From: Pyrus communis
Lineage: Eukaryota; Streptophyta; Magnoliopsida; Rosales; Rosaceae
Length of the DNA stretch: 64,000 nt
NCBI RefSeq assembly: GCF_963583255.1
Contig: NC_084816.1
Coordinates: 14,743,100 to 14,807,099, forward strand
Direction of reading: 5' to 3'
Made by a program: the position numbers and the translations under genes. The notes under the pieces are model-generated. The model did no database searches and was not told where the DNA came from. It saw only the letters and a list, made by a program, of their open reading frames with translations. Positions 1 through 64,000 of this stretch are shown here, piece after piece; the stretch's first letter is position 1; each line of letters opens with the position of its first letter.

Positions 1-1261
1 TGCACATGAGTTGGAACCACCTAAAGTGGTTTGTACGACAGGATTGGGTGTAAATAAATACGCTCAAGTGCTATGATCACGTGAAGACTGTGAGAATGAT
101 CACGGGTCACCTACAAGTCGGAACCACCTATAGTGGTCTGTACGACATGACTGTGCACTTAACTTGGATCTAAGGTGAGCGTATGGTGCGGGAGGTGAAC
201 ATTACGTGAAGGACTGTGCCCTGACCACGGGCGGGAGCACTAACACCAGGGTGTAGGTTTATGAGCTATAATACATCTCAACATAATCATGCAACATACA
301 TCTGCAATCTATAAACTTACCTGACACTTACCTGAGCTTCTGCAGCATCAAACATAAATATGTGCAACTACTAAATGCATATTCTAAGTATAAATATTTG
401 GTATGGAATTTCAAAAGCCCAAGCCCACTCACTGATATGTGGCAGGGTCGTAACCCTCGAGCCTCGCCTAACTGCGCTCGTCCTCTGGAAACGTCTCACC
501 TGACACCGTTAGTAATATTCCGTCAAAGTTGACGGAATATTCCTCTTCTCCTTCCTTGGTTCGTTGGAGTTCGGCGCCGGCCACCTCTGCACTCGCCGGT
601 TTCATTTTGGAGTCCTAAAACAAACGGAATTTTGCCGGAAAAATCTCAATAGCTTGGCTAACCCTGTAACTCGACAAACTCGAGTGTCCCAACGTCCAAA
701 ATCCTTCCAAAACTTTTCTATAAGCTTCGTGAAGTTGCTTTAAGACTCCCTGAAACTTTAAAACTTCGTGAAACACCCTCGATTACGATGGAGTAATAGG
801 ACACCTCGTCAGAACTCCCTGGTTCTTAAGTTCCCGAGGTCCATCCTCTAAACTAAGGGTATAGCTCTGCTCCTGATCTTGCAAGGAACTTGGAAATGGT
901 CTCCACTATCTCGATCCGTGCAAGATGAAGCTAGTTGGGTGCGTGTGCATACAGACGGAAAGAGGGTTCGAGAAAGAGAGTGACAGATGAAGGTTGCACG
1001 TGTGTGAGTGTGTGTGTCTTGATCCGGATTGGGTATACACATAAAAATCCTTAAGCTCTAATTGGGCCACCAATTATAAGCTAAGAAAATCATCCAAAAC
1101 AACCCCAAATTTCAATTGGATCCCAAAAAAGAAGGAAATGAGATAATTGGTCCATTTTTCTTTGCCTATGCATACCTTCACAACCCAACGCTCAAGGGTA
1201 AAATCGTCTTTTCCACGCTTTCTGGAATAATACATATTATAATTCGGGACGGGTCGTCACA
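1..1261 (-). repeat. 3' LTR of the Tekay-type element (partial)
   Basis: This copy aligns with 6814-8149 of the other LTR and runs to the window edge, so about 610 bp are missing. It lacks a block of roughly 75 bp near 400-420 that the other LTR has at about 7225-7300. Scattered substitutions separate the copies, so the insertion is not recent. Confidence 0.93.
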
Positions 1262-1738
1262 ACTTACCCCTCTTAAGAAAAATTTTGTCCTTGAAATTTC
1301 AGACAATAACATAACAATCCACAAATAATCATAAAACAAGCGTGGATACAAATCCCTCATACGATCTTCCATCTCCCAGTTAGCTTCCTCCACCGAGTGA
1401 TTTCTCCACAAAACTTTCACTAAGTGCATGGTCTTATTCCTCAAAACCTTGTCTTTCCAATCTAAAATCGTCACCGGCTCCTCATCATAAGTTAAATCTA
1501 GATTAATTTCCAATGGTTGAGGAGGTATCACACGTGATGGATCTGAGACATAATGACGAAGCATGGAAAGATGAAAAACATCGTGCACTTTAGATAACTC
1601 TGGAGGCAACCCAAGCCTGTAAGTAACTTCACCGACTCGCTTGGTGATCTGATACGGTCTGATGTACCTAGGTCTTAATTTATCATTTTTCCCGAACCGC
1701 ACTACACCTTCCACGTTGATAACTTTAAAAACACCCAA
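1178..1738 (-). pseudogene. Integrase C-terminus and chromodomain remnant (Tekay type)
   Basis: The frame first encodes the conserved end of integrase (RPRYIRPYQI, then HDVFHLSMLRHY) and then a chromodomain-like segment from about residue 90 to 135 (EEPVTILDWKDK, LVKVLW, EEANWEMEDRM). Chromodomains of this class are thought to direct integration into heterochromatin by binding modified histones. The open frame runs past the likely natural end into the LTR, suggesting the original stop was lost. It is out of frame with the preceding integrase segment (ending at 1702), so a frameshift lies near 1702-1738. Confidence 0.85.
1262..1274 (-). promoter_or_regulatory. Polypurine tract of the Tekay-type element
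   Basis: In the sense direction AAGAGGGGTAAGT abuts the LTR start TGTGACGACCC exactly. This is the plus-strand priming site expected just upstream of a 3' LTR. Confidence 0.8.
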
Positions 1739-2746
1739 TCACCAACTTTATACAATTGATCAGTGGCATGCTTGTCTGCTAGACTCTTTTGTTGATCCTG
1801 GGCCGCTTTCAGGTTAAACTTAATTACCTGAATATTCTGAGTAGTCTCATCTATAATCTCAGGGCCCACCAATGCTCTTTCACCAACCTCTGACCAACAT
1901 AATGGCGTATGACAAGACTTACCATAAAGTGCCTCAAAAAGTGACATACTAATGCTCGAATGGTAGTTGTTATTGTAGGCGAATTCCATCAAATCTAAAA
2001 GTTTATGCCAAGCATCACTAAGCTGCAATACCGAAGATCTCAGCATATCCTCTAATGTCTGAATAGTCCTCTTAGATTGCCCGTCTGTTTGAGGATGATA
2101 TGCCCGTACTATAGAGTAACCTCGAACCAAGAGCCTCTTAAAATGCCACCCAGAACTTAGAAGTGAACCTAGGATCCCGATCCGAAATGATACTAACCGG
2201 AACCCCATGGTATTTAACAATCTTCGATATAAACAATTCAGTTAATCGGCTTAAAGAATATTTCTCCCTTACTGCAATAAAGTACGCTGATTTAGTAAGC
2301 CAATCCACTATCACCTAAATACCATCATAACCATTTCGTGTACGAGGAAGTTTATACACGAAATCCATGGTGATATCTTCCCATTTCCACTGTGGTATGG
2401 GAAGTGGCTGCATCAATCTAAATGGCTTCTTCCTTTATGCTTTAACCTGCTGACAAATGGCACACCTACTCACATATTCAACAATTTCTCTTTTCATACC
2501 AGGCCAATAATAAAATGGTTGAATGGTATAATACATTTTAGTACCTCTAGGATGCATTGCATAAGCGTTTACATGCACTTCATCAAGAATTTCTTTCTTT
2601 AATTCAGGATTATTCGGCACGTACATTCGTCTCTCTTGCATAAGCATACCATCAGACTCCCGAACTCTAAGATCTTTCTTTTTCCCCCGTGAAATAGCCT
2701 GAATTGACTCTTGGGTTTCTTCATCATTCATCTGAGCCTCGAGCAT
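1702..2746 (-). pseudogene. Integrase remnant (Tekay type), broken
   Basis: The first part (2746-2435) carries the N-terminal zinc-binding segment, ending in CAICQQVKA followed by a nonsense codon. The catalytic core between 2434 and 2221 is recognisable only across stop codons. The last part (2220-1702) has HPQTDGQ followed by S-K-R where family members have S-E-R: the third catalytic acidic residue is replaced by lysine (AAG), as a single G-to-A change would give. Integrase would splice element cDNA into the host chromosome; this one cannot. The decay is discussed in the findings. Confidence 0.87.
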
Positions 2747-2877
2747 ACGATCAATTAAAATTTATCTGACTTAGAAACTAGCAAGTAAAGCTTCCTCTCG
2801 ATCTTTACTCCTAACTTCATTCCAGTGGATCTCAAATATGCAAGAAGAGGGATACAACAAGCATATAAAGCATTAAA

Positions 2878-3974
2878 TCAGCCTTGAGACTTCCTACTAA
2901 GTGTGTCTACCATCACACTTGCACGACCAGGGTGATAATCAATCGTGCAATCATAATCACTGAGCAATTCAATCCATCTTCGTTGTTGAAGATTAAGATC
3001 CCTTTGAGTGAAACGATACTGAAGACTTTTATGATCCGTAAAAATCTTACATTTTTCACCATAAAGATAATGTCTCTGAATCTTCAAGGCAAAGATAATG
3101 GTTGCTAATTCAAGATCATGAGTAGGATAATTCATCTCATGAGGGTTCAATTGTCGCGAAGCATAAGTGATCACCCTACCATTCTGCATCAACACATAAC
3201 CTAGACCATTCAAGGAAGCATCACTATAAATCTCAATATTACCATTATCATCTGGAACCGCTAACACAGGTGTATGAGTGGGACAATACTTTAGTTGCTG
3301 AAAACTCTGCTTTCAATTATCATCCCACTCAAATTTAACATCCTTTCTAGTCAATCTCGTCAGTGGTAATGCAATGACTGAAAAATCTTTAACAAACCGT
3401 CTATAATAATCTGCTAAACCAAGGAAACTCCATACCTTCGTGATGGTTCGTGGCTGCTCCCAATTCTCAACGGTTGCTACCTTTTGAGGGTCCACCTGAA
3501 TACCTTGGGCAGATATAACATGTCCCAAAAATGCCACTTGATCTAACCAAAATTGGCATTTGCTAAACTTAGCATACAATTGATGTTCCCTCAATTTCTT
3601 CAACACCAAAGTGAGATGTCGAACATGCTCCGCTTTAGACTTAGAGTACACCAGAATATCGTCAATAAAGACAATGACAAATTATCTAGATATGGTTGGA
3701 ATACTCGATTCATCAAATCCATAAAAGCTGCAGGTGCATTAGTTAATCCGAATGGCATCACAAGAAACTCATAATGACCATATCCAGTCCTAAAAGTTGT
3801 TTTAGGAACATCCTCATTTTTAATCTTCAATTGATAGTAACCAGACCTCAAATCAATCTTAGAAAACACATAGGTGCCCCGAAGTTGATCAAATAAATCA
3901 TTTATACGCGGTAATGGATAATGGTTTTTAGTTGTTACCTGATTCAACTGCCGATAATCAATACATAGTCTCAA
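2878..3974 (-). pseudogene. Reverse transcriptase and RNase H remnant (Tekay type)
   Basis: Residues recognisable as Ty3-type RT are CIDYRQLN, the [10 protein letters not shown] block and [12 protein letters not shown], followed by a one-base frameshift near 3670-3690, just before the catalytic aspartate box. The next segment (3651-3313) holds the RT thumb and connection ([23 protein letters not shown]). After a TGA at about 3311 the RNase H domain follows ([31 protein letters not shown]). The protease segment upstream is in the same frame, separated by a TAG at 4014. In an active element this enzyme copies the RNA genome into DNA inside virus-like particles. Confidence 0.92.
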
Positions 3975-4013
3975 AGTCCCATCTTTCTTCCGTACAAATA
4001 AAACTGGAGCTCC

Positions 4014-4709
4014 CTAGGGCGAAATACTAGGCTGAATAAAACCCTTATCAACTAGTTCATGTAATTGAATTTTCAATTCTCTCAATTCAGCAAGAGTCAT
4101 TCGATAAGGAGTTAAAGATATAGGATCTGTACCTGGAAGTAAATCGATAGTGAACTCCATGTCTTGATCTGGCAACAATCCAGGTAAATCATTAGGGAAT
4201 ACATCAGGAAAATGCCTGACTGCTCGTACATCTTCCACACTGTTCGGAACATTATCATTCAACACCATATGAGCCAAATATCCTTGATAACCTTTCTTTA
4301 ATAATCCTTTAGCCCTTATGGCAGAAATAACACCATGCCTCACCCCACAACGATCGCCCACGAATGTAACCTTAGGTAACCCAAGATGATGAAACGTGAC
4401 TGTCTTCCCATATGGCACAATTGTAATGTAACCAATATGTGCCCAAAATAACATCAAAATAACAATATCTAACGGGATGAGGTCAGCTAGCATAACAACA
4501 TCCTCTACAAACACGGGACATCTTGGATATACACAACTAACATAATATGTCTCCCTTCTAGGCATTGAAAACTCCAAATCATACCCAAGAGGTGTAGCAT
4601 GAGATTGTGTCGTTTGAGTAAACATATGAGAAATAATAGAATACGTAGCACCACAATCAATTAATACTCTAGCAAAATGACCAAGAATATTCAACGTACC
4701 CATGATCAA
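4014..4709 (-). pseudogene. Aspartic protease and RT N-terminus remnant (Tekay type)
   Basis: The active-site motif reads LIDCGATYSIIS, a variant of the retropepsin D-S/T-G-A box with cysteine in second position; residues about 15-25 of the frame. The remainder is the protease C-terminal part and the linker into RT (FPDVFPNDLPGL, ELRELKIQLHELVDKGFIQPS), ending at a TAG where a tryptophan or glutamine codon is usual. The protease would cleave the gag-pol precursor. The frame agrees with the downstream RT segment. Confidence 0.87.
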
Positions 4710-6126
4710 ATCAGGATTATTCTGAGCATCATGTAGTGTAATGTGGTGAATACGTCCCTAAGCCTGCTGTCATCCTCCTCGACCTCTGTTAGCTTGATTA
4801 CCACGTCCTTGCACACTACGCCCCTGACCTGGCTGATTAGGTTGCCTTGATGGTCCTGTACTACTAGAAGCAACCCCCATGTGCTAGGACTGTCTTCCAG
4901 GATACCATTGAGACCCACCAGTTGAATAGGGAGGATACGATGTATAACCTCCAGGATACTGAGGGTAACCACTCTGATAATATGGATCATGCGGATACTG
5001 ATACTGCCCTGCAGAACAAAGAGCTACATCACCCTGATACTGATAAGCGCCTCCACGACCAGTCTGGGCACAACTACTAGGTTCTGGAACCTGCTAGATT
5101 GGAACTAGTGGTGATAATGAAGGCGGATGGGGCTTCTGCTAGTTCTGTGGACAATGAATAGCCCTATGCCCCATTTGGCCATAAGTATAGCATCCGCTGC
5201 TGCCTCGCTTACACTCCACAAAATGTCTATTATTACATCTGCGACATAAGGGAGCACCAGTGCTACCAGAATCCATCTGTCTCAGAAAACGAAGACCTCC
5301 AGAAAATCTACCAGCCCTTCTCTGCCTCGTGAAACTCAAACCCACACTAGAAGAATTGGAACTGGCATTACTTCTCTTAAAACTTTGAGTCTTACGTTGT
5401 CTTTGAGATGATTGGCCCTTATCTTTATCATTTTTCTTTTGGTTACCATATTTTTCTTCTTACTCCTCGCTATCACTGGGCATGTTCTCTGAATCTTCAA
5501 TTCAAAGCAAAATCTCATAAAACTCCTGGTAATTAGCACATGGAGTTGTGGTCGCCATAAAACGCCACTTCTTTCTAGTACCCAACCTAAAACGACGGAG
5601 CATCTCTACTGGATTAGCAGCAACCTCCGGGGTGATAACAAGACAAATTAGTAAACCTCCTGTAGTACTTATTAGCTATCATATTTCCTTGTTTCAGGTG
5701 CGTAAATTCTTGCTTCTTACGATTTATATGCTTTGGAGGAATGAATCTCTTCTAAAATAACTGTTTAAAAACTTCCCAATCAGCAGCTTCCTCTGGTGAT
5801 AACTGATAAGACTCTTGTCTCCACTAAGATGCAGGCTCCTGACCTAAAAACCCGGTAGTCATCTTAACCCACTTATCCTTAGGGAGATTTCCCTGTCTCT
5901 GCATCAAACAGAATGTCTTCTCAAGATGATTGAGCCACCGCTTAGCTCCCTTATGTCCTTCATTACCCATAAACTTATCCAATTTCAGATTATACATAGT
6001 CTTCATGAGAGTCCTTTTGGGAGGGCGAAGCAAAGACTAAATAGCATTGGCTATAACTTCCCTTAATTGAGCATTATCAAGGAAACTAGACTCAGCCGAG
6101 GAATGTGGCTCTCTACGAGGCGACAT
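4710..6126 (-). pseudogene. Gag remnant with damaged zinc knuckle (Tekay type)
   Basis: A plausible gag start ATG lies at 6126 (MSPRREPHSS), with a TAG about 30 codons later. The capsid part is visible at 6033-5824 (KFMGNEGHKGAKRWLNHLEK, DKWVKMTTGFLGQEPASW). The nucleocapsid zinc knuckle at about 5200-5145 reads C-Y-T-Y-GQMGHRAIHC: the second cysteine of CX2CX4HX4C is tyrosine, consistent with TGT to TAT. A proline/tyrosine/glycine-rich linker (about 5000-4870) leads to protease. Gag forms the particle and packages RNA. Several TAG codons (for example in the 5160-5080 linker) break the frame. Confidence 0.83.
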
Positions 6127-6186
6127 AGTTCTGACAGAAGACACCAAAATAATTAGAATACAAGATATGCAGGACTGCCAAACCTA

Positions 6187-6199
6187 GGCTCTAATACCA
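6187..6199 (-). promoter_or_regulatory. Primer binding site, initiator-Met tRNA type
   Basis: In the sense direction TGGTATTAGAGCC lies 3 bases inside the 5' LTR. It matches the usual plant methionine-tRNA primer site TGGTATCAGAGCC with one C-to-T change. Confidence 0.8.
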
Positions 6200-6202
6200 A
6201 AC

Positions 6203-8149
6203 TGACACACCCCGACCAAAATCAAGGCATGCTAGCCGTCATGTGAGGGTGACGTAGCCATGTGCGCAGTGCGGAAATGATATTGATAAAAGGAAATGTG
6301 AGTAACTAAGAACCAAGCTAGCTAATTTACATAAAGCAAAAATAAGTGCAAATCCCGATATTTAAGTGTGATACGCCATAATCAGAGCATAGGTAGCCTG
6401 AGTGCAGTCCAACAGGACAAGTACTAATTATACAATACCAGAGGTGGTCCTACATTAGTGATAAACTGTTAGAACCGCCGTCAATTGCTCGTAAGCCACC
6501 AACAAGCATTCCTACCTAAAATCTAGAGGGGCACAAAACAGAAAGTATAAGTGGGCAAAAACAAAGCTTTTCAAAACCATTTCACTTGTCGAAGGTAATA
6601 ACCTATCGATGTAAAACCTGTATGATTTCCTAGAAAATAGAATGCATACGTATATCAAAACCATGCTTAGAATAGCAAAATCCACATATATGCCATGTCA
6701 AATAGCTCAACATAAAATATGTAAGCCAGGTAATGTAAATCAATGCAAATGATATGTCAGCCGAAGTCACTTAATATGACTTGTACGACTGAACTAATAG
6801 CTCAACAAGTATGCTTGCACATGAGTCGGAACCACCTAAAGTGGTCTGTACGACAGGACTGGGCGTAAATAAATACGCTCAAGTGCTACGATCACGTGAA
6901 GACTGTGCGAATGATCGCAGGTCATCTACAAGTCGGAACCACCTATAATGGTCTGTACGACAGGACTGTGCACCTAACTTGGATCCAAGGTGAGCGTATG
7001 GTGCGAGAGGTGAACATCATGTGAAGGACTATGCCCTGACTACGGGTAGGAGCACTAACACCAGGGTGCATGTTTATGAGCCATAATACATCTTAACATA
7101 ATCATGCAACTCACATCCGCAATCTATAAACTCACCTGGCATTTACCTGAGCTTTTGTAGCGTCAAACATAAATATGTGCAACTACTAAATGCATATTCT
7201 AAGTATAAAATATTTGGCATGGCATTTCAAAACATAAGTCCATTTAAATAAGTTTATGGGAAAAATACCAAGCATATATATACTAAAAACCAAAAGCCCA
7301 CTCACTAATATGTGGCAGGGTCATAACCCTCGAGCCTCGCCTGACTGCGCTTGTCCTCTGGAAATGTCTCACCTGACGCCGTTAGTAATATTCCGTCAAA
7401 GTTGACGGAATATTCCCTTTCTCCTTCATTGGTTTGCCGGAGTCCGGCGCCGGTCACCTCTACACTCACCGGTTTCACTTTGGAGTCCTAAAACCAATGG
7501 AATTTGGCCGGAAAAATCTCAATAGCTCGGCCAACCCTGCAACTCGACAAACTTGGGTGTCCCGATGTCCAAAATCCTTCCAAAACTTCTCTATAAGCTT
7601 CATGAAGTTACTTTAAGACTCCCTAGAACTTTAAAACTCCGTGAAACACCCTCGATTACGATGGAGTAACAGGACACCTCGTCGGAACTCCCTGGTTCTC
7701 GAGTTCCCGAGGTCCATCCTCCAAACTAAAGGTATAACTCTACTCCTGAGCTTGCAAGGAACTTGGAAATGGTCTCCACTATCTCGATCCGTGCAAGATG
7801 AAGCTAGTTGGGTGCGTGTGCATACGAACTGTACAGACGGAAAGAGTGTTCAAGAAAGAGAGTGACAGGTAAAGGTTGCACATGTGTGAGTGTGTGTGTC
7901 TTGATCTGGATTGGGTATACACATATAAAAATCCTTAAGCTCTAATTGGGCCACCAATTATAGGCTAAGAAAATCATCCAAAACAACCCCAAATTTCAAT
8001 TGGGTCAAAAAAAAAAAAAAAGGAAATGAAATAATTGGTCCATTTTTCTTAGCCCATGCATACCTTCACAACCCAACACTCAAGGGTAAAATCGTCTTTT
8101 CCATGCTTTCTAGAATAATACATATTATAATTCGGGATGGGTCGTCATA
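6203..8149 (-). repeat. 5' LTR of the Tekay-type element (1947 bp)
   Basis: Complete copy bounded by TATGACGACCC (sense start at 8149) and GGTGTGTCA (sense end at 6203). It includes the block deleted in the partner LTR and a poly-A run at about 8007-8021. It is inserted directly against the class II transposon end that starts at 8150. Confidence 0.93.
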
Positions 8150-8830
8150 GCAGTAATGATATACATGTGCTATATAAACTTTTTTGACAATTTATATATC
8201 TTTACTAAAAATTATTTGTCCGACGAAATGTCGTGGGGTAAAGAAACTTTACTCGACAGACAAAAAAAATTTGATCGGACAAAAGTGGTCAATGTTTTTT
8301 ATTTTTTTCGGAGAATTTAGGTGACGAAACATTTCGACGGGCAAACTATTCTTCATCGGGCAAAGTTTTCTTGCCAAGTGAAAAATTGGTGAGTATTATG
8401 CCACCTTTTGACTGACAAAAGAACAAATTCATAGGATAAAATGACTTTGCCCGACAAACCATCTTTTTTTTTCGTGACCGTTTTTTGTTTGTGTACCAGA
8501 TGACGATTCTTTGCTCGATGACATAGGTGAGGTTACCAGACGAACCATTTCGTCGAGCAAACCCAATTCGTTAAAACAGGCCGCGTGGCCTTCCTTTTCA
8601 TTCTGCTTCTCCCTTCTTCTTTCTTTCCCCAACAACTCTCTTCTTCTCTGGCATATTTCTACTCTCTCTCTCTCTCACAACCATTCTCATACCCAACTCA
8701 TCACCCATATCTCGTCATCCCTCTCCCAATTAATTTAAGGGTTTTTTATTTGTTAAATTTTTTGTTTAATTGTGTAATTAAGTAATTTTGTTTGTTGTAG
8801 GTCTGTGACCGAATTGGAAGAAAATTAAAG
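8150..8830. mobile_element. Terminal region of a class II (probably CACTA-type) transposon, truncated
   Basis: The stretch is dense in short repeats in both orientations around TCGTCGGGCAAA (for example near 8216, 8333, 8345, 8441 and 8547), the kind of subterminal array that binds the transposase of CACTA elements. It is followed by a pyrimidine-rich leader (8590-8735) and a likely intron ending TTGTTGTAG near 8800, which resembles a transposon 5' leader. No terminal inverted repeat is seen, because the Tekay LTR abuts it at 8149. Family assignment is inference; the repeat array is direct observation. Confidence 0.55.
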
Positions 8831-9295
8831 GTATGAATTTGTCTCTCAATTTATTTTTTAAAAAATTTTATTCCAAATTTTTTCACCACAAATTTTTTAA
8901 TGATAGCAAATGAACGAACCAAACCAACAGATGTGAGAGACTTTTTCTTTTCAGTTGTAACAGATCCTTATTCAAAAGAAACTAACACAACAGAGACATA
9001 TAATGCAAGTGTATGAATAGTCAGACAACTATAGCTCTACACGAAAACACTTTAGATATAACGGTGAAAAATAAAAACAAAAAGGTACACCAGGCCATTG
9101 ATAAGACCACCGATTCAAGTCCGATGAATGCTACAAAAATTGAGCGATGCATGCCAATAATCTCAAGCACCTAAAGTGGCTGAACAATGCAAAAGAACTA
9201 CAGTTAGAGATCCAAATGTGCTTATACATATCAAACATACAATGTTCTGCAACATAGCATAAAACAGAAGAAGAATTCAGGTCCACAAGAAAGTT

Positions 9296-9444
9296 TTATA
9301 AATTTATTCGAGGAAAGTTATTCCAAAAGAAGTTAGTACCTTTAGCAGAAGGCTCATCCTGTGGTTTCATAGCCGGGAAGAGTAGAACTTCCTGTCCAAC
9401 CACAAACAATAGACAGTGAGAAACAGCTCACACGAAACAAATAC

Positions 9445-9519
<75 letters not shown>

Positions 9520-10652
9520 ACCTTAATATTTTGTGAATCAGTTAGCAACATACAGAGCCGATCAACGCCCAAACCCCAACCACCAGTTGGAGATAACCCG
9601 TACTCAAGAGCTCTACAAAATGCTTCGTCCAAAGCCATTGCTTCATCATCACCTGATTGTCGGTCCTGAACCCAAAACCAGATATCATTAGATTTCTGCA
9701 AACATTGTTTAATAAGGTACCATAACTGAACAATTAAGTGATACCTTGAGTTGATCAGCAAATCGTTGGCGTTGTACCACGGGATCATTCAATTCTGTGT
9801 ATGCATTTGGCAAGCTGGAAAGCAAATGAAAATCGTAAACAGGCTTAATGACAGAGAAAAAGGTAGCCAATAAAGAAATCATTCAAATCCTCAAGTTGGT
9901 AGACGTACTTCATGCTTGTTGATAAACAATTCATAACGTTCATTCAGGCCAGGCTTTGATCGATGCCACTTTGCTAAAGGACTCATTATCTCAGGATGGT
10001 TAATGATAAACGCAGGATTTACACACGTCACTTCCAAAAAGTGCCCCTCAAGCTGCAAAAATAGAAAATGAACCAAAAAGTAAAAACTGATGCACGAGTC
10101 ATTTTTCATATCCATCACACATTAAGATTCCAAGCGACTAGGTCTTTTCTTAACTGACAAAGGGAAAGAAAACGTAAATTTGAGAAAAGCATAACATTGC
10201 ATTGAGTGTAACGTCATTCCCCGCCACCACATAAAACCAGAGATAGTATCCTGATTCATGTACTTGATTTTAAAGAATATATGGGAGGAAGAAGACAATG
10301 AGTTACCTTGTCTAACAGACGAGTTGTTGTTTCAGGACGGGAACATTTGATATCAAACTTCTTGCACACATCCTTAAGATATTGGTTAGCTTCTGCACTG
10401 GAGAGATCCTCTGGATTTATGTTGAGACCTGCAATCTTATTTAATTCCTCAACCATGTCGATCCTTCTGCAGCAGTTACAGTTAAAACCACCAAATAAGT
10501 TTCTTAACATATGTTTAAGCTGTAATATGCATGACCAAAATATAGTTTACGGACCTGAAAGGAGGAGTAAAGTCAATCTCAATTGGATCCTTGTCAAGCC
10601 CATTCGATTGATACTTGATTTTATATCCACCAGTTAGTTCCTTGACCATCCC
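9296..10652 (-). pseudogene. Lysyl-tRNA synthetase gene fragment, 3' half, six exons
   Basis: Exons on the minus strand are 10652-10555, 10466-10307, 10052-9909, 9814-9745, 9665-9522 and 9391 to about 9340 or 9296, with GT-AG introns. They encode the class II synthetase catalytic core: [54 protein letters not shown] (motif 2 region), [13 protein letters not shown] and [18 protein letters not shown] (motif 3), then VLLFPAMKP at the C-terminus. The enzyme charges tRNA-Lys with lysine. The 5' half (anticodon-binding domain and motif 1) is absent: the sequence passes from an intron into a retrotransposon. Exon 9814-9745 is 70 nt where phase 0 on both sides needs a multiple of three, so it shifts frame. 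The region 8905-9295 probably holds its 3' UTR. It may be a truncated resident gene or a transposon-captured copy. Confidence 0.85.
9451..9516. repeat. (GA)n microsatellite, about 33 units
   Basis: Uninterrupted GA dinucleotides within an intron of the lysyl-tRNA synthetase fragment, just downstream of the donor at 9521. Confidence 0.97.
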
Positions 10653-10734
10653 TATTTTAGAGTTAATATATTAACAAACAAATCAAGTACTCTGAACGGG
10701 GAAAGGAACAAGGAAATCTATACGGTTGGGGCCA

Positions 10735-12600
10735 TACTCCGATAATCAACATGAACAACCTTCTAGGTGAAGTGTTCATTCGCAACTGGGCCTGCAAGGA
10801 GCATCCTCCACCTCACATCGGAGTAGGCAGCATGATGGACGGAGAGAAGTAGTCACTCAATCCGGCTCAAGTTCAATCGGTAGCCTGCGAGTAATTCGCT
10901 CGCCTGCTAGGAACGAACCACATGCACCCGTGGCTGCAGCATAGACAAGTTGAACATATGGAAGAGCAGCCTAGACCAACAGGTCACTACCGAGGGCAAC
11001 TAGAAGCTTTGCTACCCTAACAAAGGCAAATTCAAGAAGAAGTAGAGAGGCTCTTGACCAAGCGATTACTCGATTTCAAGGTTCTAATAGGTGCTAGTGG
11101 GGCGGTGAGCTAGCGCATAGCGCCTAGGCGGCCTGGGCGAATTTAGGTAAATTTCTTGTATATCTTATAAATAAGTGCATATTGACACTTACAAAAAATT
11201 ATACTTGTATGATAAAATGCAAAAGAGTGTCCAACAAGTCCAAAATTTAAAAACACATTAAGCATATATGCCATATAACCATACTAAGGAGTATTGTAGG
11301 ATGACATGTACAACAAGTTTACAATTTAAAACAACATAAAATGGAAATAGGAGGAAAATAAGGAATTGAAGAATTTGAGAAATGGGTAGAAAGAAGAAGT
11401 GATGACGGCTTGGTTTTGTATTTGTTTGTGAAATTAGAGTAAGAGAGAGCTGCAGAGCACGGGTTATAACTTAGACTTTAAACAAATTTCAAACAAAAAA
11501 AAAAAAAAAAAAAAACCACCGAGCCGCCTAGCCCACCTAGGCCACGCCTAAAGCCACCCCGATTTTACTAGTCGTTTTGCACAAAATCACCTCGGTTCCA
11601 ACCCGCCCAGCGCCTAGGCAGTTTTTTTAGAACATTGCTCGATTTCCAACACAATGAGGTCACTGACAAGGCATTACGACGGGACATGGCCAACATAAGT
11701 AGGTCACCCTTCATGGACAAGGTTGAGCAGGCAAAGCCTTCACGTAAGTTCAACATGCCATATTCCATATCCTTCAAAGGAGATGGAGACCTGGAGAGGC
11801 ACCTAAAGCACTACCAAAGTGCAATGATCCTTTATCGGAACAACGACGCTCTTATGTGCAAGATATTCGCCACCACTTTATAAGGTGAGGTGTAAGATTG
11901 GCTCCACACCCTGCTGCCACAATCCATCTAGATTTTCAATGAGTTTTTTTTGGTTTTCACCAAGGAGTATTCATCTTATCACTCGATTAAGAAGAAGTTT
12001 GACCACTTGTTCAACGTCAAGAAGAACCCTAAGGAGTTGCTTCCTGACTATGTGAAGAGGTTCAAAATAAAGAAGGCAAAGATAGTCCGATGCAACGACT
12101 TAATAGCTAGTGCAGCTTTCCGAAAAGGACTTCTAGCAGACCACCCACTATTCGGAGAATTGATCATGAAAAAAGATCTAACTCTGGTAGACTTATTTGC
12201 TTTGGCAGAGAAGCATGCACTTTGGGACGAGGCTCGACGAGTAGACAAGGCACCTGAGCGCCCTAAAAAAAATCAGCAGTAGCTCAAAAGAAGGAGGATG
12301 GGAAGCGGTACAACAACAAAAACAGGCAGAAGGCCAAGCACAGGGATCAATCCCCAACTAAAGGAGGCCCAACGCCCAAGAACTGTTCTAAGTTCTTGAT
12401 CCCGATCCACCAAATCCTCCACGACATCAAGAAAGAACCATGGTTCAAACTGTCGAAGCAATAAAAGGAAGATACCTCCAAGTTGGACCATACCAAGTAC
12501 TGCACATTCCATTGAGGTCCAGGTCACACAATTGAGGACTGCTACACTTGGAAGAATTACCTAAAGAAGTTGGTGAAAGAAGGCAAGGTTGACATATACT
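10735..12600 (+). pseudogene. Gag remnant of the Tat-lineage element
   Basis: The frame starts near MNNLLGEVFIRN (10752) and continues across the Mutator-like insertion at 11078-11637: RLLTKRLLDF before it joins NEVTDKALRR after it. Capsid-like sequence follows (KFNMPYSISFKGDGDLERHL, HSIKKKFDHLFNVKK, LLPDYVKRFK). A zinc-knuckle-like segment lies at about 12498-12550 (YCTFH, GHTIEDCYTWK). Nonsense codons occur at 11881, 12282 and elsewhere. It formerly encoded the particle protein of the retrotransposon. Confidence 0.8.
11078..11637 (-). mobile_element. Small Mutator-like (MULE-type) non-autonomous element, 560 bp
   Basis: The insert is flanked by an exact 9-bp duplication CTCGATTTC (11069-11077 and 11638-11646), the size typical of Mutator transposition. 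Its ends are AAGGTTCTAA on the left and, read inward from the right, CAATGTTCTAAAAAA. Both ends are followed by GC-rich sequence with repeated CTAGGCG. The interior (for example 11140-11250) is the reverse complement of part of the larger copy at 41911-43028. No transposase is encoded. It interrupts the Tat gag. Confidence 0.85.
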
Positions 12601-15040
12601 TGGACAAGCCAGTTGCAACCTAGAAGGAATGCAAATGCAGACGAAGAGCCACTAACCAAGATAATTTGGATCAATGGCATTTCGCCAAATCCGAGCAGTT
12701 GGGGGCCACCAATAACTCCAATAAAAGAAAGATTTAGAAGTTCTATTAGTCTTAAGGTCCAGGTAGTCAACACCCAACATGGACCCATCATTGGCTTCAC
12801 CGAGCAAGATGTTAAAGACATCGACTTCCCACATGACGACACACTAGTGGTATTTGTCCAACTAGCCCACTCTATAGTCGACATAATAATGGTGGACAAT
12901 GAAAGTGCAGTTAACCTACTTCACCTTTCAGTAATTTAGAAGATGGGCCTAAAAAGCATAACCATACGCTGAGCGGAGGTACTTACTGGATTCAACGAAC
13001 ACACCTCGACTGCCATCAGCAACATTACACTTGACGTGAGAACATCGCCAATCCTCTCAAAGCAGATGTTCATGATAGTAAGCAACCTATCTCCTTATAA
13101 TGGGATTCTAGGGTGACCTTGGCCAATAAAGCTGGACGTTGAAACCTCCGTCAAGTATAAAAAAATTCAATTTTGCATCCCGGGATTAGGAGTCTTAGAA
13201 ATCAAGTCTGACAAGGCCACATCTCGATGATGCACTGTCCAAGTACTGAAGGAGTCAAAGAAGAAGACCTTTACCCTCATAGAAGCTACCGAGGTCTAAA
13301 AAGACAACGAAGCTACCAAATAGCAATCACAACAGATAGATTAAGAATGTGGTGTCCAAATCAACGCGCCAGCAGATGAAACAAAATGGAAACCTGAAGA
13401 GGACGCCGAACACATCATTCTTGATCCCCAATAGCCGGAGAAGACTACTAGAATCGACTTACTTCTAAGCCCGAAGGAAAATAAGGAAGTCAAGGCTTTT
13501 CTTAGGGAAAATTGTGACATTTTCATATGCTCACCTTCTGATATGCCCCGCATCAACCCCAAGATAGCTTACCACAAGCTACACGTCAACCCCATTGCCA
13601 AACTGGTGATCCAAAAGATAAGATATTTCACACCCGAACGAGTGACAATCACTGAAGCGGAAATTGGCAAGCTACTGGAGGCCAGATTCATAGAAGATGT
13701 AGCACACTCAACTTGGCTAGCCATGTCGTGCTAGTAATAAAGAAATAGAAGGGTAAATAGAGGGTTTACATAGACTACATTGACCTCAACAAAGCATGCC
13801 CGAAGGATCCTTATCTAATTCCTTGAATCGATCTACTAGTATATTCAACTTCCGAAAACCAGCTGTTCAGTTTCTTGGATGCATACTTTGGCTACAACCA
13901 AATAACCATGCATAAGCTTGACAAGGAGAAAACCATGTTCATAATCGAATGAGGCACCTACTGCTACAAAGTCATGCCTTTTGGCCTCAAGAATGTAGGA
14001 CCTACTTACTAACGACTGGTAAACATGATGTTCAAGAACCAAATTGGAGTAACCATGGAGGTCTATGTTGTCGACTTCATGGTGAAGTGCAAGCAGCTAT
14101 CAGACCACATTGGTAACTTGGTGAAAATTTTCGACATCCATAGAAAGTACAAGATGAAGTTTAATCCACCCAAATGCACATTCGGAGTATCTTCAGGTAG
14201 ATTCTTAGGATACCTAGTAACCTAACGAGGAACCTAAGCACATCCCAAGTAGATCCGAGCAATCCTAGAGATGAAGTCTCCAACTACCTTGAAGGAGATC
14301 CAAAGCTTGACCAGACGAGCAATTGTGCTCAACCACGTCCTTTCGCGGTCCACCGATCGATGCATACCCTTTTTCAAAGCAATCAAGAGGGAACAATGAG
14401 ACAAATAGGCTAATGAGTGTGAAAGAGTTTTCCAAGACTTGCAGAACTATTAGAAATCAATCCTACATGGTCCAGATGCTTCTCAACGAGTAATGAAATG
14501 GGCGTTGGAACTTGGCTAATACAACTTAGTTTTCCGACCCTACACGACGATAAAATCCCAAGCCTTGGCGGACTTCATAGCAAAATTCACTCCTAACTTA
14601 GGAGACGCAATAGAGCGACCTAACAATGCCTTAGAGGCAACTGAGCATGCCTTAGCCATGTCTGCCTCACCCGATGGTGACTTCTGTCATTTGCACGTCA
14701 ATGGTGCATCCAACTATAAGGGCTCGGAAGTAGGCGTGGTCCTTGTCACCCCAGACGGTTCAATACTTGAACAGGCAATCACTCTAGGCTTCAAAGCATC
14801 TAACAACGAAGCAAAGTACAAATCTTTACTAGCAAGCCTTTGAATGGAAAAAGACTTGGTAGTGAAAAAGCTTGGAATTCATTCCGATTCCCAGCTAATC
14901 ACTAACCAAACTATTAGGGAGTACACAACAAAACATCCGAATATGGTGCAATACTTAGAGAAGGCTCCAAAAAGATGGATTCCATCTGGAAAGGTCCTTA
15001 CAAGATCAGCCTACAATCTAAGGAAGTACCATGCGTGACT
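12600..15040 (+). pseudogene. Pol remnant of the Tat-lineage element (PR, RT, RNase H; integrase deleted)
   Basis: A protease region lies near 12880-12950 (MVDNESAVNLLHLS). RT begins near 13500 (PSDMPRINPKIAYHKL, then EARFIEDVAHSTWLA) and continues through DYIDLNKACPKDPY, FLDAYFGYNQITMH and VMPFGL. The catalytic box near 14055 reads Y-V-V-D instead of Y-V-D-D, so an essential aspartate is gone. An RNase H-like domain follows (LHVNGASNYKGSEVGVVLVT, FKASNNEAKYKSLLA, 14685-14843). At 14970 the frame jumps to sequence like the end of integrase (WKGPYKI in another frame), which implies a large deletion of the integrase core. Stops are frequent (for example 13732, 14223). Confidence 0.82.
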
Positions 15041-15194
15041 TCCTGTTACATTATCGTCGTTTTTTGCATCATGGCAAGCAGAGCATTCCTCCTATATTGA
15101 GTTGTAAGCTTTGCAAAGGAACTTGGACAAACAACCCCCTTAACGCCATCAACAAGCTTGTCACACAAGTCCATGTCTTTAAGCAGATCTAACT

Positions 15195-16560
15195 TCAAAA
15201 GTGCAAAGATTTAAGCAGCCTATCCATCAATAGGCTTGGTGGATTTCTCACAACTGTCCACGATGCCACTTTAGCAGACGAACTAGTCTCAGCAGCAAGA
15301 AGAGTAGGCCATGGTGCCACTTTAGCAACACGGTTCACCTTATCACTCTTCATAGTAGCAAGCCTCTCCAAAGGTGAACCAGACTTTGATCCTAATAGAC
15401 GTCTTGGCACAGACTTCGGCACTAGGGTCATGATGGAACCTCTATGCTAAACAATCCTATGAGCAATCGTATTAACTATCTTTAGCAGGGAATGAGTCAC
15501 CGACTAAGATCTAGCAACCTCATCTTTCTTCCCCTTGGAAGAAATCAAGTCAATCACAAGCCTCTCAACAGTGGACGGACCCTCACAAGCAGCTGACGAA
15601 GCCTTTGGTTTTTACTCAACCGACATCTCTTGAGTAGGCGGGGAAGATCTCTTATTTCCACCTTCATTCATAGCAGGTTCTACAACAACAATTAGACGAT
15701 CAAATGCATCCGCTTTGATTCACTTTACCTCTTCTCTTGGGGGTAGCCCACCTTTCTCCCAGTGAATAGGACTAAACTGCCAACGCCATTCACGGTACTC
15801 AAGGGGATACCTAAAGCAACATGCACCTTCTTCATATTTGGAAAAGTGTTGGGAATTGAGCCAAATTTCAAATCTACATAGATAGAGGATTATAATAAAA
15901 AAATCAGAGGGCAGCTCACCAAAAGCACAAAGCAGCCTGAAGACCAAACAATCTACTTACCGGTGATGAAAATTGTCAAAACACGCAACTTAGAGGAAGA
16001 ATCAGACTCCCACTATCCACTTATCTCCAAAGTCTCATTCGATCAGTCATGATTTCCCTTGCTTAAATGATCGAATAACCTATGGCATGATCGCAGTTGC
16101 CCAACTCCATCAATATGGCCTATTTCAAAGAATTACTAGAATTCGTTGACAGTTAGATCCAAGTCAAAGAATTGGCTTAGATTGAGCAACCTACCATTAC
16201 ACGAATTGCATTTGGAGAATACTGAGTGGGGGCACACTTCATGGAGCAAAGCATTTCTTGGAAGAAACACAGCATGGGAAAAGTAAACCCCAACACGAAG
16301 TAATAGGGGTGAAACTTGATAGCTCTCTAAGTCCCACTATGTGGCTAATGATTGCTCCCTCATTGACATGCTTCACACACACCCCAGATGGAATGACATG
16401 CCTATACGCTTCAAGGAAATCTTTGAATGAATCATTGGAATTAATTTTGAAGTGAGTATCCTTGAAGTAGCCCATTTTACTTAAAGACCTGCCTTGACGA
16501 TACAACGGCAGCACACCATCATCACTTTGTGACTTGAAGAAGGCATGCTCGAAGAAATTC
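15195..16560 (-). pseudogene. Antisense accessory ORF region of the Tat-lineage element, decayed
   Basis: Opposite to pol, the minus strand shows a series of partly open segments: 16514-16239 (YRQGRSLSKMGYFKDTHF, PSGVCVKHVNEGAIISH, LRELSSFTPITSCWG), 15947-15720 (EYREWRWQFSPIHWEKGG) and 15431-15195 (LVPKSVPRRLLGSKSG). They look like successive parts of one protein interrupted by TGA and TAG codons. I do not recognise the family. Accessory ORFs, some antisense, between pol and the 3' LTR have been described for the Tat/Ogre lineage, which fits the position. No function is claimed. Confidence 0.5.
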
Positions 16561-17049
16561 TACAAGGACGCAAGGAAAGAATAGTTAAACAACTGCACGC
16601 AAAAAAAAAAGCAGCAGCGTACTAGGCCCCACGGCCTAATGATCAACAAGCCATGGGCCCAACACCGTATGAGGCCAGCAGCCATGCCAGGCCCCATGAC
16701 CTGGTCCTTTTCTCTTTCAGCCCAATCCAATTGGAGGGGGTTGGCACCCCTGCACTCCATCTCTTTCTCTTTCATCTCTCACATGGGCCAAGCTAGTGGC
16801 CCATAGTCCAATCCAAAGAATGAGGCTCGAGCTTTTCCTTCCTTTCACCCGCACGGGCCCAAGCTTCAGCCCTGGCCTAAGCCATCCATGCGTTGAGCCC
16901 AGCTCGCATCACCAACCCTCGGCCTAAGCCAAGACGTCGCCACACCAACCAATAGCAGCCACCCATAACAGTAACTTTGTTGTGGCTTTTCAACCATCTT
17001 TTCACACATCCTGGACCCCCGTCGAGCCAAATTTGAAGCCCTGAGGCTC

Positions 17050-17922
17050 CAAAAAATTTAAGAAGATAGGGAAAAATTAATTTTTTCTTACCTTGGTGCG
17101 GTGTGAAGATGAAGAAAGCAACGAAAGATGGTCCTTTACACGGGCAAGTGTAGAAGATTGGTAGGGGAGGGAGAACAAATATCCTCTAGCTTTCTCTCTT
17201 TTGTAGGGGTAGATTAAATTGATCTTTGAAGTTGATTTAATCATCTACTTAAGGTAGACTTAAATAGACTTTGGAAGTGATTATTTCCTTTTCCTATAAG
17301 ATTCTAATTTCCAAATTAATGTGGGAAATCTACACCAAAATAGGAAACAATCTTTTGTTTCTTGCAAGCAAGGGAAGATCAAGAAAATAATCAAGAAAAT
17401 TATGGAGGAGACACGTGGACTTTTGGATGAAAAGAACAAAATTACCCTAAAGGCACACCGGGATTCCTATGCGCATGCAACGAACAATAATGGCTCAATC
17501 AAGAAAGAGTCAAGGGTGATCAAAATGGTATTTATTCAAATCCTTTTCATCACTCCTCATCAAATCTTTATTCAAAAGGTAACTCCCAAATTTCCTATTT
17601 AATTTAGGATTAATTGCCATGTTAATTGCAAGATATTATTTCACATAATATCTTAAAATTATTCACCCAATTACACCATATATGGCCGGCCACTATTCTC
17701 TAAATAGGGCCGGCCACTCCCCTATAAATAGCTCTATTATCCCACCAAAAAGCTAAGCAAATTGCTACCCAAAAACTCCTAAACACATTTCTTTTCAGAA
17801 TTCTAATTTTAGCATCGGAGATTCTTTTGCCAACCCCCCCACCAAAAAAAAAAAAAAAAAAATCATCGTGGGTATGTGATGCTTTTGGCCTTAATCTTAG
17901 GTGTTATTATTTTGCAGGTGCA
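17050..17922 (+). repeat. 3' LTR of the Tat-lineage element (left boundary uncertain)
   Basis: A TATA box TATAAATA at 17723-17730 preceded by two GGCCGGCCACT copies, a C-rich/A-rich stretch at 17836-17860 and the end ...TTTTGCAGGTGCA at 17922 match the usual form of this LTR class. No second copy exists in the window, so the left boundary is not fixed; candidate polypurine tracts lie near 16730 and 17165. The sequence after 17922 shows no PBS, supporting a 3' rather than a 5' LTR. Confidence 0.6.
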
Positions 17923-18464
17923 TTTTCATCAAAGGAGAAGATGGCGAAAATTTGTATCCACAGCTGATATTCAAATTTATGGGCTAATATTTATATAGGG
18001 TATCATCTATCACTTTCTTTTTTTTTCTAATTTGAATAATTTACTCTTATGCAAGGGTGAGTCATGAGTAAAAGATCTTTAGGCTCAAGGCTTTTCTTTT
18101 ATGACTTACATGGTGGCGGACCTGATGGTGTAAAGGTCCAAGTTATGGCTTATTTGAGGTATAAAATTGTTCTAGCCCCCGCTTTTTTGTGTATTTCTAA
18201 CAGTTGTTTCTTCTCTTTTTGTTGAAGTGTATAGTTTAATTCCCTACTGGGAAATATGCTCTCTTAGTTGGAGGCCAATGGTTTTTTTAGTTCTCTTTTG
18301 TCAGAACTCAGAACAACTAAAAACTAAAACTACGTGATTTTGTCCAATAACTAATTCATTAAGTAGCAGAAGGATAAATGTCATTTTTAAGACAATTTAA
18401 TGCTTGTTATTGTCCAGTTAAATTCTTTTAGGTACAACGACTACATTGAATATTTACTTCTTAT

Positions 18465-18519
<55 letters not shown>

Positions 18520-18654
18520 GCAATATCTTGTTTTGTAATCATGTAAGAAATGAAATAAATGGTAAACTTGTTTTAGCTTTGTCATTAGTACAATAAAATT
18601 TGACTTGGCTACAAAAAAGTGATTTTTTTTTATATTTATTTTTAATTATGTGCA
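17923..18654. other. Unassigned sequence between retroelements
   Basis: AT-rich DNA with no convincing coding region. It contains the CT microsatellite at 18469-18516. It could be the 5' part of the copia element that becomes recognisable at 18655, but no LTR or PBS was identified. Confidence 0.4.
18469..18516. repeat. (CT)n microsatellite, about 24 units
   Basis: Uninterrupted CT repeats in otherwise featureless sequence. Confidence 0.96.
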
Positions 18655-21560
18655 GATAGATTCTTAGAGAAGATTGAGACTATATGTCAGCTATGATTCT
18701 CCTTCTATCGTTCAATACTTTGATCCATTGACAAGCGATCTCTTTACCGTTCATCTCATGAATTGTTACTTTCAGGGGAGAGGAGAATGTCAACGTTCTT
18801 GAAGAACAACATGAATTATCAAGGATGAATCCCATGACGTCTCATTTTGATCCCTGCACTGCACAGTCTGAAAATGAAGTGTGACATATTTTAAATCTAC
18901 AGAGTGTTGCTCAAAGCATGCCTAATGCTTTTACTGATCTAGAGAAAGTGACAAGATGACATATACCAACTACAAATGTGCCTACGAAGATAGATGTGCC
19001 TAATGGATGTCAAACCATTGTCCTAGAAGGGCGGAACGCCACTAACGTGTACCAAACAACACTTGAAGGTAGGTTTGCCACACATAATGACCAACGTAGT
19101 ACAATGACAACTAGCCAATCATCTGCTCCTACCTAGAAGCGTGGCAGACCAATTGGCTCAAGGGATTCACTTTCTCGGAAGAGGAAAGTTGCAGAACTAA
19201 CTAGTGAACATAGTTCAAATCCTACCATCGCCAACTCCTCCTTTCCAACACTTGAGGTTATTCTAGATTACGGTAGCGTCCTTGAAGAGACAAATCCTCA
19301 TTTCGAGAATTGTGAGATTTAGGTCCATTATGCTAACATAGATGTACTTTTGAATGGAAAGGAGATGATAGTTGACGATGCATTCGCATACTCAGTAACT
19401 ATTGGTATTATGTTGAGTGATGACTGATGAGGTGATATTTTATTATATATTTTACCCTAATCTTAGTTATAATTTATTGGTTATTTTGGTAGAATTTTGA
19501 TACTTTGTTGTGTATTTTCAATGTAGGACATTCGACTTCTTCTGGAGCAAAAAATTATCAAACGAATTAATTTTAGAGTGATTGTAATTAGAGGATGTTC
19601 GTGAGTCTTTCAAGATGATTGTATCAAAATTCCAGATTTTTCTACTAAACCGTTTGACCGTGGTGATGAAATAAAGGCCCAGCGCGCAGCCTTCCTAGAT
19701 TGATGTTTCTGACTGTTTTGGGTATTTTGGAGGTCAAGATGGCATATTTTGAGGAAGATTTCTTCTGAGGATTTGTAGGGGACATCTTCAGCTTTCAAAA
19801 GAGACCTTTTAGGACCAAATCGGAGTTGATTTGGTTGGTCAAAAGACTAATTTTCTGATAAGTCCGAATTTTAGTTCAAATAGGAAACTTTTTATTTCCT
19901 AGTTATCTTATTCTATTGTGTTTCCTAGTTTTTAGAAGATCTTTTCTAGGTAGGATTTTATTTTATAGTAGTATAAATAAGTCTTTTTAGCCATTAGGGT
20001 CTCTATGCAACATTGAGGAGGCATCAATTTGGAGAACTTAGCTAGGCTTTGACATTTTGTATTTCAAGGTGTTTTCTATCCTTTTTCTATTTCAATAAAA
20101 TTCCTTTTGTTTTATGGTTGTTCGTAACTAACTTCCTTTTTCTAGGGCAATACCTTGAGCCTTAGCATGGATATATAGTTTTTATTTAACTGCTTATGAT
20201 GTTATGCATGCATACTTTGAATTATTAATCACTGTGCTTTAAACCGTCTCTATATCTTAATGCTTAGCTACCATTAGGATGTTTAGATGAGTAATCAGAT
20301 GCAATTCGGTCGGAATGCCACCGGGGAATTGAGTATTGCTTCTCATGATTGATAGTTGTAATTTCATCTAGGACGAATGCCACATCTTAGGGGTTGTATG
20401 GTTTTTCAAAGGGTTTTCATAGAGCGCAATGAGTAATGCATGTTTGTATTTGATCTGAATGCCACAGACGGAATGCATGTTTGATATACATTCTAACGTG
20501 AATGCCACAAGTAGAATATGCATTAGGAAAACCTAACCTTCAAAGTTGCATGGGTAATTCATAAGTAATTGGTAGATCTACATATGATTGTTAAAGGGAC
20601 GGCAGAACCCTAGACCTTTTACAATTTGGTTTTCAAAACGTTTTCCTTTATTTTCTTTATTTTGCTAATTTCTTTAATCATTTTATTTAAATTCGTTTTT
20701 ATTACATTTAATTTCAAAATCAACTTTTTCCAATTTTTGTTTTCAAATAATTAGCTAAGAATTAGTTTAAATACATATTAATCATTCAATCCTTGTGGAG
20801 AACGACCTTACTTGAGCCATTTATACTACAACTACCTTGTTCTCTTGCAAGTACTTTGTGTGTTTTTATCCCTACTTTTGCAGGTGGTAAAATCCCTATC
20901 AATGACATTCAACCATGTTCTGTTGATGAAACAAGCAATCCAGGTTGAACTTGATTTTCTTGTGAAACGTAAAGTGTTTGGGCATGTAGTTCTTACACCT
21001 CCACATTTAAAGCCTATTGGCTTCAAGTGGGGTTTCGTAAGTAAGTATAGTGAGGATGAAACAGTACAATATAAGGCACGCCTCATAACACAAGGCTTCT
21101 CTCAATACTGTGTGATTTATTATGAGAAGACATATTTCTCAGTAATTGATGTCTTAACATTCCGCTATCTCTAAGAGGATCTTGATACGATATATGCAGT
21201 GTATGGACGTGGTAACTGATCTCTATGGGTATCTAGATACGAAAATCTATATGAAAGTTCTTGAAGGACTTTCACTGACGAAATCAAAGTTCTAGATCAT
21301 GGTACCTCCTCAATTCGATTGAGGTGTTCACTCTATGGATTGAAGCAATCCGGGCAAATGTGGTATAACCTCTGAATGAGTATTTGATTAAGGAATTTGT
21401 GAATAACGAACTCTGCCTATGCATGTTTATTAAGAAGTCATATTCCGAACATGTGATAGTTGTAGTTTATATGGATGACATGAATCTCATCGGGAGTCCT
21501 GAAGAGCTTGAGAAAATTGTCTCGAACCTGAAGTAGACAATCATATGTGTTTGTGTGAAC
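18655..21560 (+). pseudogene. Ty1/copia pol remnant split by a solo LTR
   Basis: The left part (18655-19424) ends integrase (YDSPSIVQYFDPLTSDLFT) and carries the basic linker typical of copia polyproteins (KRGRPIGSRDS, SRKRKVAELTSEH, near 19137-19200). After the solo LTR the frame resumes as RT (QVELDFLVKRKVFGHVV, LKPIGFKWGF, YKARLITQGFSQ, 20930-21120; SLYGLKQSG near 21330). The catalytic box YMDDM is at 21468-21479. The order integrase before RT defines Ty1/copia. Numerous stops and frameshifts make it dead. The RNase H end is not seen; the CACTA element begins 100 bases further on. Confidence 0.85.
19425..20901 (+). repeat. Solo LTR (1477 bp) with 5-bp duplication ATGAC
   Basis: The insert begins TGATGAGGTG and ends CCCTATCA, with ATGAC at 19420-19424 and again at 20902-20906. 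Removing it and one ATGAC restores continuity of the copia reading region. It holds a TATA box at 19972-19979. No internal retroelement sequence remains, so it derives from recombination between two LTRs. The end sequences resemble those of the Athila LTRs further right, so a Ty3 origin is likely. Confidence 0.9.
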
Positions 21561-21665
21561 CTTTTGATTAAAACCTTTTGTGAGCTATATGTGTGGTGGC
21601 CTTATGTTTAGTTGAGGATCAAACGCTTCCACTGGTGGATTGTTTCCTCATGGGATTATTACGTT

Positions 21666-21691
21666 CACTACAAGAAAACATGGATTAGGTG
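21666..21691 (+). repeat. Left terminal inverted repeat of the CACTA element
   Basis: Matches the inward-read right end at all but two or three of the first 26 positions (the A to G at position 2 and the A to C after CATGG). Confidence 0.93.
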
Positions 21692-21978
21692 ATGGCATTT
21701 TATGTGACACCTATAAATTCATCACATATTAGTATAATAGGTGAGGAATTTAAAAAAACATCACATACATACTACTGTGGGCTACAAAACAATTTTGGAA
21801 TGTTGTTCATCACATAGCAAGCCTAAATTCCTCACAATTTTTTTGATGCCAAATTTTGTTGCCCAATTGTTTTCACTGGGTGATGAAAAGATTGGGTTCT
21901 TCACATAACCTAAGATTAGGTGACCTAGGTATGTGAGAAAAGTCAATTCATCACGATTTGTTTTACTAAAGGCAAAAG

Positions 21979-22010
<32 letters not shown>
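21692..22010 (+). repeat. Left subterminal repeat array of the CACTA element and poly-A
   Basis: Short motifs such as TCATCACATA and GTGATG recur in both orientations, as expected for binding sites of the TNPA-type protein. The array ends in a 30-base A run (21981-22010). Confidence 0.8.
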
Positions 22011-22011
<1 letters not shown>

Positions 22012-22945
22012 AAAGCCCCAATTAGAATTCATCTATTATATTTCCACCCCACTTCGTCTCTTATTCTCTCAACTTTGCCGATGACGGATTGTTGGTGGCC
22101 ATGATTGCATCGCGCCTTCGTCTTCCTCAAACCTCAGCTGCTTGCTCTCGTACTTTATTCTTTTTGATATAAGAAGACCTAGTTTCTCAGCTATCCTTTC
22201 TCCCAATTTCTTCTCAAAGGGCACTCAAATCTCTCTCTGTCATTTGAAATTACTGCACTTTTCTTGATTTCTCTCTTGTAAATTTGTCTCAACTGTGAAA
22301 ATTTGAAATTTTGCTTAAATGGGTTTATGTTATTCACTGTTTTCCCAAATGGGTCTCTCTTGTTTTCTCCTACATTTGATAATTTAGCTTTTGTTCTTGT
22401 GTTTATGTGTCTGTGTTTGTGGAATTACTTTCATGCTTGGGATGACCTTTGTCAGATAGTATTAAGGATAAATTAATCAAAGCGGGTTCCGTGATACAGG
22501 GTCATATATTTAGTAGTTCTTGAATCGATTTGCCTTTTAGTTAAGTTGGTAATGATACTCTATCTATGTTTACAAGTTACGTTGAACACATTTTTGAAAT
22601 GTCAGCACAACGCAAGTTTAAGTTTTAAGAAGTACTATATATATAGGTCCTTACTTGATATTAGGTGCATTGTCTTAGAGGTTTTTTTGGCATTGTTATG
22701 GAGTAGGTTTTTCGCTTAGTGTGGGATGGACCATAATCTTCTTATTCAAGTGCTATTTAAGTAAGATGGATTGACCAATTGATGAACTTTGTTGGGGAAT
22801 AGTCTGATGGTATGTTCTTGAAACGTAAAATGATATTTATGAGAGCATTTAGCACATGGAGCATGATTTCTATCGGCTAATTAGTACTATTAGACGATAT
22901 GGGGTGACTGATGCTGCCAAATTTTATGTTTCCTCTTTCCATGGG
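22011..22945 (+). other. CACTA leader region, no coding assignment
   Basis: A pyrimidine-rich leader (22050-22260) is followed by AT-rich, probably intronic sequence up to the Athila insertion. A 60-bp segment at about 22389-22448 recurs almost identically at 35569-35630 on the other side of the Athila element. No protein was recognised. Confidence 0.5.
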
Positions 22946-22950
22946 ATTCT

Positions 22951-25238
22951 TGATGCGAACTAATTAAGCACACAAATTAAAACCCTCTTGTGACAATTGT
23001 AGTAAAGATGCAAGTAGGGATCGTTCTAGACCGGGGATTAGGAGGGATTACTAAATCACTTGGAAACTGACTCAAAAATGTAAAACAAACGTTAAAACAC
23101 TAAACTAGACTCAAAGAATACAAAACACTTGTAAACACAAATTAAGACACTTTCTAACTAAATTGGACACCAAAGTAAAGAGGGATTGAGGTTTTGACGA
23201 AATTAAACTAAATGCAACGATTGTAATTTAAAGGCAGAATGTAAATATGAATGTGATAAAAATATGGATGAATGCTAGCTAGAAGGTTCTTCTCCACACA
23301 TGTCACACTTGCATACAATTTGATTTTCAGTTGGTATTTCGATGAATTATGAAACTCAACACCCCGGGTTAATTAGGTCCGCTTAAATTAACCGTCAAGT
23401 TTTCCTTAAGTTAATGAATTGGATGGGTTAGCGCAACGCAATTCAAAACATTCTCCAAAAGTCCTTTACGTGAAAAGCACAATAAAGATACAATCAAAGA
23501 TCATTAAGCATCATGAAAACTGTAAGTGTTGACGAGGCATTCGTTACTATGATGAGCATGAAACTAGTGCCAAGAATTCATTTAATGCGATTGTTTATAA
23601 GCAACCTTCACTACTTGTGAATATAAGTTCATAACTATTAGGTGAAACTCACTAATATTCTAGCGTCATACTCATGCATGAAAATTAAGCGTGCACTCTC
23701 AATCAACATACATAAATAAGTTATCGATCAAGCAGTTAAACAAATTGAATTCACCATTCATGAAATTCCAAAAGTAATCAATTCATATTGCAAGCATAAA
23801 CATGGTTTCGAATCACCCCCTAGCTAACTAGGGGGATTTAGCCTCTCATGTTCACAAAAAGAGAATTACAAATGAATTTAAACATAAAGCACAAAGGATT
23901 GATTACACCTAGAACGCCCAACGAATCCACTTGAATTTTTGCGCGTCTAAGTCCTCTTTCCTCTTCTCCTTGCTGCGGCAGATTGGGTTTTGGATGATTT
24001 TGGGTGAATTTCTGGGTTATAGATAGGTTTAGGGTTGTTTGGTGGTGCGGCAAGGTGGTGGAGTGATGGAGGAAGGGTTGTATGGTGGCTGGAAGTGTGG
24101 GGATGGCTGCGGCAAGGTTGGATTGTATGTGGAAGATGGCTGGAATGGAAGGGAGATGGCACGGATTATGGAGAGAATGGGAAGATGGGGGTCACGGCTT
24201 AGGGGGGGGAAAAAGAGAGAATGGTGGCTGATGAAAAATATGAATTATAATGGGGGCCACGGCTTTTTGGCTTTTGGGAGAAATCAATGTATTAGTGTAT
24301 GGATGCACGGATTGAAGTAGGGAATTGGAGAAAAATGGTAGATGGTGGCTGCCTCCTTAGGGTGAATGATAGAATAATTTATTATGGTGAATGGCTAATG
24401 GGGGGGGCCACGGCTTATGGTGGAAAAATGGGAGGTGAATGGCTTATGGTGGAAAAATGGGAGGTGAATGAATAATCACGGCTGTAGGTTTTTGGTGATA
24501 GGACCCACGGCAAAGGTGGGAAATTTGGGTGAATTATTGCGGCTGCTAAGGTTGTAGTTTAGGGTTTATTTGGGTGAATGGTTGAGATGGATTTTGGATG
24601 AATCAAAGGCCACGGATTCAAGGGAGATTGTGGAAGGGTGCGGCTAGGGTTAGGAAAATGTATGATTTCAGAAAATTAACCCTAGCTTATTTAAAATTAA
24701 ATCAAAGGCTTACGAAAATAGGAAATTAAAACAGAAATATAAAGGTGCGGCTAGGGTTTAAAGCCATGTGTTTTAAGTGCAACCCTAGGACAAAATTGCC
24801 CTCCCTTGCACGGCAAGGGAAGGGAAGAAAATAAAAGGGCACGGCAAGGATGGATAAGGAGCCTAGGGTCTTCGTTTTGTGTCCTAAAGTACCTACAAGG
24901 TCTTCAAAGTGGCTAGAAAATACGGACGTTTAGAATTAGGAAAGGTTACCAAAACGGGAAACTTAGGATTAACTTTCCTAAAATAGGAAGCCTTGTTTGA
25001 GTAGGATTCCTCGTTTTGGTAAGAATTCATCGTTGGAGTAGGAATTTGTCGTTTCTTCACGTCTTCAACTCATTCATTCCTCTTTCGCTCCAAAAGGCTC
25101 CAATTTGCATCTTCTTGCACACTTTGGCCTTATAATCTGAAAATACACAAAAGTGGCCTTAAACACTAAAACACTAAGTAAACACAACGTAAATGCACGA
25201 GAACAAGCTAATTCAGTCGCATGAATATGCTCCTATCA
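22951..25238 (-). repeat. 3' LTR of Athila-1 (2288 bp)
   Basis: Plus-strand ends TGATGCGAAC and CTCCTATCA (sense LTR TGATAGGAG...GTTCGCATCA). The centre (about 24030-24650) is purine-rich on the plus strand and includes a local tandem duplication of a GGTGGAAAAATGGGAGGTGA unit at about 24419-24475. A 4-bp indel near 23770 separates it from the partner LTR. Confidence 0.96.
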
Positions 25239-25254
25239 AATTCCCCCACACTTA
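25239..25254 (-). promoter_or_regulatory. Polypurine tract of Athila-1
   Basis: In sense, TAAGTGTGGGGGAATT abuts the LTR start TGATAGGAG. The same core recurs twice more upstream in the 3' region. Confidence 0.85.
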
Positions 25255-26007
25255 ACTTTTGCTAGTCCTCGAGCAAAACAAAACAACTAAACTAAACAAA
25301 ATGAAACAAAACAAACGAAACATAACCTAACCCTTCCAACAATTGCCTCAGGGATTTCCAATGAAACATGACATGTCAGAGATCATTACTCACATAGCTT
25401 TTAGTCTTCCTTCCCCTCAGGCACATACTTAATCATAGTCACCATTCACTAGCTCGCATTTAATCAATTAAAACACATTTTGAATGTAGTAACATGCCTT
25501 AGAGAATTCCCTCAATTCCTCACTAGTTATGCACTCAATTTTCACTCAGATTTTCTGACTACACACCCTACACTAGTTATATGTGAGAAGATTGATGTAA
25601 ACAAGAAAAACTAGTACTCACATATGTTATAACAAAGAACGCAATTTCTGGAGTAATTAAACGTGTTTAGATATGATCTCATGAATGGAATGCTACTACT
25701 TAGATGCGAGAACCAATGACACCATATGCTCATACCAAATTCAAACTCCACAATTGAAATGCACAACACTCAAGATAGAAGTCAAGGGTTGTAACGGGGC
25801 TTGGGGTGTTGGCTAACAAGGAAAGATAGGGATAAACAAAAGTTCTTTACGCAATAGCAAGCAAAGTATTGAAATTAAGTCCTAGAATTCCCTTAGAATG
25901 CAGAAATCAACTTTTAGACAAATAGGGAAGATTCAAACAACTCTTAGGGCCTAATTCATTGTTTTGGGCCCTTACTTCAACAACCAAAACTTTTCAACTA
26001 TTTTCAA

Positions 26008-26043
<36 letters not shown>

Positions 26044-27119
26044 GTGCCTATGGCACATAAACTTACATCCATCATTCTTCCCCCACACTTATTTCCTGCA
26101 ACACATTAATCAAAAGGAATTCATTGCTTACTATGCTTCAAGAACAAAGGTAAGGATGATCCTAATCTAAGCTAGGTGAGGATAATGCGGGTTAACAAAG
26201 AATATGGGCTAACACGGCTCAATGGGGTTAAACTTAAACACAAAATGAGTGAAGGGCACATGGCTGTTTGCTTTGATGGTGGTCATTACACAACTTCATC
26301 CTGAATACGTGTTATGCAAATCAATAACATGCTTTGAATGAAATGGGCATGAGTTCTAGCATTTGGAACTAAGTGATGAAACGCCTTCTAAGTAGTAACC
26401 AAGCAATGAATAATGAGATCATGCAACAACTTTAGAAAACAATAATGCACAGATTTTAACTCTCCAAATAATGTTTAGGCTCAAGTCTCACCGGGATGTA
26501 GCGTTAGTTTGAGTTCCTTCCTTCAAGCATGTTACAAAAACTGATTTTTATCATTTGTGATTACATGTGAATTCGTAAACTATAACTACAAACAAGCATA
26601 AACCAAAGAGTATATCAAACGTCCATCCATGTTTATAACTTTCTTTAACCATCATGCAATTAAAAACCAAATCCTCATCATTGTGTTGGAAGGTAACCTA
26701 CGACACAAACAAACACACAAAAACAACTCTTTTTGGGTTTTTCAAAGCAATTTTTCAAATTTTTATGGGATTTTCGGATTTTTAAGTCAACATACTCTAA
26801 AACACTCTAAAATAACTTAAAAACACTTAAAAACAGTGGGAAACAAGTTTAGACATGTTAGGTGGTAAAACCCTACGAATTTCATGCAAAAATATCTCAA
26901 AACAGAATGTTACCCCCCCACACTTAAACTAAACATTGTCCTCAATGTTTTAGACACAATTAAACACATTACACATAACATAAAGTAAACAACAAAGGAA
27001 AGGGTTTAGGGACGCAAATCTGAGTGTGGAGCGATTCCCAAGTTCTTCCTTTGTTGATTGCATGGGTTGCCTCCCACGAAGCGCTTGCTTTAACGTCTTC
27101 CAGCCAGACAACGTTATGC
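25255..27119 (-). other. 3' non-coding region of Athila-1
   Basis: About 1.9 kb between the pol stop and the PPT with no credible ORF. Athila elements usually have an env-like ORF here; none is recognisable. It contains a 30-base T run (26010-26039), two more TAAGTGTGGGGG-like tracts (26079-26091 and 26913-26926, plus-strand complement) and a hairpin at 26931-26950. The same layout recurs in the other two Athila copies. Confidence 0.75.
26931..26950 (-). other. Conserved hairpin downstream of pol in Athila-1
   Basis: Plus strand AAACATTG-TCCT-CAATGTTT: an 8-bp perfect stem with a 4-base loop, followed in sense by a TAAGTGTGGGGG tract. Counterparts lie at 51931-51948 and 59095-59114. Confidence 0.65.
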
Positions 27120-30100
27120 TCATTCCCCATTGGAGCCCACAGCCTGCAATGGGATCTCCTCCACAACATGCTCAGCAAAGTTCTCGTAGTAGGGTTTCAA
27201 CCTATGTCCATTCACCTTGAATTCTTGTCCAGTTTTCAAACTTTGTATTTGGACTGCACCATGCACAAAAGCATTAGTGATAACAAATGGACCAACCCAC
27301 TTAGAACGTAACTTACCGGGGAATAATCGAAGACGGGAATTGAATAGCAACACTTTCTGCCCGATTGAGAAGGTTTTGCCTCTAATCATCTTGTCATGGA
27401 CGGCCTTGGTCTTCTCCTTGTAAATTCGGGCATTCTCATACGCCTCATGCCTAATCTCTTCAAGCTCGCTCAATTGTAGCTTCCTATGATTTCCAGCCGC
27501 GTCCACATCCATATTGAAGGTCTTGACCGCCCAATGTGCCTTATGCTCAAGCTCTACGGGTAGATGGCACGGCTTGCCATAGACTAGCCGAAACGGGGAC
27601 ATACCAATGGGCGTTTTGTAAGCCGTTCGATAGGCCCACAGTGCATCCTCCAAACGCAAGCTCCAATCTTTTCTATTCGGCCCAACAGTCTTTTCCAGGA
27701 TTTGCTTGATTTCTCGATTTGAAACTTCGGCTTGGCCACTGGTTTGGGGGTGATAAGGTGTGGAAACCTTATGCAACACGTTGTACTTCTTGAGCAACGC
27801 CGCAATGGTGCGGTTACAAAAATGAGACCCTCCATCGCTTATGAGTACTCGAGGCATCCCAAATCTAGAGAAAATGTTAGATTTTACAAAATCTGCAACA
27901 ACTCTAGAATCGTTAGTTCGGGTGGCTTTAGCTTCCACCCACTTTGACACATAATCAACGGCAAGTAAAATGTACGTAAAACCAAAAGACATAGGGAACG
28001 GACCCATAAAATCAATACCCCACACGTCAAAGATTTCAACAACAAGGATTGGGGTTTGTGGCATTTGGTCTCTTTGACCTAAACTTCTGGTCTTTTGACA
28101 TCTATCACATGTTAAGCAAAAAGTCCTAGCATCTCTAAACAATGTAGGCCAATAGAAACCACTTTCAAGAACCTTAAATGCTGTGCGTTGTGTGCCAAAG
28201 TGTCCACCACATGCATATGTATGGCAAAAACTCAAAATGGAATTAAATTCAGATTCATGAACACAACGACGCACAATCTGATCCGGGCCTATTTTCCACA
28301 AATAAGGGTCGTCCCAAACATAAAAACGTGCATCCTTTTTTAATTTATCACGTTGAGCCTTGCTTAAAGTGTTAGGAACTTGCTTAGACGCCAAAACATT
28401 AACCAAATCGGCATACCAAGGGGTACTTACCTCAACGGACAGAAGTTGTTCATCCGGAAATGTTTCCGAAATCGGCAATGCTTCCTCATGCACCATTCGA
28501 CTTAGGTGGTCAGCCACCACGTTCTCCACACCCTTCTTATCCCGAATCTCAATGTCAAACTCTTGTAGAAGCAACATCCATCGAATTAGTCTAGGCTTGG
28601 CCTCCTTTTTCGTGAGCAAATACTTGAGAGCTACATGATCAGTAAAAATAATAACTTTAGTACCAAGTAAGTATGACCGAAACTTATCTAATGCAAATAC
28701 CACAGCAAGTAATTCTTTTTCAGTGGTTGAGTAATTTAATTGAGCATCATTTAGTGTTCTAGATGCATAATAAATAACATGAGGTTGTTTGTCCTTTCGC
28801 TGCCCCAAAATAGCACCAATCGCATAATCCGAAGCATCGCACATCAACTCGAATGGAAGGCTTCAATCTGGAGGTGTGATAATGGGAGCCGAAGTGAGGG
28901 TTTCCTTGAGATGGTTGAATGCTTTCTCACACGCCTCGTTGAACTCGAAAACCACCTCCTTTTGAAGCAATCGGCATAGTGGCTGCGCAATCTTGGAAAA
29001 ATCCTTTATGAACCGCCTATAAAAACCTGCGTGACCAAGAAACGAACGAACCTCTCTAACCGAAGTTGGAGAGGGTAAGTGACGAACAAGGTCTACCTTA
29101 GATTTATCTACTTCAATGCCTTTTTCAGAAATAATATGTCCTAGAACAATACCTTGTTTAACCATGAAGTGACATTTTTCCCAATTAAGCACAAGATTTG
29201 TTTCAACACAACGGTTCAAAATCAAACTAAGATTACTCAAACAATCATCAAATGAATTACCAAAAACACTGAAATCATCCATAAAAGCCTCAATAATTTT
29301 CTCAACATAATCTGAAAATATGGTCATCATGCATCTTTGAAATGTGGCAGGTGCATTACATAAACCAAATGGCATGCGACGATAAGCAAATGTACCAAAG
29401 GGGCATGTAAAAGTAGTCTTTTCTTGATCACCCGGGGCAATAACAATTTGATTATAACCAGAGTATCCATCAAGAAAACAATAAAATGAATGACCCGCTA
29501 ACCTTTCCAACATTTGATCTAGGAACGGCAATGGGAAGTGGTCCTTCCTAGTGGTGGCGTTTATCTTCCTATAATCAGTGCATACACACCAACCGGTTTG
29601 GATTCGAGTGGGCACCAGCTCATTCTCCGCGTTCTCCACAACTGTCACTCCATATTTCTTCAGCACACATTGGATCGGTGAAACCCACTTACTATCCGAG
29701 ATAGGATAGATAACTCCACAATCTAACAGCTTGATTATCTCCTTCTTCACAACTTCCATCATCAGAGGGTTAAGACGGCGTTGAGCCTCTCTAGTTGGTT
29801 TGGCCCCCTCCTCAAGAAATATATGATGCATGCATGTGGCGGGACTAATACCTTTGATATCGGCCAACGTCCAACCTAGGGCAGATTTGAACTCCTTCAA
29901 AACACGCACTAGTTTCTCCTCTTCTTGTGCCGTGAGTGATGAAGAAATGATGGCCGGTAAAGTCTCCTCTTCTCCCAAGAAAATGTACTTCAAATGGCCC
30001 GGTAGTGGTTTGAGATCAAGGGTGGGCGCCTGAACTATGGATGGTAACAACTTGTTAGTCGAAATGGGAATCGACTCAAATTTAGAAAATTTACCCTCGT

Positions 30101-31160
30101 GCCTAGGAAGTGACTCTAGGGCAGCAACCAACTCCATACATTCCTCACTAGGGTGCACGACATGGAGTAGAGAGTGTGTGCCGTGGGTTTTCAACAATCC
30201 CCCTCCATTGGTTTTGAGTTCCATGCTTCTTGTAATGACGTTTTCAAGCGCATCGGCATTCAAATCTTCCATATATCCCTGCGCCAAAGAGTCAATTACA
30301 TCAATGGAGAAACATGAGTGATCCTCACTAGGATACTTAATAGAATCCGAAAGACTAAAATTAACAACTTCCCCATCAAATTCCATGGACAACGTTCCAT
30401 TAAACACGTCAATCTTCGTCTGTGCCGTCTTCATGAATGGCCGGCCAAGTAGGATTGGCAATGAAGGGGCATGGTCAGATTCATCCATCTCGAGCACATA
30501 GAAGTCTGCCGGAAAGATTAAACCTTTTACCTGCACTAACACATCTTCCAAAACTCCCTTTGGATAAGCGTTAGATCTATCGGCTAATTGTATGATTACA
30601 CCATCATTTTTCAATACTCCTAAGTTCATAGATGCATAAATTGAATATGGCATAACATTTATAGAAGCTCCTAGGTCTAGCATGGCAGATTGAAAACGTG
30701 TATTACCTATCACACAAGGAATGGTAAAACTACCCGGATCCTTGCATTTGGGGGGTAGTTTGCGTTGCAAGATGGCAGAGACATTTTCACCTACCTTTAC
30801 CACTTCCTTGGTCGACATCCTCTTCCTTGTGGTGCAAAGCTCCTTTAAGAACTTGGCGTACCTCGGGACTTGCTTGATTGCATCCAAAATGGGTATGTTT
30901 ACTTGCACTTTCCGAAATGTCTCAAGGATGTCCTTTTCGGCTTCTTCTTTCTTCGTTTGCCTGAACCTACTAGGAAAAGGCACATTCGAAGGAACAACAT
31001 TAGTAGAAACTGAATTTGACCCATTTTTACCTTTATTGGCCGAATTGGACAGATTTGGGACCATAGGGACTTGCGGCAAAGGTGGAATCACCTTTGTCGT
31101 GGGCAACCTTGTTTCTTCCTCTTCCATTTGCAAAATTTCATCCTCGTTATGACCTGTTTT
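27120..31160 (-). pseudogene. Athila-1 pol: PR, RT, RNase H, integrase; one internal stop
   Basis: In sense order: protease box MLDLGASINVMP near residue 153 of the first segment; RT with [33 protein letters not shown] and the catalytic box FMDD; RNase H from [15 protein letters not shown] to VADHLSRM; the integrase zinc motif ([13 protein letters not shown], then CLTCDRCQ); and the integrase core with [15 protein letters not shown] and SGQAEVSN for the three acidic residues. A single TGA at 28863-28865 replaces the tryptophan codon found in Athila-2 and Athila-3 (PPDWSLPFE). Otherwise the frame is open from 31160 to 27120. These enzymes copy and insert the element. A TAA at 31161-31163 separates it from gag in the same frame. 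Confidence 0.94.
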
Positions 31161-32693
31161 TTATGTAGGAACTGCCCCAACTTCCTTACCACTTCTTAGG
31201 GTGATTGCTTTGGCTGATTCGAAACCTCCCTTCGGATTTGGAATGGTGGAACTAGGGAGTTGTCCGGGATCTCGAAACTTACCTACAAACTCGGCAATCT
31301 GCCCAATTTGTTTCTCAAGTTGATCCACCCTCTTATCTTGGTTTTGCATAGCCTTCGCTTGATCTTCCTGCCCATTAGACAACTTAGTTAGTATCTTAAG
31401 GAGTGCATCATTGTCAAGAGACGTACCTGAGGCACTTGGGCCGGATTGGGCTTGATTTTGGGGTGGGCCGTAGGTTTTGGGAAAGAACCCCGGGGGTTGT
31501 TGCCTAAAGCCTCCTTGGTTCTGAGGTTGCTGGGAATCCCTCAACTTGAAATTTGGGTGGTCTCGCCACCCCGGATTATACGTGTTGGAGTATGGATCAT
31601 GTCTTGACTGATTTTGGCTTTGAAACCCAATGGCATTCGCACTCTCCCATCCGCCATTCTCGATGAGTTGAGGACACTTTTCGGAGGCATGTCCTTGGAT
31701 AGAACATACGCCACATACCACAGGTCCTTGCATCTTCATTCCCTCGACCATCTGTGAAACAATAGAAGTAAGATTAGCCAATTGTGAATGAAGATCGGAC
31801 GTTGAACTTACCTCATGTACTTGGTGCCGTGGAGGTCCTCTTTGGCCTACTCCCTCATACTGTTGAGCGTTCAATGCTCGGTTAGCGATCAAGACCTTGG
31901 CATCCCTGGGCGTTTTGTCCACCAATGCTCCACCCGCCGATGCGTCAAGCATTTGACGTTCTAGAGGTAGGAGACCCTCGTAGAAATATTGCAAGAGCAA
32001 CTGCTCCTTCATCTGATGCTGTGGACAAGAAGCAACAAGTGATTTAAATCGTTCATAATACGTAGGAAAAGACTCACCTTCTTCTTGCTGGATTCCGCTT
32101 ATCTTTTTGCGTAGGAGGATGATGCGAGAAGTTGGAAAGAACTTCTCCAAGTACGCTCTCTTCATACTCTCCCAAGAAGTGACAGTGCCGGGAGCTAACT
32201 CATATAACCAATCTTTGGCTTTATCCATCAAAGAGAATGGAAAAGCCTTCATTTTCAAAATATTTCCGTCAACAGTGACGGGAGTCATACTAGAGCAAAC
32301 TACTTCAAATTCTTTCAAATGTTTGTTAGGATCTTCCATGGACAAGCCATGGTATTTAGGAATATGATGAAGCAAACTTGACTTTAATTCAAACTCATCC
32401 GTCTTACCTTGGGCAGCTGTGGGGTATTGAATGCACAAGGGTGCGGCATTATCCAAACCTGAGGCGGAAAGCTCCTTGAGTGTCCGGGTGTCTACGGCCA
32501 TGGCTTGTGGTTATTCAAATAGCCTTGCCGTGGGTTCCTCAAATACACCTGCCGTAGCCTCTTCTTCTTCAAGGTCAGATTCCGGACGTTGTGGACTTGG
32601 TTCGTGTGGCTTCCTCTTCCGTCTCAAAGTCCTCTCAAAATCGCTGTCAAAATCCGAGATATGCTCACGAATCGGTTGAGAACTCCGAGTCAT
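31161..32693 (-). pseudogene. Athila-1 gag with an early nonsense codon
   Basis: The frame opens at 32693 (MTRSSQPIREHISDFDSDFE), hits TAA at codon 61 (32511-32513) and continues in the same frame through MAVDTRTLKELSASGL. The capsid region (HIPKYHGLSMEDPNKHLKEF, KDWLYELAPGTVTSWESMK, FFPTSR) and a CX2CX4HX4C zinc knuckle (CGVCSIQGHASEKC, near 31722-31680) are intact. A basic/glutamine-rich tail ends at a second TAA (31161-31163), after which the same frame enters pol. Gag builds the particle and binds the RNA. Internal initiation at 32501 could still make a slightly shortened protein. Confidence 0.92.
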
Positions 32694-32795
32694 GCACTAG
32701 TACCTAAAACAAGGAAAACAAAACAAGGTCAGAATTCTTAACAAAAACTAAATTAAACAGAAAGTAACAATCCAAGGGATTAGCAAAGTTGCAAA

Positions 32796-32813
32796 TCCCC
32801 GGCAACGGCGCTA
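32796..32813 (-). promoter_or_regulatory. Primer binding site of Athila-1, tRNA-Asp type
   Basis: Sense TAGCGCCGTTGCCGGGGA, six bases inside the 5' LTR. It matches the tRNA-Asp primer site of Athila elements (TGGCGCC...) with one G-to-A change. Confidence 0.85.
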
Positions 32814-32819
32814 AAAATT

Positions 32820-35113
32820 TGATGCGAACTAATTAAGCACACAAATTAAAACCCTCTTGTGACAATTGTAGTAAAGATGCAAGTAGGGATCGTTCTAGAC
32901 CGGGGATTAGGAGGGATTACTAAATCACTTGGAAACTGACTCAAAAATGTAAAACAAACGTTAAAACACTAAACTAGACTCAAAGAATACAAAACACTTG
33001 TAAACACAAATTAAGACACTTTCTAACTAAATTGGACACTAAAGTAAAGGGGGATTGAGGTTTTGACGAAATTAAACTAAATGCAACGATTGTAATTTAA
33101 AGGCAGAATGTAAATATGAATGTGATAAAAATATGGATGAATGCTAGCTAGAAGGTTCTTCTCCACACATGTCACACTTGCATACAATTTGATTTTCAGT
33201 TGGTCTTTCGATGAATTATGAAACTCAACACCCCGGGTTAATTAGGTCCGCTTAAATTAACTGTCAAGTTTTCCTTAAGTTAATGAATTGGATGGGTTAG
33301 CGCAACGCAATTCAAAACATTCTCCAAAAGTCCTTTACGTGAAAAGCACAATAAAGATACAATCAAAGATCATTAAGCATCATGAAAACTGTAAGTGTTG
33401 ACGAGGCATTCGTTACTATGATGAGCATGAAACTAGTGCCAAGAATTCATTTAATGCGATTGTTTATAAGCAACCTTCACTACTTGTGAATATAAGTTCA
33501 TAACTATTAGGTGAAACTCACTAATATTCTAGCGTCATACTCATGCATGAAAATTAAGCGTGCACTCTCAATCAACATACATAAATAAGTTATCGATCAA
33601 GCAGTTAAACAAATTGAATTCACCATTCATGAAATTCCAACCAAAAGTAATCAATTCATATTGCAAGCATAAACATGGTTTCGAATCACCCCCTAGCTAA
33701 CTAGGGGGATTTAGCCTCTCATGTTCACAAAAAGAGAATTACAAATGAATTTAAACATAAAGCACAAAGGATTGATTACACCTAGAACGCCCAACGAATC
33801 CACTTGAATTTCTGCGCGTCTAAGTCCTCTTTCCTCTTCTCCTTGCTGCGGCAGATTGGGTTTTGGATGATTTTGGGTGAATTTCTGGGTTATAGATAGG
33901 TTTAGGGTTGTTTGGTGGTGCGGCAAGGTGGTGGAGTGATGGAGGAAGGGTTGTATGGTGGCTGGAAGTGTGGGGATGGCTGCGGCAAGGTTGGATTGTA
34001 TGTGGAAGATGGCTGGAATGGAAGGGAGATGGCACGGATTATGGAGAGAATGGGAAGATGGGGGTCACGGCTTAGGGGGGGGGAAAAAGAGAGAATGATG
34101 GCTGATGAAAAATATGAATTATAATGGGGGCCACGACTTTTTGGCTTTTGGGAGAAATCAATGTATTAGTGTATGGATGCACGGATTGAAGTAGGGAATT
34201 GGAGAAAAATGGTAGATGGTGGCTGCCTCCTTAGGGTGAATGATAGAATAATTTATTATGGTGAATGGCTAATGGGGGGGGGCCACGGCTTATGGTGGAA
34301 AAATGGGAGGTGAATGGCTTATGGTGGAAAAATGGGAGGTGAATGAATAATCACGGCTGTAGGTTTTTGGTGATAGGACCCACGACAAAGGTGGGAAATT
34401 TGGGTGAATTATTGCGGCTGCTAAGGTTATAGTTTAGGGTTTATTTAGGTGAATGGCTGAGATGGATTTTGGATGAATCAAGGGCCATGGATTCAAGGGA
34501 GATTGTGGAAGGGTGCGGCTAGGGTTAGGAAAGTGTATGATTTCAGAAAACTAACCCTAGCTTATTTAAAATTAAATCAAAGGCTTACGAAAATAGGAAA
34601 TTAAAACAGAAATATAAAGGTGCGGCTAGGGTTTAAAGCCATGTGTTTTAAGTGCAACCCTAGGACAAAATTGCCCTCCCTTGCACGACAAGGGAAGGGA
34701 AGAAAATAAAAGGGCACGGCAAGGATGGATAAGGAGCCTAGGGTCTTCGTTTTGTGTCCTAAAGTACCTACAAGGTCTTCAAAGTGGCTAGAAAATACGG
34801 ACGTTTAGAATTAGGAAAGGTTACCAAAACGGGAAACTTAGGATTAACTTTCCTAAAATAGGAAACCTTGTTTGAGTAGGATTCCTCGTTTTGGTAAGAA
34901 TTCATCGTTGGAGTAGGAATTCGTCGTTTCTTCACGTCTTCAACTCATTCATTCCTCTTTCGCTCCAAAAGGCTCCAATTTGCATCTTCTTGCACACTTT
35001 GGCCTTATAATCTGAAAATACACAAAAGTGGCCTTAAACACTAAAACACTAAGTAAACACAACGTAAATGCACGAGAACAAGCTAATTAAGTCGCATGAA
35101 TATGCTCCTATCA
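32820..35113 (-). repeat. 5' LTR of Athila-1 (2294 bp)
   Basis: Nearly identical to 22951-25238; ends TGATGCGAAC and CTCCTATCA on the plus strand. Confidence 0.96.
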
Positions 35114-35247
35114 ATTCTCTATTAAGACTAATCCCTTAATTTGAGGAAGATTGGCATCTAGATGACTTGTTGATAGTTGTGTGCTAGCTACTTGCTGCAC
35201 TCCCTTAATTTAAGGAGTGACAACTTTAGGGTTTACCAGGTTAGTAG

Positions 35248-35353
35248 GATTTGCCAAGGTAGGGTTGCTTGTAATCTTCTACCTCATTATATATCCCCCC
35301 TTGTACATTCAATCAATCTATGAAAAATACATTCAAACAAACTTAAAATTTCC
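35248..35353 (+). repeat. LTR-like fragment, inverted relative to 40010-40118
   Basis: The 106-bp segment (from GATTTGCCAAGGTAGGG to AAAATTTCC) is the reverse complement of 40010-40118 apart from a few differences and a longer G run. The wording (ATTATATATCCCCCCTTGTA, then a run into AATAC) resembles the R/U5 part of a copia LTR. A longer LTR-like stretch may begin near 35168. Confidence 0.7.
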
Positions 35354-36243
35354 ACAAGTACACATTTGTCTTTTAAAGTTAATATGGGCATGGGAGTGGA
35401 GTATTTTTCAAGTAGAACTTATAGAATCTGTAAGAGCATTATGTGAAAACACAAATATCATCAATTTATGGAAAATGTAGAGGAACACCTGTTTAGTTTC
35501 TTTTCTGTCTTGCAAAAAATTTGAAGTATCTCGTTTCATTGTTCGAAGAATGGTTACTTTCTTCTTTAGCTCTTGTTCTTGTGTTTATGTGTCTGTGTTT
35601 GTGGAATTGCTTTCATGCTTGGGATGACCTCTGTATTTGTTTATTTCATATGTCAATGTTTATTGAATTGTTGCTACGGGATTTGAAGACTTTCATTGTG
35701 CTTGTTATTTTTTTAATCTTCAAGAAGTGTCGGATTTGTTGCTTAATAATGGGGTCAATGTGGCACCAAACGGATATGGTTCCTTGTGAGGAACTTACAT
35801 TGAGCAGGTTCACTATTGCATGGTGTTCAATAATACAATTCCATGTGTAAGTGGCAATGAACCCGTTCCATTTAAGTCTTTCTCCATGTTTAGGGAAAAG
35901 GTTTGGTAGTTGCATTTTCCTTATCTCATGATTTGGAGGATCGCATATTTTCGAGAGGATATTAAACTACTTGTTCATAGTGTATATTTTTCTTAGTTTA
36001 AATGATTTTTCTGTTGTAAATGTACCAAACACTTTCTGAAAAAGTTGTTAAGCATAACACCTTGTGCAGAGTCCCCAATTTTAGGCTACATATATGAGAG
36101 AATATAACGTAGAAGTTTTGGCATTTCTTAACATTTTGTTTTATATTAAATGATCAAATGCATGCCTGCAAGACGTTGCTATCAAATATGTTGTTAATTA
36201 GTTTCCCATGATAATAGACTAACTTATTTATCTTCGTGTATAG
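35354..36243 (+). other. CACTA interior, no coding assignment
   Basis: AT-rich sequence, probably introns of the CACTA transcription unit. It includes the 60-bp duplicate at 35569-35630. A plus-strand open stretch at 35521-35850 is not similar to anything I recognise. The end (TTCGTGTATAG) is a good splice acceptor for the exon that follows. Confidence 0.4.
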
Positions 36244-36335
36244 GGTGAAGATGGAGAGTTAAAGATCAACTGGAGAAGAATGGGTACAACCAGCTTGTTT
36301 GGATTTGGGTTTGTCGGCCCTATTGGCCACCTCTT
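36244..36335 (+). pseudogene. Captured exon resembling an Mpv17/PMP22-family membrane protein
   Basis: A 92-nt segment bounded by TATAG on the left and GTAAGG on the right translates to KINWRRMGTTSLFGFGFVGP followed by IGHL. Plant Mpv17/PMP22-family proteins, four-helix proteins of peroxisomal or mitochondrial membranes, have a very similar block (FGFGFVGPVGH followed by FWY) ending at an exon junction. The splice signals are intact but no neighbouring exon is evident. It is unrelated to CACTA transposase, so capture of a host exon is the simplest reading. The family call is from memory of the motif. Confidence 0.5.
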
Positions 36336-37329
36336 GTAAGGAACTTTTTTTGGTGGAATATATCTGAGTATGTGCAGAGAAACCCAGCAGTAGAAATCTC
36401 ACTCGTGTTATTGGGGTAGAAGATTTTTCTATTTTTGTTGTTTAATTAAATTTTAGGATGATGCCATCTACATAGCCCATAAGATCACGACTAAAATCTG
36501 GGCTAACCACAGCGGATAGCTGGTCTTATCTAGTTTGATGTTCACAATAATAGTCATGTAGGAAGACATATTTGTAGTAGGGACTACAGGTGGGGGGTTA
36601 ATCTAGGACATGATGGGTAGAAAAAGAAATTATCTTCTGTTGTTGGACTTATAGGGCTCTGAGCACCATAAAGAACTAGAGAATCACAGAAGATTATAAA
36701 AGTTGCAACTTGTAGGAAACTAAAAATAATGAACAAGGTTTTCTTTAATGGTTTTGCATACCCTTAATAATATAGGGTGCCATGTATTTATAATTCAACA
36801 CAGATTACATCAGGGTTTTAAAAATCCTATTTACAAGCTACAATTTAAAATTCAAAATCACCACCAGATTAAACGGTGGAAGCTAATCACAATAATCTTT
36901 GAAAAACAAATATTCAAAAATATAAAACCTATCCAACATAAAACTGTTGACCGAGTAACAACTTAAGAGTTTCTTTTGGATGAGGAGTCAGGACTTAGTC
37001 TTACAGTTGGTATATATTTCTAAATTAGGGTTTACAATGTGGGTTTGAATACTTAAATGGCATGGTTTTTTTTTTTTGTTTTTTTTTAAAAAAAAAAAAA
37101 TTGTAGTTAGATAGGTGCGAATGCTATCTTCCTGATCTTGAATTTCCAGTTATATGAAATGCATCTTTGCTATATTGTATGCCTATCTTTGCTTTCTTTG
37201 TTTTATTGACATTCACCTTTCCTATATTATATGCCTATCTTAACAATTTTTTTTTAAATTTTTATGGCAACCTATTAGAATATATCAAAGTTTGCGCCTA
37301 ATACTAGCATTGAAGTGATCTGACGTTAT
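36336..37329 (+). other. CACTA interior with a possible old LTR scrap
   Basis: No credible coding region. On the minus strand, 36990-36640 has the look of a copia LTR (in sense, a TATAA-like stretch near the complement of 36783-36800, and GCACCCTATATTATTAAGGG). An A/T homopolymer tract lies at 37066-37100. Otherwise featureless. Confidence 0.35.
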
Positions 37330-40290
37330 AGATAGACAATGGATTCATTGTTGGAATCACCTTAGTACAGAGTATAGAGAAGGGGTCTAATCATTCATTG
37401 ACGCTGCTTGTCACCATGTGAACCAGAATAATAAGATACTGGGTCCTTGTAGAGTTTGTCATAATAGAATTTTTCACCCAGTTAAAGATGTTCATCTCTA
37501 TTTATTGAATTCTGGTATGGATATGAATTATGATATATGGATAAATCATGGTGAGCATATTAATCAAGTGCAAGGAGAGTCTTCAATGTCTACGAACAAC
37601 AAGCCGATCAATAATTCTAATGTCAACATGTTTAATATGATGGATGATGCATTTGGAAGAATGCATGATGATGATGATCAAGATACAATAGGGGTCCAAG
37701 ATACCAAGTGGGGTGGAGATATGACCAATGCTTTTAGGGTAGATGTTGATACTTATGATATGTTGTTTTGTGAAGCTCAAAAGGAACTATACCCTGGATG
37801 CAATCAATATACAATTTTGTCTTATGTTGTGGAGTTAATTTACAACAAAGTTGATAATCACATGACAAACAAAGCCATTGATAAGATGCTAGCAATGATG
37901 AAGAAGATGTGTCCCAAATCAAACAGTGTTCCCGAATTGTTCCGTGAGTGCAAGAAGATATTGAAAAGTCTTGGATTGGGGTGTGAGAATATACATGCTT
38001 ACTATTATGATTGTGTATTTTTCTATGAAGAACATGAAAAGAATGATAGATGTCTAGTTTGTAATGAGACAAGGTATAAAGATAGTCATTATGAGCAAAG
38101 AAAAAAGGTTCCAAGAAAAGTGTTACGATATTTTCCACTTAAACCTAGGCTACAAAGGTTGTTCATGTCGAGACATACGAGTGAAGACATGAGGTGGCAC
38201 AAGGAAAAAAGAATTAATGATCTGAACACAATGAGACATCAAGCAGACTCTATCACATGGAAAGAATTTGGGAAATGTACCCTGATTTTGCTTAAGACCC
38301 ACAAAATGTCAGATTGGGCCTTGCAAGTGATGGGTTTACTCCATTTTCAGATTTAAGTAAGCCGTACAGTATGTGGCCAGTTGTTATATTTCCATATAAT
38401 TTGTCCCCTTGGAAATGTATGAAAAAACCGTTCTCTTTTTTAACCTTATTAATTCCTGGGCCAAAAGCACATGGAAATGAGATTGATGTGTATTTGCGCC
38501 CATTAATTGACGAGCTTAAGGAATTGTGGGAAAATGGCTTTCAAACTCATGATAAGATGATTGGGAGTACATTTAATTTGTGTGGAGCTATTATGTGGAC
38601 CATTAATGATTTTCCCGCTTATGAAAATTTATCAGGTTGGAGTACTCACGGTAAGTTGGCATGTTCGGTGTGCAATGAGGATGGATCGTACACCAAGTTG
38701 AGAAGTAAGTATTGTCATATTGGACATCGTCGCTATTTACCTATGAATCATTCATGGCTCAAAAATACTCAACTGTTTAATGGTCGTTGAGAAATGAGAC
38801 ATCGTCCACGAGAATTCTCAGGCGATGATATACTTGATCAATTTGATTACCTTCTACTCCGTAAGTTTGGTAAACATGATAGCAATAAAGATAGGAAGAG
38901 GAAGTGGAATGTTGAAAAATTAAATTGGACAAGGAAGAGTATTTTTTTCGAGTTGGAATACTAGTCCAAATTAAAGATTAGGCATAATCTAGACGTTATG
39001 CATATTGAGAAGAATATATTTGATTATTTGATGGGGACATTGCTGAATAAGGGGAAGTCAAAGGATACCCTCAAGGCCAGGATGGATTTACAAGACATGA
39101 ATATCAGGGAAAGTTTGCATTTGAAACTAAATGCACGTAGTATATTGGATAAGCCTTTGGCTCAATATGTATTCAAGCCATCTAAGCATAAAGATTTCTT
39201 GCAGTGGTTGAAATCAATTAAATTTCCAGATAGTTATGCAACAAATATATCCCATAAAGTGAGTGTGGATGAAGGGAAGGTGTTAGGTTTGAAGAGCCAT
39301 GATTATCATGTTGATGCAACGTGTGCTTCCAGTGGGAGTTAGAAAACATTTGAAAAAGCAGATATATGGCCCACGTGTTGAGTTGTCAAGTTTCTTCCAA
39401 CAAATATGTGCAAGGACACTGATTGTTTCTGATCTTGATAAGTTGGAAGAAGATATTATCCTCATATTGTGAAAACTAGAGAAAATATTCCCACCTGCAT
39501 TCTTTGTTCCCATGGTTCACTTAACAGTGCACTTGCCACGTGAAGCAAAATTGGCAAGACCAGTCAGATGCTGATGGATGTATCATGTAGAAAGGTAAAA
39601 TGACATCAGGTTTACTTTAATTGCATTAAGTATGTCTTTCTACATACTGGTAATTGTTCATTTACTAGATTGTTGGGCTCGTACAAGAAATCTGTACGTA
39701 ACAAAGCTCGCCCTGAAGGTTCTATCGTGGAAGCACACTTGGCATACGAGTCCTCAACTTTTTGCTCAATGTATATGTGTGATGTTGAGACTCCATTCAC
39801 TCGACCAGAAAGAAATGATGACGATGGTGATCCCAATGTGTTGCTCTGAGTGTTTGCACAAAAAACACGTCCATTTAGAGCTCATGTATTGGTTGAACTT
39901 TCGAGGGAAGATATAGAAGTGGCACATTGGTATATCTTAGACAATTGTGAAGAAATAGAAGACTTCAAGAGGTATGTGATAGTAATGGTTTTACATATAT
40001 TGAAATTATGGAAATTTTAAGTTTGTTTGAATGTATTTTTCATAGATTAATTGAATGTACAAGGGGGGGGGATATATAATGAGGTAGAAGGTTACAAGCA
40101 ACCCTACCTTGGCAAATCATCTTACATCAGTCAATGTAAATAATTGGTAGTACGATAGTGATCCATATGTGCTAGCTAGACAAGCACATCAAGTATTTTA
40201 CATTGATGACTTAAAGTTGGGCCATCCTTGGAAAGTTGTGCAGAAGATTCAACATAGGCATGTTTGGGATGTCTCTGAGAAAGATAATGA
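37330..40290 (+). pseudogene. TNP2-type CACTA transposase gene, decayed
   Basis: The reading order is that of plant TNP2 proteins. The transposase-associated zinc domain (GPCRVCHN, HLYLLNSGMDMNYDIWINHGE) is preceded by WIHCWNHLSTEYREGV and a TAA at 37387. The transposase core follows: YYYDCVFF, DRCLVCNETRY, WPVVIFPYNLSPWKCMK, FTL-like NLCGAIMWTINDFPAYENLS and HNLDVMHIEKNIFD. C-terminal domains are at 39340-39590 (QIYGPRVELSSFFQQICART, FPPAFFVPMVHLTVHLP), 39660-39830 (SYKKSVRNKARPEGSIVEAH) and 40147-40290 (QAHQVFYIDD, HPWKVVQKI). The protein cuts and rejoins the element ends. Frameshifts near 38300 and 39330, stops at 38788 and about 38963, and the LTR-like insertion at 40010-40118 disable it. 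Confidence 0.92.
40010..40118 (-). repeat. LTR-like fragment, inverted partner of 35248-35353
   Basis: Reverse complement of 35248-35353, with a run of nine G where the partner has six C. It interrupts the end of the TNP2 coding region between FKR and the QAHQVFYIDD block. Confidence 0.75.
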
Positions 40291-41910
40291 TAGTGTGGAC
40301 CGTATAATGATGAAGACGATGATGATTATGTAGATGAAAATTAAATTTTCATGAGACCAATCTTGAACGAGGATGATGAAGTTAATATTGAATTATCTAG
40401 AGATGATGTTAATTTTGAATCTTTTGATGCTAATGACAAAGAGGCGTGAAGAATGTTAGGGCTAGAGAAGGAGGGGGAGGGGGAGGAGGATGAGGAGGAA
40501 GAGGAGAAGGAGACAGAGGAAGGGGTTGCAACTTGTGACACAGATAGTGATTGATGATTATGGTGAGATCTGTACATTATAAATCAATATTTATATTCTC
40601 CAATAGTCTATTTGTTTATATATTTACTAATAGTCATATTATTTATAACAAATTATTGTTTATTATTATATGGTTATAATGATTTATCTATGATGTTAGT
40701 CTGTTACGTACATATTATTTATTTTTTTTAAATTTATTAGATGACAACTCATACTCAACGAGAAAAGAGGGTGAAACGGGTGAGGGATGCCCCACCTCCA
40801 CCTTCACCATCACCACCTCCTCCGCCACCTCTGCCACCTCCGCCACTACCACCTCCGCCACCACCACCTCTTCCACCACCTGCTTTTTCACCGGAAGAGC
40901 CAGCAGACATGAACTTAGGTATTTGAGAAAGGCTACTTGCAATTCTTTCAACATTTTTATTTAGGAGTTGATCTTTTAATGCTGTTTTAAACAAGTTATA
41001 AAATTAATCAAATGCTTATATTCTTTTTTTAATTTTTAGAGACAGATTTTAACTTTAATGCCAAAAAGATGACATGTGGAAAGTCATGTGGGAAAGGCCT
41101 CCACGATATTTTGGAGGCAAATAATGGGAAGAAGATGCCAGTCATATTTGATTTCAAACTTCAAGTTCCAAGTGATTTGGTAGTATCAGGTCTTTTCACT
41201 ACCGAGATAGGGAATATTGTTCGGACTCACTCTCCAGTTTGCTATAAGAAATGGATGAAGGTCCCATCTTCAAAAAAGAGGACACTGCGGAATAAGTTGC
41301 TTGTGAGTTTGATTTTAATTTAGTTTATTCATAATAATTTCAAGCACTCACTTTTATATATTTATGCTTGATAATATAGGTATTATTTATGGTAGACTTA
41401 TCTCATCCAAAGATAATTGAACATGTTGATAAGAAGATAGCGATGTTGTACTTTGTGTTTAGGCACCGATTGTATAAGTACTACTTGTCATGTGGAACAC
41501 CTGCAAGAGGACGAGCTAATCTGCCAATGATCGGATATGGAATGGGAGACCTAAGAGTCACTGGGACTGGCTATTCGACAATGTTTACACTACTACCCAC
41601 TTTTTGCTATGCATTCTATACACCATTTTCTAATATATGTCCAAGTAAGATGCCAACTTTTTCTGATATTGTTGAACAATAATTTTTTTTATCACAAGTT
41701 GATTTTGTAATAAATGGAATGAGCATAGACCAATGCTTTTTATTTTTTTATTTATTTTTTATTTTATATTAAAATTTAATATATAAGCATATGTTAACTT
41801 TTACATGTATTTGTTGGTATTAATATATATAAGCTTGTAATAAATAATCAAATGCAGGACTTGTGATAAATAAGCTATGCTTCTTCATTGGTGAGCTTAT
41901 ATAATATATA

Positions 41911-43028
41911 GTGTTCTAAAAAATGGCGTAGGGGCTGGGCGGTGGTGACTCGAGGCATTTTCTTGCAAATCGGTTGGAAAAATTGGCTAGGCTCTGGGCA
42001 GGGTAGGCGGCTAGGCAGTTTTTTTTTAAATTTTTTTATTATTTTTTATTTTTTTGAAATTTAAAAAAATAAAATCCTATCTAAGGCTAAGTTGTGAACT
42101 TGTAGTACATTGGAAATAAGAAATTAATGAGCAGAGAAGAGATCAATGTGCTTTACTTTTGTGCATCAGCAAACCGTGATGGCTGAAATAGATGAGCTGG
42201 GCTCAGGTCTGAGGTTTGGGTTTCGGTTTGAAATAGATGTGATAGAGGGTGGAGATAAATGAGAGACTTATTTCGGTTTCTAGAGAGAGAGTTCTGATTT
42301 TTCTTGGGAGACATTTCTCATCTTTTAGAGAAATGAGAGAGAGACCTAGGGTTTCTTAATTTAATCAGACATGAGGGAAGGGCATTCAGAAATAACTAAT
42401 AAGAATGGCCTTTCAATTGGAATTCTAGGGAGCTCCTTTTCCTAATGCACGACATGTGGGGGCATCCTAAGCCTCCGTGCTACCCAAGGAGCAACTGTCT
42501 AAATGAGAGATAAGGGGAACTCTGGGCTCGAGGTCATCAAAAGCTGAAATGCGAGTGGGTGTAGCTGCTAGGGTTTTTCAAATGTCAAATGAAGCTACTA
42601 CACTAGCTTATATTGTAGCTGTTGCAAGGGATTAAAGCAGGTGTGGCCTTGTACATGTTGGTTAGTTCGTCTTCATCAGTTTCCAGGTCACGAGTTCGAT
42701 TCTTCACGGCGGCTGTTTTGTGTTTCTTTTTCATTCTTTTTCCTGAGTATATTTTTCTCGCGTGTCATTCTACTATGGTTATATGACATATATACTTAAG
42801 GTATTTTTAAATTTTGGACTTGTTGGATACTCTTTTTGCATTTTATCATTCTTTTATTATCTTATCCATGGATTTCATACAAGTATAATTTTTTTGTAAG
42901 TGTCAATATGCACTTATTTACAAGATATACAAGAAATTTACCTAAATTCGCCTAGACCCTGCCTAGCCACCTAGGAGTTAGGCGCCAGCCCGCCGCCTAA
43001 CTAGCATCTAGCGTTTTTTAGAACCTTG
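41911..43028 (+). mobile_element. Mutator-like non-autonomous element, 1118 bp
   Basis: The left end is GTGTTCTAAAAAATGGCG; the right end, read inward, is CAAGGTTCTAAAAAACGC. ATAATATATA stands on both sides (41901-41910 and 43029-43038), a 9-10-bp duplication whose exact length is ambiguous because it is AT-only. CTAGGCG-type motifs crowd both ends. The interior is partly shared, in reverse orientation, with the smaller copy at 11078-11637. No transposase is present. Confidence 0.82.
42636..42720 (+). repeat. Possible tRNA-derived (SINE-like) segment
   Basis: TGGTTAGTTCG at 42659-42669 and GAGTTCGATTC at 42692-42702 resemble RNA polymerase III A and B boxes, with plausible spacing, followed by a T-rich tract. 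It lies inside the larger Mutator-like element and is absent from the smaller copy. No folded tRNA was established. Confidence 0.3.

Positions 43029-43031
<3 letters not shown>

Positions 43032-43078
<47 letters not shown>
43032..43078. repeat. (AT)n microsatellite
   Basis: About 23 AT units directly after the Mutator-like element, merging with its target duplication. Confidence 0.95.
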
Positions 43079-43080
<2 letters not shown>

Positions 43081-44403
43081 GAAGAGCTTGTACATGTATG
43101 TTATTGATAAATAAGCTTTGCTTCTTCACAAGCTTTTACATGTATTTTATTGGTATTAGGCATAATCGAATGCAAAGCTTGTTTGCATTTATTAGGCTAT
43201 TCATTGCTTTTAGTTCTACATTTCAGGTTGGTAAAATTTGAGAACGTCTACAAAAGAACGAGAGCAAAAATCATTGGATACAGTGTTTATGAAAATTAGA
43301 TTCTAATTGATTGGAGAAGATGTTAGATAGTGGTATTCTATTGCATTCGAACAAATATGTACATCTCAAATATATGACTATGTATAAGTCTAGGAGGTAG
43401 GAGCTTCCCAAATTGTACACCTTTACAATACTAACTCTTCTTTTGCTTGTTATGTACCACTTGTGTAATGTAGGAGCTTTCAAAGCAAAATGCTAATAAT
43501 AGGAAGAAACTGAAGTATCACCACAAGGGAGGAGCAAGGCCATTCATCCAACATGCTAGGAAGGCTCACAAGGTAATGAAACTAAAGTACTTATAATACT
43601 CACTATGCACTCTCATGTTCGTATCTTCATTATTAAACAGAAAGGAGTTTCATTATCAGTGATTGACAATTGGGGTGCTCTTCACAAAGACAAGAACGGT
43701 CAGTGGATCAATGATGTTGCTCGAGAAAAATATGTAATTCATTCATGGGCCACTCATTTTTTGTCATTTCAAATGCACTGGAGATTAAAATTTTACAATT
43801 GACAAGACACAACTTAAGAAACACAGTTGAAATGAACATGCAAAATTGAGACGATACTACTTGTTTGTCCTACCAATATATCTTATGCTAACATCGCGTC
43901 TATTACTTGTTGAGAAAAACATTATATGTGCCTAGTCCAATTTAATCCATAGTCAAATAGAAACTACAAATCATGTTTACATACAGGTTTTGCATGGTGA
44001 TTTGCTTCTGCATTAGATAAAGATAACATACAAGTGGTCAAGTTGTGTTTTCTTAAGCATATTATAGCTGAAATGTTTGGAATGAAAGAAACTAAATTTT
44101 TCAATTTAATTATGAAAGGATAACATGAAGAAAAGGAAGGATGAAATGAGGGAGAAGCTGATCCAAGAAGCACCTGAAGGTACACCATCAGATTTCATAC
44201 ATGTGCCATTGGATGATGAGTTTGGAATCATGGCTGAAAACCTCGGGAGGAAGGGAAAATTAGTTAATGGTGTAGGTGTTTTTCCTCATACGGATACCTC
44301 TGGTTGCATTTCTTTTATGGCATCAAGTTCCGAGTTAATTGATATGAGATCTCAGATCAAGCTTCTGTCAGATGGTTTCCTCAAATTGCAACAAGAGAAT
44401 TAA

Positions 44404-44989
44404 CAATTGAGAGCTTGATTGGATTTACGTAATGATGATGAAAATCTGTCCACAAAAATCAAGGCATTTATTACTACAAGTCAGGAGAAGACCAACAACT
44501 CTACAAAATCTGATGGTGATATTTGAGAGGGCGAAAATACTTATCCTGAGCTGGAAGAACATAATTTTGAGGAGGAATGATGTCCACATTATGTCTTTTG
44601 CGATTAGTTTCAAGTATGCACATGGTACACCTCTTTTGTTAGCACTTGGAATACCTCTTTTGTTAATTAGCACCTAAATGTGCCTTGGACTTGTCATTTG
44701 TTAGTACCCAAGATGTCTATATATAGATGTTACTACTCTTGATTATTCTAGCTTAGACTTCTCTTTTGTTGGCACCTCAAGCTGTCGTTTGTTAGGCACC
44801 TCAAGCTATCTTATGTGTTTTAATTGTTGATTAATGAAAATGTGAAGTATTACCTTATAGTTGTTATGAATTGCAATTCTAGATTACGAAACAAGAAAAA
44901 CAATTAATTCGTCGTTATTATTTCTAAAAAGGTATTTGATTTAAACATATGTGATGTAAGTTGTGCAACATATCAAAGGAATATGTGAC
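44404..44989 (+). other. 3' end of the CACTA transcription unit, non-coding
   Basis: Sequence after the last open TNPA exon: further codons in frame are broken by stops. It includes several copies of a CTTTTGTTAGCACCT-like unit between about 44630 and 44815. Confidence 0.5.
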
Positions 44990-45370
44990 CTTTTTAGCAT
45001 CACTTAGTGAAAACTATATCAACTTGTATCATATTGGATGACTACAAAATCATCACTTATAAACCTAATACAAGACGAAAAAATAGGTCACATAATTTTG
45101 TATTTGATGATGTATAATTCGTCACACATATTGTTATTAAGTGACATATAATTCATCACACATATGGTTAATTTGTGATGTATAATTCGTCACACATATT
45201 GGTATAATTCGTCACACATATTGTTATTAAGTGACAAATGTTGTGTCATGTATACTGAAAAAATGTGGCAAAAATAAAATTCGTCACATGGACTATAGGT
45301 GACGCTAGAATTTCGTGACATATAGTCAAATGTGATGAATTTTCTTGTTTATGTGACGGATGTCTATCGC
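44990..45370 (+). repeat. Right subterminal repeat array of the CACTA element
   Basis: Direct repeats of TATAATTCGTCACACATATT and related TCATCACA/TGTGATG motifs, including a near-exact tandem at about 45113-45240. These mirror the left array. Confidence 0.85.
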
Positions 45371-45396
45371 CACCTAAGCCATGTTTTCTTGTAGCG
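45371..45396 (-). repeat. Right terminal inverted repeat of the CACTA element
   Basis: Read inward from 45396 it gives CGCTACAAGAAAACATGGCT, matching the left end; the outermost bases have CG where the left end has CA. Confidence 0.92.
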
Positions 45397-45417
45397 GTTG
45401 TAATGATTTGCCATATT

Positions 45418-45609
45418 CTACTTGAGACTGAGTCGGCCAAGCTCACACTTTAAAGCATGCTCTAAATGTCTAGCATGTTCGGCGAGTTTGAGCCAAAAGA
45501 ATGGTCTAGAAGGTATGTTTGAGGCTTCATCATTTTCTTTATCTTCCTCTTTGACCATCATTTCTTGAGGTTCAAAATCGGCGAGTTTCATTGTTTTCTC
45601 AATAGACAT
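45418..45609 (-). other. Short open reading frame of unknown origin next to the CACTA end
   Basis: 63 codons (MSIEKTMKLADFEPQEMMVK, FWLKLAEHARHLEHALKCEL). Composition looks protein-like, with acidic then leucine/histidine-rich parts, but I do not recognise it. Its start lies 1-2 bases from the solo LTR at 45611, and the sequence beyond that LTR (47270 onward) gives no upstream in-frame extension. It may be an exon fragment or chance. Confidence 0.2.
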
Positions 45610-45610
45610 C

Positions 45611-47264
45611 TGATAAGTTCATATTTATATAAATTTTATATCAAATTCACTTGTCTTTTCTTAGTTAGTTCCTTATATTTTTGAGTTATTTACTTTTTTT
45701 TTGTGTTTTGTAGGATTTGTCAAGTAAAGAAAAGAAAAATAACACAAGTGGAATTTTAAGTAACAAATTCGTCAAAACTGCCTGTGCAGGTCAGCTGACT
45801 TTGGAAGCTAGTTGCGGACAGCTCAGAATGAATTAGAGAATGAGCCTTGTATGCTTGGAAAGCTACGGATGTCTATTTTCTGGAGCATTTCGCGGATTGT
45901 TAATATCATTTTTCTAGAAGAAGTTATGGCTGTTTCAACACTGAAAGGTTCCCAAGAGGCTGAGCAGTTTGTAACTGACAAGAAAACATTGAAAGCAATA
46001 AATCCAATAAATCTAGTAGCCAAAACTGATGCAATCAAGAACAAACCAGCTGACACCTATTCAAATATTAGAGGAAATGGAATTAAAGATGAGGATTAAG
46101 AGGGAGTAATTGGCATAAAGGCTACCCAAGGAGTTGCAATTGTTTTACATTTCCTCTCACTTATTGTCATCACTAAATGGCTATTAGTGGGTGAGTTAAG
46201 GAGAAGAAAATGATGCAGCAAGAATTGGTTTAAAAGTAGCATTGGGGAAGGAAGGAGAAGGGAAAGCCTCCGGCGATTTCTTTCGGTTCTATTTTCTCAA
46301 ACTCATGTCTATCTTTTGTTTTAACTTAAGGATTGTGTAACTAAATTTTTAGTAGTTAGGGGCTGTTTGAAGCCCCGAATATGATTGCAAGTTTGTTATG
46401 ACATTTCGTTTGAATTACTTTTATAATGGATGAAAATTGGTTCACTACTTGTCTCATTGATGAATTCTTTATGTGTTTTCTATGGATGCATACTTAGTAA
46501 GCATATCTAGGATTCTAATGCTATGAATATGTGTGTGCCTACCCTTGTTGAATGAGGACCTACATATGTTCTAGAGTAGTACGTGTTAATTGCGATTAAC
46601 ATGTGAACCAATTTCTAGGATAAGTAAGACAACGCCAGTACTTACGATGCCTTGTGATGACTCAAACTCTTTTCGTTCTTAATGATTTCTACTTGTTAAA
46701 TCTATGAACACGCCATTCTAGATTGCATGCTAGAGACTGATTTAAGTTGAAAACGCCATTCTTTTAACATACTACATAAGAAAGAGTAATAGGTTGAGTT
46801 CTAACATTGAGCCAACTTGAGCATCTTCATCCGGAAATAGAGGGAATTTGAATGAAACATAACATGTTTGCATGATTATTTAGTGGTGGATAACAATTCC
46901 CCTAACTCGTTTTTCTTAATTTGTGAACTACTTAAAAATCTGTTTTTGTCCTCTTTTGTTTTTCGATTTAATCAACTCCAAAAATCCCAAAACTTTGTGT
47001 GAGAGCAGCTCCGTGTGTCTAGTATCTACATATAAAATTTTGTAGACTTTAGATAAGTGTAAGTTGGTCTAATAATTATTTTTCGGTGGCTGGTCAGTAG
47101 GGAAAGCAGCCCAGTTTTTGTGACATTTTAAGTAGTTAGATAAAACAATCTTCTGTGGGAAAGACCCTTATTTTCATATGCTACAATTGACAAATATTAT
47201 TGTTAATAAGGAAAATTAATAGGACATTTGTGTGCTACTTTATGGTGTGCTTTTAATCCTATCA
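45611..47264 (+). repeat. Solo LTR (1654 bp) with 5-bp duplication ACATC
   Basis: Begins TGATAAGTTC and ends AATCCTATCA, with ACATC at 45606-45610 and 47265-47269. It is the inverted counterpart of the Athila-2 LTR at 48733-50449 over most of its length, so it comes from the same family. No internal sequence remains between its ends. Confidence 0.92.
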
Positions 47265-47269
47265 ACATC

Positions 47270-48732
47270 GCCAATAACTTCTAGCCGCCGAGAGTCATTT
47301 TACCTATTGAGTTGTTGCGGGATCTAGTGTGATGACATTAAAATGATCCTATGCCAACTACAATGGTATGAACAATTGCCTGGTTTGCAGACGTTTGGTT
47401 TAAAGATGTCGAATTTGCAGACGATTTCCCCATTTCTGTTTTCTTCTTGATAGAGCAAGTTTAATGGTCATGAATTTTGTAGTTATCTTAGCACTTGTCT
47501 CACTAGGCGTGCCAAAACGTTGACGCTCAAAATTACAAAGTTATATGGCCGTAGACCGAGTAATTATGAGCTAACTACATCCTTATTATGAATCCGAGCA
47601 TGCCAAATTGCAACCGGGCTTAGTCGAGCAAATAGAGTAGATGTGGGGGCGATGTTGAATGCCTTGCAAGTTTCTTCACTTGAGTGACTATGACCAAGGA
47701 AGGAACACGTCTCGGACTTGGATTCCATGACCTAAAGACAAGGTTGCTTAATCACTACAAAGTTAAAAGTGTTTCAATGCTGCCTGATTCTACGGCGCCA
47801 ATGCTGTTTACTTATCCAAACTGAACGTGTTACCGATTGTTAACACAATTACTATTAACTTATCCAAATTGAAGATACGTTGACAGAAGGATTACGATAG
47901 TGTTTTTCTCAGGGGTGTGAGAAATGTCTCAAGTAGAGTGAGGGTTTCCGTGTATAACATTGGAGTTGTTTGTTGAGTTGAAGGGGCTTTTCATGTTGTG
48001 GACCTTTTTCTATTTTTAGGGATGGTCTTCATGATAAACAAGTCTACCGAGTAGAATTCTAATGAGACTGTATTTACTCAGCATTTACCTTAATATTCTC
48101 TCTTTATCTCTTCTTCTATTCTTTGCCAAGACTTCATCCTTATTCAGTCTCTGCATGTTTGATTCCAACTAGGATTTTGAACTTACCCCTTTTATGCGAT
48201 TGACTCATTCTTATTTGATCGAGAATAATATCTTATCCTTAGAATAATTCACATCTAATGAAAGCTTATTCTAATCCTTGGCAGTTTCAGTGTACTGAGG
48301 ACTCGACTGTGCCATATCTAAACTTGATCATTTCACAAAAGTCCCATTTCCATGAGGACTCAGTCTGGAAAAAAAAAAAGGAATAAAATTACATTACATG
48401 AGGTTGAGAACAGGGTTAACTTTTCACTCGTAATCTAGATACAACTAGCCTACTCTAGCATTGTATCTGCCGAAGTTTTGCCAAAATTAGCTTAGCATCA
48501 GGCTTAGACGACTTTCTATTGTTCTTCATTACCTGCCTATTGGGAAAAGATTGTGAAGGCTGCAAAACTACCAATCATTATGGATATACTTGTTAAAGGT
48601 AGACACTCACTGAATATGAACTTGTTATTGTTGTTGGAAATAATAGTGAAAAATATTTGGAATTTTAAGAACACTTACATCTACATTTGAGAGCAGATGT
48701 TATAAAATAATGAGCTAAAATATAAAGAGCTT
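47270..48732. other. Unassigned sequence between the two inverted LTRs
   Basis: I see no coding region, repeat structure or RNA gene here. It is the spacer of an inverted pair of related LTRs and may be older host or transposon DNA. Confidence 0.4.
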
Positions 48733-50449
48733 TGATAGGATTAAAAGCACACCACAAAGTCGCACACAAATGTCCTATTGATTTTCCTTATTAACACTAA
48801 GATTTGTCAATTGTAGCATATGAAAATAAGGGTCTTTCCCGCAGAAGTTCGTTTTATCTAACTACTTAAAATGTCACAAAAACTGGGCTGCTGTCCCCAC
48901 TGACCAGCCACCGAAAAATAATTATTAGACTGACTTACACTAATCTAAAGTCTACAAAATTTTATATGCAGATACTAGACACACAGAGCTACACTCACAC
49001 AAATTTTTGGGATGTTTGGAGTTGATTTTCTATTTAAATTAAATCGAACAAAAAACAGAACAGAGACAGATTTTTGAGTAGTTCGCAAATTAAGAAAAAC
49101 GAGTTAGGGGAATTGCTATCCACCACCAAATAATCATGCAAACATGTTATGTTTCATTCAAATTCCTTTCATTTCCGGATGAAGATGCTCAAGTTGGCTC
49201 AATGTTAGAACCCAACCTATTATTCTTTCTTATGTAATATGTTAAGAGAATGGCGTTTTCAACTTAACTTAGTCCCTAACATGCAATCTAGAATGGTGTG
49301 TTCATAGATTTAACAAGTAGAAATCATTAAGAACGAAAAGAGTTTGAGTCATCACAAGGCATCGTAAGTACTAGCGTTGTCTTACTTATCCTAGAAATTG
49401 ATTCACATGTTAATCGCAATTAACAAGTACTACTCTAGAACATATGTAGGTCCTCATTTGACAAGGGCAGGCACACACATATTCATAGCATTAGAATCCT
49501 AGATATGCTTACTAGGTATGCATCCGTAGAAAACATAAAAAGAATTCATCAATGAGACAAGTAGTGAACCAATTTTCATCCATTCGTAAAAGTAATTCAA
49601 ACGAAATGTCATAACAAACTTGCAATCATATTCGGGGCTTCAAAACAGCCCCTAACTACTAAAAATTAGTTACACATAATTCTCAAATTAAACCAAAAGA
49701 AAGACATGAGTTTGAGAAGATAAAACCGAGAGAAGAGAATGCCAAGATTTCCTCCTTCCTTTCCTTCCTTCCCCAACGCAGCAGCCTTTCCTTTTTTCCT
49801 TGCTTCCTTCCTTGTTTTTCTATATTTTTTTTCACACTTTTTCTCCCCTTTTGCTGCTGCAACCTGTAGGTCTTTTTCTTCTTTTCTGCTGCCACAGTTT
49901 TTTCTCCATAACTCCCTCCACTAACAGCCATTTAGTGATGACAATAAATGGGAGGAAATGCTAAAACAATTGTAACTCTTTGGGCAGCCTTTATGCCCAT
50001 TACTCTCACTTAATTTTTCATTTCCTCTGATATTTGAATAGGTGTTAGCTGGCTTGTTCTTGGCTGCATCAGTTTTGGCTGTTAGTTTTATGGGAGTTAT
50101 TGCTTTCAATGCTTTCTTGTCAGTTACAAACTGCTCAGCCTCCTGGGAACCTTTCAGTGTTAGAACGACCATAACTTTTTCTAGAAAAATGATATTAACA
50201 ATCCGAGAAATTCTCCAGAAAATAGACATCCGTAGCTTTGCAAGAATATAAGGTCATTCTCTAATTCATTCTGAGCTGTCCGTAACTTGCTTCCAAAGTC
50301 AGCTAACCTGCACAGGCAGTTTTGACGAATTTATTACTTAAAATTTCACTTGTGTTATTTTTCTTTTCTTTACTTGACAAATCCTACAAAACACAAAAAC
50401 AAAGTAAATAACTCAAAAATATAAGGAACTAACTAAGAAAAGAAAAACA
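48733..50449 (-). repeat. 3' LTR of Athila-2
   Basis: Starts TGATAGGATT on the plus strand. The right boundary is inferred from AAAAACA followed by TTAGCTCCCCAC, which in sense gives a purine tract GTGGGGAGCTAA and then TGTTTTTC. The related solo LTR has about 42 additional bases at this end, so the boundary could be wrong or this LTR could be trimmed. Confidence 0.75.
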
Positions 50450-52270
50450 TTAGCTCCCCACTATGTGACCCTCATAGAATTTCATTCAAGAAAACAAATC
50501 ATCAAGAGCCTTAGCTAGCATCAAACAAGCTAATCCAAGCTCATCTTCCTTATGCAAATGTTAACAACTACCTTTTAATCATCCTTGAAGTGTAGTGTGT
50601 GTAATAGCCATGCTAATGCAATTTCAAGTTTTGTTTTAAAACACCACATGCAAACTAGTGACCTTCTCATGGGACATACATTCAATCACACATATGTTTA
50701 GTTTAACGTGTTTCGCTCAAAGAATCAAATGTGAAAGATCTACCATAAGCTTGCATAAAGATCTCATCTCCACAATCATAATTGCAAAACTAAAATCAAG
50801 AGGACTTTTATTGGTTGTAATGAGGCTGAGGGAGAGGGTTATAGAAATGAAAGGATAGGTAAACACAAGTTCCAAGCTACATTGCAAGCAATTCTCTTGT
50901 TGAGATTTATAAGAACTCAAGCTCTCCAGCCACTCTACTAATACCTCCAATCACACCCCTAAACTTTTTATTTGGTTTGTATACAATTTTTCTTTTTCTT
51001 TTTTTTCTTTTTCTGTTTTTTTTTTTTTTTAAACCAATTTTCGCACATAACTAAATACAAACATGAAATACCCCCACACTTATTCTTTTGCCAAACTCCT
51101 TCAAAATACTTCACAAACATTTCTCATAAGACAATCTCACATTGCTCACTAGCTAGCTTGGAAAGGGTAAGGAAAAATACTTCAGGTATGAGGGTAGACA
51201 TATCTGGTGATAAGAAATAAAAGGCTTAACACATACAGCTCAAATTGGCAATCTAATGATATCATTTTTCTTTAGGAAACATGCTTATTTGGGCCATGGT
51301 GATAAACCTAATGCCTCTATCCTTTTCAAGTTCATGCAATCAATGACAAACATTTCGAAAGATCGTTACGCAAGTTCTAGAGATGTAAGTCACATAAGTT
51401 CATCACACGTGAAAGAATAGGAGTGTATGAAAAATGCACACACTTTCGATAGGCTCAAAAACTCACATAGGTTGTATATGGCCACTATATTCACATACGA
51501 AGCTTTAAGTCATGCTTTAGTTTCACATCAACAAGGCTATGTGCATTTGGTTTTTCAAAGATGATTAAACATGTACAAGGCTAACAAGAGAATAAGGAAT
51601 TTCACACAATACATGCTTACTAAGTTCTTGATCACCGTGGTTCAAATTCAATCCAGTTATATCATTGGGCCGGGAAACTAACAAAAATCTAATTCAAAAC
51701 AATAAAGAAAATAAGACTATTTTTGGATTTTCAAATATTTTTTTTTTTTGAATGTTTTTCTCTTCTTTTGGGTTGTTTTTATTTTTTTATTTTTTACTTT
51801 TAGGGTAAACAAAACTAATTAAGAAAACAAAAAGCAACAACAAGGAAACAAATTAAACCAGTTCTTAGTCAAAGGGAGGAAAATTTTCAATTTGGTCATT
51901 TTTTCAATCCTTACCCCCAAACTTAAACTGGACATTGTCCCCAATGTCAGAAAACACAATAATGCATACAATAAAAATAAAATAAAATAATAAGAAACAA
52001 AATAAAGCATTTGGACTGAAAACTTCCCCAATTTGCAGTAAAATCAAGTGATGACCCCCAAACTTCAATTCTACAATCAACTCCAAGGGTGGACATAACC
52101 AAAGATTCCTACAAAGAAAAGAAATAATTCAGCTTAGCATGCAAGAAAACTCAGAAAACAAAACAAACCAAAAATTGAAAATGACATAAAAAGACAATGA
52201 ATAGAAATATTGGGTTGCCTCCCAATAAGCGCTTGCTTTTACATCCGCAGCCGGACGGTACCAAGAGTAA
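50450..52270 (-). other. 3' non-coding region of Athila-2
   Basis: No credible ORF. TAAGTGTGGGGG-like tracts appear as plus-strand complements at 51071-51082 and 51914-51925, with a further CCCCCAAACTT at about 52055, and a hairpin at 51931-51948. T-rich runs lie at 51010-51031 and 51739-51750. Confidence 0.7.
51931..51948 (-). other. Conserved hairpin downstream of pol in Athila-2
   Basis: Plus strand GACATTG-TCCC-CAATGTC. The outer pair is G-C here where Athila-1 and Athila-3 have A-T, a compensatory change; CT and AG further out can extend the stem past one bulged G. Confidence 0.65.
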
Positions 52271-54923
52271 TCATTCAAGGGAAGCTGGTTCTTGGAGGGG
52301 TACAACCTCCACATCATGCTCCGCAAAAGACTCGTAATATGGTTTGAGTCTATGTCCATTCACTTTGAACACGTTTCTGGTCTTTGCACTTTGGATTTCC
52401 ACTGCACCATGAGGAAAAATATTAGTTATAACAAACGGACCAACCCATCGAGAACGAAGCTTACCTGGAAATAACCGAAGGCGAGAATTAAATAGAAGAA
52501 CTTTTTGTCCAATGGCAAAGTTCTTCCTTGATATCATCTTGTCATGAAATGCCTTTGATTTCTCCTTGTATATTCGACTAGACTCGTATGCATCATTCCG
52601 GATTTCATCTAACTCATTCAATTGAAGCTTCCTCTGCTGTCCAGCAACACTCATGTCCATGTTGTAGGCTTTGATTGCCCAATAAGCTTTGTGTTCTAAT
52701 TCTACTGGAAGACGACATGGTTTCCCATAAACTAACCGAAATGGGGACATTCCAATAGGAGTCTTATAAGCAGTCCTATATGCCCACAATGCATCGTTCA
52801 AGTGCATGCTCCAATCCTTCCTACTAGGACTCACAGTTTTCTCCAAAATTTGTTTCACCTCACGGTTTGATACTTCTGCTTGACCACTAGTTTGCGGATG
52901 ATAAGGTGTAGACACCTTATGTGTGACATTGTACTTCCTAAGCAACACTTCAAATGTTCTATTGCAAAAGTGACTCCCTCCATCGCTAATGATTGCTCTA
53001 GGTGTCCCAAATCTTGCAAAGATGTTAGTCTTAATAAAATCTGAAACAATTTTTGAATCATTAGTTTTGGTGGCTTTCGCTTCCACCCATTTAGAAACAT
53101 AATCCACAGCCAATAAAATGTAAAGAAAACCATCTGAAGATGGAAAAGGTCCCATGAAATCAATGCCCCATACATCAAAGATCTCAACAATCAAAATAGA
53201 GGTTTGTGGCATTTGATTTCTTGGGCCCAAGTTACTTGTTCGTTGACAACGATCACATGTTGCACAAAACTCGTACGCATCCTTAAACAAACTAGGCCAA
53301 TAAAAACCGCTTTCTAACACCTTAAGGGCTGTCCTCTTTGCTCCAAAATGGCCACCACATGCATAAGAATGACAAAAAGTTAGAATAGATTTAAACTCAT
53401 ATTCGGGGACACACCTTCTAATCAATTGATCAGGGCAATATTTCCACAAATAAGGATCATCCCACTCGTAGTATTTGGCGGTTTTGACAAGCTTATCTTT
53501 CTGAGCACGTGTAAAATCATCCGGAATCTTTTTGGTGACCTTGTAATTGATAATATCTGCATACCAAGGGTCAGTAACCTTTAATGAAAACAATTGCTCA
53601 TCCGGAAAACTCTCACGTAAAGGGATGAAATCTTCCTCTGTGTTTGAGTGCACATGTCTGCTAAGATGATCTGCTACAACATTCTCACTCCCCTTCTTAT
53701 CCTTGATCTCCAAGTCAAACTCTTGAAGCAGAAGTATCCATCGAATGAGTCGCGGTTTTGCATCTTTTTTTTGTGAGTAAATACTTCAAAGCTGCATGGT
53801 CAGAAAACACAATAACTTTAGTTCCAATTAGATAAGATCTAAATTTTTCTTCAGCAAATACAACAGCTAGAAGCTCCTTCTTTGTTGTTGAATAATTCAA
53901 CTGTGCATCATTGAGTGTTCGTGATGCATAATAGATGACATGTGGCACTTTGTTGACACGCTGTCCTAGAACTGCACCGACAGCATAATCTGAAGCATCG
54001 CACATTAACTCAAAAGGTAAACTCCAATCTGGTGGCATGATCACAGGAGCCGTGGATAACAACTCCTTAAGTTTGTTGAATGCTACCACACACTCTTCAT
54101 TCATATCAAATGTTGCATCCTTTTGAAGCAAACGACACAAAGGTCTAGAAATCATTGAGAAGTCTTTCATAGACCTACGATAGAAACCTGCATGTCCAAG
54201 AAAAGAACGAACCTCCCTAACAGTAGTAGGAAGGGGTAAAAAACTAACAAGTTCTACTTTAGATTTATTAACTTCAATTCCATTTTCAGATATGATATGC
54301 CCTAAAACTAATCCATGTGAAACCATGAAATGACATTTTTCCCAATTTAAGACCAGATTAGTTTCTTGACAACGTTTTAGAACTAGGGATAGATTATGTA
54401 GACATGTATCAAAAGAATCACCATAAACTGAAAAATCATCCATGAACACTTCAATTATTTTCTCAATCATATCAGAAAAGATACTTACCATACACCTTTG
54501 AAATGTGGCAGGGGCATTGCAAAGTCCAAACGGCATCCTCCGGTATGCAAATGTGCCAAATGGACATGTGAAAGTCATCTTTTCTTGATCCTCCGGAGCA
54601 ACTGCAATTTGATTATATCCAGAATAACCATCAAGAAAGCAATAATGAGAATGACCAGCTAGCCTTTCTAACATTTGATCAATGAATGGAACTGGAAAGT
54701 GATCCTTGTGTGTGGTGCTGTTTATCTTCCGATAATCTGTACAGACTCTCCAACTATTTTGCACACGTGTAGGCACTAGCTCACTTGCTTCATTCTTAAC
54801 AATTGTGAATCCAGATCGCTTCGGAACTACTTGAACAGGGCTCACCCACTTGCTGTCTAAGATAGGATATATGATGCCAACATCAAGAAGCTTGATAACC
54901 TCTTTCTTGACGACCTCCATCAT
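52271..54923 (-). pseudogene. Athila-2 pol (RT to integrase), one frameshift, truncated
   Basis: RT starts within [16 protein letters not shown] right at the Athila-3 junction and includes WVSPVQVVPKRSG, CTDYRKINSTTHKDHFPVPF, FMDDFSVYG and [10 protein letters not shown]. RNase H begins [15 protein letters not shown]. The frame breaks at a run of eight T on the plus strand (53765-53772), consistent with a one-base slippage. From 53713 on the next frame carries VADHLSRH, the integrase zinc motif ([21 protein letters not shown]) and core ([23 protein letters not shown]) to the stop at 52271. It is otherwise open and close in sequence to the other two copies. Confidence 0.93.
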
Positions 54924-57369
54924 TGATGCGTAGATTATACGCACACAAACTAAACCCTATTTGTGACAATTGTAGTAATGATGTAAGTAGGGATCGTTCT
55001 AACTGGGGATTAACTAGGGGTGCTAATCTATTTTGAATTGACTTGAAAACACAAAAACTAAATGTAAAGACTCTTAACAAGACTACTATGACTCAGAATA
55101 GCTTTGAAAGACTCAAACTGCTTAAAACAATCAAATTGACTCAAATAGAAACTAGAACTTGATTTAGACGAATTTGAAAGTGTTTATGACTCCAAAAGCT
55201 TAAAGATACAAAAATAAAACAAATACGAATGATTAAGACTCAACGAAATATGGGGGAAATGTGTTTGGACGATATTAAATTAAAAAGACAGAATATAATT
55301 AAAGGCAAAATGTAAATATGAATGTGATGAAAATATGGATGATGGAATAGCCAAGGGGTTCTTCTCCACACATGTTACACTTGCATACAATATTGATTCT
55401 CAGTTGGTCTTTCGATAAGTTGTGAAACTCAACACCCCGGGTTAATTAGGTCCGCTTAAATTAACCGTCAAGTTCTCCTTAAGTTAATGAATTGGATGGG
55501 TTAGCGCAACGCAATTCACCACATTCTCCAAAAGTCCTTTACGTGAAAAGCACAATAAAGATACAATCAAAGATCATTAAGCATTATGAAAACTATAAGT
55601 GTTGACAAGGCATTCGTTACTATGGAATACGCATGAAATTAGTGCCAAGAATTCATTTAACGCGGTTGTTTATAAGCAACCTCCACTACTTGTGAATATA
55701 AGTTCGTAACGATTAGGTGAAATTCACTTATATTCTAGAGTCATATTCATGCATGAAAATTAAGCGCGCATTCTTAATAAACATTCATAAATAAGTTATC
55801 AATCAAACGGTTAAACAAATTGAATCCACAACTTATGAAATTCCAACGAAAGTTAATCAATTCATATTGCAAATATAAACATAGTTTCGAATCACCCCCT
55901 AGCTAAAGGGGGTTTAGTTCCTCATAACTTTGAAATCAAAGAAACCCCTAAACATTCCAACAACTCAAACTTGAATTGTATGAACGTTTAGGCACTCTTC
56001 TCTTCCATTCTCATACGTACAAAACAAAGAGAATTCAATTTAAACTTTAAAATCAAAGAAACACCTAAACATTCCAACAACTCAAACTTGAATTGTATGA
56101 ACGTTTAGGCACTCTTTTCTTCCTCGTTGTTGTAGCACAAGGTCTAAGGTGAGCTTTGGGGATTATGTGAAGTGTTTTGGAGGGATGGGAAGTGGTTGGA
56201 TAGTGGCTGCAATGGAGGAGAAAAACTGCACAGAAATGGAAGGGGATTTGCGGCACAAGGGTTGTGTTTGTGTTGTGTCAAGTGTTGTGAATGGATGAAT
56301 GCAAGGGTATTTATAGGAGTAGTGGAGGGAACATATGGCTGTTTGTTTAAGCATGCATGTGCTGGAATGTGGTGGAAAATAGCTAGGAAAGCTGGAAAGC
56401 ACAAGGATCCCACGGCAATGACAGTTTTTGATGTTGGATTTGCATGTGTGTGCTGGAAATGGTGTGTGTATGCATGTGTTTGGGAAGCTTTCTTGCTCAT
56501 TTTCTGGATGCAATGATGAAGAGTTTAATAATTAATGCATGTAGGTGGCTGAAATGATGAAGAATGAGTGGTGGAAATGAAAGGGAAAGCTATAAAGACA
56601 TGTGAAGATGCTGGAATTGTGAGTAGGCCACGGCAATGAGTTTTCAGGATGGTTCTTTGTGGTTGTGATGCATGTGATTGCATGTGTTGATTGCTAAGGT
56701 GTGTGATGATGAGTGTAAGTGGAATAAAGAATGAATGAAGGCATGTGAATTAGGTGGAATGCTGGAATGATGAAGGGGATACACGGCACAAGGTTTGGAA
56801 TGTGGAGAAAGGGGTGTGAATGATTATGGGATGCTGGAAATCTGGAAAGGCACGACAATGAAGAATGTTTGGTGCTTGAAATGCATGTAAATGCATGTGA
56901 GTGCATGTGTGTGTAAATAGGTGAAAATGTGGGTTAAAGTGATGCATGGCTAGGAAATGTGAGTGAATGATGTGCATGTGTGTGAATGCATGTGGAATAA
57001 AGAAGAGTATGGAAGTGAATAAATCATAATATGGCTAGTTTAAAGGGCTAGGGTTTAAGTACATAGAATGGGCCTAAAATAGGTTGGTTTGCATGGCATA
57101 GAATGTTTGATTTGGGCTAGGCCCTTTGTTTTATGTCCCCAAAGAGCATACAAGGCTTCAATTTTCGTCCATCCTCTTTGCTCCATGATTAAGCTATCCA
57201 ATCCATGCCCAAAAGTGCCCCAAATAGCCTCAAAATGCACTTTTTTGCTCCTTAAGCCCTTAGAACCTGAAAACACACAAAAGAAGCATAAAGGACTAAA
57301 ATAACTAGAGAAACATAACGTAAATGCACGAGAACAAGCCATTTAAGTCGCATGAATATGCTCTTATCA
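54924..57369 (-). repeat. 3' LTR of Athila-3 (2446 bp)
   Basis: Plus-strand ends TGATGCGTAG and CTCTTATCA. About 55310-55900 closely matches 23240-23830 of the Athila-1 LTR, and the last roughly 130 bases also match, but the middle (about 56000-57050) is unrelated or strongly diverged. Confidence 0.9.
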
Positions 57370-59265
57370 AACTCCCCCACACTTATCTTTTGCTAGTCCT
57401 CGAGCAAAACAAAATAAAAACAAATAAACAAAACGACACTAAACACGTAAAACACAACCTAAACCTTCCAACAACCGTCTTAGGGATTTCCAATGCACAT
57501 GACATGTTAAAAATCATCATTCTCACAGATTTTAGTCATCTTCACACTTAAGTACATTCTTAATCATAGTCACCATATACTAGTTCACAATTAAGCATTT
57601 AAAACCATGTTTTGAATGTAGTAACATGCCTTAGAGAATTTGCTCAATTCCTTACAAGATATGCACTCGATTTTCACTCAGAATTTCTAACTACACACCC
57701 TAATCTAGTCATATGTGAGAAGATTGATGTAACATGAAAACGAACACTCACATATATGTATCACAAAGAACGCAATTTCTGGAGTTAATAAGCATGTTTA
57801 GATATGATCTCATGAATGGAATGCTACTACTTAGACGCGAGAACCAGTGACACCATATGCTCATACCTAGTTCAAACTCCACAAATTGAAATACACAACA
57901 CTCAAGATAGAAGTCAAGGGTTGTAACGGGGCTTGGGGTATGTGGATAACAAAGAAGGGATATGGAAAACAAAGGTTCTTAAAGAAATAGTGAGCAAAGC
58001 ATTTGAATCAACCTAGAATTCACTTTTGAATGAAAACTCAACTTTTGAACAAAAAGGGAGAATTTAGACAATTTACGCCCATAATTGGTGTTTTGGAACC
58101 TTTCTTCAATCACTTATTCTTTCATTTTTTTTTTTTCAAGCTCTTTTTTTTTTTTTTTTTCTTTCTTTTCTCTTTTTTTTTTTTTTCTTTTTCTTTTCTT
58201 TTGAATCTCAAAACATAAACACTTAAACATTCTCTCCCCCACACTTATTTTCTTTCATAATGTAACTCAAAAGGAATTCAATTAAGTCATGCTCACTATC
58301 TTTTAAGAACAAGGGTGGGGATTGTCCTAAACTAGGCTAGGTGAGGAAAATGTGGGTAAACAAAGAATAAAGGCTAAACAAGGCTCAACGGGGTTAAAAC
58401 TTACAACATATACGAAGTATGGGAAGTAAGGCTATTTGGCTATGGTGGTGGTCACTACACAACTTCTTCTTGAATATGTGTTATGCAAATCAATAACATG
58501 CTTTGAATGAAATGGGCAAGAGTTCTAGCATTTGGAACTATATGATGAAACGCCTTCTAAGTAGTAACCGAGCAAAGAATAATGAGATCATGCAACGACT
58601 TTAGAAAACAAGAAATCACAGATTATACTCTCCAAAGAACGTTATAGGCTCAAGTCTCTCAGGGTTGTAGTGTTTGTTTGAGTTCCTTCCTTCAAGCATG
58701 TTACAAAAACGATTTTTTTTCTTTTATGATTGCATGTGAAGTCATACATTATAACCATAACCAAGCATATACCAAGAGTAAATCAAACTTTTCTCTATGT
58801 TAATAACTCTTTCTAACCGTCATGCAATTATAAACCAAATCCTTATCATTGTGTTGGAAGGTACCCTAAGACACAAACACACAAAAACGACTCAAAACAC
58901 TCTTTTTAGGCTTTTCAAAACATTTTCTTCAAATTTTTATGTGATTTTCGGAGTTATAAAACAAAACACACTAAAACACTCTAAAACAATTTAAAAACAC
59001 CTTAAAACAGCAAGGAACAACATTTGAAGTTATGGGTGATAAAATCCCACGAATTTGCATTAACAACATTAGTTACCCCCCCCACACTTAAACCAAACAT
59101 TGTCCTCAATGTTTTAAGCATAGATTCACACAAAACATAAGTAAACACACAAAAAGCACTTAAACATACTAAACATGGCAAAATGTAATTAACAAAGAGA
59201 AGAGTTTAGGGACGCAAATCTGGTTATGGAGTGTAAATTCCATCTTCTCTTTGTTGATTGCATTG
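57370..59265 (-). other. 3' non-coding region of Athila-3
   Basis: Closely follows the Athila-1 region 25239-27060, including shared blocks around 57560-57900 and 58440-58700. TAAGTGTGGGGG-like tracts (complement) lie at 57373-57384 (the PPT), 58236-58247 and 59075-59090. Long T runs fall between 58126 and 58190. Confidence 0.75.
59095..59114 (-). other. Conserved hairpin downstream of pol in Athila-3
   Basis: Plus strand AAACATTG-TCCT-CAATGTTT, identical to the Athila-1 hairpin and in the same position relative to the adjacent purine tract. Confidence 0.65.
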
Positions 59266-60033
59266 AGGCTTGATCTTGATGATTCCACAGGCTTACTCTC
59301 GAACTGGTTTCCGCCCATCATTGATTTTCCTTTGTGCTACTCTTGAACTGGGCAGCAAGATTCTTTTGGTCTTCCCCGAAGGTCTGAGCTTACCCCTTTG
59401 GTCTGTTTCTTTGTTCAATCTTTCCAATTCGTATTGAAAAGGGTAGGAGGATAACTCAGCCTATGTTTGTCTCCACATGCTTCAATGTATCATTTTCACT
59501 TGCCTTACTCGCTCCTCTTTGCAGAAGTGGTCCCTTCTCTGGAAGTGTATCAACCGTTGAAGATGACTACTCGAGAGCAACGCTAGGTAAGCAATCAGGA
59601 ATAGATTCCAGGCAGTTGGCTCCAACTCGGAAGACTGACTCCAAGTGCCGGCTGATTGCTTCTTTCACTTTGCCATGCGAGTAAGAACAAGGACAAAGAA
59701 AAAGACAGGGAAAAAGCATGATATGAGATACTTTTTCTTTTGACCTTGATGATATGAGATACCTTTGCTTTTGAAGAAGCGGTGAATGAATCAGCACATG
59801 TATTTGTTGTGCTGTTTCCTCCTGGGTCATCTGTACTCTAGGTATCTGGTATCATCTTTGGGGAAGAAGAAAAAATTGAGTAATTCGAAAGGTTTTGCTG
59901 GGAGTGCGCCCTCAGAGGTGAGAGAGAGTTGGGCATTTTCTTCAGGTCTGCCTTGCCATAAAAGACGAAGGTCGACATATATAGAGATAATATCAAGTGG
60001 TGGTACTGTTCTTTTACCCTTGTCGACAAATGT

Positions 60034-60314
60034 CTCTTCGATATCAGAACGACGCCTCTTCGATTTCTGAGCAGGCGCCCCTTCGATTTCTGAACGACGC
60101 CCCTTTGCTTTCTGAACGACATGTAGTAGTGCGGATGCGGCTCCTTTTGACAAAGCTGCACGCGTTTTCTGAAAAGCAGAGAAAGCGTCGCCGAACTTTG
60201 CGCTTGTCGGCTAAAGATGTGTAGTTGCGATGATGGCCTCCACGTGTTGTCTGAAAAGAAGAAATCTTTTGACAAAGTTGAACACGTCTTTTGAAAAGCC
60301 GAGAAAGCGTCGCC
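60034..60314 (+). promoter_or_regulatory. Tandem repeats upstream of the antisense ORF
   Basis: Four units of about 24 bp around CTTCGATTTCTGAACGACGC occupy 60034-60123. A second pair of about 48-bp units (TTTTGACAAAG ... GAGAAAGCGTCGCC) lies at 60145-60192 and 60267-60314. A TATA-like TTTTTATAGAGG lies near 60367, about 120 bases before the ORF start. The arrangement looks like a promoter with repeated elements; that role is inferred. Confidence 0.45.
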
Positions 60315-60486
60315 AAAATTAAGCCGGAAATTCCGGCTTTTTGAATCGGTGGACGCGTCGCCATGGCTTTTTATAGAGGTATCGATCACCGCCAACAAGC
60401 ACACTCTGAAGATTTCCCATTCTTGAAAATCGACTCCGGCCCTTTGAAATTTAACTCTATCCCTTCTCTTTGAACACTTTTGAAAA

Positions 60487-61128
60487 ATGCAAAACTCATC
60501 GAACCTTAGCTTGGAATTGAGCCTTAGCAGTGATACGGGCGCGCCGCGTCAAGGTAACGTATGGCGCCCTTCTTTCTTATCTTCTAACGGTCCTCTCACA
60601 GGTGAGGACTCCGTGATGCAGGACGCCACAACAGCTACAATAGTAGCTAGGAACCTCCTCACTCCAAAAGATAGTAGGCTGCTGTCAGGACGGTCCGATG
60701 AGTTGGCCGTTCAAGAGTCCCTCGCACTTAGTGTTCAGTGTGCGAGCTCTGTGTCCAACATGGGCCAACGCCTGCTTGCCCGCTCCCGTCAGGTGGAATC
60801 ATTGATGGCAGAGGTGGAAAGTCTTAAGCAAGAGATCCAGCAGCTTAAGTATGAGAATAGAAGTTTGCACGTGCTTGCCAACAACTATTCGACGGGCATG
60901 AAAAGGAAGCTTGATGAGCTGCAAGAGTCTGAAGGTCGGATTCACAGTGACCGTCAAAGGTTTTCGTCTTTCCTCCAGAGGCACCTTTTTCCTGGCTCAT
61001 CCAGCGCTTGGCCAAGTATTGAGGCCTGGAATGCTCTAGCTCCGATGCCTCTCGCTCCAATGCCTTCCGCTCCGATGCCTTCCTCTTCAAAGCCTCGTAG
61101 TGGGGCTTCACGTAAACAACCTTTGTGA
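60487..61128 (+). CDS. 213-residue coiled-coil protein, antisense within Athila-3
   Basis: The frame opens at ATG 60487 in a good context (AAAAATGC) and is free of stops for 213 codons. It begins serine/leucine-rich (MQNSSNLSLELSLSSDTG), has a central segment about 98-160 predicted by eye to form a coiled coil (QVESLMAEVESLKQEIQQLK, MKRKLDELQESEG) and ends with repeated APMP units (residues 185-198) and a basic tail. No catalytic motif, signal peptide or membrane segment is seen. It points against the retroelement's pol, which ends 155 bases downstream, so the two genes converge. I do not recognise the family; a captured host gene or a lineage-specific accessory ORF are both possible. Base composition is richer in G+C than the neighbouring non-coding region. 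Confidence 0.6.
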   Translation: MQNSSNLSLELSLSSDTGAPRQGNVWRPSFLSSNGPLTGEDSVMQDATTATIVARNLLTPKDSRLLSGRSDELAVQESLALSVQCASSVSNMGQRLLARSRQVESLMAEVESLKQEIQQLKYENRSLHVLANNYSTGMKRKLDELQESEGRIHSDRQRFSSFLQRHLFPGSSSAWPSIEAWNALAPMPLAPMPSAPMPSSSKPRSGASRKQPL

Positions 61129-61282
61129 AGCTCCATCTTTCTCCATGTTTAGTATTTTTTTTTTTTTTTTTTTTTTGGTAATCAAATCGGAGATCAATGG
61201 ACAACTTTATTTTATTCAGTGTATTGGGTTGCCTCCCAAGTAGCGCTTGCTTTAACGTCTTCCAGCCGGACGGTACCTCCGT

Positions 61283-64000
61283 TTAAGCTTGACTAGGTTC
61301 CACGGCATGGAGGGGTACCTCCTCCACAACATGCTCCTCAAACATCTCGTAATAGGGCTTCAATCGATGCCCATTCACTTTGAATTCTTGCTGCGTCCTT
61401 GAACTTTTGATTTGCACCGCACCATGAGGGAAAACATTAGTGACAATAAAAGGACCAACCCATTTGGAACGCAACTTACCCGGAAACAACCGAAGGCGAG
61501 AATTGAACAACAACACTTTCTGCCCAATAGAGAACGTCTTAGCACGAATCATCTTGTCATGAAATGCCTTTGTTTTCTCCTTGTAAATCCAGGCATTCTC
61601 ATATGCTTCATTTCGGATTTCATCAAGCTCACACAATTGAAGTTTCCTATGTAAACCTGCGGCATCAAGGTCCATATTGAACGTTTTGACGGCCCAATGT
61701 GCACGATGCTCTAGTTCGACGGGAAGATGGCATGGCTTCCCATAGATGAGCCGAAAATGTGACATCCCAATGGGGGTTTTGTAGGCAGTGCGATACGCCC
61801 ACAATGCATCGTTTAAGCGCAAACTCCAATCCTTCCTTGTAGGCCCTACGGTCTTCTCAAGAATCTGCTTGATTTCCCTATTCGAAACCTCGGCTTGCCC
61901 GCTCGTTTGAGGATGATAAGGTGTGGCCACCTTATGCATGACATTGTATTTCTTGAGCAACGCCTCGATGGTTCGATTGCAAAAATGGGAACCTCCATCA
62001 CTGATTAGCACTCGTGGCATTCCAAACCTTGCAAAAATGTTAGTTTTCACAAAATCTGCAACCACTCGAGAATCATTAGTTCGGGTGGCTTTTGCTTCCA
62101 CCCATTTCGACACATAGTCCACAGCAAGCAATATATAAAGAAACCCATGTGACGAAGGAAAGGGACCCATAAAATCAATATCCCAAACATCAAAGATTTC
62201 AACACTAAAAATGGGGGTTTGCGGCATTTGCTGTTTAGGACCAATATTGCCCGTTCTTTGGCATCTATCACAAGACATGCAAAATGTTCTAGCATCCCTA
62301 AAGATGGTAGGCCAATAGAAACCACATTCTAACACCTTAAGTGCTGTTCTTTGAGTGCCAAAGTGTCCCCCACAAGCATAAGTGTGACAAAAGGTTAGAA
62401 TAGCTTTAAACTCAGAATCGTGCACACACCTACGTATAACTTGGTCAGGGCAATATTTCCATAAATATGGGTCATCCCACACATAAAACCGTGCCTCTTT
62501 CTTCAGTTTATCACATTGGTGTTTAAGTAATTCACTAGGAACATGTTTAGACACTAAATAATTCACCAAATCAGCATACCACGGTTCACTTACCTTGACG
62601 GACATCAGTTGCTCATCTGGGAATGTCTCTATGATAGGCACGGCATCCTCCTCATGCACCATACGGCTTAAGTGGTCAGCCACCACGTTTTCACTTCCCT
62701 TCTTGTCTCGGATTTCGATATCGAACTCTTGGAGAAGAAGCATCCAACGAATAAGTCGTGGTTTGGCCTCCTTCTTGGTGAACAAATACTTCAATGCTGC
62801 ATGGTCAGTATAAATAATAACTTTAGTACCAAGCAAATAAGAACGAAATTTATCTAAAGCAAATACAACAGCAAGAAGTTCTTTTTCAGTGGTAAAATAA
62901 TTCAATTGTGCATCATTTAAAGTCCGAGAGGCATAATAGATAACATGCGGCCTCTTTTCCTTCCTTTGCCCCAAAACAGCTCCTAATGCATAATCGGAAG
63001 CATCACACATAAGCTCAAAAGGAAGGCTCCAATCCGGTGGAACTATGATACGGGCCGAAGTTAGTGTTTCTTTGAGGTGATTGAACGCCTTCTCACACTC
63101 CTCGTTGAAGTCAAACGCCACATCTTTCTGGAGGAGACGGCAAAGAGGGTTTGAGATCTTGGAGAAGTCCTTGATAAATCGCCTATAAAATCCTGCATGA
63201 CCAAGAAACGAACGAACCTCTCGAACCGAAGTAGGAGAGGGTAAGTAGCGTATAAGATCTATTTTCGATTTATCCACTTCAATTCCTTTTTCTGAAACAA
63301 TATGCCCTAGAACTATGCCTTGTCTAACCATAAAGTGACATTTTTCCCAATTAAGCACAAGGTTAGTTTCTACACATCGTTTCAAAATCATTGTGAGATT
63401 TTCCAAACAACCATCAAATGAATCACCAAACACACTGAAATCATCCATAAATACCTCAATAATCTTTTCCACAAAATCTGAAAAGATACTTACCATGCAC
63501 CTTTGAAACGTGGCCGGAGCATTGCATAAACCAAAAGGCATGCGACGATAAACAAAAGTACCAAAGGGGCATGTGAAAGTTATCTTTTCTTGGTCATCCG
63601 ACGCTATGACAATCTGATTATATCCAGAATAACCATCAAGGAAACAATAAAAAGAATGACCGGCTAACCTTTCAAGCATTTGATCAATGAACGGCAAAGG
63701 GAAGTGGTCCTTCCTTGTGGTGGCGTTGAGCTTCCTATAATCAATGCACACTCGCCAACCTGTTTGGATACGGGTTGGCACAATCTCATTCTCAGCATTC
63801 TTCACCACTGTCACTCCGGACTTCTTTGGAACACATTGCACCGGTGACACCCAACGACTATCAGAGATCGGATAAATCACTCCACAATCAAGAAGTTTGA
63901 TAATCTCCTTTTTCACAACTTCCATCATTGGAGGGTTGAGACGGCGCTGAGCCTCTCGAGTTGGTTTAGCCCCCTCCTCTAGAAGTATGCGATGCATGCA
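61283..64000 (-). CDS. Athila-3 pol (RT, RNase H, integrase), open frame, 5' end off window
   Basis: At least 904 codons without a stop, continuing past the window edge toward protease and gag. Residues counted from the M at 63997: RT with [20 protein letters not shown] and FMDD at 183-186; RNase H with acidic residues D332, E373, D398 and D441; integrase zinc motif H538, H545, C576, C579; integrase core D608, D667, E703, with exactly 35 residues between the last two (DD35E). The C-terminus ([20 protein letters not shown]) is the usual one for this lineage, without a chromodomain. All catalytic residues I can check are present. The only oddity is IDFM preceded by W-D instead of W-G. Confidence 0.94.

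What the first reader, a model, noticed from the sequence alone, without database searches (positions are those of the whole stretch)
59266..61222. A discrete module with an antisense coiled-coil gene inside one Athila element
Comparison of three related elements in the window shows that Athila-3 alone carries about 1.96 kb between the pol stop and the conserved 3' non-coding region. The module has an intact 213-codon ORF on the opposite strand, its own repeat-rich upstream region and sharp junctions with ATTG at each side. A convergent extra gene in an otherwise intact retroelement suggests capture of a host gene or an accessory function such as silencing or transport control. I cannot tell which.
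Basis: partly seen in the sequence, partly recalled or inferred. Interest (0 to 1): 0.78.

Follow-up and report, generated by a model that had tools for sequence, protein, structure and literature searches.

The report
Antisense gene cassette shared between retroelements
A pear-like plant genome holds a small self-contained gene that runs backwards inside a jumping element, apparently came from a distantly related kind of jumping element, and is kept intact even in copies that lost their own replication genes.

Summary
It is not a one-off: the ORF core has 2,980 matches in the genome (reversed control 0). The module is a gene cassette: conserved upstream block, TATA motif, ORF, 3' end. The same cassette lies, again antisense and downstream of pol, in Tat-lineage elements, whose pol is only about 30% identical and has the extra RNase H that marks Tat. 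Best reading: an Athila lineage took the cassette from a Tat element by recombination between elements; the direction rests on a partly resolved tree. A founder deletion then removed gag-pol, giving a non-autonomous element (782 junction matches). In sampled copies of it the ORF still shows amino-acid-level constraint (shared variants, nonsynonymous/synonymous ratio 0.12-0.17). The protein is predicted to be one 97-residue helix with disordered ends. Antisense ORFs at this place are a known class in Tat/Retand elements; the cassette shared across lineages and its retention without gag-pol appear new. Its function is inferred, not shown.

The parts
54924..57370 (-). 3' LTR of the carrier (element 3)
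   Evidence: 99.5% identical to the 5' LTR in L039 3125-5632 beyond the window; target duplication ATCAT on both outer sides
57371..59265 (-). PPT and 3' region of the carrier, shared with element 1
   Evidence: 25128-26952 matches 57258-59116 at 81%; PPT read
59262..59265 (.). left ATTG
59266..61222 (+). the module (antisense gene cassette)
   Evidence: absent from elements 1 and 2; repeat family in the genome
59551..59769 (+). conserved upstream block, probably regulatory; splice-like signals unexplained
   Evidence: 76-80% identical to C1 copies where the ORF is 64-70%; no clear codon phase
60036..60120 (+). 22-bp tandem repeat, 3.8 copies
60368..60379 (+). TATA motif TTTTTATAGAGG before the ORF
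   Evidence: of 20 aligned rows 16 have TATAG, 3 TATTG, 1 none
60487..61128 (+). antisense ORF, 213 codons plus stop; one long predicted helix
61129..61222 (+). 3' end of the cassette; the AATAAATAAG of four C copies is lost here
61223..61226 (.). right ATTG
61283..64000 (-). 3' part of the carrier's gag-pol (RT, RNase H, integrase), running on beyond the window
   Evidence: open frame of 1,844

Best explanation
The module is a complete antisense gene cassette (upstream block, TATA motif, ORF, 3' end) that belongs to Tat-lineage LTR retrotransposons and was acquired by an Athila lineage of pear ancestry through recombination between elements (sharing across lineages: shown; direction Tat to Athila: supported by a partly resolved tree; template switching during reverse transcription: inferred). 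In Athila it was kept as an accessory gene. A founder deletion later removed gag-pol and gave a non-autonomous element that spread while the gene stayed under amino-acid-level constraint (shown for the sampled copies). Gag-pol could be borrowed from other copies, this gene was not lost; so the protein probably works near the copy that encodes it. I propose that it is transcribed from its own promoter, self-associates through its long helix, and acts in the nucleus on the element's own upstream block or transcript to keep that copy expressed or to tune it against silencing (inferred; about 0.3 for this last step).
For: Copies: 2,980 core matches, control 0. Other lineage: loci L042-L071 match the module including upstream DNA; next to L061 lies a pol 28-35% identical to the carrier's with an RVT_3 RNase H, and L071 shares its end. 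Of 150 copies found with P0017, 22 have a Tat second RNase H within 12 kb, all 22 downstream on the opposite strand; 20 of 66 with identity 73% or more, 2 of 84 below; chance expectation 0.007 per copy. Tree: C2 (Tat) lies outside and the P0017 group, to which the Tat-borne pear copies are closest by identity, beside the Athila-type group. Deletion: 21 of 35 distinct places have a PBS within 320 bases of the ORF, 20 of them with the same gag truncation; 782 junction matches, control 0. Constraint: dN/dS 0.23 against C1; gag-pol-less copies, shared variants 19 nonsynonymous to 35 synonymous, ratio 0.17, singletons 69 to 35, 0.61; six copies picked by DNA score 6 to 15, 0.12; variants not seen in 8 pol-bearing copies 9 to 16, 0.17. 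Gene anatomy: TATA motif, helix 71-167.
Against: No transcript or protein was seen; no call tests function. The AATAAA of other copies is lost in the window copy and one of 20 rows lacks the TATA motif. Root of the tree is a midpoint and many forks are open; letters of the P0017-type pear copies could not be fetched. Pol next to the C1 group was not identified. Most loci for the selection test were picked by protein score, which lowers nonsynonymous counts; singletons are also below 1 (0.41 in the DNA-picked set), so base bias or selection of rows may add to the signal. Copies with and without pol mix in the tree, so constraint could be refreshed by recombination with pol-bearing copies. Only 8 of 12 pol copies checked on C1 have the ORF next to them in the partial lists. 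The upstream block's splice-like signals are unexplained.
Confidence: 0.6

Rival explanations
1. The cassette is ancestral to Athila and Tat elements and was lost from most Athila elements; no transfer took place.
For: It is found in both lineages.
Against: The cassette differs far less between lineages (ORF 64-78% DNA identity) than the pols do (28-35% protein identity); accessory ORFs are said to diverge faster than pol (PMC6317226, section 13). Elements 1 and 2 lack it.
Confidence: 0.12
2. A host gene with its promoter was captured, by Athila or earlier by Tat.
For: It looks like a cellular gene unit, with splice-like signals upstream.
Against: Named hits listed are Pyrus and Malus repeats only; no Pfam family over its cut-off. 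Only 120 best hits per search are listed, so a distant host gene is not excluded.
Confidence: 0.1
3. The module is an independent transposon that inserted into Athila with a 4-bp duplication ATTG.
For: ATTG on both sides; element 2 has a single ATTG there.
Against: No terminal inverted repeats seen by eye at the ends; the C1 copies continue past the apparent left end; copies examined lie beside pol or LTR of retroelements or in unresolved context.
Confidence: 0.05
4. The gene is a passenger in the gag-pol-less elements: they spread recently and are refreshed by recombination with pol-bearing copies, so the protein does nothing for them.
For: Copy types mix in the tree; L040 has LTRs 99.5% identical; about half of shared variants (24 of 49) also occur in pol-bearing copies.
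Against: Variants not seen in 8 pol-bearing copies keep a ratio of 0.17.
Confidence: 0.25

Closest known systems
Antisense additional ORFs between pol and 3' LTR (aORF-3R: maize Grande gene23, rice RIRE2, Silene Retand, bean PvRetro13)
   Same: Place, orientation, own promoter (reported for gene23), presence in many copies (PMC7264820, parts 1-2 of 3).
   Different: Those named families whose lineage is stated in the passages read are Tat/Retand kin; this carrier is Athila by its pol. Retand ORFs mostly carry TRP28 (PMC11963269, parts 1-3 of 5), which is absent here.
Bean ORF2 with SMC-type coiled coil (pvRetro13 and kin)
   Same: Antisense, coiled-coil type, shared between families (PMC4093653, passages).
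   Different: All 15 such families fell outside the clade with Athila4, apart from two without RT; sizes 211-939 aa; no sequence comparison was possible.
HODOR, the 9.2-9.7 kb high-copy repeat of apple and pear
   Same: Length near 8.85 kb, high copy number, pear and apple, clustered in chromosome blocks (PMC6901071 and PMC13334179, passages).
   Different: Sequence not compared; 232 full-length copies in Bartlett pear against 782 junction matches here.
Antisense genes of retroviruses such as HBZ of HTLV-1
   Same: Antisense gene with a nuclear, regulatory role (PMC11963269, part 1).
   Different: Analogy only; here the TATA motif is inside the cassette.

Membership tests
Athila lineage (carrier) | Ty3/gypsy pol order RT, RNase H, integrase | tested here: met
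Athila lineage (carrier) | No additional RNase H (which marks Tat within OTA; PMC6317226) | tested here: met
   None in the 904-residue part of pol; the part before RT was not scanned
Athila lineage (carrier) | RT groups with Athila in a phylogeny | not tested
Athila lineage (carrier) | PBS complementary to tRNA-Asp | tested here: inconclusive
   TGGCGCCGTTGCCGGGGA follows the LTR; its assignment to tRNA-Asp is recalled
aORF-3R class | ORF between pol and 3' LTR, antisense | tested here: met
aORF-3R class | In most copies of the family | tested here: inconclusive
   8 of 12 pol copies on the first 31 Mb of C1, from partial ORF lists
aORF-3R class | Own antisense promoter and transcript | tested here: inconclusive
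   TATA motif conserved; transcript not testable here
aORF-3R class | At least 250 codons (limit of the 2019 survey) | tested here: not met
   213 codons; the limit is a survey cut-off, not a biological criterion
Retand TRP28 proteins | PF04195 domain | tested here: not met
   Not among the 17 families at E up to 1
Env-like ORF | Sense orientation | tested here: not met
Tat lineage (carrier of L061 cassette) | Additional RNase H between RNase H and integrase | tested here: met
   RVT_3 at L072 1991-2359, E 1.5e-17
HODOR | Sequence identity to KX869746 | not testable with these tools
   Record not held; the describing paper is not in the library

The most novel reading that the evidence does not exclude
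An antisense accessory gene cassette moves between retrotransposon lineages as a unit and is the one gene that a non-autonomous element cannot give up: gag-pol can be borrowed from other copies, this protein cannot, so it acts in cis on the copy that encodes it, for example to keep that copy out of silencing.
Probability: 0.35. Interest if true: 0.85.

Novelty: new variant of a known kind. Interest (0 to 1): 0.62.

Why it matters
What antisense ORFs of plant retrotransposons do, and where they come from, is called unknown in the two papers read on them (PMC7264820, PMC11963269). Here evolution has run two tests: the cassette sits in two element lineages, and it was kept after gag-pol was lost. 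That points to a portable function at the level of the single copy and makes the question testable with stranded RNA-seq, localisation and binding assays.

Tried and rejected
Independent transposon: considered because of ATTG on both sides and an apparent left end in L063; most other C1 loci read past that point with shared sequence, so L063 (and L046) are interrupted there. RNA family: no Rfam match at E up to 0.5 over 54900-61400. Second coding exon in the upstream block: splice-like signals and short open stretches were seen, but mismatches by phase are 0.17, 0.21, 0.23, no clear codon pattern. Known domain: weak scores only, none over a cut-off. TRP28 elsewhere in the genome: 13 matches, not compared with the cassette's places. 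Dating L041: its two LTRs align only in pieces. Pol next to C1 copies: not found; one weak integrase match near L053 (34%, E 8e-4) and a stray match near L047. A fold search was not run, since a single helix would match many structures.

Biases and dropped rows: L001-L008 were picked by DNA score, L009-L038 and L042-L071 by protein score. Of L001-L038, L009, L017 and L018 repeat places of L001, L004 and L003; L040 and L041 repeat L004 and L010. L064 was dropped for a shifted frame. L019 and L022 were counted as gag-pol-less on their flanks although one search found no PBS near; they were left out. L013, L034, L036, L038 and L073 were put in neither class. The 8 'pol-bearing' copies include L020, which has only about 0.4 kb of pol before an LTR, and four (L021, L024, L029, L037) with rearranged sequence between ORF and pol; they are not all autonomous. 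L041 has other frames of 133-196 codons besides the ORF. Adjacency lists are partial: 150 (129) candidates scored per search, first 100 places listed per pattern. Not-in-print statement: no report of a cassette shared by Athila and Tat, or of an antisense gene kept in a gag-pol-less element, appeared in the listings of searches; the library lacks most subscription journals (two papers asked for by DOI are not held).

Full report
Window 59266-61222 is present in the third Athila-type element and missing from the other two; ATTG stands at 59262-59265 and 61223-61226. The 213-codon ORF at 60487-61128 is open, on the strand opposite to gag-pol. The genome has 487 Mb in 29 contigs; matches or lengths show 17 contigs of at least 19.8 Mb, pear has 17 chromosomes (PMC6901071, passage), and the nearest named proteins are Pyrus. 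I infer a pear.

The carrier is a complete LTR element. Its 3' LTR is 54924-57370; its 5' LTR lies beyond the window in L039, 99.5% identical apart from a short duplication, with target duplication ATCAT. It sits inside element 2, whose gag-pol resumes behind it. Its gag-pol is one open frame, 1,844 residues. Pol has RT, RNase H and integrase and no second RNase H, which by the criterion of Neumann 2019 (PMC6317226, passages and section 13) makes it Athila and not Tat; no RT tree was made.

The module is a repeat family. A DNA search scored 40 of 3,942 candidates and gave 51 matches; a protein search scored 150 of 4,230 candidates; a 30-base core of the ORF has 2,980 matches with up to 3 mismatches, none for the reversed pattern. 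Of the 100 exact matches listed, all on C1 and cut off at 31.15 Mb, 90 lie beyond 25 Mb, a clustering that recalls HODOR at apple centromeres (PMC13334179, passages).

Many copies have no gag-pol. Of the 35 distinct places in L001-L038, 8 have pol sequence downstream of the ORF, 21 have a PBS within 320 bases and 6 are unresolved. Of the 21, 20 show the same truncation of gag after about 12 codons, so one founder deletion is likely. The junction has 782 matches in the genome, 0 in the control; of 26 exact ones on C1 between 28.7 and 31 Mb, 16 have an exact ORF core within 1.5 kb, all on the opposite strand. In copy L040 the LTRs are 99.5% identical, the target duplication is GCCCC, the element is 8,848 bp and the ORF is the longest frame, the only other one of at least 100 codons having 126. 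HODOR of apple and pear (9.2-9.7 kb; PMC6901071 and PMC13334179, passages) is a lead only.

The same cassette lives in another element lineage. A search with the apple protein P0086 gave 30 loci, L042-L071. They match the window in pieces between 59304 and 61230, upstream DNA included. Downstream of L061, on the opposite strand, lies a broken pol only 28-35% identical to the carrier's, with an RVT_3 RNase H between RNase H and integrase: a Tat element. L071 shares the end of that pol. For copies found with P0017 letters could not be fetched, but places suffice: of 150, 22 have a Tat second RNase H within 12 kb, all 22 downstream and on the opposite strand; 20 of 66 with at least 73% identity and 2 of 84 below. 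Cassettes are far more alike than the pols beside them, so the cassette was exchanged between lineages. In the protein tree (151 rows, quick method, midpoint root) the Athila-type copies form one group of 23 rows with 99 support inside a set of 47 (99) that also holds the P0017 group; C2 (Tat) and C1 lie outside. With Tat on both sides, Tat to Athila is the likelier direction; many forks are open. Recombination between elements has been proposed for the second RNase H within Tat (PMC10508981, passages).

Anatomy of the cassette. About 110 bases before the ORF is a TATA motif: TATAG in 16, TATTG in 3 and none in 1 of 20 aligned rows. In the four C copies printed the 3' end carries AATAAATAAG just before the point where similarity to the window ends; the window copy has lost it. 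A block at 59551-59769 is 76-80% identical in C1 copies where the ORF is 64-70% and shows no clear codon phase, so it is probably regulatory; its splice-like signals remain unexplained. Because upstream DNA came along, the cassette was not taken up as a processed messenger of the ORF. Template switching between packaged RNAs is the simplest route; it is inferred.

Selection. Between Athila-type and C1 copies dN/dS is 0.23, with differences of 0.33, 0.28 and 0.50 at codon positions 1, 2 and 3. In 23 gag-pol-less copies, variants shared by two or more are 19 nonsynonymous to 35 synonymous (ratio 0.17) and singletons 69 to 35 (0.61) (Fisher p 2e-4). Six copies picked by DNA score give 6 to 15 (0.12) and 41 to 31 (0.41), Fisher p 0.027. 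In 21 copies, shared variants not seen in 8 pol-bearing copies are 9 to 16 (0.17), those also seen there 9 to 15 (0.19). In C1 copies singletons are near neutral (0.97), shared variants 0.63. The sample is small and mostly picked by protein score, singletons too are below 1, and copy types mix in the tree, so refreshment by recombination is possible.

The protein has no Pfam family over its cut-off. AlphaFold2 on a 34-row alignment gives one main helix at residues 71-167, mostly above pLDDT 90, and low-confidence ends; overall pLDDT 66.7 and pTM 0.37. A self-associating coiled coil is inferred.

How it probably works: an antisense messenger from the cassette's own promoter, as reported for maize Grande gene23 (PMC7264820, parts 1-2), makes a coiled-coil protein that acts on the element's DNA or RNA. 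Gag-pol could be lost and borrowed; this gene was kept. That fits a protein that works near its own copy, such as a factor against silencing, but no call tests it.

[quoted passage not shown] This one lacks TRP28 and, with 213 codons, falls under the 250-codon limit of the 2019 survey. New, as far as searches show in a library that lacks most subscription journals, are the cassette shared by Athila and Tat and its constrained survival in a gag-pol-less element.

Noticed in passing
P0004, P0006, P0007, P0009, P0010, P0014, P0051, P0087: In a Pyrus hybrid annotation these retroelement accessory proteins are named S ribonuclease or S2-RNase, very likely a misannotation.
   Followed up: no
P0139 and P0176: Two apple clusters of the C1-like form stand for 2,492 and 1,030 member sequences, so this form was hugely amplified in apple.
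   Followed up: no
window 45651-50446: Large inverted repeat, arms together about 1.6 kb on each side, 90-96% complementary, about 1.5 kb between the innermost arms.
   Followed up: no
window 37418-38356: ORF with a Transpos_assoc domain, probably part of a CACTA-type DNA transposon (the type is recalled).
   Followed up: no
window 54923 and L039 5633-8000: Element 2 is split by the insertion of element 3 into its pol.
   Followed up: partly
window 59551-59769; L048, L051, L055, L061, L071: Upstream block with splice-like signals, duplicated in several Tat-type copies; its role is unexplained.
   Followed up: partly
L073 281-958, 1280-1948: A copy with degenerate gag remains next to the ORF, in an element unlike both the carrier and L040; a second gag-pol-poor form may exist.
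   Followed up: no
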